Assembly (NCBI RefSeq): GCF_014695975.1
Contig: NZ_JACJPI010000040.1
Coordinates: 62,001-126,000, forward strand
Reading direction: 5' to 3'
Origin: Leptolyngbya sp. FACHB-321
Lineage (GTDB): Bacteria > Cyanobacteriota > Cyanobacteriia > Leptolyngbyales > Leptolyngbyaceae
DNA length: 64,000 bases
This document shows positions 1 through 64,000 of the stretch, piece after piece (the stretch's first letter is position 1; each line of letters opens with the position of its first letter). The notes beneath the pieces were generated by a model. The model ran no database searches and was not told the DNA's origin. It saw only the letters and a program-made list of their open reading frames with translations. The translations under genes and the position numbers were made by a program.

Positions 1-2216
1 CAGAGTCCGGCAGCCCGTCGTACGATCGCCCACTGTTTGAGCCTGCCCGCTTTGACATAAACTTCATCCAACAAGTTGCCGACTGTGACCGTTTCGGTAG
101 GCTGCCCAAACCCGGTATCAAACGCAAACCCCTTTAGCCGCAGCAGCGTACTGAGCAGCTCAATTTGCTCGTAAAGGTTGGCAGACTCCTTCAGGCTAGA
201 GAGCAACAGCGTGATGTTAGTCTCGCATTCCAGCCTGAACTCTTGCGTGATGCTGAGTGGCACTAGCTTCTGGGGCTGAAAGTTGAGGTATTGGGTTTCG
301 GGTAGTGCATCCTGAACCGGTGACTGGGTGAAATCAAAATCATGCAGAAAGTCAATGCGCTCGATGGCGGCAGTAAGCATCAGTTGGTTGAGTTGCCCCA
401 ACTTGACTTGCACGCCGTTGCAGTTACCGCTATTAAGTTCTTGCAGCAGCGTGAGCAGAGGCATGGTATCGCTGGCTTCGGGGTCGTCCGCCTCGAGCAT
501 TTCCTGATCCAGCAGTAAGGTCATGGTGGGTCGTCCAAGCTGGCTCCAGTGGCGCTGAACATGTGCCAACTCGGTGCGAATCTGCGTGGCTAGAAAATGT
601 GGATCAAGGGTCAGATAAAACTGCTGTTTATCCAGCAAGGAGGGCAAAAAGACAATGCGATCGCCCCGAATCTGAAAAATGCGTGAGGTAGTTAAACTTC
701 GTAACCGCCGCGCTGGGCGACCACTCAGGTTAAGTTTATCGTTGCGCCCAATTTGGGTATAAACGGCTGCCAACTCCTGCGCTTCTCGTACCTGAAATAC
801 TTCTGCCTGGGTTGGTGTTTGGGTCGCAATGCCATATGCTGCCAGCGTTGATTGAAGGGCTTCATCTTCTGCTAATAGAGCGACCTGCACCTGAGGCTTG
901 CGCTGCTGTCGAATGTGCAAATGGCGACCGAGTGGATCAATATCGCCAACAGCCAAGAGATTTTCGCTGAGTAGCTGCCCCAACAAGTACAGGCTTTGCG
1001 CCCAGACAAGAGGAACGTTTTCATTGGGCAGGCGCTTCTGGCTTTGCGGTGCAGCTTGTTCTGCTTCCACACAATTCGCAGGAACGTAATAAAGCTCTGG
1101 TAGCAGGTGTAACCCATCGCGCTCCACCAAAACAGCTTGTAGCCGCGCCTGATAGTCCTGGATTTGGTCACGATCGCCCCGAAACACTGCATCCAGCAGC
1201 AGGTAGGTAAAGAAGAGGGGCCATTCGCATTCGATATGTTCAAATTGCTTTAGCTCCCACGGCTCGTAGTGCAGGCGGCTAGTATCTTCTAGCACTGTCT
1301 GATGCCCATCGCGCAAAAAGCGCTTGCAGCCGTACTTGCCCTGAAGCTTCTGGATAATGTCATTACGGGTGCGATCGCGCAGTGCCCCATCATCTACCGC
1401 AAACGCCGGAAAGCCAATCACACTTAACAATGCCGCATCCACTTCTTTAGAACTGGATTCTCTGGGTAGCATTGATTCAAGCGTAATGCGCGATCGGGCA
1501 ATTTCGTCTGGTAGCACATGAATCACAGAGTTTTGATTGCCATGCACCCCAAAGAGGTTTAGCCCACTCATTGCCTCTAGCGCCGCTTTTGCCATACCAA
1601 CGGAACTGGCATTCAGTTCTGGGTTGCCGTGGTTAATTTTGTTACCTCGCTCCCAGATGCCAAAATCCGGAGTGCGGTAGGCGCGTCCAATGTAATAAAC
1701 CAGATTTTGAACGAAATTGACCTCATCCGTGGTGAACACAATATGCAGCCCTGAAGCCGTCATCTGCGCCAGCACCAGCAAATAAATTGAGGTCGCATCA
1801 AGCTGCAAGTGTCCCCACTGGTCATCACCCACAACGGTGGCACCTGTCTGGGTGTCATACTTCGCATGCAGTGCATCCAGTGGCGATTGGGTTACTTTGA
1901 ACTGCTCAACCTTCTGTACTTGCCGCATCATGGCAAACAGCAGCCCGCGCATTAGCTTGACAACGCTATGTTCTAGCTCAAAGGTGCGCCCACGATCGTC
2001 ATCTAGCCGTCGATACGCTAACCCCAGCCCCCACACTGCCAGAATGCTGTACACGTTATCACGCACCCAGGCATCAGTGTAGTCACCGTGGGCATTAACA
2101 GCCGTACTAGCAGGCAGCAGACCCGTAATGGGGTTCTGACGAATCAAAATGATTGTCCGAATTTGCTCGTAGTACGTGTCTAGCCGTTCTTGCAGCGTTG
2201 CAGTTCGCATCGACAT
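1..2216 (-). CDS. Glycoside hydrolase family 15-like (phosphorylase-kinase alpha/beta-like) protein, 3' end missing
   Basis: A continuous minus-strand reading frame begins at an ATG at 2216 (MSMRTATLQERL) and runs off the left edge of the window, so the C-terminus is absent; about 738 codons are visible. The N-terminal part has a TDAWVRDNVYSI segment (about residues 48-58) and a later GDDQWGHLQLDATSIYLL stretch followed by FGIWERG. These are typical of the (alpha/alpha)6-barrel shared by GH15 glucoamylases and the regulatory alpha/beta subunits of eukaryotic phosphorylase kinase. Large proteins of this kind are common in cyanobacteria and usually annotated only as GH15; a role in glucan metabolism is inferred. 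A second in-frame ATG at 2210 is possible. The upstream flank is a long spacer, so the gene probably has its own promoter. Confidence 0.85.
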   Translation of the reverse strand, partial: MSMRTATLQERLDTYYEQIRTIILIRQNPITGLLPASTAVNAHGDYTDAWVRDNVYSILAVWGLGLAYRRLDDDRGRTFELEHSVVKLMRGLLFAMMRQVQKVEQFKVTQSPLDALHAKYDTQTGATVVGDDQWGHLQLDATSIYLLVLAQMTASGLHIVFTTDEVNFVQNLVYYIGRAYRTPDFGIWERGNKINHGNPELNASSVGMAKAALEAMSGLNLFGVHGNQNSVIHVLPDEIARSRITLESMLPRESSSKEVDAALLSVIGFPAFAVDDGALRDRTRNDIIQKLQGKYGCKRFLRDGHQTVLEDTSRLHYEPWELKQFEHIECEWPLFFTYLLLDAVFRGDRDQIQDYQARLQAVLVERDGLHLLPELYYVPANCVEAEQAAPQSQKRLPNENVPLVWAQSLYLLGQLLSENLLAVGDIDPLGRHLHIRQQRKPQVQVALLAEDEALQSTLAAYGIATQTPTQAEVFQVREAQELAAVYTQIGRNDKLNLSGRPARRLRSLTTSRIFQIRGDRIVFLPSLLDKQQFYLTLDPHFLATQIRTELAHVQRHWSQLGRPTMTLLLDQEMLEADDPEASDTMPLLTLLQELNSGNCNGVQVKLGQLNQLMLTAAIERIDFLHDFDFTQSPVQDALPETQYLNFQPQKLVPLSITQEFRLECETNITLLLSSLKESANLYEQIELLSTLLRLKGFAFDTGFGQPTETVTVGNLLDEVYVKAGRLKQWAIVRRAAGL

Positions 2217-4216
<2,000 letters not shown>

Positions 4217-4266
4217 ACATTCGCTGTTTAATGCTCACACGTTTCGTTAAAGCTGGTTTCTCCACT

Positions 4267-4303
4267 AAGCAGACAGCTTGATGGTTCATTAAACTGTCTG
4301 CTT
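4267..4303 (+). promoter_or_regulatory. Perfect 10-bp hairpin in the pds-crtB spacer
   Basis: AAGCAGACAG (4267-4276) and CTGTCTGCTT (4294-4303) are perfect inverted repeats separated by a 17-nt loop. No T-tract follows, so it is not a standard terminator. It could be a processing or stability element between the two carotenoid genes; function is inferred only. Confidence 0.4.
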
Positions 4304-4430
4304 GGGGCTTAGGGCAATGGCTGCGTCTTTTAGAGCAATCTAAACAGCACGTTATCTGCCTCCCCTGCGATCGATTCGCTCCCTGCCTGAACCTGCTCAC
4401 CTGCTATGTTCGCCAAGCGTTCTCAAGGAA

Positions 4431-5363
4431 ATGCTGAAATTGCCTGATTATTCTTGCGTGAGGACTCTGGTTTCTCTGGACGATGCCTACGAGCTGTGTC
4501 GTCAGATCACGGCAAAGTACTCGAAAACCTTCTATCTGGGCACGATGTTGATGCCAGAGGCGAAGCGTCGAGCAATCTGGGCAATTTACGTCTGGTGCCG
4601 TCGTACCGATGAACTGGTAGATGGTCCGCGTGCAAGTCTAACCACGTCTGAAACGTTGGATGAGTGGGAAAAGCAATTAGAGGCAGTGTTTGACGGTCAT
4701 CCAGTGGAAGATCCAGATGTAGCGTTAGTAGACACACTGGAGCGCTTTCCAATCGACATCCAACCGTTTCGCGACATGATTGCGGGTCAGCGGATGGACT
4801 TGCATCGATCGCGCTACGAAACGTTTGAGCAGCTTGAGCTTTATTGCTACCGCGTTGCAGGTACGGTGGGTTTGATGACGACCCCAGTAATGGGTATTGA
4901 TACGATGCCACGCACCACTCCCTGGGATCTCTATGGCACGGTTCAAGATGACCCAACGTCTGAAGCCGTTGCTCTTGGTATTGCCAATCAACTGACCAAT
5001 ATTTTGCGCGATGTCGGCGAAGATGCTAGCCGCGGCAGAATTTATATCCCTTTGGATGAACTAGCCCTATTTGGCTACACTGAGGAAGACTTATTCAATG
5101 GTGTAGTGGATGAACGCTGGCGCGAACTGATGCGGTTTCAGATTCAGCGTGCCCGTAAGTTTTTCGTCTCTGCCGAACGTGGTATTCGCTCACTTAGCCG
5201 GGATGCTCGCTTTCCCGTTTGGGCTGCACTCATGCTCTATAGCGGCATTCTGGACGAAATTGAACGTAATAATTACGACGTGTTCCGCTATCGGGCGTAT
5301 GTGCCGGGCTTCCGTAAGTTGACGTGCCTACCGATCGCTCGGCTCAGAGCAGCCGTCCTCTAG
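4431..5363 (+). CDS. crtB: Phytoene synthase
   Basis: CrtB condenses two geranylgeranyl diphosphates to prephytoene diphosphate and then 15-cis-phytoene, the first committed carotenoid step, supplying the substrate of the upstream pds product. The 310-aa protein has both aspartate-rich Mg-diphosphate binding motifs of the squalene/phytoene synthase family: DELVD at residues 60-64 and the [18 protein letters not shown] block with aspartates at about 194 and 198. The region [10 protein letters not shown] is typical. The ATG at 4431 leads into [15 protein letters not shown] and matches cyanobacterial homologues; no better downstream start exists. Co-transcription with pds is likely, but the 214-bp spacer leaves room for a separate promoter. 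Confidence 0.97.
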
Positions 5364-5448
5364 ATTTTGTTAGGGTTAGGTCATGAGTGATCTAGGGAAA
5401 GCAAACTTAAAACTCATCACTTAAAACTCCAACTTTTTGGCACGTCTC

Positions 5449-6615
5449 ATGTCTCTCTCCTTACAAACATCATCGCTACAAACAGCATTGCCATTATTAG
5501 GCAAGTCTCTGGCTGAGTTAACCGAATGGGTGCAGCAGCAGGGGCAGCGACCCTATCGGGGCAAGCAGTTACATGAATGGCTGTATCAGAAAGGGGTGCG
5601 ATCGCTCACCGATATCTCTGTTTTCCCTAAGCAGTGGCGATCGGAGCTAGAAGGCCTTGACATTGGGCGATCGACCCTCCATCACCGTTCTGCTGCCCCC
5701 GATGGCACCGTCAAATTTCTACTGCGTCTCTCAGATGGTCAAATCATTGAAACGGTAGGGATTCCAACATTTAATTGGGATCAGGAGGAGCCAGAAGGCA
5801 GGAGGCATGTAGCAGAAGGGGCAGAGGAAGCAGAATCAACTCAACCCTCAACCCTCAAAACTCAAAACTCCCTTACCCGTCTCACTGTTTGTGTTTCCTC
5901 CCAGGTTGGCTGTCCGATGGCGTGCGACTTCTGCGCTACAGGCAAGGGCGGCTTTGTTCGCAATCTGACAACGGCAGAGATTGTGGATCAAGTGCTGACG
6001 GTGCAGGCAGATTTTCAGCAACGGGTGAGTAATGTTGTCTTTATGGGCATGGGCGAACCGCTGTTAAATACCGATAATGTGGTTGCCGCATTGCGCTGCC
6101 TGAACCAGGATGTGGGCATTGGGCAACGCACCATGACGGTTTCGACTGTGGGCATTCCCGGTCGCATTCGTAAGCTTGCTACAAGCCAGCTACGTGCCAC
6201 CCTTGCTGTCAGCCTCCATGCGTCTAATCAAGCGCTGCGTGAAAAACTGATTCCCAGTGCCAAGCAATATCCGCTAGAAGCGTTGCTCGATGAATGTCGT
6301 GAGTACGTCCAGCTAACCGGGCGGCGCGTCACGTTTGAGTACATCCTGCTGGCTGGGTTAAATGACTGCCCAGAACATGCGATCGAGCTAGCGAAGCATT
6401 TGCGCGGTTTCCAGAGCCACGTCAACTTGATTCCCTACAATCCGATTTCTGAAGTTGACTATCAGCGACCTAGCCCCCAGCGCATTCAAACCTTCGTTAA
6501 TGCTCTCAAAGCCAAGCACATTGTAGTCAGCGTCCGGCAGTCTCGTGGTCTAGCCGCAGATGCAGCCTGTGGGCAACTGCGTGCCTCTGCAACCAAAGGA
6601 GCCGCTTCTGCTTAA
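5449..6615 (+). CDS. rlmN: Dual-specificity 23S rRNA (A2503)/tRNA (A37) C2-methyltransferase RlmN
   Basis: RlmN is a radical-SAM enzyme that methylates C2 of A2503 in 23S rRNA and of A37 in some tRNAs. The radical-SAM cluster motif C-x3-C-x2-C is in [15 protein letters not shown] (about residues 154-168), followed by FMGMGEPL, and a C-terminal [11 protein letters not shown] holds the conserved cysteine. I chose the ATG at 5449; an in-frame TTG at 5437 would add four residues. Between [10 protein letters not shown] and [13 protein letters not shown] lies an extra segment of about 30 residues (roughly 5781-5874), absent from usual RlmN proteins and encoded by 7-base repeats of the kind found in spacers. 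The catalytic core is otherwise intact, so the enzyme is probably active. Confidence 0.96.
5839..5872. repeat. In-frame heptamer array inside rlmN
   Basis: Tandem 7-mers ACTCAAC, CCTCAAC, CCTCAAA, ACTCAAA followed by ACTCCC lie inside the rlmN reading frame. They are preceded by a purine-rich stretch built of GCAGAAGG/GCAGGAGG-like units (about 5785-5835). Similar units occur in intergenic spacers of this window. Confidence 0.85.
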
Positions 6616-6737
6616 AGAGCAGCGTTGTTGCTTGTCTTAATGCTGAAGCAAACGTGTTGAATGTTCTCTTCACGATCGCGCTCACGCTTGGGGGCTGTTA
6701 ACAATTAGAGTATTGAGAGCAGCATTCAGGCGAATCG

Positions 6738-8111
6738 ATGACCAGCTACCAGTTTCCTGACAGCTTCCTCTGGGGGGCTGCTACCGCGTCTTATCAGATT
6801 GAAGGTGCCGCGACAGAGGATGGGCGCAAGCCGAGCGTATGGGATACCTTTAGTGCCAAGCCAGGACGAACGCTGAATGGGGATACAGGTGCCGTTGCCT
6901 GCGATCACTATCACCGTTACGAAACCGATGTGAAGCTCATGGCAGCACTGGGCATCAAGCATTATCGCTTTAGCATTGCCTGGACGCGGATTATACCTGA
7001 TGGACGCGGAGACGTGAATGAGGCAGGCGTTGACTTCTACAGCCGTCTAGTGGATTGCTTGCGTGAACATGGCATTACCCCTCACGCTACACTGTTTCAT
7101 TGGGATAGCCCCCAGGCGCTAGAAAAACGCTATGGCTCGTGGCGCAGTCGGGAGATGGCGCAGGACTATGCAGATTATGTCACCGCAGTAGTGAGCCGGT
7201 TGGGCGATCGCATCACCAACTGGATGACTATTAATGAAATTTCGTGTTTTACCCACCTGGGCTATGCGGTAAATGCCGACCCGCCCCATGCTCCTGGTAC
7301 ACGAGTCAAACGTCGTAAAGACATCTGGCAGACCTGCCATCATGCCATTCTGGCGCATGGGCTGGGTTGTCAGGCTATTCGAGCGGCATCGCCCGTGCCA
7401 TGTTCTGTTGCCCTAGTGGATAATCCAGCCGTAACCGTGCCGATCGCCGAGTCGCCAGAACACGTTGTTGCGGCACAAAAAGCCTTTCCGACCTGTTGGG
7501 CAAATGGCGGCATTCTGTATCCTGTGCTGACGGGTGCCTACAGTCCAGTGCTATTGGAACAACTGGGATGGGATGCGCCAGAGATTAAGGCAGGTGATTT
7601 AGAAACTATCCACCAACCCCTTGATGCTCTGGGACTAAACATCTACACGGGTACGTATGTTAAAGCCGCCGACAATCCTAATGGCTACGAATGTCTTGAT
7701 TTTCGTGACAGCTATCCTCGCCTCAATATGCCCTGGCTCTGGATGCTACCAGAAGCACTGTACTGGGGGGTGCGGCACATCAGCGATACGCTAGAGAAGC
7801 CCGCTTTGCCGCTGTTTATTACCGAAAATGGCTGCGCTGCTCAAGATACGGTGAACGCGCAGGGCGAAGTTGTTGATCTAGAGCGGATTGCGTATCTGCG
7901 GCAGTATCTCAAAGCAGCGCATCGTGCTGTCGCGGACGGCTATCCTCTGCACGGCTATTTTGTTTGGAGTTTGCTAGACAACTTTGAATGGGCATGGGGC
8001 TACGATCGCCGCTTCGGCATTACCTATGTCGACTATCCCACCCAAAAGCGCATCCCTAAAGCGAGCTTTCACTGGTACGCAGAGTGTATTCGGCAGGGAA
8101 GGGTGGTTTGA
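6738..8111 (+). CDS. Glycoside hydrolase family 1 beta-glucosidase
   Basis: This retaining beta-glycosidase would hydrolyse terminal beta-linked glucose or related sugars from disaccharides or glycosides. The N-terminal GH1 signature FLWGAATASYQIEGA is at residues 10-24. The acid/base glutamate is E167 in TINEISCF, where the usual NEP has become NEI. The nucleophile is E363 in LFITENG. The C-terminal FVWSLLDNFEWAWGYDRRFG matches the family. At 457 aa it is full length. The ATG at 6738 fits the family N-terminus. It has no signal peptide and is therefore probably cytoplasmic. It stands alone on the strand after rlmN with a 122-bp spacer; heptamer repeats follow the stop codon. Confidence 0.95.
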   Translation: MTSYQFPDSFLWGAATASYQIEGAATEDGRKPSVWDTFSAKPGRTLNGDTGAVACDHYHRYETDVKLMAALGIKHYRFSIAWTRIIPDGRGDVNEAGVDFYSRLVDCLREHGITPHATLFHWDSPQALEKRYGSWRSREMAQDYADYVTAVVSRLGDRITNWMTINEISCFTHLGYAVNADPPHAPGTRVKRRKDIWQTCHHAILAHGLGCQAIRAASPVPCSVALVDNPAVTVPIAESPEHVVAAQKAFPTCWANGGILYPVLTGAYSPVLLEQLGWDAPEIKAGDLETIHQPLDALGLNIYTGTYVKAADNPNGYECLDFRDSYPRLNMPWLWMLPEALYWGVRHISDTLEKPALPLFITENGCAAQDTVNAQGEVVDLERIAYLRQYLKAAHRAVADGYPLHGYFVWSLLDNFEWAWGYDRRFGITYVDYPTQKRIPKASFHWYAECIRQGRVV

Positions 8112-8164
8112 AGCGAAGGCTAAAGGATGAAGTATAAAAATTTTGAGTGAATTCTGGCTTCTGA

Positions 8165-8195
8165 CTTCTGTTTTAGCCTTTAGCCTTTAGCCTTC
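8165..8195. repeat. Intergenic heptamer array (TTTAGCC)n
   Basis: Three copies of the 7-mer TTTAGCC followed by a TTCTCC variant lie between the convergent GH1 and nadA genes. A matching purine-rich arm (AAGGCTAAAGGATGAAG) lies about 60 bp to the left, so the spacer can fold back on itself. Confidence 0.8.
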
Positions 8196-8198
8196 TCC

Positions 8199-9161
8199 TC
8201 AAGCGCTCATCTCCAACATGCGCTGAATCGGCTTCAGTGCTGCTTGTTGCGTTGCTTCAGGTAGCGTAATTTCAGGGGTCTGGTGCTTCATGCAAAGGTA
8301 GAGTTTTTCCAGCGTGTTCAAACGCATATGGGGACATTCGTTGCAAGCGCAGTTGTTGATGGGGGGAGCCGGAATGAACCGCTTGTGGGGAGCAACCTTT
8401 TCCATTTGGTGAATAATGCCGGGTTCGGTAGCAACGATGAAGCTTTGGCTGGTGCTTTGCTGGATGTAGTTGAGCAAAGCAGTGGTCGAACCAATGTAGC
8501 TAGCATGGCGTAGAACGGCAGGTTCACATTCGGGATGGGCGATCGCTTCTGCTTCGGGATGCTGGATTTGCAACTGCACCATCTTTTTCTCAGAAAAGGT
8601 TTCGTGTACCATGCAACTCCCCTGCCACAGCACCATCTCTCGTCCCGTTTGCTCCATGACGTATTTGCCGAGATTACGATCGGGTGCAAAGATAATTGGC
8701 TGATCAACTGGAATCTGATTCACAAGCTTCACTGCATTGGCGCTGGTGCAAATAATGTCACTCATTGCCTTGATGTCGGCAGTGCAATTTATGTAGGAAA
8801 TTACCAAATGGTCAGGATATTTTGCTTTAAAGGCAGCAAAGGCGTCGGGTGGGCAACTATCTGCTAAAGAACAGCCCGCCTCCAAATCTGGCAGCAGCAC
8901 AAGCTTGTTTGGGTTGAGAATCTTCGCGGTTTCTGCCATGAAATGGACGCCAGCGAAGACAATCACATCCGCATCGGTCTGGGCTGCCTGCTGCGATAAA
9001 CCCAGCGAATCGCCCAGATAATCGGCAATATCCTGAATATCATTATCTTGGTAGTAGTGCGCCAGGATGACGGCATTGAGTTCACGCTTCAGATCAGCGA
9101 TCGCTCCAAACAAATCACTCGGCAGTTCAGTCCTGGGAGGAAGAAGGGTACTTGTAAACAC
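8199..9161 (-). CDS. nadA: Quinolinate synthase A
   Basis: NadA is the [4Fe-4S] enzyme that condenses iminoaspartate with dihydroxyacetone phosphate to quinolinate in de novo NAD synthesis. The 320-aa protein shows [26 protein letters not shown]-type sequence near residues 33-58, the [16 protein letters not shown] block, the [13 protein letters not shown] segment with the first cluster cysteine, and the [20 protein letters not shown]-terminal cysteine region. The start is a GTG at 9161 because no in-frame ATG occurs near the conserved N-terminus. It converges with the GH1 gene, ending about 87 bp from it. Confidence 0.96.
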
Positions 9162-9256
9162 AATAATGTCTATTGAAGTAGAAGCTCAACTTCCTAATTA
9201 TAGTTTTATCCACCAAAATCAGCAAACACTTTCTATCTTTTCATACCAAAATAGCC

Positions 9257-10258
9257 TTACTCCTTATTCCCCATATTCCTGACCAACGCTGCTAGCTTCC
9301 GTCGCATCACAATGCCTGGTTTATCCGTTGCCATGTGCTGTTCGGCGCTAAGGCTCAAAGGTACGTCATAATCGGTTCCTTCCAGAATCATGCGGTCTTC
9401 TAGCGTAACAGCACGATCGAAGGCTACGACACTTTCAGCGGTGACAGCCTCCTCCGTATCATTTCGCAGGCAGAACTGGACGATTTGCGAGGAGCAATCG
9501 TCGATCGGTGTCGCAGCAGTAAAAATTAGATGAATCAAGCCATTCGGATAGGTAATCTTGAGCGTGCGGATGAACGGCATAAACCATGTGCCTTCGCTAA
9601 TTCGCACGGTTCTACCTGCCTCCATCTGCAAATTTTGCTTCTGTAGGTCACTGTTGAAAACAGGCAGCACGTAACGCATACGGAAGCCAAACTCGGTTTC
9701 TGTAAACGAGTCGGGCTGGGGTGGTACAGGTTCTTGCTCTACACCAAACGTCTTTGCATGAACAAAGTGAGGATGGGCATTGTCAAAGGAGTTTTCCATC
9801 AGGCGCAGTCCGGCACAGTGCCACGTCTCGTAGAATTCGGGAATTTGACGAAACTGCGGATCTGTTGCTTCAGGAATGTTAGGAATCGCCATCAGCGGCT
9901 CCTCTAGACAAACCCAGACATAGCCGTAGCGCTCTTGACAACGAAAGGCATCCACCCGATAGGTTTTTGGGATAGTGCCATTGCTAAGCTGCGGTACGTT
10001 TGTACAAGTGCCCTCTGCATCAAACGACCAGCCATGATAAGGACAGCGAATCGCATCATTAACCACTACGCCTAGTGATAGCCGTGCCGAACGATGGCAG
10101 CAACGATCGCGTACCGCTGCAGGCTTGCCAACTCCATTCAGCCATAGTGCCAGGGGTTCTCCTAAGAGTTGGAAGGATTGTGGTGTCACTGCCAGATCTG
10201 CTATGGGCATGACTGGATACCAGAACCGCTTCAGTATGGGTTGTTGGGTAACAAGCAT
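9257..10258 (-). CDS. Rieske [2Fe-2S] oxygenase of the pheophorbide-a-oxygenase/ACD1-like group
   Basis: The protein combines an N-terminal Rieske domain with a mononuclear iron catalytic domain, the architecture of ring-hydroxylating and PaO-type oxygenases. Rieske ligands are C53-x-H55 in DRCCHRS and C72-x2-H75 in RCPYHGW. The catalytic iron motif N-x2-D-x2-H-x4-H lies at residues 156-167 (ENSFDNAHPHFVH). I placed the start at the ATG at 10258 (MLVTQQPILKRFWYPV), which gives 333 aa; the frame stays open to 10429 but the extra residues look unlike the family. Cyanobacteria carry several such genes; the substrate cannot be told from sequence. Chlorophyll-derived or aromatic substrates are possible. 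Confidence 0.88.
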   Translation of the reverse strand: MLVTQQPILKRFWYPVMPIADLAVTPQSFQLLGEPLALWLNGVGKPAAVRDRCCHRSARLSLGVVVNDAIRCPYHGWSFDAEGTCTNVPQLSNGTIPKTYRVDAFRCQERYGYVWVCLEEPLMAIPNIPEATDPQFRQIPEFYETWHCAGLRLMENSFDNAHPHFVHAKTFGVEQEPVPPQPDSFTETEFGFRMRYVLPVFNSDLQKQNLQMEAGRTVRISEGTWFMPFIRTLKITYPNGLIHLIFTAATPIDDCSSQIVQFCLRNDTEEAVTAESVVAFDRAVTLEDRMILEGTDYDVPLSLSAEQHMATDKPGIVMRRKLAALVRNMGNKE

Positions 10259-10669
10259 AGAGGGACAAAGGTGCGATTGCTGGCATATGTGTGATTGAAA
10301 AGTTAAAGGCTGTGAAAGCGTTTTGGTTGAATACTGATAATTAGGACGAACGCAAATGTAAAACTCAACAGTGACAAAATTGTGGCGCGAGAGCAGGGCG
10401 ATCGCTGTAGCCTCAAACACCCTCTGCAAGCGCTTCCACGTTCACTGTAAGGCAATTAGGATTAAGAACAAGCTCATCCTTTTGGTTAATCAAGCTCACC
10501 TCTATGGGTAGAGCTTGTTCGTTTGAAAAAGAAACTAGGTTGGATACAGCTAATAAATGTGAACAAAAAATGGGTGCTAGACAACTACTAGACTTTATGT
10601 TTGCTAAGTCTTTAGGTAGATTTTGTTCACGTTAGAAGCACCTTTTCAAGATGAGTTCAACAAAAGAAA

Positions 10670-11197
10670 ATGTCAAACTTTAATCCTAATCCCGTCGATC
10701 CTGATCCTAATCGCGTTAGAACTAGCCGTGATGTTGCTCTAGATAACCAGCTTATCCGCGAGCAAAATATTGAAATGAAGGAGCAAAACCGTGCCATTCG
10801 TGAAAATGACAGTGCTGCTACAGGTTTAATGCTGGGCATCTTGCTTTTCGGGCTGGCAGCACTTGGTTTTGGTGCGTACTTCATGACCCAGCGCCCTACA
10901 GCAACACCGACTCGCACGATCATTCAGCGCGAACGTACAACTGTCACGCCAGCCCAGCCTTCGCCTGCCAAACCACCTGATGTCAATATCACAGTGCCTA
11001 ACCCTGCACCGCCTAATGTGAATATTGCTGTTCCCGAACGCGCTGCCCCAGCTGCCCCCGCTCCTGCTGCTCCAGCCCCAGCCCCAGCTGCCCCTGCTCC
11101 TGCTGCCCCCGCGCCCGTTGCCCCCGAGGCGAGCACGCCCCCAACAACAGAAGCTCCCTCTGACACGGCACCGCAGCCTTCTCCGGCAAACCCATAA
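10670..11197 (+). CDS. Alanine/proline-rich single-span membrane protein
   Basis: I do not recognise the family. The 175-aa product has a charged N-terminal part with a short helical stretch (LDNQLIREQNIEMKEQNRAI, about residues 25-44), one hydrophobic span at about 47-69 (GLMLGILLFGLAALGFGAYFM) and a long tail rich in Ala and Pro with PAAPAPAAPAPAP-type repeats from about 124 to 150. This fits an anchored protein with an extended outer tail, for instance a cell-wall-spanning or scaffold protein. The ATG at 10670 is preceded by an A-rich stretch without a strong Shine-Dalgarno sequence. It is followed by a terminator and, on the same strand, by an SGNH-like gene. Confidence 0.7.
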   Translation: MSNFNPNPVDPDPNRVRTSRDVALDNQLIREQNIEMKEQNRAIRENDSAATGLMLGILLFGLAALGFGAYFMTQRPTATPTRTIIQRERTTVTPAQPSPAKPPDVNITVPNPAPPNVNIAVPERAAPAAPAPAAPAPAPAAPAPAAPAPVAPEASTPPTTEAPSDTAPQPSPANP

Positions 11198-11273
11198 TTT
11201 TGCAATTCACAATTTTGTACGGTTGCTACAGTTAGCTACTTTAAAAGCACAATAACGACTTAGTTGATTCTGT

Positions 11274-11305
11274 GACCATCCTGCTTGACGGGGTGGTCAT
11301 TTTTT
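11274..11305 (+). terminator. Rho-independent terminator
   Basis: GACCATCC pairs with GGGTGGTC (one G-T wobble) around a short loop and is followed by a run of six T. It lies about 80 bp after the stop of the alanine/proline-rich protein gene. Confidence 0.75.
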
Positions 11306-11367
11306 ATGCGGCTAGAAAGATGAGGACGGTATGATCATCATGACTACTTTTCCTTGTCGATCGCTCT

Positions 11368-12621
11368 ATGAGATGGCTAACAAAGCAGCCGCTTTTATTT
11401 TGCATATCGCTGTCAAGCAGTCTTTGTTTTGTAGGCAGCGCTGAGAAGTTGATCGCGAACACGCCTGCAACAGCCGGGTTGCAGCAAGAGCAGCCGCCGA
11501 GCGTGCAAAACATTCGGCTAGCAGCACCCGCCTTAGACCAACCTGTAGCCAGCCCCCCGCGATCGCACCGTGCTCCCTCGCAATCCTCACGTTCGTCGAT
11601 CGCCCCTTTTCCTACCTTTAACAGCCAGCAACTTGACCAGCAGCTACAGCGCTATCTTCGCTTTGTCGCCCAGTCTGGGTCACCCGATATCCTCATTGTT
11701 GGCAGTTCGCGAGCCTTGCAGGGCATTGACCCAATCGTGCTTCAGCAAACGCTTGCCCAGCGAGGTTATCCCAAGCTAAAAATTTTCAACTTTGGGGTGA
11801 ATGGAGCCACCGCGCAGTTGGTTGATCTGATCGTACGTAAACTGCTCGCACCCGACCAATTACCGCGCTTGCTGCTCTGGGCAGACGGTGTACGAGCTTT
11901 TAACAGTGGTCGTGCTGATATCACCTACAACCGGGCGATCGCCTCCCCTGGTTACCAACTGCTAGCGGCTGGCATTCGTCCCGTCCTAATGCCTCCATTG
12001 CTTCAGAGGGAGCCGCTCTGCATTGCCCTGCCATTGCAACGTTCGACCCGTGACGCGCTTAGTCCGCTCAAGTCTTTCAATGTTGTGCCGTCTTTCGCTC
12101 CAGCGTACCAACAACGCCTGTGGTGTTGGGAACCGTTAAGAGCGCTCAGTCAGCCTGAAGCTCTCGTTAAGCCAGAGGAACGGATAGTCGATGTTCAAGA
12201 GACGACTGGCTTTCAGCCGCTATCAAATCAGTTCAAACCTGATGAGTATTTTCAACGCTATCCTAAAGTCCAAGGCGCATACGATGGCGACTATCGAGAC
12301 TTCACGCTCAATGGTAAGCAGACGCAGGCACTTAACAACGTTGTCATGTTTGCCAAAGCTCGCCAGATCTCGATCGTTTTTGTTAATCTGCCCCTGACGC
12401 AAATTTATTTAGACGAGACGCGTACTGCGAACGAACAGCAGTTTCGTACCTATTTGCAGCAGTTTGCTCGATCGCAACCGTTGACCGTTCACGATCTAAG
12501 TCAACGATGGCTGTATCAAAACGCTTATTTCACAGACCCCAGCCACCTGAATCGTCATGGCGCTGCTGCTGTCGCTACTCAACTTGGCAAAAGGCTCATA
12601 CTTCCTTCCGTTCAGCCCTGA
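11368..12621 (+). CDS. DUF1574/SGNH-hydrolase-like secreted or membrane-anchored protein
   Basis: The 417-aa product begins with a hydrophobic stretch (LLFCISLSSSLCFVGSA, residues 9-25), probably a signal peptide or anchor, then a low-complexity linker to about residue 85. The following domain starts with DILIVGSSRALQGIDP (GSSR at 112-115, the block I motif of SGNH-like folds), continues with FNFGVNGATAQLVD, and closes with FTDPSHLNRHGAAAVA near the C-terminus, where the DxxH pair would complete a catalytic triad. Proteins of this type (DUF1574, AlgJ/AlgX-like) are linked to acetylation or processing of exopolysaccharide. The sugar transferase 215 bp downstream supports a surface-polysaccharide role, but this is inference. 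Confidence 0.72.
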   Translation: MRWLTKQPLLFCISLSSSLCFVGSAEKLIANTPATAGLQQEQPPSVQNIRLAAPALDQPVASPPRSHRAPSQSSRSSIAPFPTFNSQQLDQQLQRYLRFVAQSGSPDILIVGSSRALQGIDPIVLQQTLAQRGYPKLKIFNFGVNGATAQLVDLIVRKLLAPDQLPRLLLWADGVRAFNSGRADITYNRAIASPGYQLLAAGIRPVLMPPLLQREPLCIALPLQRSTRDALSPLKSFNVVPSFAPAYQQRLWCWEPLRALSQPEALVKPEERIVDVQETTGFQPLSNQFKPDEYFQRYPKVQGAYDGDYRDFTLNGKQTQALNNVVMFAKARQISIVFVNLPLTQIYLDETRTANEQQFRTYLQQFARSQPLTVHDLSQRWLYQNAYFTDPSHLNRHGAAAVATQLGKRLILPSVQP

Positions 12622-12835
12622 CAACGCATCGCCCATTCATTAAGCCTCAGTAAAAGCTCTGGTTTGCAGGTGTCATTTAAATTAACTTTCCTAGAGAAAA
12701 ACACTGAAACTTCATACTACTCAGTAGGAGTTATAAAGATTGAGCAAACGTACTTATAGACACTGGGCAACGCTAGGTGAAGTTGCGTATCTTTAGTGGA
12801 AGGCAAAGAGAAACCTAGTAAAGCCAATTACGAAC

Positions 12836-13552
12836 GTGATGATTACTTCTGACATTCCAACTGCTCTCCGAATCGCTCTCATTAAGCGTGACAAAGAAGC
12901 GGGTCAGGCTACCAGCGTTCCTCCTCAGGAATGTGTTCGTACAATTCATCCATCCGTTACCAGCAAAGCCAAGCGTTTAGTTGATATTGTTGGTGCCCTA
13001 GTCGGGCTGGCAATCACCGCAATGGTTGCTATTCCAGTGGCGATCGCAGTGCAATGCGATGACCCTGGTCCCATCTTTTACAGTCAAATTCGCTGCGGTT
13101 TAAAAGGCAAACCCTTCCGCATCTGGAAGTTCCGCTCGATGGTGATGGATGCAGACAAGCTGAAGCATCTCGTCAACAATGAAGCTAAAGGTGGCATCTT
13201 TAAGAATAAGAATGACCCTCGCATCACCCGTATTGGTCGCTTCCTACGCCGCACCAGCCTTGACGAACTGCCGCAATTCTGGAATGTGCTGCTAGGGCAC
13301 ATGAGCTTAGTTGGCACTCGTCCGCCTACAGTCGATGAAGTTATTCGTTACGAGAAACATCATTGGGAGCGTCTTAACGTCAAACCTGGCATCACAGGTG
13401 AGTGGCAAGCAAATGGTCGATCAACTGTGATCGATTTTGAAGACATTGTGAAAATGGATGTCGAGTACCAGCGCAAGTGGTCGATCGCTTACGACCTACA
13501 TTTGATTGCAAAAACTATCCTTGTTGTTCTGGATAAGAAAGGTGCCTGCTAA
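12836..13552 (+). CDS. Bacterial sugar transferase (exopolysaccharide priming glycosyltransferase, short form)
   Basis: These enzymes transfer a sugar-1-phosphate to undecaprenyl phosphate to start exopolysaccharide repeat units. The 238-aa protein has the short form with one N-terminal membrane segment (about residues 44-66, VDIVGALVGLAITAMVAIPVA) followed by the catalytic domain: GPIFYSQIRCGLKGKPFRIWKFRSM, then RRTSLDELPQFWNVLLGHMSLVGTRP, then KPGITGEWQANGRS. These blocks are diagnostic of the family. The start is ATG 12836 or the overlapping 12839. A strong terminator follows at 13688. It is related to cyanobacterial proteins such as HepC, but the specific sugar is unknown. Confidence 0.9.
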   Translation: MMITSDIPTALRIALIKRDKEAGQATSVPPQECVRTIHPSVTSKAKRLVDIVGALVGLAITAMVAIPVAIAVQCDDPGPIFYSQIRCGLKGKPFRIWKFRSMVMDADKLKHLVNNEAKGGIFKNKNDPRITRIGRFLRRTSLDELPQFWNVLLGHMSLVGTRPPTVDEVIRYEKHHWERLNVKPGITGEWQANGRSTVIDFEDIVKMDVEYQRKWSIAYDLHLIAKTILVVLDKKGAC

Positions 13553-13687
13553 GAACGAAATAAGCTAGAGCGCTGCTGCAACAAGTTATTGGTTTGATGT
13601 AACGGCTACGGTTTAACACCATGATCATCTGCTAGGGATATCTGCTAGGTCTTTCAACTGCCATTGCTCCTGAGAACATGAACGATT

Positions 13688-13719
13688 AGGACAGTCTCTA
13701 AGAGGCTGTCCTCTTTTTT
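13688..13719 (+). terminator. Rho-independent terminator
   Basis: AGGACAG pairs with CTGTCCT around an 11-nt loop and is followed by CTTTTTT. It lies 136 bp after the sugar transferase stop. The rest of the spacer to pgsA (13720-13904) holds no gene; it has an inverted GTTAGGA/TCCTAAC pair near 13774 and 13841. Confidence 0.8.
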
Positions 13720-13904
13720 GCGCTGAGTTTAGACTGTGGACGTTGTAGGTTAGACGTTATGGCAGTAGTTAGATTCGTTAGGATGACGTGCAAGGTGAAA
13801 CCTTTGAGGCAACGCCTCCTGCGCCCTTTGATCTCAATGTCCTAACCCTTATGGCGATCGCTATAGTCCAAGATGATGTTAGTTCAAGATCAAGTTAGTT
13901 CAAG

Positions 13905-14453
13905 ATGAACCTGCCAACCTGGATCACAGTTTCTCGTTTGCTGGCAGTGCCATTACTGCTCTACGGTTTACGGACCCCAACGATCGAGGGGCGTTGGTTC
14001 ATGCTGGTTGTTTTTTTAGTGGCAGCGGGCACTGATTGGGTAGACGGCTATCTGGCTCGCAAGCTCAATCAGGTGACAGAACTGGGCAAGTTCCTCGACC
14101 CATTAGTAGATAAGTTGCTGGTATTAGCACCATTGCTAGCTTTGATTGAATTGGGTCAGGTGCCTGCTTGGGGCGTGTTTTTAATTTTGGCACGTGAGTT
14201 GACGATCGCTGGCTGGCGCGTTAATCCCAGCCTTCAGGGCAGTACAGCTATTCAGGGCGCAAACCTATGGGGCAAGTTGAAAACAGTGAGCCAAATTGGT
14301 GCGATCGCACTACTCATTGCACCACTGGCTGAGACTTGGCAGCTTCCGGCCCTCGTTGCTTTCTGGCTCTCTGTAGCGCTCACCCTGGTTTCAGGTGTAA
14401 TTTACCTGCTGCCTCAGAAACAAAGCGATGAAAAAGCCTCAAACCTGACATAG
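13905..14453 (+). CDS. pgsA: CDP-diacylglycerol--glycerol-3-phosphate 3-phosphatidyltransferase
   Basis: PgsA makes phosphatidylglycerol phosphate from CDP-diacylglycerol and glycerol-3-phosphate; phosphatidylglycerol is essential for thylakoid photosystems. The 182-aa integral membrane protein begins NLPTWITVSRLLAVPLLL and has the CDP-alcohol phosphotransferase motif D-G-x2-A-R-x8-G-x3-D-x3-D at residues 47-69 (DGYLARKLNQ...GKFLDPLVDK). Several hydrophobic spans follow. The ATG at 13905 fits the family N-terminus. cdsA, which makes its substrate, lies elsewhere in the window at 33916. Confidence 0.94.
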   Translation: MNLPTWITVSRLLAVPLLLYGLRTPTIEGRWFMLVVFLVAAGTDWVDGYLARKLNQVTELGKFLDPLVDKLLVLAPLLALIELGQVPAWGVFLILARELTIAGWRVNPSLQGSTAIQGANLWGKLKTVSQIGAIALLIAPLAETWQLPALVAFWLSVALTLVSGVIYLLPQKQSDEKASNLT

Positions 14454-14505
14454 AGGTTACCAAACCACCTCATTTTGAGCTTAAGAGTACCCTTACTTTT
14501 CGCAT

Positions 14506-15333
14506 ATGTCTCTTTTAGTGGAAACTCTGAATAGAATTGTTGCTTTTTTAGAAAGTAGCCATCCAATAATGACTGACATCGCTCGATCTTTGCAGCCCGG
14601 TTTGTCATACGAAGAAATCACATCAAAACTTGAAGATTTTCCATATCTATTACCTACTGAACTGATCGAACTGTATCAATGGCGCAATGGTCAAGCAGGA
14701 GCTTATCCGGATGAATTCGCGCCATACTATCGGCTTCTATCTTTGGAAGATGCTTTAAAGGAATATAAATGCCAAATTGAACTGGCAAAGGAGTTTAGTG
14801 AAGACGATTTACCTTGGCAAAAACTATACGACCCTTGCTGGCTTCCTATCTTTAAAGAAGATTCAAACTTTTATGTTATTCCTACGTCCCTAAAACCTCA
14901 GAAACACTCACCTATTCTGGATAAAAGTGAATATTTTTGTAGTGACGATGTGTGGAAGTCAGAAGTTTTTCCAAATCTAACAAACATGATGCTTGCAGTT
15001 GCAGAATGCTGGGAGTCAGGAGCTTACCATATAGCAAAAAATATTTATGGAGAAGATTATTTAAGTATTCGTCTCAGCAATACAAGTATGATCAACCTCA
15101 AGTATCGACCAGGACGAAAGAGGTCAGTTGAACTGCTACTTAACGCCCAAGAATCTGAATTATCCAAGGAAGAACTTATTGGTGCTTACCATGAGCTGGT
15201 AGCGATTAATCATCCAAGAGCAGAAGAGACTTTAAAGCGGGGTTCTCAAAAATATGCCAGGATAGACAGCGATTTGTCAAACAGCTTGGAGTTCCTCTTG
15301 AGCGATTTAAAGAGGCAACAAGAATCAGGTTGA
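14506..15333 (+). CDS. SMI1/KNR4 (SUKH) family protein
   Basis: The 275-aa protein has a SUKH-like core in its first half: a helical N-terminus, GLSYEEITSKLEDFPYLLPTELIELYQWRNGQ (about residues 29-60 with the conserved W-R-N-G), then YRLLSLEDALKEY and WLPIFKEDSNFYVIP. SUKH proteins are often immunity proteins against contact-dependent toxins, but many are free-standing with unknown roles. The C-terminal part (about 195-245) contains LLNAQESELSKEELIGAYHELVAINHPRAEETLKRG and is not recognised. The gene is visibly more A+T-rich than its neighbours and has almost no CGATCG sites, which suggests transfer. No toxin gene is adjacent. Confidence 0.7.
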   Translation: MSLLVETLNRIVAFLESSHPIMTDIARSLQPGLSYEEITSKLEDFPYLLPTELIELYQWRNGQAGAYPDEFAPYYRLLSLEDALKEYKCQIELAKEFSEDDLPWQKLYDPCWLPIFKEDSNFYVIPTSLKPQKHSPILDKSEYFCSDDVWKSEVFPNLTNMMLAVAECWESGAYHIAKNIYGEDYLSIRLSNTSMINLKYRPGRKRSVELLLNAQESELSKEELIGAYHELVAINHPRAEETLKRGSQKYARIDSDLSNSLEFLLSDLKRQQESG

Positions 15334-15451
15334 AATGAAGAGGTTTAGAGTTTTGCTAACAGTCTAACAAGCTGATAGAGCGGCAGGCGCAGGATCGCGT
15401 CAGGGTATGAAAGCCCTTTGCTGCTTATCATCTCTGTTATTAATGCTTGTC

Positions 15452-17092
15452 TTACAGCAAACTGAGTTGGAGATCGCCAGGTTCCGGTTTGGGTTTACGA
15501 CGGGATGCTTTACGAGGTTTGACCTCTGCGTGAGCCACAAACCAGGTGCGTAGTGCTTGTGCTTGATGGGGGTCGATCGCATCTAGATCGAGCGGCGGCG
15601 GGAAGAGGCTATGATCCGAAGCCGTCGCCCAACTTACTTCAGTATCAAAGCGTTCTGCTCCAAAGGGCAGGAGACTAGCTGGCAAGCGCGATAGGTGTGG
15701 TACGACGTTTTCCAGTCCCAAAAATTGTTGACGCTGTTGCTCTAGCTGCTGGACTCGTTGCTTTCGAGCCTGTTTGTAATCGAGGATGGGAGTCGGATAG
15801 CCCTTCATTGGCAGCGGTGAACCGAGACTTGCGGGCGGCAGGTGCTTCAGTTCTGGTAGCCAGCGCTTGATGAAAATGCCGTCTGGATCACAGCGATCGA
15901 CCGCCACTTGCCCAGGGTTATAAATGCGCGTCCAGGTTTTATCAACGCAATGCGTAACACCCGATTGCATTGCCCACTGATAATGGTCGATCGGGCAATC
16001 ACCATCAATCAGGTGACGCATGAAGTGCAGTGCGCCGTAACGCCAGTCCATTCCCAGCAGATTGCTCAAAAAGCTGGAGTAAAGAGCACGGATGCGAAAG
16101 TTGAGTTCTTTCCAGCCGCCAGTTGCCTGGAGACACCGCGCTGCTGCATCGACGATCGGAAAGCCCGTTTCGCCTTGCTGCCACGCGCGGTAAAGCGTTT
16201 CGTCAAACGCCCAGCCATCATCATCAAAAATGTTGTAGAGCGATCGCAACTCTAGCTGCGGCAGGTAGCGAAACCGTTGGGCAAATCCATTGCCCCAACG
16301 CAACCGGGCGATCAACTGCTTACGGCTCCGCTGCACCCGCATGTCAGGCGAAGCTTTGAGCTGCTGCGCCATCTGGTAACATTCCCGCACAGAAATCGCA
16401 CCAAATTTGAGGTATGGACTCAAACCTGTAGTCGCTTCGGCGCTGGGATAGGAAAGCTGCCAGTAGTAGCGATCTGCCTTCTCACGCAGAAATTCCTGCA
16501 AGAAGTTTCGTGCTGCCTGAGTGCCAGCAGGCGGAATTTGCTTGGCATCGGGCAAATGCCCTACGTCGGTAAGCGTCGGTAGGGGTTCGCTAATGACATC
16601 GGTTGGTACATGGATGTGACCAGGTGTGGGCACCATAGCCGCGTTCATGTCAGCGTACCACAAGTCCCGATAGTCAGGGTAGGGAATCAGGTCGGGCGTT
16701 GTAGCAAGCGGCTCAAACCAGCGAATTTTGAGGTTTTCTTGCGCTAAAGCGTTGTTCAAGCGGGCATCTCGCACCCGACCATAGATCCGCTCAAAGTCGA
16801 TGTGGGCATAGATACCGTCTGCCTGAGTTTCGCGGATCAGTTGCGGTAGTACCTCTACTGGATCGCCCGATCGCAAAATCAAGCGCCCACCGCGATCGCG
16901 CAAGTCTTGATCCAGCGATCGCAAGCACTCTAGCATAAATGCAACCCGCGCTGAACCTGTTTCGGGATGATGTAGGAGGGCACGATCAAACACAAACACG
17001 GGAATGACCTCACCCCGCAATGCCGCACGATACAGTGGCGCATGATCCGCGACACGGAAATCCCGACGAAACCAGACGATCGTGCGGTTCAT
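15452..17092 (-). CDS. Photolyase/cryptochrome-family FAD-binding protein
   Basis: The 546-aa protein has the N-terminal photolyase alpha/beta domain (TIVWFRRDFRVADHAPLYRAA, residues 4-24) and the C-terminal FAD-binding helical domain (TTGLSPYLKFGAISVRECY, then GETGFPIVDAAARCLQATGGW, DWRYGALHFMRHLIDGDCP and IFIKRWLPELKHLP). Where class I CPD photolyases have MHNRLRM after the ATGW block, this protein reads ELNFRIRALYSSF, and the segment before the IYNP motif is also different. It is therefore a divergent clade, either a photolyase of other specificity or a cryptochrome-like blue-light receptor. The tail (residues about 525-546) is rich in Lys and Arg. The ATG at 17092 begins at the fold. Confidence 0.85.
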   Translation of the reverse strand: MNRTIVWFRRDFRVADHAPLYRAALRGEVIPVFVFDRALLHHPETGSARVAFMLECLRSLDQDLRDRGGRLILRSGDPVEVLPQLIRETQADGIYAHIDFERIYGRVRDARLNNALAQENLKIRWFEPLATTPDLIPYPDYRDLWYADMNAAMVPTPGHIHVPTDVISEPLPTLTDVGHLPDAKQIPPAGTQAARNFLQEFLREKADRYYWQLSYPSAEATTGLSPYLKFGAISVRECYQMAQQLKASPDMRVQRSRKQLIARLRWGNGFAQRFRYLPQLELRSLYNIFDDDGWAFDETLYRAWQQGETGFPIVDAAARCLQATGGWKELNFRIRALYSSFLSNLLGMDWRYGALHFMRHLIDGDCPIDHYQWAMQSGVTHCVDKTWTRIYNPGQVAVDRCDPDGIFIKRWLPELKHLPPASLGSPLPMKGYPTPILDYKQARKQRVQQLEQQRQQFLGLENVVPHLSRLPASLLPFGAERFDTEVSWATASDHSLFPPPLDLDAIDPHQAQALRTWFVAHAEVKPRKASRRKPKPEPGDLQLSLL

Positions 17093-17244
17093 AGCTCAAG
17101 CTTGCACTAAGGGCACCCTCTCAGCTTAACAAGCCTTAAAGTTCTTAGCAGTTAGATCCATCGCTTAGAACGCAGCGAACAGTTAAATGCGTAGACCAGG
17201 GAACTTTCTAGCTTCCCTCGACCATACGTCGCCTAGCAGAAAGC

Positions 17245-17714
17245 TCAAGGATGATATGTCGCCGCACTCAACTGCAAATGATGGGTCGTATGCTCCCAGT
17301 GCGGATGAGTTCTGAAACCTAATGACTGATAGAACTGAGCGACTGCTAGAGTATCAGTTCGCAGCGTCAATAGGTGATAGTGCTGCTTGGCTCCGTGAAT
17401 AATCTGATGGACAAGCGAATCGACCAACTCCCTGCTTTCGCCAGCCTGACTCAACATAACAAATGCCGCAATCGCCCAATGTAAGGGTCATTTAAATGGG
17501 GCTCTCGATTCAATCCGCTAATACCTATGACCGCACCTTGTACGGATGCTTTCAGTAAGATTTCATCTGGCTGATCAAAGCAATTCAAGCCACTACGGTA
17601 TTCTCGAATCAATCGTTCAAAAAACTGAAGCTCTTGAGACAAGCTTTCCTCAACGAGATGATCGATTAATCCCAATTCAATCTTTGAAAGGCGAGTAATC
17701 TCGATCACTTGCAT
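17245..17714 (-). pseudogene. GNAT-family N-acetyltransferase, interrupted by a frameshift
   Basis: Two overlapping minus-strand frames together form one GNAT protein. The upstream part (17714 down to 17451) starts at ATG 17714 with MQVIEITRLSKIELGLIDHL and reaches IGRLRHLL before a TGA. The downstream part (from 17457) reads LSQAGESRELVDSLVHQIIHGAKQHYHLLTLRT and ends with AVAQFYQSLGFRTHPHWEHT, the typical acetyl-CoA-binding helix and C-terminal strand. The break lies in the CATTTGTTATGTTGAG region at about 17450-17460, where one inserted or two deleted bases would restore the frame. It may be a real pseudogene or a sequencing error. The gene is 27 bp downstream of a response regulator on the same strand. 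Confidence 0.75.
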
Positions 17715-17741
17715 GGCTCTTAAGATGCCTTGAAAGACCGC

Positions 17742-18116
17742 TCACCCCTTCGTCTGTTGCAGCAGTTTTTTCACAGCAGCCAGCAAATCGGGTGGATGGT
17801 AGGGTTTTGTGACGTAGGCATCTGCGCCTTGCTTCATGCCCCAGTACACATCAAATTCTTCACTTTTACTGGTGCACATGATTACAGGAATATGCTTCGT
17901 TTTAGGATCATTTTTAATCCAGCGACAGAGTTCGTAGCCGTTTTTGCGCGGCATGACAATATCAGTCACTACTACGTCAGGAGTTTTTGCTGTAATCTTT
18001 TCAACGGCTTCTGCACCATCCACTGCCTCAATAACACTGAAGCCGCTTTTGCGAAATTGCTCTGAGACCATTTCCCGCACAGTGGGGCTATCGTCTACGA
18101 TCAGAACTATAGTCAT
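17742..18116 (-). CDS. CheY-like single-domain response regulator
   Basis: The 124-aa protein is a lone receiver domain. The acidic pair D8-D9 (LIVDDSP), the phosphoacceptor D52 (VVVTDIVMPRKNGYELC), the CTSKS switch threonine near 81 and K104 in YVTKPYHP are all present, so it should be phosphorylated by a histidine kinase. Cyanobacterial proteins of this kind (PilH/TaxP-like) act in type IV pilus motility and phototaxis, but no kinase or pilus gene is adjacent, so the pathway is inferred. The start is ATG 18116. The acetyltransferase remnant follows on the same strand. Confidence 0.93.
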   Translation of the reverse strand: MTIVLIVDDSPTVREMVSEQFRKSGFSVIEAVDGAEAVEKITAKTPDVVVTDIVMPRKNGYELCRWIKNDPKTKHIPVIMCTSKSEEFDVYWGMKQGADAYVTKPYHPPDLLAAVKKLLQQTKG

Positions 18117-18402
18117 AACTCCATAACGGCTCAGTGATTAAGGGGCGTGATTGCGATAGTTTAGCGTGTTTGTAGAGCGAATAGTTGCCAGTTTCCCAGT
18201 GCTGCTTGCCTTACAGAAAACGGCACTGGTGCTGTAATCGGTTCGCTCTCATATGGTCAAGGCGTGCTCTTGTCTGCAACTTTCTTCGTACTTGTTTAAT
18301 GCCATTCCTGGTCATTTATAGAATCTTAGTGAGATTAAATTGTTTTAAGCGAAAAGCTCACCATATAAGTGAACGAAAGGCTCACTACTTAGGTAAAACT
18401 GC

Positions 18403-18912
18403 TTAGTACAACCAGGGAATGAGCTTTTTGACGCGCTGCTGATAAGCACCATACTCAGGGTATTTTTGCCTCAGCCAGGTTTCTTCGAGGGTCGCTTTAG
18501 CGTTAAAGAAAACGAAGATGACGATCGCGCCAGCCAGATGACTGAGGCTTCTTTGATAGAGTGCCCAACTAAGCGCTGCGACAATCAAGCCGCTGTAGAG
18601 TGGATGCCGCACCAGACTATAAACGCCCGATTGCACGAGTTGGGCATCATCGCGTGGATGTGGTAATGGCGTAAGACTGCGACCCAGGTCAAGCAACCCT
18701 TTTGCCATCAGTACCAGAGCCAAAACCCCTAGCACTCCTGCCGCAGCCCATAATCCGTAGAGTGTTGATAGCGCTAACGTTCGTGCGGGAAGGGGATAGA
18801 CTGGCAGCACCATAAAGCTAACAATGATGGCTGCTTGCGCAAAGACCCAATATTCGCCCCGTTGTCCCTGCCAGCTATTGACGCTAAAGCCCCAGTCGGT
18901 AAGGAGTTTCAT
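18403..18912 (-). CDS. Isoprenylcysteine carboxyl methyltransferase (ICMT)-family methyltransferase
   Basis: The 169-aa integral membrane protein has about four hydrophobic segments and the family signature near the C-terminus, LVRHPLYSGLIVAALSWAL (about residues 98-116), followed by KATLEETWLRQKYPEYGAYQQRVKKLIPWLY. The Glu-Glu and Tyr-rich end forms the S-adenosylmethionine site in ICMT and PEMT-like enzymes. In bacteria the substrate is usually unknown (lipids, isoprenoids or small molecules). The start is ATG 18912. It lies 15 bp downstream of the aldo/keto reductase stop on the same strand, suggesting a two-gene operon. Confidence 0.85.
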   Translation of the reverse strand: MKLLTDWGFSVNSWQGQRGEYWVFAQAAIIVSFMVLPVYPLPARTLALSTLYGLWAAAGVLGVLALVLMAKGLLDLGRSLTPLPHPRDDAQLVQSGVYSLVRHPLYSGLIVAALSWALYQRSLSHLAGAIVIFVFFNAKATLEETWLRQKYPEYGAYQQRVKKLIPWLY

Positions 18913-18927
18913 AGTGCTAGTGTGATT

Positions 18928-19887
18928 TCATTTCCAGGCTTGTGTCGCGCGATCGAGCGTCTCAATTTCTTGCTCAGTTAAGCTCCAGCCCAGTGCACCA
19001 GCATTTTGCCGCGCTTGTTCTGCATTCTTTGCACCCGGAATAGGAATTACACCTTGAGCAATTAGCCAGTTGAGGGCAACCTGGGCGGGAGTCCGTTGAT
19101 GCACTGCGCCAATGTCCTGAAGTAACCGAATGACAGGGGCGATCTTCTCTAGACCACTTTGATTGAAGCGGGGATCAATACGACGGGCACCCTGAAGTGG
19201 TTGAGCCTGGTGCGCTCGTGCCAACTCAGCCGTGTATTTTCCTGTTAGCAAACCTTGTGCCAGTGGACTGTACGCCAGGATAGTGATGCCTAGTTCGCGG
19301 GCAGTGTCAAAAATACCGTTGCTTTCAATCTGGCGAGTGAGTAACGAATAGCGCACCTGATTGACTGCCAGCGGTACGCCTCTTGCTGCCAGAAATTTGT
19401 GTGCCTGTCGCATTTGCTCTGCTGAGTAGTTGCTTACTCCCACTGTGGCGATTCTGCCTTGCTGTACTTCGTCTGCCAGGGCATTCATGAGGGCGCGCTT
19501 ACCAAGGAGAAAGTCAAACGGTTGATGCACTTGATAGAGCGCAACCTGCGACACTTGTAACCGCTCCAAGCTAGCCGTTAATGCCTCAGAAACCGATCGA
19601 GCAGTGAAGCGCCAGGGCACCGGGAAGAATTTTGTGGCAATCTGCGCAGGTTTGTCAGTCTGCCGCATGAATTGTCCGATGAGCCGCTCGGATTCGCCAA
19701 AACCATAAATTTCAGCCGTGTCAAAAAAGTTAATGCCTGCCTCAAGCGTGGCATCGAAGGCTTCATGCACCTGAGCAGCACCGTAGTCGCTGCCGTAGCT
19801 CCAGAAGAGTTTGTCGCCCCATGCCCAGGTGCCAATACCAAGGGCTGTGACGGCAGGACCATCTTTGCCAAGTGTTACCGTTTGCAC
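18928..19887 (-). CDS. Aldo/keto reductase
   Basis: This is a 319-aa NADPH-dependent (beta/alpha)8 oxidoreductase. The catalytic Asp and Tyr are in NFFDTAEIYGFGESERLIGQ, the Lys in IATKFFPVPW and the His in LYQVHQPFDF, making a complete tetrad. The cofactor-binding part LIAQGVIPIPGAKNAEQARQN near the C-terminus resembles the Tas/YajO branch common in cyanobacteria and plants. The start is a GTG at 19887 (VQTVTLGKDGPAVTALGIG), since no ATG precedes the family N-terminus. The ICMT-like gene follows after 15 bp. The physiological carbonyl substrate is not predictable. Confidence 0.94.
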   Translation of the reverse strand: MQTVTLGKDGPAVTALGIGTWAWGDKLFWSYGSDYGAAQVHEAFDATLEAGINFFDTAEIYGFGESERLIGQFMRQTDKPAQIATKFFPVPWRFTARSVSEALTASLERLQVSQVALYQVHQPFDFLLGKRALMNALADEVQQGRIATVGVSNYSAEQMRQAHKFLAARGVPLAVNQVRYSLLTRQIESNGIFDTARELGITILAYSPLAQGLLTGKYTAELARAHQAQPLQGARRIDPRFNQSGLEKIAPVIRLLQDIGAVHQRTPAQVALNWLIAQGVIPIPGAKNAEQARQNAGALGWSLTEQEIETLDRATQAWK

Positions 19888-19947
19888 GCGATCGCTCCCT
19901 GTTTTTGGTTGGGTATATCTGGTCTTTAGTGTATCGCTTGGGTGAGG

Positions 19948-20015
19948 AGTGAGGGTGGCAGAAGGAAAGGGGAGGAGTGAAGGCTGAGGGATGAAGGCTA
20001 AAGGGTGAGAGATGA
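19948..20015. repeat. Purine-rich heptamer-like repeats upstream of the BCD/PucC-type gene
   Basis: Loose repeats of GAGGAGTGA, GAAGGCTGAGG, GATGAAGGCTAAAGG and GTGAGAGATG units occur in the divergent spacer. They use the same words as the heptamer arrays elsewhere in the window but are not perfectly periodic. Confidence 0.6.
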
Positions 20016-20097
20016 AATTTAGAGTAAGGGTGATACGTTTGAGCCTAATCTGGAGATAGATGTTGGCTATCGTTTGAAGGTATTTGAGGAATCGGTC

Positions 20098-21543
20098 ATG
20101 TCAACGAGCAACGTGTCTGACTCACAGGCTTATCCATCGCCTTCGGAGGCTCCAATCTCCAAAATCAGTTTGCTGACAATGTTTCGGCTGGGACTCTACC
20201 AGATGGGACTGGGGATGATGTCTGTGCTGTTTTTGGGCGTGTTGAATCGGGCAATGATTGGCAATCTAGCGATTCCAGCCACGATCGCAGCAGGGGCGAT
20301 CGCAGCGCACCAGTTTGTAGCACCCGCACGGGTTTGGTTTGGGCAGATGTCGGATAGCAGACCGATCGCAGGCTACCATCGCACAGGCTATGTGTGGCTT
20401 GGGACAACGCTGTTTGCGATCGCGTCTTTTCTGGCGGTGCAGGTGATGTGGCGCTTGGGTGCAGCCGTACAAGCGGCAGGTGGCTGGGCTTGGAATACCG
20501 AGACATACCTTTGGACTGCCTTACTTGCAGCCGTCTTTGCGCTATATGGCATGGCGCTGAGTGCAGGCTCAACACCCTTTGCCGCGCTACTCGTTGATGT
20601 TTCGGATGAGACAAATCGTCCTAAGCTAATTGGCGTTGTCTGGTCAATGCTGATGGTGGGTATTGTCGTGGGCGCGATTCTCATTAGCATCTTGCTGAAG
20701 CGCTTGACTCTGAACACGCCGCTAGATATTTTGCAAGCGGCAATCAATCGTGTGTTTGTGATTGTGCCAGCGATCGTCATTGGGTTAGCAGTGCTGGCAA
20801 CAGCAGGCGTGGAGAAGAAATATTCGCTGTATGGGCTGCGATCGTCCTTAGCCGATCGGGAAGACAAAATCACGTTGGGCAGAGCGTTACGAGTTCTAAC
20901 TGCTAGTCGCCAAACGGGCATTTTCTTCACTTTTCTGCTGGTGATGACTATTAGCCTATTCATGCAAGATGCCGTGCTAGAGCCTTACGGTGCCAAAGTC
21001 TTTAGCATGGAATTTTCTAAAACCACGTTGCTAAATGCCTTCTGGGGGACAGGAACACTCATTGGCATCAGCAGCGCTGGCTTTTTAGTGGTGCCACGTC
21101 TAGGCAAACAGCAAACCGCTAAAGTAGGCTGTCTGCTGGTCGCAGCGTGCTTTGTCTTACTCATTGCCGCCGGATTCACTGCTAATCAGACGGCACTCAA
21201 AGCAGTTGTCTTCGTGTTTGGTCTCGCATCTGGCATTACCACTACAGGTGCCCTCAGCCTCATGCTAGATCTCACTGCTGCGGAAACCGCCGGAACGTTT
21301 ATCGGAGCCTGGGGTTTGGCGCAAGCGATGGCACGGGCACTATCTACAGTTGCAGGTGGTACGGTTCTAGATATCGGTAACAAGCTCTTTGCAGTGCCCG
21401 TGTTGTCTTATGGGCTGGTGTTTGCAGTACAAGCCGTGGGCATGATCGTGGCAGTAGGGCTGCTCAGTCGCGTGAATGTGGCAGAGTTTCAGTCGAATGC
21501 AAAAGCGGCGATCGCCACCGTTATGGGCAACGAACTTGACTGA
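20098..21543 (+). CDS. BCD-family MFS transporter (PucC/LhaA-like photosynthetic complex assembly protein)
   Basis: The 481-aa protein has about 12 predicted membrane spans and the BCD/PucC hallmarks: LLTMFRLGLYQMGLGMMSVLFLGVLNRAMIGNL near the N-terminus, FVAPARVWFGQMSDSRPIAGYHRTGYVWLG, then STPFAALLVDVSDETNRPKLIGVVWSMLMVG. Relatives (PucC, LhaA, Bch2) help deliver chlorophyll or assemble pigment-protein complexes in phototrophs. The ATG at 20098 has a GAGGAA ribosome-binding site 6-12 bases upstream and is preferred over an in-frame TTG at 20074. The C-terminal 20 residues are hydrophilic. A chlorophyll-related cargo is inferred from the family. Confidence 0.9.
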   Translation: MSTSNVSDSQAYPSPSEAPISKISLLTMFRLGLYQMGLGMMSVLFLGVLNRAMIGNLAIPATIAAGAIAAHQFVAPARVWFGQMSDSRPIAGYHRTGYVWLGTTLFAIASFLAVQVMWRLGAAVQAAGGWAWNTETYLWTALLAAVFALYGMALSAGSTPFAALLVDVSDETNRPKLIGVVWSMLMVGIVVGAILISILLKRLTLNTPLDILQAAINRVFVIVPAIVIGLAVLATAGVEKKYSLYGLRSSLADREDKITLGRALRVLTASRQTGIFFTFLLVMTISLFMQDAVLEPYGAKVFSMEFSKTTLLNAFWGTGTLIGISSAGFLVVPRLGKQQTAKVGCLLVAACFVLLIAAGFTANQTALKAVVFVFGLASGITTTGALSLMLDLTAAETAGTFIGAWGLAQAMARALSTVAGGTVLDIGNKLFAVPVLSYGLVFAVQAVGMIVAVGLLSRVNVAEFQSNAKAAIATVMGNELD

Positions 21544-21623
21544 GGGCAGTTGTTCGTTTTTAGCCATTAGTTGTTAGATAGAAAGCAGCAAACAACTAAC
21601 GACCAACAACCAAAGACTTTTCT

Positions 21624-22445
21624 ATGTCTGACTTCTGGACTCAGGTGCTCAACTTTGCCAAAACCACAACTGCAAACGTCGGTAAGCAACTGCTGCAAGA
21701 CTTTGGGCAGGCGCTGGCAGCAGAAAAGGCGGATGGAAGTTTGGTCACACAGTCCGATCGCTGGGCAGATGAGGTCTTGAGAGCGGCGATCGTCCAAGCC
21801 TTTCCCGATCATGGCGTTCTCAGCGAAGAAGTCGAACATATCTTTCCGGCAAACGACTGGTGCTGGATTATTGATCCCATCGATGGCACCACCAACTTTG
21901 CAAGAGGGTTGCCGCTTTGGGGCATTTCACTAGGACTGCTCTACAAAGGTACGCCTGTCTTCGGCTACGTCCATCTACCGCCATTGGGACAATCCTTCTA
22001 CGGCTATTGGCATGATGACTCTCAGTTAGAGGGTGATCTCGAGATGCCAACGGGCGCTTTTTTGAACGATCGCCCCATCCACTCCAGCACCGATACGCTC
22101 ACCTCGAATCATTTCTTCAACCTCTGCACTCGCAGCACTGGTTTGCTTAAAAATCCCTTTCCCTGCAAAATTCGGATGCTGGGAGTTGCAACCTATAACC
22201 TGCTTACTGTCGCTGCCGGAGCCACAATGGGCGGCGTCGAAGCAACCCCAAAAATCTGGGACATTGCTGCAGTCTGGGCGATCGTCCAGGCAGCAGGCGG
22301 CATCTGGACACCGTTAGACCCCAAACCGATCTTTCCGCTTCAAGTGGGTCAGGATTATAGCGATCGGGCTTACCCCACATTGGTTGTCAGCCAAGCTGCC
22401 TTGGTGCCTACCTTTTTACCCCTTGTGCCGACTGTAGAGCGTTAG
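21624..22445 (+). CDS. Inositol monophosphatase family protein
   Basis: The 273-aa enzyme belongs to the Mg-dependent, Li-sensitive phosphatase superfamily. The metal ligands are seen in GVLSEEVEHIF (E68, E69), CWIIDPIDGTTNFARG (D84, D87 within about residues 80-95) and WDIAAVWAIVQAAGG near residues 207-221. Cyanobacterial members hydrolyse inositol-phosphate, histidinol-phosphate or sugar bisphosphates, and exact specificity cannot be read here. The start ATG 21624 follows a repeat-rich spacer. Repeats of the heptamer class begin directly after the stop codon. Confidence 0.92.
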   Translation: MSDFWTQVLNFAKTTTANVGKQLLQDFGQALAAEKADGSLVTQSDRWADEVLRAAIVQAFPDHGVLSEEVEHIFPANDWCWIIDPIDGTTNFARGLPLWGISLGLLYKGTPVFGYVHLPPLGQSFYGYWHDDSQLEGDLEMPTGAFLNDRPIHSSTDTLTSNHFFNLCTRSTGLLKNPFPCKIRMLGVATYNLLTVAAGATMGGVEATPKIWDIAAVWAIVQAAGGIWTPLDPKPIFPLQVGQDYSDRAYPTLVVSQAALVPTFLPLVPTVER

Positions 22446-22530
22446 GCAAAAGGCAAAAGGCTGAAGGATAAAAGATCTAGGAAGGACAAAAAGATTCGCC
22501 CTAACCCTTAGCCCTTAGCCTTGCATCCCC
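22443..22530. repeat. Inverted heptamer arrays between the IMPase-family gene and ppa
   Basis: Immediately after the IMPase stop there is a purine arm of 7-mers (GGCAAAA twice, then GGCTGAA, GGATAAA). About 30 bp on, a pyrimidine arm reads CCTAACC, CTTAGCC, CTTAGCC, TTGCATC at about 22500-22527. The two arms are roughly complementary, so the transcript could form a long imperfect hairpin. Confidence 0.8.
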
Positions 22531-22610
22531 CATGCTTCCGTCTTCCCGTAGAATGCTAACGGGGAGAGCAATTGTAGGGATAAGAGATACAAGGATGAGG
22601 GGTGAAATTT

Positions 22611-22640
22611 AGCCTTCTGCCTTCTGCCCTCTGCCTTCCC
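22611..22640. repeat. Heptamer array (CTTCTGC)n upstream of ppa
   Basis: Units GCCTTCT, GCCTTCT, GCCCTCT, GCCTTCC run in tandem 30-60 bp before the ppa start codon. The same words, in frame, occur inside clpC at 31130-31157. Confidence 0.8.
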
Positions 22641-22671
22641 CAAAATCCCCTCGCTAGTTTGGAGAATTGCT

Positions 22672-23190
22672 ATGGATCTGACCCGTATACCTGCCCAGCC
22701 CAAGCCTGGTTTGCTAAACGTCCTGATCGAGATTCCTGCCGGGAGTAAGAATAAATATGAGTTCGATAAGGACTTGAATGCGTTCGCGTTAGACCGTGTG
22801 CTCTACTCCTCGGTGCAATACCCATACGATTATGGCTTTGTACCCAACACTCTGGCTGATGATGGCGATCCCCTGGATGGCATTGTGCTGATGGATCAAC
22901 CGACTTTTCCTGGTTGCATCATTCCTGCACGCCCTATTGGAATGCTAGAAATGATTGATGGCGGCGATCGTGACGAGAAAATTTTGTGTGTTCCTGACAA
23001 AGACCCCCGCTATGCTCAGGTTAAACGGCTAGCTGATATTGCCCCTCACCGCCTGGATGAAATTGCCGAATTTTTTAGGAGTTACAAAAATCTAGAGAAA
23101 AAGGTGACAGAAATTTTGGGCTGGAAGGATGTTGATCATGTTTTACCATTGGTCGAACAGTGCATTAAAGCGGGTGCTGGCAAAGGCTAA
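22672..23190 (+). CDS. ppa: Inorganic pyrophosphatase
   Basis: Ppa is the soluble family I enzyme that hydrolyses pyrophosphate to two phosphates and pulls biosynthetic reactions forward. The 172-aa protein has the characteristic [19 protein letters not shown] start (about residues 16-34), [25 protein letters not shown] with the metal-binding aspartates, and [17 protein letters not shown]. The ATG 22672 has GGAG 7-10 bases upstream and fits the family start. A terminator-like hairpin follows at 23278. Confidence 0.97.
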
Positions 23191-23277
23191 ACCAGCTCGT
23201 GATCATGGATGGCTTACTTTAAGTAGAGCCACGCTGAAGCATAGCGCAGTGCATATAAGCTAACCCCATGTGCAAAG

Positions 23278-23343
23278 CCTCACCTCGCCTTCGACACCTT
23301 GCTTCCTGAGGTGAGAGAATAGGGGTGAGGTTTTAGTCTTTTT
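23278..23343 (+). terminator. Terminator-like hairpin after ppa
   Basis: CCTCACC at 23278 can pair with GGTGAGG near 23324-23330 (or with the intervening AGGTGAG), and TTTTAGTCTTTTT follows. The two alternative pairings make a compound hairpin about 90 bp after the ppa stop. Confidence 0.6.
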
Positions 23344-24153
23344 GAATGCCGCGCCTTATTCCTAAGCCTGCCAAAAATATTTATACTCAGGAAATATTGA
23401 AGATTGTCCTGATTGGTTCGCAGAAATCCAGTTTTAGGAAATTACGGACAGGGCAATCGCTCAACTGGTATTAAGGGTGCGATCGCTAGCAGTTTGGTGT
23501 TTTTCTAGTTTTATGTTTTTAGAGTTCTCTAAAAGTTATGGTTCTCTAAAGTCGAGCAAGCAAAGGAAGGGGGGATTTGTCCTCAAGTCCTCTTTTAATG
23601 CCCGTTAAATGCCCATTTTTAGAGGTTCTAACAGCGTTAGGATGACGTTGCCTCAGAAGAAGGAGCTAAAATGCTTGTTCCGTTTCGTTAAGGCAAGGGT
23701 TGGAATAAGGGCACTGCTGACCACTTATCCTCGGAGACAGCCACACCCCTCGTGTAGCCTTTCAATGTTGCTCTCTACCAACATTAAGGGGTTGGTCGTA
23801 TGACAAACAGCGCGAACAATATGGGTAGCATAAGAATTAATGCAACATTATTGAACGCAACGGGAACTCTATTCTATAAGGACAAGATAAGAATGAGCGC
23901 TACATCGATATGGAGATGGCGTTTGCATCGTTAACCCGAAACCGCAAAGCCTTGACGCAGTTGCCACGCTCGCTCAACAATTGCCTGCCCTCATTGCACC
24001 TATCATCGTTGCATCACAGTCTACACCCGAAGTCTGACAGCGTATGGTTTCACGTTTTTTCTTTGAGGTCGCCCTCATTATCCAATCGCAGTTTGCCCGT
24101 TCCTAGATTCGTCCGTCTACAGATTCCTTAAAATAAGGCTAATCGGATCAACA
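23344..24153. other. 810-bp spacer with no supported gene
   Basis: Only short open frames occur. A 42-codon frame from ATG 23346 (MPRLIPKPAKNIYTQ) and another from ATG 23801 have no good ribosome-binding site. A segment near 23915-24040 reads DGVCIVNPKPQSLDAVATLA without an in-frame start and may be a gene remnant. An ATTCTATAAGGA stretch near 23872 could be a -10 element for the MBL-fold gene. The A+T-rich stretch at 23500-23600 shows no tRNA or known RNA fold that I can see. Confidence 0.5.
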
Positions 24154-25077
24154 ATGTCACACCCTGATTCATCTGCATCCCACCCACAAACTCATAGTGA
24201 AGCAACAGAAACAATGACTCAGGCTCCCGGTTTTGTGGTCGAGTTTTGGGGTGTTCGAGGCAGTATTCCTGCTCCCGGCAGTGAAACAGTACGCTATGGC
24301 GGCAATACATCCTGTGTCGAAATGCGGGTGGATGGCAAACGGCTGATCTTTGATGGCGGTACAGGGCTACGTATGTTGGGCAAGCACTTGCTCAAAGAGA
24401 TGCCTGTAGAAGCATATATGTTCTTTACGCACTCTCACTGGGATCATATCCAGGGGTTTCCGTTTTTTGTTCCCGCGTTTGTTAAGGGCAACTGCTTTCA
24501 TATCTATGGGGCGATCGCGCCGAACGGTGCCACGATGAGGCAACGGCTCAGCGACCAGATGCTACACCCCAATTTTCCGGTGCCAATTCAGGTGATGCAG
24601 TCTGACCTGAAGTTCTACGATCTGTTCCCTGGCGATGTGATGCAGTTGGGCGACATTACGATCGAAACAGGTCCGCTGAACCATCCCAATACATCAATGG
24701 GCTACCGCGTTACATGGCAGGGGCACACGGTTGTCTATGCGACCGATACAGAACATTACCCCGATCGCGTAGATGAAAACCTGCTGCACCTGGCTCGTAA
24801 TGCCGATATCTTAATCTACGATGCTTGCTATACGGATGAAGAGTACCACGACCCTAAAACGCCCAAGATTGGCTGGGGTCACTCAACCTGGCAGGAAGCC
24901 ATCAAGCTAGCAAAAGCAGCAGGCGTGAAAAAAACGGTCATCTTCCACCATGACCCCAACCACAGCGACGACTTTTTAGACGGTGTAGAAGCGCAAGTGC
25001 GAGCCGTATTTCCTAATAGCGTGTTGGCGCAAGAAGGCATGATCTTGCCGGTTGACCTGAAGGAAGGACAGTACTGA
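24154..25077 (+). CDS. MBL-fold metallo-hydrolase
   Basis: The 307-aa protein has the metallo-beta-lactamase fold of the PhnP/RNase Z-like branch. After a 25-residue hydrophilic N-terminus it reads FVVEFWGVRGSIPAPGSETVRYGGNTSC, a conserved opening of this bacterial subgroup. The zinc-binding motif H-x-H-x-D-H is HSHWDH at residues 93-98. Further ligand regions are ATDTEHYPD (about 203-211) and FHHDPNHSDDFLD near 266-278. Relatives include phosphodiesterases and proteins fused to signalling domains. The start is ATG 24154; ATG 24214 (MTQAPGF) is an alternative. No partner gene is adjacent except the convergent ppk. Confidence 0.88.
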   Translation: MSHPDSSASHPQTHSEATETMTQAPGFVVEFWGVRGSIPAPGSETVRYGGNTSCVEMRVDGKRLIFDGGTGLRMLGKHLLKEMPVEAYMFFTHSHWDHIQGFPFFVPAFVKGNCFHIYGAIAPNGATMRQRLSDQMLHPNFPVPIQVMQSDLKFYDLFPGDVMQLGDITIETGPLNHPNTSMGYRVTWQGHTVVYATDTEHYPDRVDENLLHLARNADILIYDACYTDEEYHDPKTPKIGWGHSTWQEAIKLAKAAGVKKTVIFHHDPNHSDDFLDGVEAQVRAVFPNSVLAQEGMILPVDLKEGQY

Positions 25078-25168
25078 CAAGGTTCTAGTCTTGCTTAATG
25101 ACGGGCTGGCTTTCTACCGTCACTTTCACCTTTATCAGCAGCAGCGTTTAATTTGTTTAATTTACTAT

Positions 25169-27310
25169 CTATTGCTGTAGCTGCATCGCGAACTCGGTTT
25201 GGGCATCGTGTTCTGGCACATCCTCTGCTGGTTGTCGCTGCACGTATGTCCCATCTGGCTGCAAATCCCAGGCATGACGGTTGTCTGCTAAAAGCGTATC
25301 CAGAATGGCGCGGAGTTGTGCTGCCAATGCAGGCTCTTCGACAGGTGTGATGGCTTCGACACGGCGATCGAGGTTACGGGGCATCCAGTCGGCACTACCA
25401 ATAAAGACTTCTTCCTCACCATTATTGTGGAAGTGGAAGATGCGGGAGTGTTCGAGAAAGCGACCGACAATGCTGATGACACGAATGTTGTCGCTAACGC
25501 CTGCAACACCAGGACGCAAGCAACACACACCGCGAATAATTAGGTCAATCTCTACACCTGCCTGAGAGGCAGCATAGAGCGTTGCAATGATTTGTGGATC
25601 GACGAGAGCGTTCATCTTGGCGATGATGCGACCAGGTTTGCCGTGGTGACGATGTTCGGTTTCCCGCTGAATAAGGGCAAGCATACGATCGCGCAGATTC
25701 ACTGGAGCAACTAACAGTTTGCGGTAGGACTGCTGCCGTGAGTAGCCCGTCAAGAAATTAAATAGATCGGTTAAATCTGCGCCCAGATCTTCCTTGCAGC
25801 TAAATAGTCCTAAATCGGTGTAGAGTTTCGCTGTCTTAGAGTTGTAGTTACCCGTGCCAATGTGAATGTAGCGACGTATTGCCTCTCCTTCCTCACGCAC
25901 AACTAGCACCACTTTAGTATGCGTCTTTAACCCCACCAAACCGTAGATGACGTTTACGCCTGCTTGCTCCAATCGTTGCGCCCAGTGAATGTTGTTTTCT
26001 TCATCGAAGCGAGCTTTGAGTTCGACCAGCGCTGCAACCTGTTTGCCATTTTCCGCCGCGTTAATCAGTGCTTTGACGATCGGCGAATCACCTGAAGTTC
26101 GATACAACGTGATCTTAATTGCCAGTACCTTGGGGTCGTGCGCCGCTTGCGTAATGAAGTGCTCAACGGACGCTGTAAACGACTCGTAGGGATGGTGGAC
26201 GAGCAAATCTTGCTCACGAATGATTGAAAAAATGTCTTCGTTTGCCTCTGGCGATGAGGCAAGATCTGATGTGTCGTCGTTAAGGTGACGTAGACGAGAC
26301 GGCACTGCTGCGCCCCAGGGCTGATCTTTGAGGGCTGGCAGTGGTATTGCCATAAGAGACATCAAATCTTTGAGATTGAGCAGCCCTTCAAGTGCGTAGA
26401 CATCGCGATCGGTAAGGTCTTTTTCGCGCATCAGCCGATCGCGCACTGCTTGAGACGCAGAGGCTTCAATCTCCAGCCGCACTACTGCTCCGCCCAGTCG
26501 TCGCTTCCGTAATTCTTGCTGAATCAGCACCAGCAGATCATGGGTCAGGTCTTCTTCTATCTCCAGATCGGCATCACGGGTGATGCGAAAGAGCGAGTAT
26601 TCCTGAATGTTCATGCCCGGAAACAGTAGCTCCAGATTGTGAGCAATGATCTGCTCCAGCGGCACACCGACCCAAACGCTGTTGCGATCGACTGGCTCAA
26701 TGTCTGCGGGAAAGGTGATAAAGCGAGGCAGGCTATTCGGCACTTTCACTCTGGCGAACAGCTCTTTCTGGGTTACAGGGTCTTTGACGAGCACTGCCAG
26801 ATTGAGGCTAAGGCTGGAAATGTAGGGAAACGGATGGGCTGGATCAACTGCTAACGGTGTCAGGATGGGAAAAACGCGCTGCTCAAAATAGTGCTGCAAA
26901 TAGCGTCGCTGCTCCTGATTCAAATCCATGTAGTTGAGGATGTGAACCCCTTTCTCTGCCAGCAGGGGACGAAGTGTGCGATCGAAAAAGCGATGCTGTT
27001 CAGTCACCAATGGGCGTAACTGCTGACTAAGTGCATCAAGCTGCTGCTGCGGCGTTTTGCCATCGGGGGATACTTTATCAACCTGTGCCTCCACTCGCTG
27101 CATCAGAATCGCCACCCGCACCATAAAAAACTCATCTAAATTGGTGCTAAAAATCGCCAAAAACTTCAAGCGCTCCAGCAATGGTGTACGTGGATCAAGC
27201 GCTTCATGCAGTACGCGATTATTAAACTCAAGCCAGCTCAACTCGCGGTTGAAGTAATACTGTGGATCGCTCAGGTTGATTTCTGGCGTCGTTTCACTGG
27301 TTCGCGTCAT
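25169..27310 (-). CDS. ppk: Polyphosphate kinase 1
   Basis: Ppk1 reversibly polymerises the gamma-phosphate of ATP into inorganic polyphosphate, a phosphate and energy store abundant in cyanobacteria. The 713-aa protein has all PPK1 domains: the N-terminal helical domain starting YYFNRELSWLEFNNRVLHEA (about residues 18-37), the PPK middle domain, and C1/C2 catalytic domains. The autophosphorylated histidine is in IRRYIHIGTGNYNSKTAKLY, and the second His is in RIFHFHNNGEEEVFIGSADWMPRNLDRRVE-like sequence near residues 625-650. The start ATG 27310 fits homologues. It converges with the MBL-fold gene. Ppa at 22672 supplies a related phosphate activity. Confidence 0.97.
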   Translation of the reverse strand: MTRTSETTPEINLSDPQYYFNRELSWLEFNNRVLHEALDPRTPLLERLKFLAIFSTNLDEFFMVRVAILMQRVEAQVDKVSPDGKTPQQQLDALSQQLRPLVTEQHRFFDRTLRPLLAEKGVHILNYMDLNQEQRRYLQHYFEQRVFPILTPLAVDPAHPFPYISSLSLNLAVLVKDPVTQKELFARVKVPNSLPRFITFPADIEPVDRNSVWVGVPLEQIIAHNLELLFPGMNIQEYSLFRITRDADLEIEEDLTHDLLVLIQQELRKRRLGGAVVRLEIEASASQAVRDRLMREKDLTDRDVYALEGLLNLKDLMSLMAIPLPALKDQPWGAAVPSRLRHLNDDTSDLASSPEANEDIFSIIREQDLLVHHPYESFTASVEHFITQAAHDPKVLAIKITLYRTSGDSPIVKALINAAENGKQVAALVELKARFDEENNIHWAQRLEQAGVNVIYGLVGLKTHTKVVLVVREEGEAIRRYIHIGTGNYNSKTAKLYTDLGLFSCKEDLGADLTDLFNFLTGYSRQQSYRKLLVAPVNLRDRMLALIQRETEHRHHGKPGRIIAKMNALVDPQIIATLYAASQAGVEIDLIIRGVCCLRPGVAGVSDNIRVISIVGRFLEHSRIFHFHNNGEEEVFIGSADWMPRNLDRRVEAITPVEEPALAAQLRAILDTLLADNRHAWDLQPDGTYVQRQPAEDVPEHDAQTEFAMQLQQ

Positions 27311-27435
27311 GGCTTTCTATATGCTTTCTACTGCGATCGTGGCAGAAATGGCTTTGAAAAGAAAGTGTTGCAGGACATACCTAGAGAGAGGGGCGAGGAG
27401 TTTTGAGTGTTGAGCTTGCTTCTACCTCCGGCTCC

Positions 27436-27822
27436 TTATATTTCGTATAGTTCCAAAGGCAATCCATCGGGGTCTTTGAAGAAGGTAAAGCGTTTGCTGG
27501 TCAGTGCGTCGGTACGGATGGCTTCGACTGGGATATTGTTGGCAGTAAGGTGGGTGACGGCAGCCTCCAAATCATCAACTTTGAAGGCGAGGTGTCGCAG
27601 CCCGCAGGCTTCTGGTTGGTTGGGACGATCGGGCGGATTAGGAAAGGAAAACAGCTCGATCGCCCCTCCATTACCAATGTCTAAATCCAGCTTGTAGGAG
27701 TCGCGATCGGCTCTAAACGTTTCCTCAATTATCGGCAAGCCCAAAAGATTGACGTAGAAATGCTTCGAGCGATCGTAGTCAGAGCAAATAATCGCGACGT
27801 GATGAATACCGTTGGTGAACAT
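27436..27822 (-). CDS. VOC (glyoxalase/bleomycin-resistance) family protein, YaeR-like
   Basis: The 128-aa protein is a small vicinal-oxygen-chelate fold with two beta-alpha-beta-beta-beta modules. It starts GIHHVAIICSDYDRSKHFYVNLLGLPII (about residues 5-32), contains GGAIELFSFPNPPDRPNQPEACGLRHLAF with the second metal histidine, and ends KRFTFFKDPDGLPLELYEI with the metal-binding Glu. This is the SMU1112c/YaeR-like group whose substrate is not established; a lyase or dioxygenase role is possible. The start is ATG 27822. The gene lies 125 bp upstream of ppk on the same strand. Confidence 0.9.
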   Translation of the reverse strand: MFTNGIHHVAIICSDYDRSKHFYVNLLGLPIIEETFRADRDSYKLDLDIGNGGAIELFSFPNPPDRPNQPEACGLRHLAFKVDDLEAAVTHLTANNIPVEAIRTDALTSKRFTFFKDPDGLPLELYEI

Positions 27823-27961
27823 TGGTCATACCAATTTAGAATTTGACAATCGCAGTTAGCAATGGCAAATCACCTCTAGCACTTAACGAAGAGGCTCAAT
27901 ACGACGATATGCTATGGGCTATTTAAACAACAAGTAGTGACGCATTTAGAACACTACAGAA

Positions 27962-28642
27962 CTAAAGTTCAGGTTGACGAAACTCAAACTCTCCACACCA
28001 ACTAATCTCAGGCACAAGCTTAGGTAACGGAGGCTCCGTTTCAAGAGGGGCTAGCCTAATAATGTAGCTAATGCCATCGATACCAGGACGATTAGCTTGA
28101 TACCACTGTCCTAACGCCTTGTTCTCTTGCAAATGACCCTTGTCATCGTATTCTTCAAGCGATAGCTGTACAGTCATGCTAGATAGATAAGCATAAACTT
28201 CTACCAAATACTCTGCGGGTGCAATGTCGATAACCTGAAAGATTTGATAATTCGGCTCAGGCAGTTTTCCTGAAATGGCATCCGTTAACTCGTCTGCATC
28301 ACCGCCGCCACAAAGAATGATGAACTTGCCGCAAGGAATGTTTAATTTCCAGGAAAGCCGCCCAATCCAATCGTGTTCTTCTTGGTCAGTTAATTCACCC
28401 AAGACGAAGACCGTTTCACCATCAAGAGCGCAATCACCATCAAAAAATAAAGGAATACAAATTCCCTGTCTAAGGAGTCCTTCTATTTCTTGGTCATTTG
28501 CATGACCTAACATATGAGAAACCGCTTCTGGTGTGAGACCACTACCCCCTAAACTTGCAGATGTAAGAACGTAGTAGTGACCATCGCAGAAGAACTCTTT
28601 TGCTATAGGAATTACTTTACGTGGTCCTACATTTTTAGACAT
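27962..28642 (-). CDS. Hypothetical protein, 226 aa
   Basis: I do not recognise this protein. It is soluble, acidic and has no signal peptide or membrane span. Visible segments include FCDGHYYVLTSASLGGSGLTPEAVSHMLGH near the N-terminus, a middle GKFIILCGGGDADELTDAI stretch, and a C-terminal ISYIIRLAPLETEPPLPKL. The GGGDADELTD section suggests a Rossmann-like or nucleotide-binding loop but this is weak. Base composition is more A+T-rich than ppk and clpC. The start ATG 28642 is followed by a Lys/Arg-rich N-terminus. A MITE-like element lies 200 bp upstream. Confidence 0.6.
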   Translation of the reverse strand: MSKNVGPRKVIPIAKEFFCDGHYYVLTSASLGGSGLTPEAVSHMLGHANDQEIEGLLRQGICIPLFFDGDCALDGETVFVLGELTDQEEHDWIGRLSWKLNIPCGKFIILCGGGDADELTDAISGKLPEPNYQIFQVIDIAPAEYLVEVYAYLSSMTVQLSLEEYDDKGHLQENKALGQWYQANRPGIDGISYIIRLAPLETEPPLPKLVPEISWCGEFEFRQPEL

Positions 28643-28835
28643 TTTTTTAGTTCGATCAGTAGAGATATGTCAATGCCTAAATGATCTTAAGCACATGAGT
28701 GGCTATCTAACGGTTCGTTTCACTGGACGGTTTTAATATCTGAATTAGAGGCGATAGCGTATAGCTCCGTTCTGATGCAAGCACTTGTTGGGAGGCTTTC
28801 TAAACATCCCAACAGGAATAAGTTGGTCAGGCTTA

Positions 28836-28930
28836 TATAGCAGTCCTAAATCAGTTGTGAGCTTGAGAGGCTTTGTAAGAAGGGATTCCACTGAAATCCT
28901 TTCTCACAATCCAGATAGGATCGCCATATA
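28836..28930. mobile_element. MITE-like element with imperfect terminal inverted repeats
   Basis: The left end TAGCAGTCCTAAATC followed by AGTTGTGAG matches, as an inverted repeat with few mismatches, the right end CTCACAATCCAGATAGGATCGCCA. The core holds a smaller hairpin (AGAAGGGATTCC against GAAATCCTTTCT). TATA lies at both outer borders, as for a TA target duplication of IS630/Tc1-type MITEs. The element has about 95 bp, carries no gene and sits between two minus-strand genes of unknown function. Confidence 0.6.
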
Positions 28931-29024
28931 TGTCAATTAATTCACAATCTTTTGTGGAGGCGGTACGCACCGCGTGACAAGCTGACCAACTTATTGCTCA
29001 ACCCTTAAAGCGACATCATTCACC

Positions 29025-29645
29025 TTATTTTTGGGTATAAGGAAGTGAGGAGTGGTGCAGAATGATGCGTAACTTACCGCTATCATCCTTAAAGAACTGC
29101 CAAGTCTTATCCACTGTAGTGATCTTGCCGTTTTTATCGGTGATCATCACGTTGCCCATCGTAGTCGCTGTATTGCCAGAAATGAAGATCCCTGCATTCT
29201 TGATTTCTACTTTTCGCCAGCTGTTCAATGCAAACCCCTTGTCCGTTGGAAAGGCTGGGTCACCTCCTACAAAATAAGCCAAAGCTCCCGCATGAGTGGT
29301 TCGGAATGTCTGTGGAGCCACAGTAAGGGTTGGCTTGAAAAGAACAGCGCCAAATTGGTAGCCGTAGGCTTCGTCAATTACTTTTTTAGCCAATGCTTTG
29401 GCAGCTTGTATGCCCTTCGTTTCATGTGTTGTAGAAATAGCCACCAATGCTTCTCCCCAAGCCTTTTGAGCAGCCAAGACCTCGCTCTCGGTGATTGCTC
29501 TGCTGACGACTGATGTCTTCAGACCTGAAGGAGTTGCCATTGAGCCATTGGAGTCTGCGATGGCTGGCTGGACAGCGAGTAGAGCACCAGAGATAACTGT
29601 AACCGTAGTAAAGAATGCTGAAATGCTAGGTTTCAAGAGCTTCAT
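29025..29645 (-). CDS. Secreted NTF2/SnoaL-like protein
   Basis: The 206-aa product starts with a signal peptide (MKLLKPSISAFFTTVTVISGALLAVQPAIA, cleavage probably after AIADS around residue 31), so it is exported to the periplasm or beyond. The mature part has an NTF2-like layout: an N-terminal helix pair (ESEVLAAQKAWGEALVAIS), a region YQFGAVLFKPTLTVAPQTFRTTHAGALAYFVG, and closing strands TTMGNVMITDKNGKITTVDKTWQFFKDDSGKLRIILHHSSLP. Homologues are sometimes annotated as phosphoribosyl-AMP cyclohydrolase without good reason. Function unknown; small-molecule binding is typical of the fold. The start is ATG 29645. Confidence 0.75.
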   Translation of the reverse strand: MKLLKPSISAFFTTVTVISGALLAVQPAIADSNGSMATPSGLKTSVVSRAITESEVLAAQKAWGEALVAISTTHETKGIQAAKALAKKVIDEAYGYQFGAVLFKPTLTVAPQTFRTTHAGALAYFVGGDPAFPTDKGFALNSWRKVEIKNAGIFISGNTATTMGNVMITDKNGKITTVDKTWQFFKDDSGKLRIILHHSSLPYTQK

Positions 29646-29964
29646 AGGTAGATGTTTAACTTTTCCTGGCTTATCTTCTCACAAACTGTGGATTCAAATA
29701 TCACTAAGCAAATCGTTACTAGCTCTATGGTCTACAGCATTACTTATTGCCTTATTCGCAGTGCTATTGATCCTAATTACAGTTTTCAGTCTGCCCAACA
29801 ACTTATTACATGAATATTTTTCGGGATAATGGTGCGATCGGGCTGTTATCGAGAGTTTTTTGGGAGCTTTACCCAAAAGCAAACATTATCAATACTTTTT
29901 CGCACGATTGCTCTGGTGTAGGACGTGCTCGAGAATCTGTGTAGGTTCACTCAACTATTGCTAT
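29646..29964. other. Spacer between the secreted NTF2-like gene and the clpC terminator
   Basis: A+T-rich spacer. A plus-strand stretch at about 29690-29828 encodes a very hydrophobic peptide (SLLALWSTALLIALFAVLLI) but lacks an ATG start and a ribosome-binding site, so I do not call a gene. Confidence 0.45.
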
Positions 29965-29995
29965 GAAAAAGCCCTACACCGTTAAAGTGCAGGGC
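29965..29995 (-). terminator. Rho-independent terminator of clpC
   Basis: On the minus strand GCCCTGCAC pairs with GTGTAGGGC (one G-T pair) around TTTAACG and is followed by TTTTTC. It is 25 bp beyond the clpC stop codon. Confidence 0.85.
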
Positions 29996-30019
29996 ATAAG
30001 AGTAGAATCCACGCAACCT

Positions 30020-32554
30020 TTAAGAGACGATCGCCTCTAACAGACGTTCTGGTTTTATAGTTGTGTGAATGGCGATATTGTTGTCGTCATCCAGATCCAC
30101 GATCGCGGTATCACCGTCTTGGATGGTTCCCGATAAAAAGGCTTCTGCCAGGGCATCTTCGAGCAAGCGAGTAATGGCGCGACGGAGCGATCGAGCACCG
30201 TAGGCAGGACTATAGCCTTCAACCACCAGGCGGTCTTTCACGCGATCAGTGACTTCTAGAGCAATGCCGCGATCGGTGAGATTTGCCCCTACTTCTTGGA
30301 TGAGCAGGTCAGCAATCTGCCTGACTTCATCACGAGTGAGTTGCCGGAAGACAATAATCTCATCCAAACGGTTCAGAAATTCGGGACGGAAGAACTGCTT
30401 GAGTTCCTCATGCACCGATGTCTGAATGCGGTTGTACTGTGCGTCTGCTTGGGTCGCAAACTCAAAGCCAAGTCCATTGCCGCCTTTTTCAATCACTCTG
30501 GAACCAACGTTAGAAGTCATGATTACCAGCGTGTTGTTAAAGTTGACCGTCCGACCTTGAGCATCGGTCAAGCGACCATCATCCAGCAATTGCAGCAGCA
30601 GGTTGAAGACATCAGGATGTGCTTTCTCAATTTCGTCAAAGAGGACGACTGCATAGGGCTTGCGCCGTACTGCTTCCGTCAACTGCCCGCCTTCGCCGTA
30701 GCCCACATAGCCAGGAGGCGAACCGATGAGCTTAGAAACCGTGTGCGCTTCCATAAACTCAGACATATCAAGCCGGATGATGGCATCTTCAGCACCAAAG
30801 ACATTTGCTGCCAGTGCTTTTGCCAATTCCGTTTTACCAACGCCTGTAGGACCAGAGAAGAAGAAGCTAGCAATCGGGCGATTAGGACTCTTCAACCCTA
30901 CTCGTGCCCGCCGCAGTGCGCGCGAGGCAGCTTTGACCGCTTCATCTTGACCGACAACTCGCTCATGCAAGGCATCTTCTAGATACAGCAGTTGCTCCGA
31001 TTCTGACTCGGTGAGCTTACGCACTGGCACGCCAGTCCAAGAGGCGACAATGTGGGCAATGTCATCTTGAGTAACGTGAGGAGTGAGGGGGGCTGGATTT
31101 TGCACTGCTCCCTCTGCCGCGCCTGCCACCTCTGCCGTCTGCCCTCTGCCGTCTGCCTGCTCCCCTTTGATTTGTGCTTCTAGCTCTAACTCACGATCGC
31201 GCAGCTTTCCAGCAGCATCAAAATCCTGAGCGCCAACAGCCGCTTCTTTCGCTTTTGTAACCTCCCGCAGTTCTTTGCGGAACGCTTTGCTAGGCGAGTG
31301 CTGGGTATGCGCCAGACGAACGCGAGAGCCTGCTTCGTCGATCAGGTCAATTGCCTTATCGGGAAGGTAGCGATCGGTGATATAGCGATCGGACAAAGTC
31401 GCAGCCGCCACCAGAGCCGTATCGTCGATTTTGACCTTGTGGAACTGCTCGTAGCGATCGCGCAAGCCAAACAGGATTTCGATGGTTTCAGTGACGCTGG
31501 GTGCGCCAACAGTCACAGGCTGAAAGCGACGTTCTAGGGCAGCATCGCGCTCAATATATTGGCGATATTCATCCAAGGTTGTGGCACCCAGGCATTGCAG
31601 TTCACCACGGGCTAGTGCTGGTTTCAGCATATTGGCAGCATCCATACCGCCCTCATTGCCACCTGCGCCAACCAGGGTATGCACTTCATCAATCACCAGA
31701 ATCACGTTGCCACTGGTTTGCACTTCGCTGATGACTTTCTTCAAGCGCTCTTCAAAGTCGCCCCGGAAACGCGTACCAGAGATCAGGGCACCCATATCCA
31801 GGCTGACCACCTGCTTGCCTTCGAGGTTTTCAGGCACGTCGCGGTTAACAATGCGCTGAGCCAGTCCTTCGGCGATCGCAGTCTTGCCTACGCCGGGTTC
31901 CCCAATCAATAGTGGATTGTTCTTGGTGCGGCGACCCAGAATTTGCACTACGCGCTCAATTTCAGTTTGGCGACCAACAACCGGATCGAGCTTACCTTCA
32001 GCAGCGAGCTTGGTCAGGTTTGTACTAAATTCTTCCAGAGTTGGGGTTTTCGCGTCGCTGTGGGTGCCAACTGTCTCGCGTCTGCCTCCAACGGCGGCGG
32101 CTACAGCTTCTCCTGTGGTTTGTGACCCGATCGCTTGCAGCAGGTTCTCTTGAATGGCGATCGGTTCAACATTAAGGCGTTGCAGCACTTTAATGGCAAC
32201 CGTTTCATTGCCTTGCGTCAGCGCCAGGAGCAAATGTTCAGGACTTACGTGGTTTTGCCCAAACTCTTGCCCTAACCGCGTCGCTTCGGTAAAGATCCGC
32301 TTTACTCGTGGTGTAAACGGTAGTTCTGCCGGAATGGCACCCGTCCCGCGACCCGTAATTTTTTCGCACTCAAGGCGGGCAGCCGCTAGCGTTACGCCTA
32401 ATTTCGTCAATAGTTGAGCGGCAAGGCTCGTGCCCTCGCGCACAATGCCTAACAGTACTTGCTCTGTCCCGACTAGGTTGTGCCCCTGCCGACGCGCTTC
32501 TTCCTGGGACAGCATGACCGCTCGAATGGCTTTTTCTGTAAACAGTTCAAACAT
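30020..32554 (-). CDS. clpC: ATP-dependent Clp protease ATP-binding subunit ClpC
   Basis: ClpC is the essential HSP100 unfoldase that feeds proteins to ClpP/ClpR in cyanobacteria. The 844-aa protein has the double Clp-N domain (residues 1-150), a first AAA+ module with GEPGVGKT and [15 protein letters not shown], the UVR/M domain (about 400-450, [21 protein letters not shown]), and a second AAA+ module with [16 protein letters not shown]. The ATG at 32554 ([14 protein letters not shown]) has a GGAGAA site 7 bases upstream; a GTG at 32572 is rejected. Directly after the M domain and before [21 protein letters not shown] lies an extra linker of about 25 residues coded by heptamer repeats (31080-31170), not seen in standard ClpC. 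Both ATPase modules look intact. Confidence 0.97.
31130..31157. repeat. In-frame heptamer array inside clpC
   Basis: Four tandem 7-mers CTCTGCC, GTCTGCC, CTCTGCC, GTCTGCC lie within the clpC reading frame, flanked by further degenerate copies back to about 31100. The same words form the intergenic array at 22611-22640. Confidence 0.85.
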
Positions 32555-33060
32555 GATTGGTTCTCCTACCACGCCGTTTGTAACGATAGAAACAACTGAC
32601 AGATTCAGAGGCAGTGGTTAGAAGTCCATCGCTGTCATCTAGCTTCTTCAGTTGCAGTGAATTGAATCTGGGGTTCGGCTCCCCTTGAGACCGTATGTAG
32701 TTTCGTGAACCGATGTATTGCTACTCTATCGCTAGCGCTTGGCTGACAGCAGTAGGGAAAGCCGTATGTACTGGGCGGTTTTTGGGATCGAGGAGTGAGG
32801 GGAGAGGTAAGAAGAGGGGCAGGGGGAGCAAGGGGAGAGAAGAGAGCAGAGTCGGTGTGTGGTGTGGGATGTCGGTATACTCGGTGTGGCGGATGTGCGA
32901 TCGCCCCTAAGTGCTCGTTCAGCCGCCGCTTCGATCACTGCCCAGTTCGCTCTGTAAAGCAATTTTCAGTTTGCGGGTTGCGATCGCGTTGTACTCTCTT
33001 TCGCTCCTGACGATTTACTAGTGACCATTGAATCCTGCTATCTGTTTAAGCTCAACCTCT

Positions 33061-33867
33061 ATGTCTAACCAAAGTCGCCTCATTAGTATGGTGCTGTCTC
33101 CAGCAGTGGGGCTTTGGCTACGATCGCAGCTTGAACACGTAGAAGACCTGCAACTGACCATTGAGGCGGGCGATCGACAGCTTTTGTCTGGCTGCATCAG
33201 TCGGGTAGTGGTTTCGGCTCGCAATGCTGTCTACCGAGGTTTGCATCTGAGTCAGGTGAGCCTAGTAGGAGAGCAGATCCGTACAAATTTGGCTCAGGTA
33301 GTGCGTGGTAAGCCGTTGCGGCTACTCAAAGCGTTTCCGATCGCGGGGAATGTGCTGCTGTATGAAGCGGATTTAAACAGGTCGCTACAGGCTCCGCTAT
33401 TAGCGCAGGGTGTAATTGAATTTTTGCTGACCTTGCTACGAGCGGATGGCGATCAGTCGGATGGAGAAAACGACGAGTTAGCGCAACGCACGCCGCAAGA
33501 AATTCGGTTGCAGGACCCGAAAGTCATACTGGGCGATGGTCTGGTGACGCTCTCAGCTACGTTAGCTACCGTCAGCGGTCAACCAACCAGTGTGGTCATT
33601 CGCACCGGGCTACGGTTAAGCAATGGCAACCAACTTCATCTCGATCGTCCTCATTTGCTTCCTCACGCAAACGCGCGTCAAGGTTTTCCCCTCCGCGATC
33701 TCGATGGATTCGCCTTTGATCTCGGCTCTGAGGTGGCGCTGCAAACACTCAGCCTGCAAGCAGGGCAGATTAGTTGTCAAGGGCAAATTATGGTGACACC
33801 GGAGGAAGGCGCGGGAGAAAACTTCAAAGAAGGGGTGAAGGAAGAAGGGCCAAAGGATAAAGGATAA
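33061..33867 (+). CDS. DUF2993 (LmeA-like) family protein
   Basis: The 268-aa protein belongs to the DUF2993 family, which includes the mycobacterial phospholipid-binding protein LmeA; cyanobacterial members are of unknown function. Visible features are SPAVGLWLRSQLEHVEDLQLTIEAGDRQLLSGCISRV near the N-terminus, AVYRGLHLSQVSLVGEQIRTNL, and paired ADG-rich beta segments typical of a lipid-binding fold. The ATG at 33061 is preferred to an in-frame TTG at 33028. The last about 20 residues (EGAGENFKEGVKEEGPKDKG) are encoded by AAGGATA-type heptamer repeats that also supply the TAA stop codon, suggesting the original C-terminus was altered by repeat growth. Confidence 0.8.
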   Translation: MSNQSRLISMVLSPAVGLWLRSQLEHVEDLQLTIEAGDRQLLSGCISRVVVSARNAVYRGLHLSQVSLVGEQIRTNLAQVVRGKPLRLLKAFPIAGNVLLYEADLNRSLQAPLLAQGVIEFLLTLLRADGDQSDGENDELAQRTPQEIRLQDPKVILGDGLVTLSATLATVSGQPTSVVIRTGLRLSNGNQLHLDRPHLLPHANARQGFPLRDLDGFAFDLGSEVALQTLSLQAGQISCQGQIMVTPEEGAGENFKEGVKEEGPKDKG

Positions 33868-33872
33868 GAGTT
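33845..33872. repeat. Heptamer repeats forming the 3' end of the DUF2993 gene
   Basis: AAGGATAAAGGATAAG contains two AGGATAA 7-mers, the first of which provides the in-frame TAA at 33865-33867. Confidence 0.65.
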
Positions 33873-33915
33873 GGAAGTTAGCGTTTATGGCTTCTGGCTC
33901 CGCTTATCTCTAACT

Positions 33916-34848
33916 TTACTGCGCTAGCAACGGCAACACCAAAATCACAAAGTAGTACACCAGGGGAGCCGTAAACACGTAGCTGTCCGCACGATCGAGG
34001 ATGCCACCGTGTCCAGGAATGAGCTGCCCAGAGTCTTTTACGCCTGCGTCGCGCTTCATCATTGATTGGGTCAGATCGCCAAGCAAGCTAGCAATGCCGA
34101 TGAGTAAACCGAGTGCCGCGCCAGTAAGGGGCCAGCCTGACCAGCGCAGATACCAGGAACCGACGATCGCCACTGCAATACTGCCTAAGACCCCAAACAC
34201 GGCACCTTCAACGGTCTTTTTGGGGCTGATGTTGGAGAGGCGCGTACGCCCAAAAAACTTGCCAAACATATAAGCGCCAATATCGGCTGCCCAAATACAG
34301 CTAAAGGCTAGCAGTGTGTTCGTCAAGCCCTGGGGCATGGCGTGCAGGTCAAACCAGGAGTGTGGTAGGTAGCCATCTAGCGGTAGATTGCTGACAGCTC
34401 CCTGCCCCAGCGATCGCAGCCGCACCCAGTAACTTGGCAAATAGCCACCATAGAACAAGCCCAGGATGGACGTTGAAATATCAGCGATCGTCGCGAGTTT
34501 GGGTTGAAACAATAGGTAGAAGCAGATAAACGTACCAGCCACCGGAAAGACCGCATCGGCAAGGGTTGGGGAGACGGTTGAGATTACGAGTAGCGCTTGA
34601 CTGACAACGAGCGTTGTTTTGGCAGCAGGTGCAATGCCTTTTGCATGCACGAGCTGAAAGTATTCCAACTGCCCTAGATAAATGATGATGCCAAACCCGA
34701 TCGTAAAATACCAACCACCCAGCACAATCATGCTGAGTGCTAGAACGATCGCGACAATGCCGCTCAAAATGCGGGGCAACGGTATCGCACTAGTCGCTTG
34801 CGGCTGGCTTTCTTTGGACGGCGATTGGGCTGAACGATCCAACGTCAT
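33916..34848 (-). CDS. cdsA: Phosphatidate cytidylyltransferase
   Basis: CdsA makes CDP-diacylglycerol from phosphatidic acid and CTP, the precursor used by PgsA. The 310-aa protein has about eight membrane spans and the family signature near the C-terminus: SLLGDLTQSMMKRDAGVKDSG followed by PGHGGILDRADS. The ATG at 34848 (MTLDRSAQSPSKES) is preferred; an in-frame TTG at 34875 would add nine residues. A 25-residue hydrophilic N-terminal stretch precedes the first span (IVLALSMIVLGGWYFTIG). It converges with the DUF2993 gene. Confidence 0.95.
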   Translation of the reverse strand: MTLDRSAQSPSKESQPQATSAIPLPRILSGIVAIVLALSMIVLGGWYFTIGFGIIIYLGQLEYFQLVHAKGIAPAAKTTLVVSQALLVISTVSPTLADAVFPVAGTFICFYLLFQPKLATIADISTSILGLFYGGYLPSYWVRLRSLGQGAVSNLPLDGYLPHSWFDLHAMPQGLTNTLLAFSCIWAADIGAYMFGKFFGRTRLSNISPKKTVEGAVFGVLGSIAVAIVGSWYLRWSGWPLTGAALGLLIGIASLLGDLTQSMMKRDAGVKDSGQLIPGHGGILDRADSYVFTAPLVYYFVILVLPLLAQ

Positions 34849-35266
34849 TAACGAAACCCCACTTGAGAGCGACAAAACTTTAGCGTGACAAAACGGAATG
34901 CTGCCAGGACTTAGCGGCTGAGACTAACGTTTCCCTGCTCACGAAACTATCTCTACTAACCAGGCTGGATACTGCTCAAAGCATTGCTGCAAACATCAAG
35001 AGGTAGTGTTACCTGTCACCGTAGCGCCACCGCATAACCAGAAGCCCAGGTTAGTGCAAGATTAAGAAGGTTAAGACGCCTTTGGAACACTCTAGCTGAG
35101 TCTAGCGCTCTCTCAGACTATATCTTTAACGCTTTTAGCTGCTTACTACAGAATATTGGTCAATGCCAGCGGTTACAGTGCCTTAACGTTGCGATCGCGA
35201 GCGCTTAACGTTTCATTGCTAGTCAGCTACCCTTAAGCGCGACTGTCCAACCACTCACCCACGCAT
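34849..35266. other. 418-bp spacer upstream of cdsA
   Basis: No gene, tRNA or strong hairpin with a T-tract was found. The spacer lies between the cdsA start and the cbiT stop, both on the minus strand, and probably holds the cdsA promoter and the end of the cbiT transcript. One GCGATCGC site is present near 35191. Confidence 0.4.
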
Positions 35267-35869
35267 CTAGTCTAACTTTTCCCCACTCAGGACAAAAATG
35301 GGGTCGATCGAGGCAAACGTCTGGTTAAGCCCCCGTTTCTCCAGACGGTTCACGGCTGATTGCACCACTTCAATCTGCCGCACTTGAAGCTCCGCAAAAC
35401 TCTCTGAAACCTGGTAGAGACCTTCTAACGTGGCTGCGGTTGCTACAATGCGTCCCTGCGGTTCCAACTGTTGCCAGGTAGCGTTCAAAATGGCTTTAAT
35501 CGAGCGCCCACCTTCAATACAAACCCGATCAGGAGCTTGCTTGAGCGTGCTTAAACAGTCAGGTGCGCTGCCCTCTATCACCTCTACATTGTCAACGCTA
35601 AAGCGATCGCAGTTCCGCCGAATGAGATTTGCGACTTCTTCATCCCGCTCGATTGCGATAATCTGCCCTTTCGGACACAGCAAGCCCGCCTCAACTGAGA
35701 TGGTGCCTGTGCCTGCGCCAATATCCCACAGAACTGAGTCTACCTTAAGGCGCAAGGAGGAAAGTATGAGCAGCCGCACTTCACGCGGACTCATGGGAAT
35801 ACCAGGCAACCGCTCGAACAGGTCGTCGGGGATGCCAGGAGTAGCGTAAGGCCAGAGAGGGGAAGGCAT
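35267..35869 (-). CDS. cbiT: Precorrin-6B/cobalt-precorrin C15-methyltransferase (decarboxylating) subunit
   Basis: CbiT methylates C15 and decarboxylates the acetate side chain of ring C during cobalamin corrin synthesis; it corresponds to the C-terminal half of CobL. The 200-aa protein starts PSPLWPYATPGIPDDLFERLPGIPMSPREVR and shows the SAM-binding motif LWDIGAGTGTISVEAGLL (about residues 45-62) and a conserved CIEGGRSIKAIL. I chose ATG 35869; the frame remains open upstream to 35947, where a TTG or an internal GTG (35929) could start. The 5' flank is a purine/pyrimidine-rich repeat with no Shine-Dalgarno sequence, so the true start is less certain than the product. Confidence 0.88.
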   Translation of the reverse strand: MPSPLWPYATPGIPDDLFERLPGIPMSPREVRLLILSSLRLKVDSVLWDIGAGTGTISVEAGLLCPKGQIIAIERDEEVANLIRRNCDRFSVDNVEVIEGSAPDCLSTLKQAPDRVCIEGGRSIKAILNATWQQLEPQGRIVATAATLEGLYQVSESFAELQVRQIEVVQSAVNRLEKRGLNQTFASIDPIFVLSGEKLD

Positions 35870-36054
35870 GGGGAAGGAGGGAGCAGAAGGGCAGGGGAGA
35901 GTGCTGAGGGAGGCTGTCTGTTCAATCACGATAGCAATCAGGTTCAATCTTTCCCAAGCCTATCGGATCGCCCTAAATCCTGGTGTTCTCAATGTCACAT
36001 CAGTCTCGCCTGATTGCCAGTCAAGGACGATCGCCATGTGGCTCACTTGAAACC

Positions 36055-37563
36055 CTACTTCACGACCTTTAACGTTTTTAGGGTCAAGTCAGCACAGCCG
36101 CTCATTGTACCGCCCAGTGCGAGGATGGCTTGCAAATGGGCGATCGCCGTTGCTGTAACCACCTCCCCTGGCATCAAAACTGGAATCCCTGGCGGATAGG
36201 GGCAAACCAGTTCGGCACTGATACGGTTAACCGTCTGAGCGATCGGCAGGGTTTCATTGGCAGCAAAAAAAGCGGCGCGAGGGGAGAGAGGAGAGGGGGG
36301 GAGGCAAGGGAGATAAGAGGGAGAAAAAAGAGTTGATTGAAGGACTTCCCCTGCCTCCCCTACTTCCCTATCCCTATACATCATCGTTGCTAAAGCCTCA
36401 AAAGACTGTACCAACTGCTCAATGTCCTGTTTGGTATTGCCCAAACTGATCATAAAGGTCAAATGCTGAAGCGATGGTAATTCAGCAGTGACCCCCAGTT
36501 GCTCGTTGAGAATTGCGTCTGCCGTGAAGCCGTCGATGCCCAGATCTGAAACAGTGACAGTCAGGCGAGTGCGATCGAGCGCCATAAAACCAGCGCTGCC
36601 TGCCTGCTCCGGTTGCAGCGTGGAAAGTCCAGGGATCTGGTTGAGGTGCGATCGTGCCTCGTCTGCCAGTTGCAGCGTCTGTTCTAGTAGAAGTTTTCCT
36701 TGCGTTGCCATTTGATAACGTGCTGCATCCAAGGAAGCTAGTAACAGATAGCTAGGGCTAGTGGACTGCACAAGCTGGAGTGCTTTACTGATACGATCAC
36801 CATCGACTCGATCGCCCCTTGTATGCAGCATTGCCGCCTGGGTCATGGCAGACAGCACCTTATGAGTAGACTGCACCGCTAAATCGGCTCCGGCTGCAAG
36901 TGCGGCGATCGGTAGCGATGGATGAAAGGCAAAATGAGCGCCATGCGCTTCATCTACCAGCAGGGGAATGTTGTGCTGATGGGCAAGGTGGGCGATCGCC
37001 GCAACATCCCCACATACCCCGTAGTAAGTGGGATAGACCATCAGCACTGCTTTTGCATCAGGGTGTTGTGCTAGCGCTGTGGCAACGGCTGTCGGCGTAA
37101 GGCTGTGAGCTAGATCCAGATGTGGATCGTACTCTGGCTGCACAAAAATCGGCACAGCACCAGAGAGGATCAGCCCTGAAAGTGCGGACTGGTGAATATT
37201 GCGAGGCAGAATCAGCTTGTCGCCAGGGTTGCAGGTTGCCAGGATCGCCGCAATTACTCCAGATGTGGAGCCGTTGGCAAGAAACCAGGTGCGATCGGCT
37301 CCGAATGCCTCTGCTGCCAATGCCTGCGCCTGCTGAATGACCCCTTGTGGTGCAAACAAATTATCTAGCTCTGGCAGTTCTGGTAAATCAGCCTGAAAGA
37401 CTTGTGCCCCTAGCAGCTCAACCAGTCGCTTTGCACTGCCTCGCCCATGCTTGTGCCCCGGTGCATAAAACGGTGCATGTGGTTTGTGCACGCAAGACTG
37501 GAGCGCAGCCAGCAACGGTGTTTCAGTTTGCGGGTTAAAAGCGTCGTTTGAGCCGAGTGACAT
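36055..37563 (-). CDS. Orn/Lys/Arg decarboxylase family PLP-dependent protein
   Basis: The protein (502 aa from ATG 37563) belongs to the fold-type I group I decarboxylases without the N-terminal wing domain, the form common in cyanobacteria and firmicutes. Visible motifs are HAPFYAPGHKHGRG near the N-terminus, GSTSGVIAAILATCNPGDKLILPRN, LVDEAHGAHFAFH and the PLP lysine in VQSTHKVLSAMTQAAMLH. The C-terminal ELVCPYPPGIPVLMPGE is diagnostic. It may decarboxylate arginine, lysine or ornithine for polyamine synthesis. Before LSPRAAFFAANE there is an extra low-complexity segment (about 36275-36370) rich in Ser/Pro/Leu encoded by purine-tract repeats. Confidence 0.9.
   Translation of the reverse strand: MSLGSNDAFNPQTETPLLAALQSCVHKPHAPFYAPGHKHGRGSAKRLVELLGAQVFQADLPELPELDNLFAPQGVIQQAQALAAEAFGADRTWFLANGSTSGVIAAILATCNPGDKLILPRNIHQSALSGLILSGAVPIFVQPEYDPHLDLAHSLTPTAVATALAQHPDAKAVLMVYPTYYGVCGDVAAIAHLAHQHNIPLLVDEAHGAHFAFHPSLPIAALAAGADLAVQSTHKVLSAMTQAAMLHTRGDRVDGDRISKALQLVQSTSPSYLLLASLDAARYQMATQGKLLLEQTLQLADEARSHLNQIPGLSTLQPEQAGSAGFMALDRTRLTVTVSDLGIDGFTADAILNEQLGVTAELPSLQHLTFMISLGNTKQDIEQLVQSFEALATMMYRDREVGEAGEVLQSTLFSPSYLPCLPPSPLSPRAAFFAANETLPIAQTVNRISAELVCPYPPGIPVLMPGEVVTATAIAHLQAILALGGTMSGCADLTLKTLKVVK
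36275..36375. repeat. Purine/pyrimidine-tract repeat inside the decarboxylase gene
   Basis: A GGGGAGAG/GGGAGG-rich arm (36279-36332) is followed by a CCCCTGCCTCCCCTACTTCCC arm (36348-36370). Both are in the coding frame and resemble the inverted arms seen in spacers. The 7-base period is less regular than in the other arrays. Confidence 0.65.
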
Positions 37564-37857
37564 AGACAAGTGACATAGAGTAGAGCGCCCTTGCACGAGC
37601 TTTACTCCAATATCTCATGCCGATCGTGTGCTAGATGGTGATCGCTGGAGCCATTGCAGTTATGTATAGCAAAAGGATGAGGGATGAATAGAAGCCTTTG
37701 CTCAAAGGAAGTTTCAAGCTTATGTCTGTCCTAACGTTCTCTTCGACTGCTATGGGAGAGCAGTGCGTACGCTACAACGAGCATATTTAATTAGGGAGAT
37801 GTAATTCTTCCTCTGACTTTCTAAGTTGATAGGGTTACCTGTTTTGGGCAGACTCAC

Positions 37858-38073
37858 ATGATTTATACACCCGACCCCTCGTTACCTGAGCCGTCGATCC
37901 CATCGATCCCAGGGCCAGATACGGTGCCAGAGTCTATTCCGGGCCCTGCACCAGAACCAATTCCAGGTCCTGCACCAGAACCAATTCCAGGTCCTGTGCC
38001 GGAACCTGTACCAGGAACGATTCCGCAAACTGTACCAGGAACAATTCCACAGACAATTCCAGAACCTGTTTAG
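37858..38073 (+). CDS. Small proline-repeat protein, 71 aa
   Basis: The possible product consists almost wholly of Pro-rich repeats: PSIPSIPGPDTVPES, then IPGPAPEPIPGPAPEP, then PGTIPQTVPGTIPQTIPEPV. The DNA shows a perfect tandem of a 24-base unit (CCAATTCCAGGTCCTGCACCAGAA at 37957-37980 and the following copy), so the repeat has grown recently. There is no signal peptide and no cysteine. The ATG at 37858 lacks a clear Shine-Dalgarno sequence. It may be a genuine small extended protein or an open frame made by repeat growth; ychF follows 185 bp downstream on the same strand. Confidence 0.5.
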   Translation: MIYTPDPSLPEPSIPSIPGPDTVPESIPGPAPEPIPGPAPEPIPGPVPEPVPGTIPQTVPGTIPQTIPEPV

Positions 38074-38258
38074 TTGAAACGGGTTAGCGCTTGTAGCTAC
38101 GTTTTCGATGACTTGGCAATCGTCCTTAACGGGCAATCAATGATTTAGATTGAAACGATCGAGTGGAAAAATCGAGCCAAAACCTACAATGATTATGAGT
38201 GCTGGCTCTGTTCAGCAGACGACTCAATCTAAAATCACCCATCTAACCGCTAAAATCG

Positions 38259-39350
38259 ATGCTGAGAGCCGGGATTGTTGGACTACCCAACGTCGGAAAA
38301 TCTACTTTGTTCAATGCCCTGGTAGCAAATGCTAAGGCGCAAGCTGCCAACTTTCCGTTTTGCACGATCGAACCCAATGTCGGTGTAGTCGCGGTGCCAG
38401 ATGAACGGCTGCAAGTGCTGGCAAAGATTTCGAGTTCGGCGGAAATTGTGCCTACACGGGTCGAATTTGTAGACATTGCTGGACTTGTAAAGGGAGCCAG
38501 TCAGGGAGAAGGCTTAGGCAACCAGTTTCTGGCAAACATCCGCGAGGTCGATGCGATCGTTCATGTGGTGCGATGCTTCGATGACGACGATATCATCCAT
38601 GTTTCGGGTTCTGTAGACCCCGCCCGCGATATTGAAGTGATTAACCTGGAGCTAGCGCTGGCAGATTTGGGGCAGATTGAAAAGCGTATCGATCGCGCTC
38701 GTAAGCAAGCCCGTGGCAACAAAGAGCTACAGGTTGAAGTAGATGCGCTAGAAAAGCTGACGGCTGTGCTGAATGAAGGCAAACCCGCTCGTCAAGTTGA
38801 CCTTACTGAAGACGAAGAAGCCGCTGTCAAGGCGCTCGGTTTGCTTACTCGTAAGCCAATTATCTATGCCACGAACGTGGCTGAAGATGATCTGGCAACA
38901 GGTAATGCCTGGGTAGAGGAAGTACGAGCGATCGCGGCAACCGAAAATGCTCAGGTCGTAGTCATTTCAGCGCAGGTAGAATCTGAATTGGTTGACATCC
39001 CGGAAGCTGATCGCGCTGACTTTCTTGAGTCGCTAGGCGTAACGGAAGGTGGACTCAAGTCTCTGATTCGCGCCACCTACGAACTGTTGGGGCTTCGTAC
39101 CTACTTCACCACTGGACCGAAAGAAACCCGCGCCTGGACAATCCACGCCGGAATGCTGGCTCCTCAAGCGGCAGGTGTCATCCACACCGATTTTGAGCGT
39201 GGCTTCATTCGTGCTGAAACCGTGGCTTATAAAGACCTCACAGCCACTGGTTCTATGGGTGCTGCCAAAGAAAAAGGGTTGGTTCGCAGCGAAGGCAAGG
39301 AATACACGGTGCAAGAAGGTGATGTGCTGCTCTTCCGCTTTAACGTGTAG
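38259..39350 (+). CDS. ychF: Redox-regulated ATPase/GTPase YchF (Obg-like)
   Basis: YchF is a universally conserved Obg-family P-loop NTPase that prefers ATP and associates with ribosomes; in bacteria it modulates stress responses. The 363-aa protein has the G1 motif GLPNVGKS (residues 8-15), FVDIAGLVKGASQGEGLGNQFL (G3), and a C-terminal TGS domain beginning GLRTYFTTGPKETRAWTI. It ends YTVQEGDVLLFRFNV, the invariant family C-terminus. The length is standard and the ATG at 38259 is the canonical start (MLRAGIVG). Confidence 0.98.
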   Translation: MLRAGIVGLPNVGKSTLFNALVANAKAQAANFPFCTIEPNVGVVAVPDERLQVLAKISSSAEIVPTRVEFVDIAGLVKGASQGEGLGNQFLANIREVDAIVHVVRCFDDDDIIHVSGSVDPARDIEVINLELALADLGQIEKRIDRARKQARGNKELQVEVDALEKLTAVLNEGKPARQVDLTEDEEAAVKALGLLTRKPIIYATNVAEDDLATGNAWVEEVRAIAATENAQVVVISAQVESELVDIPEADRADFLESLGVTEGGLKSLIRATYELLGLRTYFTTGPKETRAWTIHAGMLAPQAAGVIHTDFERGFIRAETVAYKDLTATGSMGAAKEKGLVRSEGKEYTVQEGDVLLFRFNV

Positions 39351-39913
39351 TCCCGCGATCGCTTCTTCGTTCGCTCATATTGTGCCACTAGCGTTTCTAC
39401 ATAGGCTGCTCTGAGTGGAAAGCTGTTGCTCTAGATCACGCCAACGTTCTTCCCAACTCTGACACTGCTACGTCTAGAATCCTTTTGGGCATACTGAAGC
39501 AGGACAGCAATGGATGGGTGCTGTCTTGCAGTGGTTGTAACTGCTTGTTCTCGGTATCTGTACATAAGTAAAACACCCCTACTCTCTTATTGAGAACTCC
39601 TTATTAAGGGCGACACTATCACTGGGGTTGCACAAGGTGAATTTTCACGTTTAGTCACTTAAGCAGCTATGACGCGGTTAGACGCATTGACCAGATTACT
39701 GCCTTGACTGCACAAGTAAACCAGAGGCATTATCAGGAGCGATCGCATCATCATAGCTTTACCTTTACCCAGTTTCAGTGATAGCCAGCAACCCCTTGCA
39801 GGCACGACAATTGAAGCACCAGTATGGTTTGCACTTGGCTCCACATTTAGCTCCGCACCACGAGGGGTTTTACACCGAGAGAGTGATTGCGCCATATCGC
39901 TACCGCACCAGAT
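39351..39913. other. 563-bp spacer between ychF and the GGDEF-EAL regulator
   Basis: No supported gene. A minus-strand frame at 39659-39760 could code for a 31-residue hydrophobic peptide (MMMRSLLIMPLVYLC) but has no ribosome-binding site and no similarity that I recognise. No tRNA-like cloverleaf was seen. Confidence 0.4.
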
Positions 39914-41767
39914 ATGAGCCAAGCATCGCCCGCGCCCATGAACAGCACAGACCTTGACGGCATGAGAGCAGACATTCTTATCGTTGATGACACGCCCTTA
40001 AACTTGCGTCTTCTTTCCAACATTTTGACCAAAGCAGGGTATCAGGTTCGTCAGGCGCTAAGTGGCGAAATGGCACTACGAGCGGTTCAAGCGTTGCCAC
40101 CTGACCTACTTCTGCTCGATATCATGATGCCATCGATGGATGGTTATACGCTTTGTCAAACCTTAAAGGAAAACTCAGCTACTGCAAGCATCCCAGTCGT
40201 TTTCTTGAGTGCGCTGAGTGATGGTTTGGATAAAGCCAAGGCGTTTGCGGTCGGTGGCGCAGACTACATTACCAAACCCTTTCATCTCGAAGAAGTGTTA
40301 GCGCGGGTGCAAAATCAACTGGCGCTCAAGGCGGCTCAATACGACAATCAACAGCTTAACGCCCAACTTGAAGCGCGTGTGAAAGAGCGTACCCACCAAC
40401 TTGAGATCGCCAACCGAGAACTCTACCGCGAAGTGCTTGAACGCAAGGTACTTCAGGCGCAACTCCTAGAAATGGCACACCACGATGCGCTCACAGGTTT
40501 ACCCAATCGTGCGTTCTTTCTCGATCGCACAAAGCAAGCTCTAGATGCTGTAAAGGCAGATCAAACGTCGCAATTTGCCGTGCTGTTTCTCGATTGCGAT
40601 CGCTTCAAAGTCGTTAATGATTCACTGGGTCACTTTATGGGCGACCAGCTTTTACTAGCGATTGCCCGCCGCCTCAGAACGTTGCTACCAACGACCATAA
40701 CGTTAGCGCGGCTGGGTGGTGATGAATTTACCATGCTGCTGCCACGCTTCACCGATCAAGCCAGCGTTATCCAGATAGTGAAGCAAATTCTCAATGCCTT
40801 CGCCCAACCCTTTCAGCTCGATCAACACGAGGTTTTCATCACTGCCAGCATTGGGATTGCGATCGGCACCGCCGAGTACAGCCTACCAGAGCATCTTTTG
40901 CGTGATGCCGATATGGCAATGTACCGTGCGAAAGCATCCGGCAGCGCACCCTTCCAGGTCTTTGACCCCACATTGCACCAGACTGCCATTCAGCGCTTAC
41001 AGCTTGAAATCGATCTCCGTAAAGCGCTCTATCAGCAAGAATTAGTGGTTCACTATCAGCCAATCTTGGCGCTCACGACCAGCAAGTTGGTTGGGTTTGA
41101 GGCACTTGTGCGCTGGCATCACCCCCAAAAAGGGTTAGTATCACCCGCCGTTTTTATCCCCATTGCCGAAGAAACTGGTTTAATTACACAGATTGGTCAT
41201 TGGGTGCTCAAACGTTCCTGCCAGCAGTTGCAGCAGTGGCAAGCCGAAAAGCGCTTTAGCGCTCCCCTTACTATGAGTGTCAACCTATCGGCACGTCAAT
41301 TCACGCAACCGGATTTAGTGGAGCAAATTGACCAGATTCTGGCTGAAACCCAGCTAAACCCTCGCTACCTTAAATTAGAAATTACCGAAAGCGCTATTAT
41401 GCGAAATGCCGAGGCAACCACGAGCGTCCTCCAAGAGTTAAGAAAACGGCATATTCAGCTCAGTATTGATGACTTTGGCACAGGCTATTCTTCGCTCAGC
41501 TATTTACATTCGTTTCCAGTAGATACGCTCAAGATTGATCAATCGTTTGTGCAACAAATGGGTGAGAATGCAGATAGCTTAGGGCTAGTTCCTTTAATCA
41601 TTAACATTGCCCAAAAAATGGGGATGACAGTTGTAGCTGAAGGCATTGAAACTCAGACACAGCTTGATCATCTCAAGGCTTTAAACTGCGACTTTGGGCA
41701 AGGCTTTTTCTTTTGCAAGCCGCTGGAAGCAGACAAAATTAGCGCTCTGCTTGCTTCTAAGTTGTAA
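39914..41767 (+). CDS. Response regulator with GGDEF and EAL domains (cyclic-di-GMP turnover)
   Basis: The 617-aa protein joins three modules. The receiver domain (about residues 18-135) has LIVDDTPLNLRLL and the phosphoacceptor in DLLLLDIMMPSMDGYTLC. A coiled coil (LEARVKERTHQLEIANRELYREVLERK) links to a GGDEF diguanylate cyclase domain with an intact LARLGGDEFTMLLP. The EAL phosphodiesterase domain has FEALVRWHHP, LKLEITESAIM and IDDFGTGYSSLSYL. Both output motifs are complete, so it could make and break c-di-GMP. The ATG at 39914 is preferred over a TTG at 39887; ATG 39938 is another option. No cognate kinase is adjacent. Confidence 0.94.
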   Translation: MSQASPAPMNSTDLDGMRADILIVDDTPLNLRLLSNILTKAGYQVRQALSGEMALRAVQALPPDLLLLDIMMPSMDGYTLCQTLKENSATASIPVVFLSALSDGLDKAKAFAVGGADYITKPFHLEEVLARVQNQLALKAAQYDNQQLNAQLEARVKERTHQLEIANRELYREVLERKVLQAQLLEMAHHDALTGLPNRAFFLDRTKQALDAVKADQTSQFAVLFLDCDRFKVVNDSLGHFMGDQLLLAIARRLRTLLPTTITLARLGGDEFTMLLPRFTDQASVIQIVKQILNAFAQPFQLDQHEVFITASIGIAIGTAEYSLPEHLLRDADMAMYRAKASGSAPFQVFDPTLHQTAIQRLQLEIDLRKALYQQELVVHYQPILALTTSKLVGFEALVRWHHPQKGLVSPAVFIPIAEETGLITQIGHWVLKRSCQQLQQWQAEKRFSAPLTMSVNLSARQFTQPDLVEQIDQILAETQLNPRYLKLEITESAIMRNAEATTSVLQELRKRHIQLSIDDFGTGYSSLSYLHSFPVDTLKIDQSFVQQMGENADSLGLVPLIINIAQKMGMTVVAEGIETQTQLDHLKALNCDFGQGFFFCKPLEADKISALLASKL

Positions 41768-41822
41768 TCATTCGGCATGATCCAACGTGAGAAGAAGTAA
41801 TGCCGCTCCACTCGCCTTGTGC

Positions 41823-44729
41823 TCATTCTTCACTAAAAATGTCTAGCTGCTCGATCGGTTGCTCTACTGGATAAACTTCACCATTCTTTTCGCGGGTGGA
41901 GTGATTGGTTTGATTGCCTTTGCGTAAGTCGATCGCGATTTTGCTGTGTTTCTCAATTTGCCCCATTACCTGTCGTGCCCGTTGAATAACCGATGCAGGC
42001 AAACCAGCTAACCGTCCTGCTTCAATGCCGTAAGAGCGATCGGCACCACCGGGCTGCACTTTATGCAAAAAGATAATTTGATCGGGCAATTCTTTCACGA
42101 CAACTTGATAGTTAGCAACGTTTGGCAAAATCGACGCTAGCTCGTTGAGTTCATGGTAGTGGGTCGCAAAAATTGTACGAGCGCGGATTTCAGTTGCCAG
42201 ATGTTCTGCCACTGCCCAAGCGATCGACAGACCATCAAAGGTTGCCGTACCGCGTCCAATCTCATCCAGCAAAACGAGCGATCGCGGCGTAGCATGATTC
42301 AAGATATTTGCCGTTTCATTCATTTCCACCATGAACGTGGATTGTCCCGTTGCCAGGTCATCCACTGCCCCGACACGGGTGAAAATGCGATCGCAAACGC
42401 CTAGTGTCGTTGACTGTGCCGGAACGAAACTCCCCACCTGTGCCATCAGTTGAATCAGCCCCACCTGACGGAGGTAACAGCTTTTGCCGCTGGCATTGGG
42501 TCCCGTAAGGACAATGAGATCAGGGGAGGGCTGAGGGGAAGAGTTTTGAGTTTTGAGTAGCGCTAGCTCCGAAGGAGCCACTTCGTGTACGCGCCGCGTT
42601 ACTAGAGAGTTTTGAGTTTTGAGTTTTCCTTTGACTTCTGCTTCCCCTACTTCCTCTGCCTCCCGACTCCCGACTCCCGACTCCCGACTCCCCATCGCCG
42701 TCGAATTAGGCACAAAAAAGCCAGCAGGAAGGGATTGCTCCACCACGGGATGTCGACCTTCAAGGATATGGATTTCGCGGTTCGCAAGCATCTCTGGACG
42801 ACAGTAACCCTGATATACTGCCACTTCAGCTAACCCACAGAGGACATCGATCGCTGCCACTGACCGTGCTACGGTGCGGATGAGTTCTGCCTGTTCGCCG
42901 ACTTGCGATCGTAATTCGGCAAAAATTTCGTACTCCAGATGGTTCAGGCTTTCTTGCGCCAGTTGAATGCGATTTTCTCGCTCTTTCAGATCTTGGGTGA
43001 TGTAGCGCTCTTCGTTGGTGAGGGTCTGTTTGCGGGTGTAGCCGTCGGGTATCTGCTGACCGGCTTTGGCGCGAGAAATGCTGATGTAGTAGCCAAAAGT
43101 TTTGTTGTAGCCCACTTTGAGGGTTGGAATGCCTGTGCGATCGCGCTCGACTACTTCCAGATTTCTGATCCACTCCTGATCGGCATCCACCTGCTGGCGG
43201 AGGGAATCTAACTGAGCGTTGACCCCCGGTCGAATTAAGTTGCCATCGGTGAGGTAGAGCGGTGGTGTCTCCACTAGATGAGCGTGGAGATGCTGACCCA
43301 GATGTTCTAGAACGGGGGGGACGGTCTGGAGGTCTTGCAGGTAGCGCGATCGCGTGCCTTCTACCAGTCGTCCCAGGTCGGGCAGTTTGTCGAGCGAATC
43401 TGCCAGAGCCACGAGATCGCGGGCATTTGCCGTGCCTGAGCCAGCGCGACCAGCCAGCCGTTCCATGTCATAGATTTGCTTCAGCAAGCGTTGCAGCGTT
43501 TGGCGCAAAGAGCCGTTTTCAACGAGTTCGGCGATCGTCTCTTGGCGATCGTGAATCTGTTTCAACTGGAGCAACGGTTGTAGGAGCCAGCGTCGTAGCG
43601 CTCGACTGCCCATTGCCGTTACGGTTTTGTCGAGTGCCCACAGCAGCGACCCGTGATAGGTGCCATCCCGCGCCGTTTGTGTAATTTCGAGATTGCGCCG
43701 GGTCTGGTGGTCAATCACCAAGTATTCAGTCAGCGTGTAGGTACACAACGGCTGCAAGGGAAAGGTTTTGAGGGATGAAGGATGAAGGATGAGGGATGAG
43801 GCGTTACTCTCACCTTTTGCCTTTTGCCTTTTGCCTTCATCCTTTCCTGCCCCTTTCTCTGTGCTGGTTTCGACATATTCCAACAGCCCACCTGCTGCCC
43901 GGACAGCCAGCGGCAGATGCTCGCAGCCCATGCCTTCCAGCGATCGCACGCGAAAACGTTGCAGCAAGCGATACCGTGCTTCTGATAGCACAAAGGGAGC
44001 CTGCGATCGCAGCGTGTAGCAAAACTGAGGTGGCAGGCACTCTGGTAAATGGTCTGATTTTTCGCCGGGTCGTAGCAGACTCACGAGATCGGGCGCGTTG
44101 GTGGGAAACAGCACTTCTGACGGCTGTAAGCGCAAGAGTTCCTGGGTCAACTGCTCTAGCGATTGCGCCTGCGTGGTGAGGAATTCGCCGGTAGATACAT
44201 CGGCATACGCCAGACCCCAATGATTTCCTGCAATCACCACCGCTGCTAAAAAGTTGTTGCGGCGTGCATTGAGCATCCCTTCTTCAAGAATGGTGCCAGG
44301 CGTAATGACGCGAGTGATTTCGCGCCGCACCAGTTGCCCCTGCGCGCCAGCCGCGTCTTCCATCTGGTCGCAGACGGCGATCGCAAACCCTTTCTCAACC
44401 AGCACGGCACAGTAGCGATCGAGGGCGTGATGGGGAATGCCTGCCAGAGGCACTTTGCCCACGTCCTTACCCGCATCCTTCGCCGTTAGAATTAGCTCTA
44501 GCTCACGGGCAATGGCGATCGCATCCTGGAAAAACGTCTCAAAAAAATCCCCTACCCGATACAGCAGCAGCGCATGGGGATATTGATCTTTTAGTTCCAC
44601 GTAATGACGAATCATGGGCGTGAGGGAAGCGCGATCGACCGATCGATGGTCGGCATAGCGTACTGCGTGTTTCACCAACCGTTCCGGCAACCCATTTGTA
44701 AACTCAGAGGTAGAAGCAGCATCCGTCAT
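41823..44729 (-). CDS. mutS: DNA mismatch repair protein MutS
   Basis: MutS recognises mismatches and recruits MutL. The 968-aa protein has the mismatch-recognition domain ([32 protein letters not shown] with the Phe-x-Glu intercalating motif), connector, lever and clamp domains, and the ABC-type ATPase with [13 protein letters not shown] and [22 protein letters not shown]. It is longer than typical cyanobacterial MutS because of two inserted segments: about 33 residues between [11 protein letters not shown] and [10 protein letters not shown] (43755-43860), and about 55 residues between FFVPNSTA and [15 protein letters not shown] (42530-42712). Both are encoded by heptamer repeats. The start is ATG 44729. 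Core motifs are intact, so function is likely retained. Confidence 0.97.
42541..42694. repeat. In-frame composite repeat inside mutS, ahead of the ATPase domain
   Basis: The insert is composed of GTTTTGA heptamers (two at 42543-42556, two more at 42609-42622), a small GCTCC-GAA-GGAGC hairpin at 42566-42578, and four perfect TCCCGAC heptamers at 42661-42688. All of it is read through by mutS on the minus strand. Confidence 0.9.
43772..43842. repeat. In-frame paired heptamer arrays inside mutS, core region
   Basis: A purine array of four GGATGAA/GGATGAG units (43773-43800) is followed after about 12 bases by a pyrimidine array CCTTTTG, CCTTTTG, CCTTTTG, CCTTCAT (43813-43840). The two arms are partly complementary. 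The whole stretch lies within the mutS reading frame. Confidence 0.9.
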
Positions 44730-45084
44730 GAATCAATGCTAGAGCAAGGGCTTCAACCACTTTAACGCTGATTCGCCACCGTCTTTAGAGGGAACGTAGG
44801 GTTCTACTAGCGGCGGGGATGCCTCACACCGTCTCAACTCAACTTCAAGCGTTTACGAACCTGAACGCTCCTTTTAAAGCGGTAGCAACGGAGCTATTTC
44901 TATAGTTTTTTGAATAGTTGACAGAGAGAGCGTAACGTTTCCTCAACCTGCTGCTACAGTGAATCAGCCTGCAAAACCTCAGGCAATCGCTGCATCTACA
45001 TAGAATCACTTCAAAATAGATGTGCCTAAACGGTTGGCATCTTCTATACTGCTTTCGTGTCTTAAATTCCTTAACGAGCAAACT
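44730..45084. other. 355-bp divergent spacer between mutS and the GspC/PilP-like gene
   Basis: No gene is supported. It should contain the mutS promoter (minus strand) and that of the gene at 45085. A TTCTATACTGC sequence near 45044-45054 could be a -10 element for the latter, but no matching -35 at the right distance is seen. Confidence 0.4.
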
Positions 45085-46176
45085 ATGTCTCAGGATGCCA
45101 GCACCCGTACCAAACTTCTCAAGCCGTCTGAAACATTACCTTTTTCGTCAGAACGATTAGGTGATGTTACGGAATCCGGTAGCTTTCCGGTCGAATCCTA
45201 CGCCGATCGCTTGATGGACGATTTGTTTGGTGATGTGGAACGCTTGTTAGATAGCAGTGCGACGTTAGCCGTTGAGCCTGAGCGTGTGGAGCCGTCTGCA
45301 CCATTGGCTAAAGGAACACCCCTCGACAACCTGGTTGGTTTGGTGTCGCCTTTGATGCGTCGTGCAGACGTTGATGGGGCTTTAACGTTAGATGAGCAAG
45401 ATGCGGATGCCTTGCTAGCCAACCGGGATATGACGGAACGATCGCTCACGCAGCAGCCCTTGACTACAAGCATTGGTCAGCCTACACGCTCGTACGATCG
45501 CCTTTTGTTGGGAGTCGGCTGCCTTTCGATCCTAGTTACGCTTGCCGTTTGGTTCCTTAACCAACAAGCCGCCCGCCCGCCAGCGCCTGTTGCCGTTGCG
45601 CCTCAAGTCCCGGCAGGCAATGCCGCTCCACAGAATCCAACGGCAAACGATCAGTTTGTCAATTATTTGCAGCAAGCGCTCAAGGCAATCGAGCAAAAGC
45701 AGGCTGGCTCATCCCAGGTTGCCAGCAGTGGCGCACTACCTAATATCCCTCTTGTGCAGCCTGGTAGCCCTACCCTTCAGCCACCTACAACAAGTGTGGC
45801 GACTCCCCGCCCTACCCTCCGCCCTGCTACTGGTCTGTCGCGTCTTTATGGACCAACTTATCAAGCGCCGCAAGCACAGCCCAACAGTCCATCGGTTGCG
45901 CCTTTACCGCCTGCTAATGCACCTGCTAGTGCACCTGTAGCGGTGCGTCCGCCAATTCCGCTTTCGATGCCTGGTATTCCTAAGAAGCTCGTTGGGGTGC
46001 TGGAGTTGGGCGATCGCTCGGCTGCCCTGATTGAAATCAATGGTGTTACCCAGCGCTATCGTATCGGCGAAAGCATTGGCACCAGCGGTTGGAGCCTGGT
46101 AGAAGTTTCCAAAGATCAGGCAGTACTCCGCCGCAACGGTGAAGTGCGATCGGTCTTTATGGGTCAGAACTTTTAG
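45085..46176 (+). CDS. Membrane-anchored protein with a C-terminal GspC/PilP-like domain
   Basis: The 363-aa product has an acidic cytoplasmic N-terminus (about residues 1-135), one membrane span (about 143-160, LLLGVGCLSILVTLAVWFL), and a Pro/Ala/Gln-rich periplasmic linker. A C-terminal domain of about 65 residues follows: LVGVLELGDRSAALIEINGVTQRYRIGESIGTSGWSLVEVSKDQAVLRRNGEVRSVFMG-type sequence in several beta strands. This layout matches the homology region of type II secretion GspC and the type IV pilus lipoprotein PilP. A role in pilus or secretion assembly is inferred. The ATG 45085 is preferred over an in-frame GTG at 45022. Pilin-like genes lie about 0.8 kb downstream on the other strand. 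Confidence 0.7.
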   Translation: MSQDASTRTKLLKPSETLPFSSERLGDVTESGSFPVESYADRLMDDLFGDVERLLDSSATLAVEPERVEPSAPLAKGTPLDNLVGLVSPLMRRADVDGALTLDEQDADALLANRDMTERSLTQQPLTTSIGQPTRSYDRLLLGVGCLSILVTLAVWFLNQQAARPPAPVAVAPQVPAGNAAPQNPTANDQFVNYLQQALKAIEQKQAGSSQVASSGALPNIPLVQPGSPTLQPPTTSVATPRPTLRPATGLSRLYGPTYQAPQAQPNSPSVAPLPPANAPASAPVAVRPPIPLSMPGIPKKLVGVLELGDRSAALIEINGVTQRYRIGESIGTSGWSLVEVSKDQAVLRRNGEVRSVFMGQNF

Positions 46177-46231
46177 AAGATGTTAGCTGATCTCAGAAGT
46201 TGTTAGTTTTTAGTGGTTGGTTGTTAGAAAT

Positions 46232-46320
46232 CAGGAGTCAGAAGTCAGAGGTCAGGAGTGAATGCAAAAACCAAAGCCTCTTTTTATCTTTTAGCTTTCA
46301 TCCCTTAGCCTTCTGGTTTC
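46232..46320. repeat. Intergenic degenerate heptamer repeats
   Basis: Purine units (CAGGAGTCAGAAGTCAGAGGTCAGGAGT at 46232-46259, period 7) are followed by a pyrimidine stretch (CTTTTAGCTTTCATCCCTTAGCCTTC, 46288-46313). The arms are partly complementary, as in other spacers of this window. Confidence 0.7.
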
Positions 46321-46377
46321 TTACGTCGCTCTAACAATCGAAAACTAACCACTAAAAACTGCCTGCGGAGTACACAC

Positions 46378-46953
46378 ATGGGTTTATTTGATGATTTCAG
46401 CAAGTTTCTCGAAACACGACTTGAGGAATTTTTGCGCGATAATCCGCAATTAGAGTTACTGGTGCTCGAAGAGAAACTGCGCGACCAGGAAGAAGAAACG
46501 TTGAAGCTGATGACGAACCTGAAGCGAGAGGAGAAAGGGCTTCAGGATGAGATTTTGGCAATCGCCCGCGAAATTCAGCTTTGGCACGGTCGCATCGAAA
46601 AAGCCAAAGCATCAGGACGGCTTGACCTGGCAGAACCGGCTCAGGAACATGAGGCAAGCCTTTTGCGAAAGGGCAACCAGCGCTGGGGACAGATGGAAGT
46701 CTTGAAGGAACGCCTCAAGCAAACGCAGCAGTTGCAGCAACAAATCCAACAGCGCCGCAAAGAAGTACAGGTAAAAGTGGCTCAGGCGCAGACAACTCGT
46801 GCTGCTGCCTCTACCACTGAACAGAAATGGAACAGCGCTGGCTGGAACCAGATCCCCACTTCAGCTAGCAGCGTGGGCGATTTGGAACATCAGTTTCGCC
46901 GTTGGGAAGCCGAAGAAGAGCTACAGGAACTCAAACGCCAAATGGGACGGTAA
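46378..46953 (+). CDS. TIGR04376 family cyanobacterial protein
   Basis: The 191-aa protein is almost entirely alpha-helical. It starts MGLFDDFSKFLETRLEEFLRDNPQLELL, characteristic of the cyanobacteria-specific TIGR04376 family. A long coiled-coil follows (about residues 27-140, LEEKLRDQEEETLKLM and QTQQLQQQIQQRRKEVQVKV), and the end is VGDLEHQFRRWEAEEELQELKRQMGR. The function of the family is unknown; the coiled coil suggests an oligomer or a partner-binding role. The ATG 46378 follows heptamer-rich spacer DNA and has CGGAG 8-12 bases upstream. Confidence 0.85.
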   Translation: MGLFDDFSKFLETRLEEFLRDNPQLELLVLEEKLRDQEEETLKLMTNLKREEKGLQDEILAIAREIQLWHGRIEKAKASGRLDLAEPAQEHEASLLRKGNQRWGQMEVLKERLKQTQQLQQQIQQRRKEVQVKVAQAQTTRAAASTTEQKWNSAGWNQIPTSASSVGDLEHQFRRWEAEEELQELKRQMGR

Positions 46954-46958
46954 GCGCC

Positions 46959-47564
46959 TCACTTCAACTTCTTTGCATCAGAACCGCAATTAACAACGCC
47001 ATTACGGTAGGTCGGGTTGAGTTGGACAGTTCCACGCTCCTTAGCCTCGCAGAGCACTGATTGGGTCGTTACTTCATCTGCAACCCGCTGGGTATAAGCG
47101 ACCCCGGCATAGCTTCGAGATGTGCAAGGAGTAGAGCTTAAACAGGGACCACTATGACACCTCGTTTGCAAGAAGGAGGGGAGCCAGTCATATAGAGAAA
47201 CCTTACAAGTGCGGCAGTCTGGACGAGTGGTGCCGTACTGAAAAGCAGCATCGGTTGTCACCCGAATTGAATAGTCAACCTGTTTACTGATGGGTTGCAA
47301 ACCCAGCAGCCCTAACGGACCCAGAGAGTCACTAAATTTGCCTTTCTCTAGATAGTACGCTTCTTGCGCTCGATTCATTGAGCTAACGTTCTGCTTCGTC
47401 TGTTTCAGCGCCATGGCATCCTTCATATTAGAACAGTTCCATACTCCTACCCATACCCATAGCCCCAGTATCAGTGGAACAAGCCCTAACGCACGTAACT
47501 GCGCGCTGCCTGTGCGGTTAAAGAGCAGCACTAGGGCAATGATAAACAGCACTAGGGTGAGCAT
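46959..47564 (-). CDS. Type IV pilin-like (G/H family) protein, downstream tandem copy
   Basis: The 201-aa product has an N-terminal hydrophobic pair of segments (MLTLVLFIIALVLLF and LRALGLVPLILGLWVWVGVW) then SMNRAQEAYYLEKGKFSDSLGPLGL and an aromatic-rich beta region. The 'SMNRAQ-AYY-E-GKF' block is the signature of cyanobacterial pilin-like G/H proteins, although a classical prepilin peptidase site is not seen. Six or more cysteines suggest disulfides. The frame stays open to a GTG at 47621 that overlaps the stop of the upstream copy (GTGA), but the start matching its sister gene is ATG 47564. The two genes form a tandem duplication. Confidence 0.75.
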   Translation of the reverse strand: MLTLVLFIIALVLLFNRTGSAQLRALGLVPLILGLWVWVGVWNCSNMKDAMALKQTKQNVSSMNRAQEAYYLEKGKFSDSLGPLGLLGLQPISKQVDYSIRVTTDAAFQYGTTRPDCRTCKVSLYDWLPSFLQTRCHSGPCLSSTPCTSRSYAGVAYTQRVADEVTTQSVLCEAKERGTVQLNPTYRNGVVNCGSDAKKLK

Positions 47565-47617
47565 CGGCTGACTCCAGAAATGCAGAAACTTCTGAAAGTT
47601 TACCCAGTTCGATCGCG

Positions 47618-48364
47618 TCACTTCACCTTCTTTGCATCAGAACCGCAATTAACAACGCCATTGCGACGATCGATAAGGTCGCGTTGAACGGTTCCGGGTG
47701 TGTTCTCTTTGCAGTCCACTGTTTCTGACCACCCTTCACCAACTATCGTTCGCCTGACAGAAATCGGCTTTGCATTAGAACCGCAATCAACGATGCCATT
47801 ACGGTAGGTCGGGTTGAGTTGGACAGTTCCACGCTCCTTAGCCTCGCAGAGCACTGATTGGAACGTTACTTTATCTGCAACCCGCTGGGTATGAGCGACC
47901 CCGGCATAGGCATAGCTTCGAGATGTGCAAGGAATAGAGCTTAAACAGGGACCACTGTGACACCTCGTTTGCAAGAAGGAGGGGAGCCAGTCATATAGAG
48001 AAACCTTACAAAGGCGGCAGTCTGGACGAGTGGTGCCGTACTGAAAAGCAGCATCGGTTGTCGACCGAACTGAATAGACAGCATATTTACTTATGGGTTG
48101 CAAACCCAGCCCTAGCGGACCCAGAGAGTCACTAAATTTGCCTTTCTCTAGATAGTGCGCTTCTTGCGCTCGATTCATTGAGCCAACATTCGTCTTCGTC
48201 TCGCGAAGAGCGAAGATTTCCCTTATATTAGAACAGTTCCATACTCCTACCCATACCCATAGCCCCAGTATCAGTGGAACAAGCCCTAACGCACGTAACC
48301 GCGCGCTGCCTGTGCGGTTAAAGAGCAGCACTAGGGCAATGATAAACAGCACTAGGGTGAGCAT
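47618..48364 (-). CDS. Type IV pilin-like (G/H family) protein, upstream tandem copy with duplicated C-terminal module
   Basis: This 248-aa paralogue of the neighbouring gene shares the MLTLVLFIIALVLLF start, the SMNRAQEAHYLEKGKFSDSLG block and the Cys-rich middle. Unlike its sister it carries a longer C-terminus: the element NGIVDCGSNAK is followed by a 40-residue linker (VRRTIVGEGWSETVDCKENT) and then a second copy, NGVVNCGSDAKKVK. The shorter sister has only one copy. The start is ATG 48364. Its stop codon overlaps the possible GTG start of the next gene, so translation may be coupled. Confidence 0.75.
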   Translation of the reverse strand: MLTLVLFIIALVLLFNRTGSARLRALGLVPLILGLWVWVGVWNCSNIREIFALRETKTNVGSMNRAQEAHYLEKGKFSDSLGPLGLGLQPISKYAVYSVRSTTDAAFQYGTTRPDCRLCKVSLYDWLPSFLQTRCHSGPCLSSIPCTSRSYAYAGVAHTQRVADKVTFQSVLCEAKERGTVQLNPTYRNGIVDCGSNAKPISVRRTIVGEGWSETVDCKENTPGTVQRDLIDRRNGVVNCGSDAKKVK

Positions 48365-48421
48365 CGGCTGACTCCAGAAATGCAGAAACTTCTGAAAGTT
48401 TACCCAGTTCGATCGCGTCGA

Positions 48422-48745
48422 TTAAGTTTCTGGCGGATGGGGCTTGCGGATAGTGAAGGAGATTGGTTGCCGACCAGTACCGCTCACTGCATCGCGCACG
48501 GGCTTCTGTACTGGAGCTTGAGATGCGTCAAGCTGAGCAACGGGGCTATCCTCTTGCAGCGCTTCTGGCTTCTCGTAGTCGAGGTGAAACGGCATATCAG
48601 TCAGCTTGTCGTAGTTTGATGCCACCGCCAACAATGCACCGCCCAAAAGAAGCATTGGCAGTGGCAGCGAAAACTGCTTGACCCATTGCAGCAGTTCCGT
48701 CGCGCCAAACAGCAAAACAAAGATAGCTAGCCAAACCTTCATCAT
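48422..48745 (-). CDS. Small membrane protein, about 107 aa
   Basis: I do not recognise a family. From ATG 48745 the product begins MMKVWLAIFVLLFGATELLQWV, a strong hydrophobic segment, followed by a second span (LPMLLLGGALLAVA) and a soluble tail ending ISFTIRKPHPPET. Such two-span proteins with a polar C-terminus are often conserved in cyanobacteria without known function. An in-frame GTG at 48754 is less likely. The duplicated pilin-like unit ends directly at its stop codon, so the three genes may be co-transcribed. Confidence 0.6.
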   Translation of the reverse strand: MMKVWLAIFVLLFGATELLQWVKQFSLPLPMLLLGGALLAVASNYDKLTDMPFHLDYEKPEALQEDSPVAQLDASQAPVQKPVRDAVSGTGRQPISFTIRKPHPPET

Positions 48746-49000
48746 CAAACCCACGCTACCGAAAGGGCACTCATTCTATCGCCAGGCATTACATCGCAGC
48801 ATAGCCGAAAATTCCCGCTTTGATCGCTGCCTCGCTGCCTTGCTACGGTAACCACACATCCCCATCCATCACTAAACTATGGCAGTCGAAGAGAACGTTG
48901 GGACAGACACAAACCTTGAAACGTCTTTAGAGCAAGGGCTTCGATTCATCCCTCATCCCTCATCCTTTTGCTACATACTCGCTAATGAGCTTTTCTGGGG

Positions 49001-49339
49001 TTAATTTAATACGGTCGGTAAGGTGAAGTTGCCATCGGCATCAGGCTCAAAGTCGATCGCCTGCGTCACCGCATCTAAATTGAGCGCACCGTAGAGATGA
49101 GGAAAAGATTCACCGTGGGCTGCTTCGTAGCGGATCTCTGGCTCGACGCGATCAGTCTCGATGCAGAGCAATACCAATCCTGACTGACCGTGATAATAGG
49201 CATTAGCAGTACCCACTACCTGCGCTGGGGTAGAACAGTGGATAAAGCCTTCTGTTTCTAGAGAATCAGCACGATAAGCACCTTCCTGCTGTGCTGTTTG
49301 CCAGTGCGATCGGGTTGTGATGTGTAAAATCAAGGTCAT
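49001..49339 (-). CDS. DUF952 domain-containing protein
   Basis: The 112-aa protein belongs to the small DUF952 family. It starts MTLILHITTRSHWQTAQQEGAY, contains the diagnostic GFIHCSTPAQVVGTAN segment (about residues 31-46) and VLLCIETDRVEPEIRYE, and ends with the AAHGESFPHLYGALNLDAV block. The fold resembles ADP-ribosyltransferase-like proteins but no enzyme activity is established. The start is ATG 49339. Confidence 0.92.
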   Translation of the reverse strand: MTLILHITTRSHWQTAQQEGAYRADSLETEGFIHCSTPAQVVGTANAYYHGQSGLVLLCIETDRVEPEIRYEAAHGESFPHLYGALNLDAVTQAIDFEPDADGNFTLPTVLN

Positions 49340-49356
49340 CAGTTAAGCGGCAGCGG

Positions 49357-49500
49357 TTAAGGGAGTGTCAATTTGAGATCAACTGGTGGCAATGCTGGTT
49401 GTACCGTTATTTGAGCAGGTTTGGCTTCAATGAACCCGTTGTAGATAAGAATGCTCAAGACGACAGTGATGGCAACGGCTCGGAGTAATTTGTTGAGCAT
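49357..49500 (-). CDS. Small single-span membrane protein, 47 aa
   Basis: A 47-codon frame starts at ATG 49500 with a good Shine-Dalgarno sequence (AGAGGTG, about 5 bases upstream). It reads MLNKLLRAVAITVVLSILIY, a charged start and one membrane span, then NGFIEAKPAQITVQPALPPV and a short tail. It is 17 bp upstream of the DUF952 gene on the same strand and probably in one transcript. Small hydrophobic proteins of this size are easily missed; function unknown. Confidence 0.55.
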   Translation of the reverse strand: MLNKLLRAVAITVVLSILIYNGFIEAKPAQITVQPALPPVDLKLTLP

Positions 49501-49602
49501 TTTACACCTCTAGCAGTGACGGCGATCGACTGTACGTTAGCTGTAGTTTAGTCAACAGTAAGAGATCGCACTTCCTCTCTATGGCTCACCCACTGGGAGG
49601 AC

Positions 49603-51192
49603 TTACCATGCGAGTGCCAGTCCATCAGCTCTTGGCTCGGAGGCGGCAACGAGAACGCCGTTAGTGCTCAAAATCATTTGTCCTCTGCCGAAAAAGCTTC
49701 CCTGTCGAATGGTGTGTCCGCGATCGACGAGTGCTGTGGCGATCGCTGGAGAAACGGTTGGCTCTAGCAGCACCAGATTGTCGCGAATAAACTGCCAGCG
49801 GGGTGCATCCAGCGCTGCCTGAGGATTCATGCCGTAGTCCACCAGATTAACCACCACCTGAAGGTGTCCCTGAGGTTGCATTGCCGCACCCATCACGCCA
49901 AACGGTCCTAGCGGTTGCCCATCACGGGTGAGAAACCCAGGAATAATGGTGTGAAAGGGACGCTTGTTAGGCGCAATTTGATTTGGGTGTCCCGCTTCTA
50001 ACGTGAAGCCTGTAGCGCGATTGTGCAACGCGATTCCCGTTCCTGGGACAAGGATGCCGCTGCCAAAGCCCATATAGTTCGACTGGATGAATGACACCAT
50101 CAGCTCGCCATCAGATGCTGCCAGGTAGACCGTACCGCCTTTTGGCAAACCAGGTTCCGCAAGGGGCAGAGCAGTATGGCGAATGAGCGAACGACGCTCG
50201 CGTGCATAGTCTCTACTCAACAAAGCCGTGGGAGGGAGCGTCATCGTGCCAGCATCGGCAACATAGCGATGGGCATCCGCAAACGCCAGCTTCATGGCTT
50301 CAATTTGCCAGTGATAGACCTCGGTTGATTCACGCGGATAACGGCTGAGATCAAAGCCTTCCAGCAGATTCAGCGCCATCAGTGCCGCAATGCCTTGACC
50401 ATTAGGAGGGATTTCCCAAACGGTTGTGCCGCGATAGTCAGTGGCGATCGGCTCGACCCAATCGGCTCGGTGTATGGCAAAATCTGCTTGAGTTAATAGC
50501 CCTCCCGTTGCAGCCGCAAAGGCAGCGATTTTTTCTGCCAGCGCTCCGGTATAAAAACTGTCGCCCCCACTCTGCGCGATCGTCCGTAGCGTTTCTGCAT
50601 GAGCGGGACTGTGCCAGACTTCACCTGCTGCGGGTGCGCGATCACCCAGAAAGAAGACCTCTTTAAACGCCTGAAAGGCTTCTCCCTGAAGCGGCAAGTA
50701 GGTTTTTTCTGCCTGCTTCCACGCAAGCGCCGTCTCTGGCGAAACGGGGTAGCCCTCCTCGGCGTAGCGAATGGCGGGTGTAAACAGTTGCTCAAACGGT
50801 AGCCTTCCCCACCGCTCCCACAACGATCGCCAGGCTGAAACTGCCCCCGGCACTGTCACACTTAGCCAGTCGTGCTGCGGGACGTGCTCCATCCCTGCAA
50901 AGTGCTCCAGCGTTAGCGCCTGGGCACTGCGACCAGAGGCATTCAAACCATGCAGCTTGCCATCCCAAACTAGCGCGAATGCATCGGAGCCAATGCCGTT
51001 AGAGGTCGGTTCCACGACAGTAAGGGCGATCGCTGTTGCCAGCGCTGCATCCACCGCATTACCACCCTGCCAGAGCATTTCCATCCCTGCCAGTGCTGCC
51101 AACGGCTGACTGGTGGCGATCGCGCCCCGTTTGCCCATCACAACACGCCGTCCAGAGGGGTAGGGGTAGCGAGTGAGATTTTGAGCACACAT
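49603..51192 (-). CDS. Gamma-glutamyltransferase family protein
   Basis: The 529-aa protein belongs to the Ntn-hydrolase GGT family that cleaves gamma-glutamyl bonds in glutathione and related peptides. It starts with RVVMGKRGAIATSQPLAALAG and has the conserved GGNAVDAALATAIALTVVEPTSNGIGSDAFALV block. The self-processing nucleophile is probably the Thr in GGTVYLAASDG, near residue 355. Its N-terminus has no signal peptide, so a cytoplasmic, YwrD-like enzyme is more likely than the exported form. The ATG 51192 starts only three bases after the stop of a histidine kinase gene, so the two are surely transcribed together. Confidence 0.9.
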   Translation of the reverse strand: MCAQNLTRYPYPSGRRVVMGKRGAIATSQPLAALAGMEMLWQGGNAVDAALATAIALTVVEPTSNGIGSDAFALVWDGKLHGLNASGRSAQALTLEHFAGMEHVPQHDWLSVTVPGAVSAWRSLWERWGRLPFEQLFTPAIRYAEEGYPVSPETALAWKQAEKTYLPLQGEAFQAFKEVFFLGDRAPAAGEVWHSPAHAETLRTIAQSGGDSFYTGALAEKIAAFAAATGGLLTQADFAIHRADWVEPIATDYRGTTVWEIPPNGQGIAALMALNLLEGFDLSRYPRESTEVYHWQIEAMKLAFADAHRYVADAGTMTLPPTALLSRDYARERRSLIRHTALPLAEPGLPKGGTVYLAASDGELMVSFIQSNYMGFGSGILVPGTGIALHNRATGFTLEAGHPNQIAPNKRPFHTIIPGFLTRDGQPLGPFGVMGAAMQPQGHLQVVVNLVDYGMNPQAALDAPRWQFIRDNLVLLEPTVSPAIATALVDRGHTIRQGSFFGRGQMILSTNGVLVAASEPRADGLALAW

Positions 51193-51195
51193 GAA

Positions 51196-52905
51196 TTAGG
51201 TCGCTGATAGCGCAGAATTGTCCACCAAATCTCGTTTCTGGTCAATGGCTGAGTCTACCAGATCGAGCGTAAACGTCGTTTGGTTAGACGCACTCTCAAC
51301 GTGGAGCACTGCGCCTATTTGTGCCGCTAATTTTTGCACAAGAGTTAGCCCTAACCCGGTGCCACCTTGCTTCCAACGATCGCTGCCCACAATCCGATAA
51401 AACTTTTTAAAGATCTGGTTCAGTTCACCAGGCTCAATTTCAATGCCCGTGTTCCTCACTTGCAACTGCACGCTGCCAAATTCCATGCTTCCAATCACCA
51501 TGATTGTCTCGCCGGGGGGCGTGTACTTACAAGCATTGTTGAGCAGCTCGGTGAGAATGCGCTCCAGACTCACTGCATCAACCGATAAGGTAGGCAAATC
51601 GGGCTTAAGTATGACGTGCAGCGTTTGTTGACGACTTTGAGCACGTTCCTGGAACCCTGCTACAAGCGACGGCAGCCAGTTTTGCAAACAAAGTGCTTCA
51701 CGTTCAGCGACATACGTGCCTGCTTCTAGACGCTGCAAATCAAGCAAATCATTGATAAGGATGATTTCGCGATCGCACTCGTCCCGTAAGATCTGCAAAT
51801 ATTGAGCTGGTTTCGGTTCCAGGAGTACGTTGGGGGTCAGCCGCGACAGCGCCAGCTCTAGCATACGAATCGACATCTTCATGTTCGACACTGGGGTTCG
51901 TAGCTCGTGCGAAACGGTACTGAGAAAGTCGTCTTTGAGCTGGTTAAGCGCCTCCAATTCTTCTACTTGTCTCTGGGCAGCATGATAAAGTCTGGCTTGT
52001 CGCAAGGCGATCGCACACTGATTCGCAACCTGTTTTGCTAGCCGCAAATCCAAATCTTTGAAGCCGTAATCGCGATCGGAGATGAGCCACAAATCGCCCA
52101 ACACCTCTTGATGGTCTTCGATAGGACACGCAAGAATAGCTACCCGTCCTCGCATCGGGCTGATATGCAAAGGACAAAACTGACAATATTGCCCTGCCAA
52201 AAGTTGTGCGTATAGCGCTGAATACTCAGACATCTCAGTCACGTGTCCTTTAAAGGACAGGATTGACGGGTTGTATTCGTAAGCGATCGTGGATGTCCCT
52301 GCGTCCAGATCGTAGAGTCCAGCATTACAACTATTGACCCCCATACCGACACCAAGCTCCTGCACCGCTGCTTGCAGAATTTGGGCTTCATCCAGACTGT
52401 CGCGCACTTTATCGGTAATGCGTTTGAGTGCGGCTTCAAAATCTGATGCCAACTGTAATTGAGCCGTGCGCCGTTGCACTTCTAGCTCTAAGTTAGTGTT
52501 GAATTGCTGCGCTTGCTGATAAAGTTCTGACTGCTGCTTTGCGCTTCGTTCACGTCCTTCAAGGTTCTGGCTAGTATCTTGAAGCTTGCCACACAGTAGA
52601 CTCGTTAAAGTGCCACTGACACCAAATAGTCCCAAAGCAACGGCATTGTCACCACTACTGGCTAAAGACTCTACTGGGTTTAGAAAGTAATAGCTGTAGA
52701 CTAGAGCTGATGTTCCGGTAGCCAGTAGCCCTGCCCCAACGCCACCATACCAGGCGCTCAAAAGCACGGCGATGAGACACGCTAAGAGCGAAATGGGAGC
52801 CACGATCGCCCAAGTGCTAAAGAGTTGTGTCAATAGCCATGCTGTGAAAACAGTTAACACACTGACGGCGTATCTCAACCACTGAGAGCGCAATAACCGA
52901 ACCAT
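51196..52905 (-). CDS. Membrane sensor histidine kinase (DUF4118-GAF-HisKA-HATPase)
   Basis: The 569-aa protein starts with a four-helix DUF4118/KdpD-like membrane region (about residues 10-105), a coiled coil (LEVQRRTAQLQLASDFEAAL), a GAF-like domain (about 150-300) with several cysteines, including QYCQFCPLHISP. The HisKA domain has FLSTVSHELRTP with the phosphoacceptor His, and the ATP-binding domain has LTELLNNACKYTPPGETI (N box) and GGTGLGLTLVQKLAAQIG (G box). I chose ATG 52905 over a TTG at 52923. The ggt gene follows after three bases and no response regulator is adjacent. Confidence 0.93.
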   Translation of the reverse strand: MVRLLRSQWLRYAVSVLTVFTAWLLTQLFSTWAIVAPISLLACLIAVLLSAWYGGVGAGLLATGTSALVYSYYFLNPVESLASSGDNAVALGLFGVSGTLTSLLCGKLQDTSQNLEGRERSAKQQSELYQQAQQFNTNLELEVQRRTAQLQLASDFEAALKRITDKVRDSLDEAQILQAAVQELGVGMGVNSCNAGLYDLDAGTSTIAYEYNPSILSFKGHVTEMSEYSALYAQLLAGQYCQFCPLHISPMRGRVAILACPIEDHQEVLGDLWLISDRDYGFKDLDLRLAKQVANQCAIALRQARLYHAAQRQVEELEALNQLKDDFLSTVSHELRTPVSNMKMSIRMLELALSRLTPNVLLEPKPAQYLQILRDECDREIILINDLLDLQRLEAGTYVAEREALCLQNWLPSLVAGFQERAQSRQQTLHVILKPDLPTLSVDAVSLERILTELLNNACKYTPPGETIMVIGSMEFGSVQLQVRNTGIEIEPGELNQIFKKFYRIVGSDRWKQGGTGLGLTLVQKLAAQIGAVLHVESASNQTTFTLDLVDSAIDQKRDLVDNSALSAT

Positions 52906-53156
52906 GAGATCTCTAAGCAACAAGTGACCCTACAGCATGATGTCTCATACTAACTGTTGGCTAACTTAGGGCAATTTTCTTTCAGCGCTACCCCTTAAAA
53001 AATGCTTCAATACATCTTGCAAAAGGTAAAATTAACGCTATTGAAAATCGATCTAGAAGCAAAGAGAAAGCTTTGAGTAAGACGAATGCATCCTCTACCC
53101 TAGAGTCGGCTTATCACCTTTGGCATTCGACCTAAGAGAGATTTGGGTGTTTTAGC

Positions 53157-54884
53157 TTAATACTTGCGCTCCTGCGGTTGAAACATCGTAATAACTACAG
53201 GTTTATAGCTGATATCAATGCCTGCCGGAGAGTAATATGTCAGCGTGTGCTTCAGGAAGTTTGCATCATCGCGATCGGGGTAATCTTCGCGAGAATGAGA
53301 GCCTCTGCTTTCCTGACGGTTTAACGCAGCAGTGAGAATCATCTCGCCTACCAGCATCAAGTTACGTAGCTCCAGTGCTTCCGTAATTTCTGTGTTCCAT
53401 AGCTTACCCTTATCGTCCAGACGCACCTGGCTGTAGCGCTGCTGAAGGGCTTTAAGCTGTGTCAAACCCTCGCGCATCACGGCATCGGTACGAAACACGC
53501 CGCAATGCTCGGTCATGCAGTCTTGATACGCCTGACGTAATTCGGCAATGCGATACTGTCCCGGTTGGTCTAGTAGTGTCTGAATCTGTTTCTGTGCTTC
53601 GTTGAGATAACGCGCTTCGTCTACATCAGGCAGTTTGCGGTCTTGAATGTAATGGGCGATCGCGGCACCCGTCCGCCGTCCATACACGACGCACTCTAGC
53701 AAAGAGTTACTACCCAGGCGATTGGCTCCATGCACCGACACACACGCCGCTTCACCTGCTGCAAAGAAGCCCTCTACTAGCTCATCGGCGCTACGTCTGA
53801 CTTGCCCATCTGTGTTGACTGGAATCCCGCCCATTGAATAGTGCACGGTGGGGCGAATTGGCATTGGCTGCGTCACAGCATCCACATTGACCAAACGATG
53901 CGCTTCTTCCCAGCAAAAGGGCACGCGGCTCATGATTTTTTCCCGACCCATGTGGCGCAGATCCAGATAAACACATGGTCCTCCTGCTCTGCCATCAGGA
54001 TGCACACCCCGCCCAGCACGAATTTCGCGGGTGATGGCTCTGGAGGTGATGTCACGGGGGGCAAGCTCCATTCGGCTAGGCGCATAGTCTTCCATAAACC
54101 GTCGCCCATCGCTGTTAATCAGGTAGGCACCTTCTCCCCGCACGGCTTCAGAAATCAGTACACCAACGGGATACAGCCCAGTGGGATGGAACTGCACAAA
54201 CTCCATATCCTCTAGGGGCAAGCCTACCAGTGCCGTCATGGAAAGCCCGTCACCTGTTGAGGCATAGTCATTAGACGTGGTGTTGTAGACCCGCCCGTAG
54301 CCGCCTGTAGCGAACATAACTGCCTTGGCGCGGACGATCGCCACCTGACCATCCTCAATGTGGTACATCACCACACCCTTCGCCTGTCCGTCCTCTAAAA
54401 TCAGCCGCAGCACATACCATTCGTCGTAAATGGTGACACCGCGACTCAGCAGATTGCAGACCAACTCATGCAAAATGGCGTGTCCCGTTTTGTCGGCAGC
54501 GTAGCAGGTGCGGTTGTGGGTGTGTCCGCCAAACGCTCGCTGTGCAATCCGTCCATCTTGCAAGCGGGAGAAAAGCACACCCATGTGTTCGAGATCGATC
54601 ACCACATCGGGGGCTTCACGAGTCAGTAGCTCAACTGCATCCTGATCAGCCAGGTAGTCAGCACCTTTAACCGTATCGAAGGCGTGTGCTTCCCAACTGT
54701 CGGCAGTGTCTACATTCTTGAGTGAGGCAGCCATACCACCCTGAGCCGCGACGGAGTGCGAGCGAATGGGGTGCGTCTTTGCCACCATTGCCACATTCAA
54801 CGTTGGATCAGTGCGAATAATTTCCAGGGCTGCTCGCGCTCCCGCCAAGCCACCACCCACAATGATTACGTCGTGCTCAAACAT
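53157..54884 (-). CDS. sdhA: Succinate dehydrogenase/fumarate reductase flavoprotein subunit
   Basis: SdhA oxidises succinate to fumarate and in cyanobacteria feeds electrons into the thylakoid plastoquinone pool. The 575-aa protein has the FAD-binding IIVGGGLAGARAALEI at the N-terminus, the covalent-FAD site RSHSVAAQGGMAASL, and substrate-binding GGIPVNTDGQVRRSADELVEGFFAAGEAA. The C-terminus ends in SYKPVVITMFQPQERKY. The ATG 54884 (MFEHDVIIVGGG) is preferred; the frame stays open to 55055 with a sequence that contains the terminator region and is not conserved. Other Sdh subunits are not adjacent, as is usual in cyanobacteria. Confidence 0.96.
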   Translation of the reverse strand: MFEHDVIIVGGGLAGARAALEIIRTDPTLNVAMVAKTHPIRSHSVAAQGGMAASLKNVDTADSWEAHAFDTVKGADYLADQDAVELLTREAPDVVIDLEHMGVLFSRLQDGRIAQRAFGGHTHNRTCYAADKTGHAILHELVCNLLSRGVTIYDEWYVLRLILEDGQAKGVVMYHIEDGQVAIVRAKAVMFATGGYGRVYNTTSNDYASTGDGLSMTALVGLPLEDMEFVQFHPTGLYPVGVLISEAVRGEGAYLINSDGRRFMEDYAPSRMELAPRDITSRAITREIRAGRGVHPDGRAGGPCVYLDLRHMGREKIMSRVPFCWEEAHRLVNVDAVTQPMPIRPTVHYSMGGIPVNTDGQVRRSADELVEGFFAAGEAACVSVHGANRLGSNSLLECVVYGRRTGAAIAHYIQDRKLPDVDEARYLNEAQKQIQTLLDQPGQYRIAELRQAYQDCMTEHCGVFRTDAVMREGLTQLKALQQRYSQVRLDDKGKLWNTEITEALELRNLMLVGEMILTAALNRQESRGSHSREDYPDRDDANFLKHTLTYYSPAGIDISYKPVVITMFQPQERKY

Positions 54885-54931
54885 AGTGCGATCGCCAGAA
54901 AAAATAGCTTTATCTATCCTGCCAAAATAGA

Positions 54932-54964
54932 AAGTTCCCTGCCAAAAGACAAGGAACTTTTTTG
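54932..54964 (-). terminator. Terminator-like hairpin between sdhA and the upstream membrane-protein gene
   Basis: AAGTTCC and GGAACTT pair around a 14-nt loop. T-rich flanks exist on both sides, so it can act in either direction; on the minus strand it would stop the transcript of the gene at 55118-55432 before sdhA. Confidence 0.7.
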
Positions 54965-55117
54965 AAACGTGGGGGCAATGAATGCGGAGTGAAGGCCAGA
55001 GGAGGGCGGGAGGAGTAAGGACTATCGAGGGAACAACGCAAACTTTGAGGCTCAATTGAAGCGCCAGAGCAAACTCAAAACGTTCTCCCTACTCCTACTG
55101 CCCACTCCCCAAGTTGC

Positions 55118-55432
55118 TCATCCTGCTGCTTGGACTGGACGCTGATTAGGGTTCGTTGAGGTCGGGGTCTTGCTCCGACTGGCTGCTGGGTCAACGGCGT
55201 TCAGTTCAATGTGATTCAGTAAGGTCGTCACGAAGGCAAAGAGCAAGAACGGTAGAGTTAGTACTAGAATTAAGCCAACGACAGAAATTGCATAAATTGG
55301 CTTACTGGCTCCCATCAATGCTAGTGCTGATGCCAAGCTCAAAAAGATAACGATCAACCAGACAATGATCTGACCGTAAATGTCGCCGAATGATAGGGTG
55401 CATACTAAACGATATCTTGAAATGTTGCTCAT
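55118..55432 (-). CDS. Small two-span membrane protein, 104 aa
   Basis: The product has a polar N-terminus (MSNISRYRLVCTLSFGDIYG) and two or three membrane spans: QIIVWLIVIFLSLASALALMG at about residues 21-41 and YAISVVGLILVLTLPFLLFAFV at about 47-68. A polar tail follows with DPAASRSKTPTSTNPNQR. I do not recognise a characterised family, though similar short membrane proteins occur in cyanobacteria. The ATG 55432 has AGGTAG about 6 bases upstream. A hairpin terminator lies downstream. Confidence 0.7.
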   Translation of the reverse strand: MSNISRYRLVCTLSFGDIYGQIIVWLIVIFLSLASALALMGASKPIYAISVVGLILVLTLPFLLFAFVTTLLNHIELNAVDPAASRSKTPTSTNPNQRPVQAAG

Positions 55433-55605
55433 AGCCTACCTCTAGGACGGAATGTAAACCTATACGGTAAGGCTTTCTGCTTACTCCTGGATCATTTCTC
55501 AATCTTTCAGCAACGAATGTTACGCAGCTTCATATTTAGATCATTTATCCTTGCAAATCCTCTCAATTTAAGCCTGATTCTCACCCTCTTTTTTATAATG
55601 CTGCT

Positions 55606-56397
55606 ATGGCTGCCCTCCCTCCCTTTCTAATTTTGCTTGACATCAGTGCGCTCATGGCGAGTGGTGTAAAACACTGGCAAGAATTTTCGCGCCTTGGAGA
55701 ATGCTTTATTCCTAAAGCGGTGCTAGAAGAAATTCAAATGCTATGTGACCACGCGATCGAGCCTGCTCAGTCGCGCACCGCAAAGGAATTTATCCGCTTT
55801 TTCCCCCAGAGTGGTTGGAAAGCTACGACGTCGATCGCCCAACATTCCGCCCTCAAGCCTGCTGAAGGTCACACGTTAAGTAAGAAGAGTCGGCTGTCGT
55901 TAACAACAGCTCAAGCGGCATATGGGCTGGCGCGTAACCGTCCAGAAGGTTTAGTGGTTGTAGCCGCCAATGATCAGGGGTTGATTCAACGCTTGCGGAT
56001 GTTGAACACGCATAACCTGTGTGGACTACCGCTAACTGTGCTGGTGCAATGGAGCCGCTCGGCACGTAAGCCGCCCGTTGTGGCAAACCAACTCCATCTA
56101 ATGCGTTTAACGGTTGGAGCAGTCGTACCAGCGACCGCCAGTAGAGCATCATCGGCGGCGGTTGTAACACGACAAAAGCCGAGTCAGCCTGTACAGAGCT
56201 ACTCTCAACCAGTGATTCGACAACCAGTGGCTCGGCAACCAGTGGCTCGGCGATCGTTTCGTCCTGGACAAATCTTTTACAATCTGCTGACGGTGGCGCT
56301 TGTGGCGGTTGCTGTCTTAGCCGCGTGGCGAGTCTTGCACCCCGCTACCTTTAATAAGCTATGGCAGCAGATCCCAGTCGTAGGACGAAGCCTTTAA
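55606..56397 (+). CDS. PIN-domain protein with C-terminal membrane anchor
   Basis: The first about 155 residues form a PIN ribonuclease fold. The acidic metal ligands fit FLILLDISALMASG (D12), a middle ECFIPKAVLEEIQML (with E36) and VVAANDQGLIQRL near residue 122. A linker rich in Gln, Pro and VARQP repeats (about 200-218) leads to one membrane span (NLLTVALVAVAVLAAWRVL) near the C-terminus. There is no antitoxin gene next to it, and the anchored form is common in cyanobacteria, so a regulatory or RNA-processing role is more likely than a VapC toxin. The ATG 55606 fits the domain start. Confidence 0.8.
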   Translation: MAALPPFLILLDISALMASGVKHWQEFSRLGECFIPKAVLEEIQMLCDHAIEPAQSRTAKEFIRFFPQSGWKATTSIAQHSALKPAEGHTLSKKSRLSLTTAQAAYGLARNRPEGLVVVAANDQGLIQRLRMLNTHNLCGLPLTVLVQWSRSARKPPVVANQLHLMRLTVGAVVPATASRASSAAVVTRQKPSQPVQSYSQPVIRQPVARQPVARRSFRPGQIFYNLLTVALVAVAVLAAWRVLHPATFNKLWQQIPVVGRSL

Positions 56398-56464
56398 GAC
56401 GATCTTCAAGTTCTGTTGCTTACCGTCAAACGGTTTGGCGTTAGGGAATAAGCGCTTCATTTGT

Positions 56465-56947
56465 ATGAGGCACCTACTGTTGCAGCCCTTCTCCGCTCCG
56501 TTACGATCGCGGTTTCTATCCGTCCTACAGCGATTGAAGCGAGTTGGTCTGTCGATCGTGTTCTTGGAGCTGCTGCTGTTGCTGGGACTGCTACTGCCAT
56601 TCCGTGCGCTGGCTCAACCGATCACGTTCGTTACAGTTGGCACAACACTGGGTAGACAGAATTTTGCAGGTCAGTCGATCGCAAGTGTTACAAGCGAAAT
56701 GCCTGCGATCGTAGTGGCTCGTCTGCGTCAAGACTTGAGCCAACGCACCCAATTGCCGCTGGCAAAGCTAAAGCTTATTGAAGCCAAACCAAAGACCTGG
56801 AATGACGGTTGCTTGGACATGGCAGCACCAGAGGAAATCTGCACTCAAGCACTGGTTAAAGGATGGCGAGTGGTTTTCGCGAATGCCAACCAACGCTGGA
56901 TCTATCGCACTGACCACCAGGGGCGAATCCTGCGTCTGGAACGCTAA
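56465..56947 (+). CDS. Exported or membrane-anchored protein, 160 aa, unknown function
   Basis: The product starts with a basic stretch and a strong hydrophobic segment (VGLSIVFLELLLLLGLLLPFRALAQP), probably an export signal ending at ALAQ. The mature part reads IVVARLRQDLSQRTQLPLAKLKLIEAKPKTWNDGCLDMAAPEEICTQALVKGWRVVF and ends with RWIYRTDHQGRILRLE. Two cysteines (in DGCLDM and EEICTQ) may form a disulfide. Similar short exported cyanobacterial proteins exist without a known role. The start at ATG 56465 is chosen; a TTG at 56435 in the same frame is also possible. Confidence 0.65.
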   Translation: MRHLLLQPFSAPLRSRFLSVLQRLKRVGLSIVFLELLLLLGLLLPFRALAQPITFVTVGTTLGRQNFAGQSIASVTSEMPAIVVARLRQDLSQRTQLPLAKLKLIEAKPKTWNDGCLDMAAPEEICTQALVKGWRVVFANANQRWIYRTDHQGRILRLER

Positions 56948-57301
56948 TAGTCACCCTGAGATGTCTTTGGCAACAGCGAAAACACTCCAAAATCAAGACC
57001 CTCTAGAGACTAACAGTGCTAACACCTCTAGTGAAATCTACTCAAATAACCATGAAGCTTGCGCTAAGAGCTACGTAAGGATAGCGCACTTGCTGAAGAG
57101 TCGATAAATTGCTTGCCATGATCAGGCGTTCTACAACAAGTTGAATTAAACTTCAGCAAAAGCAGCATTTTTGTCTCAATCACTGCTTCTATTGAGGTTT
57201 GCCTCCTCCGGTCAGATGAATCTACAGTTTTCTTATCGGAATAGGGTACTCTAGGTTGTAAGATCGCTCGAAGCTTTTTCGTCCCACTCCCCCTAAACGT
57301 A
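56948..57301. other. 354-bp spacer before the AIG2-like gene
   Basis: No supported gene, tRNA or clear terminator. Short frames seen on both strands have no ribosome-binding site. One HIP1-like CGATCG site is absent here although it is common in neighbouring genes. Confidence 0.35.
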
Positions 57302-57892
57302 ATGGTCAAATCCTTCGATCGCAGCAAAGCACAGGCTCCGTTGATTGCCCAAGAGACCGTTCAGCAAACGCAGGTTCACCCTATTGAGCCAACGTTTTAC
57401 TACTTTGCCTATGGTTCTTGCATGTGCCCTGTTGATTTAAAGCGCACGCTAGGTGAACTGACGCATCCGTTTGTGCTGGGACCCGCCACACTGAAGGGTT
57501 ATAGGCTTGGCTTTTACCGTCGATCGCTTCATCGCAACTGTGGCGTACTAGATGTAGTGAAGGACCCAACCGCATCGGTAGAAGGGGTTTTGTACCAATT
57601 GCCTTGGCGCTTGAGCGATCGCCTGGATGAACGTGAAGAGGTTCCTAGCGGCGGCTATCGGCACGAAACAGTTGAAATACACTTCCAGAACCAACCGTAT
57701 GCCAATGTACGGACGTATGTAGTGGTTGATAAACTTGACGAAGAAATGGCACCCAACGACTGGTACTTTAACGTCGTACTGCGGGGTGCCGTTACATGTG
57801 GCTTACCAGAGCAATACTGCTGGCAACTGTTTAACCATATGCATCAGCTTCAGCAGCGCCATTGGCAGACCCAAACACTGCGGTCTGCATAA
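57302..57892 (+). CDS. Gamma-glutamylcyclotransferase (AIG2-like) family protein
   Basis: The 196-aa protein has the family fold: FYYFAYGSCMCPVDLKRTLG (residues about 32-51, where the YGS loop binds the substrate carboxylate), VLGPATLKGYRLGFYRRS, GVLYQLPWRLSDRLDEREEVPSGGYRHETVEI with the catalytic Glu, and ANVRTYVVVDKL. This group forms 5-oxoproline from gamma-glutamyl amino acids or related amides. Connection with the gamma-glutamyltransferase at 49603 is plausible but not proved. The ATG 57302 follows AAACGTA with no strong ribosome-binding site. Confidence 0.85.
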   Translation: MVKSFDRSKAQAPLIAQETVQQTQVHPIEPTFYYFAYGSCMCPVDLKRTLGELTHPFVLGPATLKGYRLGFYRRSLHRNCGVLDVVKDPTASVEGVLYQLPWRLSDRLDEREEVPSGGYRHETVEIHFQNQPYANVRTYVVVDKLDEEMAPNDWYFNVVLRGAVTCGLPEQYCWQLFNHMHQLQQRHWQTQTLRSA

Positions 57893-57899
57893 CTCTGCT

Positions 57900-58052
57900 C
57901 TAGTGAAGGGAATCCATAAACTCTGATAAGGCAGAAAAAGTTTCCAAGGTGCCAATAATTAGATCGCCATTAGCGTCCATTGAAAAGTCTTGCCCTAGCG
58001 TAAAGCCACCCTTAATCAAAAAGATGACGAGTGATAGCTTGAAGTCGTCCAT
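57900..58052 (-). CDS. Possible small protein, 50 aa
   Basis: From ATG 58052 the frame reads MDDFKLSLVIFLIKGGFTLG, then QDFSMDANGDLIIGTLETFS and ALSEFMDSLH to a stop at 57900. The composition is protein-like with a short hydrophobic part and an acidic tail. No good ribosome-binding site precedes the ATG. It converges with the AIG2-like gene with 7 bp between the stops. I list it with low confidence. Confidence 0.35.
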   Translation of the reverse strand: MDDFKLSLVIFLIKGGFTLGQDFSMDANGDLIIGTLETFSALSEFMDSLH

Positions 58053-58109
58053 AACCGTTGCTGAGAAACACTTGAATCCAAAGTGACACAAGTGCCTGGT
58101 AGAAACCAT

Positions 58110-58513
58110 CTACCTGTGGGACTAGAGCCGTTCTTGGCTGAATGTGCTCTTCGATCAGAGTTAGTAGCAGACGTAAGTAAACTGAGGCTATTGGGGCGAC
58201 GGCAACCCTTCTGTTTACAAAGTCTGAGCGCTATCGGCTGACGTCTCCTGTCTGCACTAAAGCAATTGCCCCACCGCTAGATCTAGCAATGGGGCAAGGA
58301 AGTTGTTAGTGGCATTAATGGGTTTTCTCGATCGCTGCTTCTACGTTTAATGCAGCTAATGTCTGATGGCTGACTAAAGAAAACGGCGATCAATTGCAGT
58401 TGGGGATCGAGATTGTTCGGCTCTTTATCGTCATGCTGAAACAGATGTTACTTGCTGCCTCAGCCGCGTCTGCCGAACGAATTCACACCTTTTCATTCTG
58501 CATTAGTTACGGG
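58110..58513. other. 404-bp spacer downstream of apcC
   Basis: No gene is supported. The only strong structure is the palindrome at 58266-58297, which may end the apc transcript. Short frames elsewhere are not convincing. Confidence 0.4.
58266..58297 (-). terminator. 32-bp near-perfect palindrome, candidate apc operon terminator
   Basis: TTGCCCC at the left and GGGGCAA at the right enclose a perfect GCTAGATCTAGC centre with only a CC/AA mismatch in between. On the minus strand it lies about 215 bp beyond the apcC stop and is followed by a weak T-rich stretch (TTGCTTTAG), so termination is plausible but imperfect. Confidence 0.5.
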
Positions 58514-58717
58514 TTACGCAAGCCCTGTGTTCGCTCCAGGCTTACCTGTTGCTAGTTCAACCTTAATAATTTTGCCGCCCTGTTTTTGAATGCGTTGCTG
58601 CTCACGAAACCAGTTATCGTAGGGCACTAACTTTGTAAAGTAAGTGTTTTGCAGTTCTCGCTGCGTGCGAATGCGAGTCTGACTAGGAACACAAGCAGTA
58701 ATTTTAAAGAAGCGCAT
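58514..58717 (-). CDS. apcC: Phycobilisome core linker polypeptide Lc7.8
   Basis: ApcC is the 7.8-kDa linker capping allophycocyanin trimers in the phycobilisome core. The 67-aa protein, MRFFKITACVPSQTRIRTQR followed by ELQNTYFTKLVPYDNWFREQ, is almost identical to known ApcC proteins and has the CpcD-like linker domain throughout. ATG 58717 is the correct start; the frame is open further upstream but not conserved. It is the last gene of the apcA-apcB-apcC operon, separated from apcB by an unusually long spacer. Confidence 0.98.
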   Translation of the reverse strand: MRFFKITACVPSQTRIRTQRELQNTYFTKLVPYDNWFREQQRIQKQGGKIIKVELATGKPGANTGLA

Positions 58718-59071
58718 AGGAATGATTTCTCCTAAGTAAGGGCGTAACAGTAAGGGCGTAAGGGAAGAAATTTTGCATCTGAACAAAAGTAGCCGTCATT
58801 ACCAGGAAACAGTTGCTTTCTTTCAACTAGCAGTTTCATCTGATGGTCTAATGAACGGTTTTCAACCAGCTTTAGAGGCGGTTGGAGGAGAAGTTTGGAA
58901 GTCGAAAGTCAATGTTAGATCGTTAAAACCAAGCGCTTACAGCAATTAGCCTTTGACAAGCTAGCACTCACCCTAGACTTCCAAACCTTCTAAAAGCGTT
59001 GAAGGCTAAGTTTTGAGTTTTAAGTTAAAGCAACCTATGACTCACCACTTGCTATGCATCGCTTTTCAGGA
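58718..59071. promoter_or_regulatory. 354-bp apcB-apcC spacer with a long-range inverted repeat
   Basis: GTTTGGAAGTC at 58893-58903 and GACTTCCAAAC at 58976-58986 are perfect 11-bp inverted repeats; with a one-base bulge the pairing extends by three more bases. The loop is about 72 nt. There is no T-tract, so it may be a processing or stabilising stem rather than a terminator. GTTTTGAGTTTTAAGTT heptamer-like units lie near 59009-59026. Confidence 0.55.
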
Positions 59072-59560
59072 CTAGCTCAAGCCAGAGGAGATGTAGTCGA
59101 GGTAAACACCCAACTCTTTACCAGCGTCAGAACCAACCAAACCAGCCGCAACTTCTTTGATAGCTTGGATTGCTTGAATGGTCGCAGCAATGGGAACGCC
59201 CAAGGAGTTGTAGGTTTCTTTCAAACCGTTGAGCACGCGCTCATCCAGGATGGAAGGATCGCCAGCCAGCATGGCGTAGGTTGCGTAGCGAAGGTAGTAG
59301 TCGAGGTCGCGGATGCACGCAGCATAGCGACGGGTGGTGTACATGTTGCCACCGGGACGAGTGATGTCAGAGTACAGCAAGGACTTTGCCACTGCTTCTT
59401 TGACGATCGCAGCCGCATTTGCGCTAACGGTGCCTGCTGCCCGAACCCGAAGTTCACCAGTGTTGAAGTATGCCTTCAACTTTTCTAGTGCGCTGCTGTC
59501 CAGGTATTTGCCTTGAACGTCAGCGGAATTGATTACAGAAGTGATTGCGTCTTGTGCCAT
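59072..59560 (-). CDS. apcB: Allophycocyanin beta subunit
   Basis: ApcB pairs with ApcA to form the (alpha-beta) monomer of allophycocyanin in the phycobilisome core. The 162-aa protein carries one phycocyanobilin on C82 ([21 protein letters not shown]) and the conserved N72 (GGNMYTT) that is gamma-N-methylated in this family. It is one residue longer than usual because of an Ala after the initiator Met. The start is ATG 59560 with an AAGGAC ribosome-binding site about 10 bases upstream. The apcA stop lies 57 bp upstream, so both are in one operon. Confidence 0.99.
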
Positions 59561-59617
59561 GATTTTGAGTCCTTAGAATTTCGTAATCTTCAAATACTTA
59601 GCAGTATGCAGAAATCC

Positions 59618-60103
59618 TTACTGCATAGCGCCAATGACGTAATCGAAATAAGCACCAGCTTCAGCCGCATCTTCACCAGACAGTAGCCCAGATGCAACAC
59701 TCTTCATTGCACGAATGCCTTCTGCAACAGCAGGGATGGGGGTGCCTAGAGAGTTGTACATCTCACGTACGCCGACAATACCGATTTCTTCAATCGGAGT
59801 TACATCACCAGCAACCACACCGTAGGTCACCAGACGCAGGTAGTAGTCGAGGTCACGCAGGCAAGTAGCGGTCATTTCTTCACCGTAAGCGTTGCCGCCG
59901 GGCGAAACAATGTCAGGACGCTTTTGGAACATTTGATCGCCAGCTTGCTTGATGATGCGCTCGCGGGATTCGGTCAACGTTTGGGCAATCCGCAATCTCC
60001 GTTCGCCGGTGGTGACGAAGTTCTTGATGCGATCGAGTTCGCCAGGACCGAGGTAGCGAGCTTCAGCATCTGCATTCACGATCGATTTCGTGACAATACT
60101 CAT
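59618..60103 (-). CDS. apcA: Allophycocyanin alpha subunit
   Basis: ApcA is the alpha subunit of core allophycocyanin. The 161-aa protein has the bilin-binding C81 in [21 protein letters not shown] and the typical N-terminus [18 protein letters not shown] and C-terminus [12 protein letters not shown]. The ATG 60103 has a strong GGAGG ribosome-binding site 9 bases upstream, fitting a very highly expressed gene. It heads the apcA-apcB-apcC operon; apcE, often found upstream in other cyanobacteria, is not here, its place being taken by the divergent cobD. Confidence 0.99.
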
Positions 60104-60502
60104 TGATGGATTCCTCCAGAAGAATGTAACCGTTGGTGTTACTGACTGTGGTTAGAGGGAAAAACTTCCACTCAGGCTGAATCTATCCTGAAACCAGGGC
60201 AGCCTCGCCGGGACTACTGTCGCGGATGACCACAATGGTTTCGATCGATACGCTTGCAGCACTCAGAAACATCTGCATCCAGACAAGCATTAAGCATACC
60301 TGAACGCTTAGAGAACCTGAACACGTGAGTCACGCACCGATGTCAGACTCAATTACCACTCGTAGTTAATTTTGCGGCATAGAGCTCCCTGTCCCTGGGG
60401 GGACGTAATAGATTGTAATATTATCCTCATGTTTAGCGGGAGCACGCTCGTCTGTCCATTAGCACGTTTTACGCCTCTACACATGCTTCCTCGCTCGCGA
60501 TT
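60104..60502. promoter_or_regulatory. Divergent apcA / cobD control region
   Basis: This roughly 400-bp spacer must hold the strong apc promoter and the cobD promoter. A TAATATTACAAT patch on the minus strand near 60411-60424 is a plausible -10 region, which would give apcA a leader of about 300 nt, as known for several cyanobacterial apc operons. No -35 box is evident. No B12 riboswitch motif was recognised before cobD. Confidence 0.4.
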
Positions 60503-61456
60503 TTGTTTTTTGCAGCAGCGCTGGATTATCTGATTGGCGATCCTAAAGGCTGGTGGCATCCAGTACAGGGGATCGGCTGGATGATTGCTCACTTTACCCG
60601 ATTAGCGTTTTCTGCTTTGCACACCCCAGCTGCGTTGCGTTGCGCTGGAGTCGTTTTGGGTAGCAGTTGCATCGTGGGCAGTGGGTTGGGGGGTTGGTTA
60701 GTGGTAGCGATTGCCAATCACCTTGAGCCGCTATTGGGCACCGTTGTTGCAACTATCCTACTAGCAAGCTGCTTTGCCGCCAGAAGCCTAAGAGACGCAG
60801 TAAGCGACGTGTTAGAACCGTTGGCAGCAGGGGATCTAGTCAATGCCCGTTTGCGCCTGAGCCAGTACGTGGGTCGTGACACCGATCGCTTGACTATTTC
60901 AGACATCTTACGAGCCATGTTTGAGACCGTGACAGAGAACGCAACAGATGGAGTGCTTGCGCCGTTGTTCTACGCTCTAGTAGGAGCCATGCTGCCGGGT
61001 ATCGGTAGTGTACCGCTAGCGCTGGCATACAAAGCCTCTAGTACGCTGGATTCAATGGTTGGTTATCGTGATGCGCCTTACACCGACTTAGGCTGGTTCA
61101 GCGCCAAAACAGAGGATGCCTTGACCTGGGTTCCCTGTCGGCTGACGGTGCTGACGATCGCTCTGCTCTCCCGAAGACCGCTCCACGTCTGGCGGCTTTG
61201 TCAGCGCGATGCACCCCAAGACCCCAGCCCCAATTCTGGCTGGAGTGAATGTGCCTATGCCGCCGCTTTAGACGTTCAGGTGGGTGGAATCAACTGGTAT
61301 CAGGGCGTTGCTAAACTCAAGCCGCTACTAGGTAATGCCGTGCAGCCCATTACCGCAGACACCCTCGATCGCGCCCTCCAACTTACCCGCTGGAGTGTCT
61401 TACTTTGGCTTACCGTCTTCGCGAGCGCCTTTCAACTGTGGAGAGTTTTGGGTTAA
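60503..61456 (+). CDS. cobD: Adenosylcobinamide-phosphate synthase
   Basis: CobD (CbiB) is the membrane amide synthase that attaches aminopropanol or its phosphate to adenosylcobyric acid. The protein has ALDYLIGDPKGWWHPVQGIGWMI near its start, then RDTDRLTISDILRAMFETVTENATDGVLAPLFYALVG, YKASSTLDSMVGYRDAPYTDLGWFSAKTEDALTWVPCRL, and the GWSECAYAAALDVQVGG block, all diagnostic. I give the TTG at 60503 as the annotated start (317 aa), but the conserved hydrophobic N-terminus continues upstream in frame (ISTFYASTHASSLAIL) to an ATT at 60458, so the true start may be that non-standard codon. Confidence 0.93.
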   Translation: MFFAAALDYLIGDPKGWWHPVQGIGWMIAHFTRLAFSALHTPAALRCAGVVLGSSCIVGSGLGGWLVVAIANHLEPLLGTVVATILLASCFAARSLRDAVSDVLEPLAAGDLVNARLRLSQYVGRDTDRLTISDILRAMFETVTENATDGVLAPLFYALVGAMLPGIGSVPLALAYKASSTLDSMVGYRDAPYTDLGWFSAKTEDALTWVPCRLTVLTIALLSRRPLHVWRLCQRDAPQDPSPNSGWSECAYAAALDVQVGGINWYQGVAKLKPLLGNAVQPITADTLDRALQLTRWSVLLWLTVFASAFQLWRVLG

Positions 61457-61460
61457 TTTA

Positions 61461-61494
61461 GCCTTCAGCTTTCAGCCTTCAGCCTCCTCTCCCC
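61461..61494. repeat. Intergenic heptamer array between cobD and the pentapeptide gene
   Basis: Units GCCTTCA, GCTTTCA, GCCTTCA, GCCTCCT, CTCCCCT run in tandem and touch the stop codon of the minus-strand pentapeptide gene at 61495. Confidence 0.8.
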
Positions 61495-63039
61495 TCACCG
61501 CCCATGAAAGCCCTGAATAAAATTGACTAACCCAGTCAACGAGGGAAGAATGGGTGCAGCCGTGGAGCGAGGGGCGATCGTCCCTACAGCGGGATCAATT
61601 GCTATCATCCGTTTGCCAAAGAGTGGATGGCTATACAAAGGCAAGCTTTGATTGGTGGAATTAACCAGCGTTGTTTTTGTTGGAGCCTGAAAGAAGGGAA
61701 TCTTACCAAGTGCTTTCAGGGAACCCTCTGAGAGCTTAAAATCACTGACCTGCGTCAGCGTTTGCGTCAGCGTTGTTTTGAATGGTTGGAACCAGTCCAG
61801 CACAGCAAATCGCTCCTCTATTTCCACCGACAGCAGCAGTTTCAGAAGGGCGATCGTCCGGCTTTGGACTTCTAGTGCATCCTTAAAAGGCAACAGGGCA
61901 AAGCAGCACATCAAAAAAAGCTGATCATCGCGGTGTAGCTCAAACGTTAGCGTTGTACGGCGACGACCAACCTGAATATGAGGCGGGTTAGCTATCAGGT
62001 TGTAGTGCTGTGCCACCTGCCGATACGTGACCGCCAGCGCATAATGGGCATCCTGGTTAAAAACCTCATCAATAATCAGGCGCACCGTGGGCGGCGCAGC
62101 ATGAAAAAATGTGGTTTCCTCACCAGAAAAGCGGTAAATACTGCTCTGATCCCCGATCGGGCTGAGGTCAACCCACTCACAGATCATGCCATCAGTTTTT
62201 ACACCAAAGCGCGGTACATCGTAGAGCTTTGCCCCTGTGAGGGTGGCACCACTGAGATCAGCCCCTACCCAGTCTGCGCCAATGAGGTTTGCCCGTGTGA
62301 GATCGACATGTACTAACGTAGTGCCAATTAGGTTCGTGTTGCTCAAGTTTGCGCCCGTCAAGTTTGCGCCGCTCAGTTTGGCCCCACTGAGATCAGCCCC
62401 ACTGAGGTCAGCACCGCTCAGGTCAGCCCAACGCAGGTTCGCACCACTCAAGTTAACCCCTCGCAGATTGGTACGACTAAGGTTCGACTGTCGTAATTCG
62501 GTGCTGCTGAGGTCGGCACCACTACAATCGGCGCTGCTGAGGTCACTACCGTGGAGGTTCGCTTCAGCAAGATTTGCGCCCGTAAAAACAGTCCATTTAA
62601 GGTCAGCGCGGCTAAGGTTGGCGCTGCTCAAGTCGGCATTTCTGAGTTTGGCATCTTTGAGGTCGGCTCCACTTAAATTGGCGTTGCTCAGGTTCGCACT
62701 ACTTAAGTCTGCTCTAGTCAGTTCCGCTCGTACAAGGGATGCTTGGCTCAAGGTAGCGCCCGTTAAGTCAGCAAGTGTGAGATTGGCAACATTCAGAATG
62801 GCTTCGTGCAAGTTCGCGTTGGTTAGGTTTGCGCCACTAAGTTTTGCCACGTTCAGTTTCGCTTTGCTTAAGTTGGTGCCGCTTAAGTTGGCTCCGCTCA
62901 GATTTGCCACGCTCAAGTTCGCACCACTCAAATCAGCCCCACTGAGGTCAGCACCGCTCAGGTTGGCTTCGTTTAAGTTGACGCCAGCGAAGGTGCGTTC
63001 ACCTGCTGCATATTTTTTTAGGACATCCTCAGCTTGCAT
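61495..63039 (-). CDS. Pentapeptide-repeat protein with a C-terminal unknown domain
   Basis: The 514-aa protein starts with a short cap (MQAEDVLKKYAAGERTFAGV), then carries about 50 tandem A(D/N)LSx pentapeptides such as ANLSGADLSGADLSGANLS (residues about 24-270), which form a right-handed quadrilateral beta-helix. The rest is not a repeat: YRFSGEETTFFHAAPPTVRLIIDEVFN, then QVGRRRTTLTFELHRDDQLFLMCCFALLPFKD and further helices to the C-terminus. Cyanobacteria have many pentapeptide proteins, mostly of unknown role. The ATG 63039 is the only good start. Strong codon regularity produces long open antisense frames. Confidence 0.92.
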   Translation of the reverse strand: MQAEDVLKKYAAGERTFAGVNLNEANLSGADLSGADLSGANLSVANLSGANLSGTNLSKAKLNVAKLSGANLTNANLHEAILNVANLTLADLTGATLSQASLVRAELTRADLSSANLSNANLSGADLKDAKLRNADLSSANLSRADLKWTVFTGANLAEANLHGSDLSSADCSGADLSSTELRQSNLSRTNLRGVNLSGANLRWADLSGADLSGADLSGAKLSGANLTGANLSNTNLIGTTLVHVDLTRANLIGADWVGADLSGATLTGAKLYDVPRFGVKTDGMICEWVDLSPIGDQSSIYRFSGEETTFFHAAPPTVRLIIDEVFNQDAHYALAVTYRQVAQHYNLIANPPHIQVGRRRTTLTFELHRDDQLFLMCCFALLPFKDALEVQSRTIALLKLLLSVEIEERFAVLDWFQPFKTTLTQTLTQVSDFKLSEGSLKALGKIPFFQAPTKTTLVNSTNQSLPLYSHPLFGKRMIAIDPAVGTIAPRSTAAPILPSLTGLVNFIQGFHGR

Positions 63040-63187
63040 TGAAGAGTTACCGTTGTGACGATCGCACGTTGCTCCGAAGCTATCCCATGCACGTATAGAA
63101 GTCTCTAAGTGTATCTATAAATGATTCAAGCGTGAGGGGCAACCAACGCTAGAATGCCCGCATTTCAAGTCAGATTGGCATAGCAGT

Positions 63188-64000
63188 ATGAAGATTGGCA
63201 TCGTTGGGTTGGGATTGATTGGTGGTTCGTTGGGTTTAGCGTTGCGATCGCACGGTCATACGGTTTTGGGTGTGAGTCGTCAGGCGCAAACGTGTCAGCG
63301 CGCGATCGCCCGTGGAGCCGTAGATGATGCCAGCCTTAGCCTTGCGCTGATGGCAACGGTTGATGTTGTCTTTCTGTGCACGCCGGTGGCAGCAATGCAG
63401 GCAACGGTTGTCGCGCTCAAGCCTCATCTGGTACCTGAGACGGTGCTGACGGATGTTGGGTCGGTGAAGGGCTGGGTCGTGAAGACGATCACGCCGCTCT
63501 GGTCTAACTTTGTAGGAGGACACCCAATGGCGGGTACTGCCGATAGCGGTATTGAAGCAGCGCAACCAGATTTGTTTGTCAACGCAGCCTATGTGCTAAC
63601 TCCTACTGAAGCAACCCCAATAGCAGCAGTACAGCGTATTGAAGACTTGGTGCGTCCGTTGCAAACACGACTGTATCATTGCACTCCAGAGGATCACGAT
63701 CGCGCCGTTGCCTGGATTTCTCACCTGCCTGTCATGATTAGCGCTAGCCTCATTGCCGCTTGCCGTGAAGAAACCGATCCAGCCGTTTTGGCATTAGCAC
63801 AAAAGCTTGCCAGTTCTGGCTTTCGGGATACTAGCCGTGTGGGCGGCGGCAACCCCGAACTTGGTGCCATGATGGCGCAATATAATCAAGCTGCCCTGAC
63901 ACGATCGCTTCATGCCTACCGGGATCAGCTTAACAAGGTCATTACCCATGTTGAGCATGCTGACTGGCGATCGCTAACAGTATTGCTAGAACAGACGCAA
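63188..64000 (+). CDS. tyrA: Arogenate/prephenate dehydrogenase, 3' end cut by the window
   Basis: TyrA makes tyrosine from arogenate (in cyanobacteria usually NADP-dependent arogenate dehydrogenase). The visible 271 codons start at ATG 63188 with KIGIVGLGLIGGSLGLALRS, the dinucleotide-binding fold (residues 2-21). They continue with VVFLCTPVAAMQATV, LTDVGSVKG and the substrate site FVGGHPMAGTADSG, then DHDRAVAWISHLPVMISASLI and FRDTSRVGGGNPELGAMM. The gene is nearly complete and continues past base 64000. It is divergent from the pentapeptide gene with a 148-bp spacer. Confidence 0.95.
   Translation, partial: MKIGIVGLGLIGGSLGLALRSHGHTVLGVSRQAQTCQRAIARGAVDDASLSLALMATVDVVFLCTPVAAMQATVVALKPHLVPETVLTDVGSVKGWVVKTITPLWSNFVGGHPMAGTADSGIEAAQPDLFVNAAYVLTPTEATPIAAVQRIEDLVRPLQTRLYHCTPEDHDRAVAWISHLPVMISASLIAACREETDPAVLALAQKLASSGFRDTSRVGGGNPELGAMMAQYNQAALTRSLHAYRDQLNKVITHVEHADWRSLTVLLEQTQ

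Follow-up and report, generated by a model that had tools for sequence, protein, structure and literature searches.

In-frame heptamer repeats and a GTAG...CTAG module in a hypervariable, predicted disordered loop of MutS from Leptolyngbya sp. FACHB-321

The mismatch-repair gene mutS of Leptolyngbya sp. FACHB-321 carries tandem heptanucleotide repeats and a short GTAG...CTAG module, which are read in frame as a loop directly before the ATPase Walker A motif. The parts of this composite are dispersed in the genome, the loop is hypervariable among relatives while its frame stays open, and it is predicted to be disordered. Very probably, dispersed heptamers and the module occupy a permissive loop of MutS, where they are changed by slippage, filtered by selection and tolerated by the protein.

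Results

Anatomy of the mutS gene and its inserts

The window, meaning the whole analyzed stretch of 64,000 nucleotides, contains the sole full-length match among three mutS matches found in the genome. Its product matches NF003810 (MutS) with 1021.7 bits against a cut-off of 480, covering the complete model (1-793 of 793), and the columns of the Walker A (GPNxSGKS) and DEIGRGT (Walker B) motifs are invariant in the 38 sequences aligned. The full-length match and the two motifs place the protein in MutS (MutS1). The FVPN motif occupies aa 672-675 and the Walker A motif starts at aa 741. The following features were delimited.

41823-44729, minus strand: mutS, ORF of 968 aa with the NF003810 match
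42525-42692, minus strand: hypervariable loop, aa 680-735 (56 aa), between the FVPN and Walker A strands, delimited by length in relatives and by pLDDT
42660-42692, minus strand: GGGAGTC heptamer array (CTCCCGA on the plus strand), 4.7 perfect copies, 100%
42628-42659, minus strand: purine-rich spacer, coding strand GCAGAGGAAGTAGGGGAAGCAGAAGTCAAAGG, by eye like the mutS spacers of genomes G004 and G005
42607-42627, minus strand: ACTCAAA heptamer array (GAGTTTT on the plus strand), 3.0 perfect copies
42557-42608, plus strand: GTAG...CTAG module, long form, 52 nt, with a 5-bp GCTCC/GGAGC hairpin, recognized by its short-form copies and its flanks
42541-42558, minus strand: ACTCAAA heptamer array on the other side of the module (GAGTTTT on the plus strand), 2.6 perfect copies
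42525-42540, minus strand: pyrimidine-rich arm, coding strand TTCCCCTCAGCCCTCC, read from the sequence
43740-43871, minus strand: second variable insert, aa 287-330, with a TGAGGGA array at 43769-43801 and a CCTTTTG array at 43813-43837

In the coding direction, the loop is composed of the GGGAGTC array, the purine-rich spacer, ACTCAAA heptamers, the GTAG...CTAG module, further ACTCAAA heptamers and the pyrimidine-rich arm. A composite repeat of about 55 residues had been proposed here in the first-pass annotation. The GAGTTTT arrays, the GCTCC-GAA-GGAGC hairpin between them and the CTCCCGA array indeed all lie inside the mutS ORF between FVPN and Walker A, and the estimated length was near the mark. 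That the composite is read in frame was also borne out, and the order of purine arm, ACTCAAA heptamers, GTAG module, ACTCAAA heptamers and pyrimidine arm was found elsewhere in the genome. The second heptamer-bearing insert had been absent from that annotation; within the genus (seven genomes) its length ranges from 44 to 74 aa, with a median of 28 across 70 parsed loci.

Tandem heptanucleotide repeats of cyanobacteria are known as STRR. The three arrays of the mutS loop, all without mismatch, belong to this type of perfect or near-perfect tandem 7-mers. A G3 quadruplex-type motif of four tracts is contained in the GGGAGTC array, on the coding strand. The hairpin is unremarkable: folding of the 52-nt module is no stronger than that of its shuffles (z +0.29), and 101 nt of DNA around it fold ordinarily (z -0.74). 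An Rfam search of 41800-44800 returned one sub-threshold, implausible microRNA match.

Predicted structure and reading frame

An AlphaFold2 model of MutS, built with 40 sequences, reached a mean pLDDT of 82.3 and a pTM of 0.80. Its nearest solved structure is E. coli MutS (1w7a_B; Z 42.5, rmsd 2.4, 760 residues aligned). Values of pLDDT below 50 are found at residues 684-731 in the loop and 306-319 in the second insert. The blocks flanking the loop, 671-680 and 731-750, have values of 79-84, and blocks 741-750 and 781-800 merely 67-80. In the predicted structure the loop joins strands 675-679 and 738-742, immediately before Walker A. The model thus predicts a normal MutS fold bearing a disordered loop.

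In each of the four mutS arrays tried, adding or removing one or two units brings a stop into frame at aa 301-762 with Walker A lost, and a change of three units keeps the frame. Judged from the sequence alone, the mutS arrays share with contingency tracts the property that unit changes would switch the reading frame. The suggestion of the first-pass annotation that length changes could alter mismatch repair is not supported. The loop is predicted to be disordered, and a length change by one or two heptamers would cut MutS short through a frameshift instead of adjusting its activity.

Variation of the loop among relatives

The mutS gene was searched in 77 genomes (own, genus, family and class, one genome per species). 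The loop was read at 89 loci, from 70 of the 77 genomes plus 19 named loci, some of which may duplicate the genomes, as L041 and G020 at zero distance. Seven genomes were unread, namely G025, G037, G050 and G068, which lack a full match, and G056, G063 and G074. Six loci without a single open frame holding all anchors were dropped. Short loops are present in three of them, L133 (16), L142 (20) and L155 (16), with a frameshift behind the loop in L142; the match of L028 spans query residues 1-645 only, and L151 lacks the FVPN motif. The sixth, L017 from G010, has an open linker and is broken at the Walker A start, outside the repeats.

The distance from FVPN to Walker A in the 83 kept loci is 13-20 residues in 40, 21-28 in 14 and at least 30 in 29. 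It is 32-86 in all seven genomes of the genus, and at least 30 in 17 of 37 in the family. Fourteen of the 83 loops hold an exact heptamer array that spans 18 bp or more, with differing units, including ACTCAAA in eight copies (G001), CTCACTC (G005), CCCCACA (G002), GGAGAGG (G004), CTCGACC (G023) and ATCCAAA (G053 and G019). All six other genomes of the genus possess repeat-bearing inserts at the same mutS site, in frame. One purine spacer is common to the mutS genes of G000, G004 and G005 and another to those of G002 and G006, so shared descent with turnover explains part of the within-genus pattern. The first half is more purine-rich in 26 of the 29 long loops. MutS loops of 112 aa (G059, L135) and 43 aa (G061, L127) show no heptamer signal; heptamers are therefore not the sole source of loop length.

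On a 79-tip MutS tree, the label of a loop of at least 30 residues requires at least 12 changes, against a mean of 23.9 and a minimum of 18 for shuffled labels. These sequences indicate that the long loop is inherited within clades yet often gained or lost. Conservation of the segment across distant cyanobacteria, named in the first-pass annotation as the finding that would speak for normal MutS sequence, was not found, and the comparison indicates that the insert is not ordinary MutS sequence.

Heptamer arrays across the genome

Arrays were counted in 864 kb, made up of the window and 40 stretches of 20 kb each, in which the ORFs predicted with a simple script based on codon usage cover 80% of the bases. 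The sample contains 27 perfect period-7 arrays of at least 20 bp (some 2.85 copies upward); 12 of them fall in ORFs and 15 outside. Four of those in ORFs are the mutS arrays themselves, since the window was chosen for mutS. Without the window, 21 arrays were found in 800 kb, eight in ORFs and 13 outside. Other periods are represented in the 864 kb by three arrays (period 5), seven (period 6), one (period 8) and none (periods 9, 10, 11, 12, 13 and 15). The arrays thus exceed chance and are dispersed genome-wide as in STRR, with specificity for period 7. As 12 of the 27 sampled arrays are in ORFs, the repeats are not solely intergenic. Of the earlier idea of a captured intergenic element, the in-frame composite stands; the rest needs correction, in that the repeats also occur in ORFs and the insert is not a one-off.

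All 12 arrays in ORFs are stop-free in the coding orientation. Units that are stop-free in both orientations make up 9 of 12 in ORFs versus 2 of 15 outside (Fisher p=0.002), and 7 of 8 versus 2 of 13 without the window (p=0.002); 51% of random heptamers have this property. The 24 matches to GGGAGTC collapse to 12 sites in 11 genes. Every site lies in an open frame (208-865 aa) that has a family match. The hosts are MutS, MenE (two sites), NurA, DUF1688, PanC-Cmk, ValS, GyrA, an OmpA/beta-helix protein, a HyuA-like protein, a UgpC-like ATPase and a CbiG_C protein, where the site lies behind the domain. GTTTTGA arrays, unlike GGGAGTC, lie outside long open frames at the majority of the sites read. 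Their flanks (L160-L189) are purine-richer on the left than on the right at 19 of 24 sites, with a mean difference of 0.21 and a control sd of 0.10; for these 24 sites overlaps were merged, and four of 34 matches, without loci, were left out. A reversed-pattern control for GTTTTGAGTTTTGAG was discarded, as reversal yields the identical heptamer array. The 800 kb hold 525 called genes with a length of 450 nt or more; ten of these have a 42-nt stretch matching at least 74% at lag 7, and none has one at lags 4, 5, 8, 10, 11 or 13.

The GTAG...CTAG module

The short form of the module, GTAGCGCTTYGCGCCGCNNYGCTAG, has 11 matches in the genome at up to three mismatches, and the control has none. GTAG, the end typical of a REP, is exact in eight of the 11 short copies and in the mutS copy. 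All 13 copies, including those of G000 and G006 mutS, are preceded by TTTGA (12) or TTTAA (one) at one phase, and GTTTTG follows at equal distance in nine of the 13. Joining the flanks in two examples gave an unbroken heptamer array, with a module of exactly 28 nt, that is, four heptamers.

In their best folds, three of the 11 short copies show a stem of 6 bp and most have one of 4 bp; one of the 11 folds clearly better than shuffles (z -2.97). Folded alone, the mutS long form has stems of up to 5 bp; with its flanks included, an outer stem of 8 bp appears. The module is thus not a strong palindrome. Its classification as a REP was rejected, since copy-by-copy folding did not in general give the stems of about 6-13 bp described in the available part of PMC3733652.

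Five of the 11 short copies lie inside ORFs with known domains (GH116, NB-ARC, LarC, HyuB-like and PriA). A sixth, in a 458-aa frame that no Pfam family matches, lies close to the N-end. All six share one reading direction. The seventh (L263) has the opposite direction, near the end of a 163-aa frame, and for the remaining four the frame is 44-101 aa long. In another species, priA of G001 holds a stretch of 53 bp related to the mutS long form (46 of 53 identical), and the priA copy of G000 is short. In the tree, G000 is paired with G002 (0.966) and G006 with G005 (0.646), both partners being without the module in mutS. Two gains would be the shortest account of the module in mutS of G000 and G006.

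A gene for a REP-associated tyrosine transposase (RAYT) is present in the genome (L228:2264-2836; NF047646, 215 bits). The module pattern had no match within 1.5 kb of it, and none in the 30 loci around IS200-like genes of the genus (L290-L319). By eye, the RAYT gene is flanked by inverted GTAGGTTGGGTT repeats, a GTAG repeat other than the module. These observations do not support mobility of the module driven by RAYT.

Inserts in other genes

One loop of PriA (priA, L262, C83; L266-L274) carries a composite of the mutS kind. Its content is different in every one of the six genomes parsed within the genus, always in frame, with G003 unparsed. A gyrA-like loop varies in six of the seven genomes, the parsed ones. 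In the sample without the window, heptamer inserts were also found in LigA (L250:1-1887), SbcC (L237:16582-19953), DnaX (L243:11493-13550) and Mfd (L245:12444-16052), and similar repeat peptides occur in unrelated proteins. In MenE (o-succinylbenzoate-CoA ligase; L192, C37:27105 and 27451), heptamer-derived inserts were seen by eye at three places. The adjoining ORFs of hydantoinase-like HyuA and HyuB (L206, L261; C72:210716-212786) each bear composites, that of HyuA having the part order of mutS minus the GTAG module.

Replication and repair genes account for 4 of 10 heptamer-bearing genes (LigA, SbcC, DnaX and Mfd) versus 3 of 40 length-matched ones (RarA-like, PolA and UvrC; p=0.023), a comparison that is post hoc, with classes taken from Pfam names and small numbers. 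The repeat hosts may be enriched for such genes, which is a lead only.

Discussion

Origin of the loop

We propose that a permissive MutS loop acquires repeats from elsewhere or generates them in place, and that the arrays then lengthen and shorten by units, presumably via replication slippage. The GTAG module appears either to have entered an array of ACTCAAA or to move jointly with such an array. Frame-shifting or stop-bearing versions would be purged by selection and open in-frame ones would persist, so that a long disordered and tolerated loop would remain. The same process would act on loops of PriA, GyrA, LigA, SbcC, DnaX and Mfd among others. Slippage and mobility of the module are inferred, and neutrality for MutS function is assumed.

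A slip by a single heptamer would cut MutS short. A mutator switch is therefore conceivable, though unsupported, in which slippage turns mutS off and on and gives rise to reversible mutator cells. A change of one or two units would end the protein ahead of Walker A or shortly after it, a change of three preserves the frame, and repeat-driven switches of mutL and mutS have been proposed in Salmonella (PMC2955026). However, the arrays are short (2-5 copies), their units vary by species so that no tract is conserved, and such arrays are present in many genes where switching has no obvious sense. No frameshift lies within the linker in the 83 kept loci, though keeping demanded one open frame. Natural frameshift alleles were considered as support and rejected, as the breaks in mutS of G010, G013, G048 and G015 all lie outside the linker repeats, that of G010 at the Walker A start. 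We regard the switch as unlikely. A broader version, in which a composite family moves in frame into loops of MutS, PriA, GyrA, LigA, SbcC, DnaX, Mfd and NurA and makes genome maintenance phase-variable through reversible frameshift switches, seems quite unlikely.

The repeat peptide could instead serve MutS itself by tuning the ATPase, by tethering or by binding a partner. This would conform to a loop that runs directly into the Walker A strand and is kept long in all seven genomes of the genus, but its sequence and length vary even within the genus, disorder is predicted, and similar peptides recur in unrelated proteins; we give such a function little credence. That a hairpin or a G-quadruplex of the mutS mRNA regulates expression is very improbable. 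The coding strand does hold the four-tract G3 motif, and in Nostoc and Xanthomonas, G-rich repeats with heptamer units adopt G4 structures in vitro (PMC4692102), whereas the mRNA of the insert folds weaker than shuffles (z +1.71), the GGGAGTC array is absent from the loops of most relatives, and under-representation in ORFs is reported in the available part of PMC4692102. As for an artefact of assembly or annotation, repeats are readily mis-assembled and the genome is a draft of 91 contigs, but the six other genomes of the genus also carry in-frame, repeat-bearing inserts at this position, which makes an artefact scarcely credible. Tolerated, slippage-driven repeats in a permissive loop are the explanation that we favor.

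Relation to known repeats

Heptamer repeats in cyanobacteria (PMC4692102) and REPs inside repair genes (PMC3733652) are already known from the available parts of these sources. The GGGNATC-type heptamers of Nostoc have 2-26 units, with four preferred, and resemble the present ones as genome-dispersed tandem heptamers that include a G-rich class (PMC4692102, as far as available). According to the same text they are under-represented in coding regions, whereas 12 of 27 sampled arrays are in ORFs here; the present heptamers also differ in being combined with the GTAG module and purine and pyrimidine arms. Intragenic GTAG/CGTC REPs lie inside ORFs, code for tens of residues and are frequent in DNA synthesis and repair genes (PMC3733652, in the part available). 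Short GTAG-ended repeats in ORFs with repair genes among the hosts are common to both, but the present module is a weak stem-loop embedded at a single phase in ACTCAAA heptamers, and no RAYT link was found for it.

Rickettsia palindromic elements are likewise tolerated short in-frame inserts in conserved proteins; in the available part of PMC3733652 they are described as palindromes with no mention of heptamer arrays, and the likeness is by description only. SDR5 of cyanobacteria is similar as a short module at one exact position of another repeat, which is HIP1 in that case and ACTCAAA here, again compared by description only (PMC4390886, available part). The 6-bp switch of Salmonella mutL is also a tandem repeat in a mismatch-repair gene near the ATP site. 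It has in-frame units and measured mutation rates, whereas the 7-bp units reported here are known from sequence alone (PMC2955026, available part).

No prior description of in-frame heptamer inserts in cyanobacterial proteins was found in a literature search that barely targeted mutS and did not target priA, which is weak evidence of absence. Within that search, the combination of parts, its in-frame spread, and MutS and PriA loops with species-specific repeats are apparently new.

Descriptions of cyanobacterial short repeats usually place them mostly between genes. In the present genome they pass in frame through housekeeping proteins, and one loop is occupied by different repeats in different species. 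This offers a natural experiment on the amount of disordered insert that an essential machine can bear and on how dispersed repeats survive within genes. A possible tie to replication and repair genes becomes testable. If any of the tracts slips measurably, it would be a frameshift hotspot in the very gene that guards against slippage.
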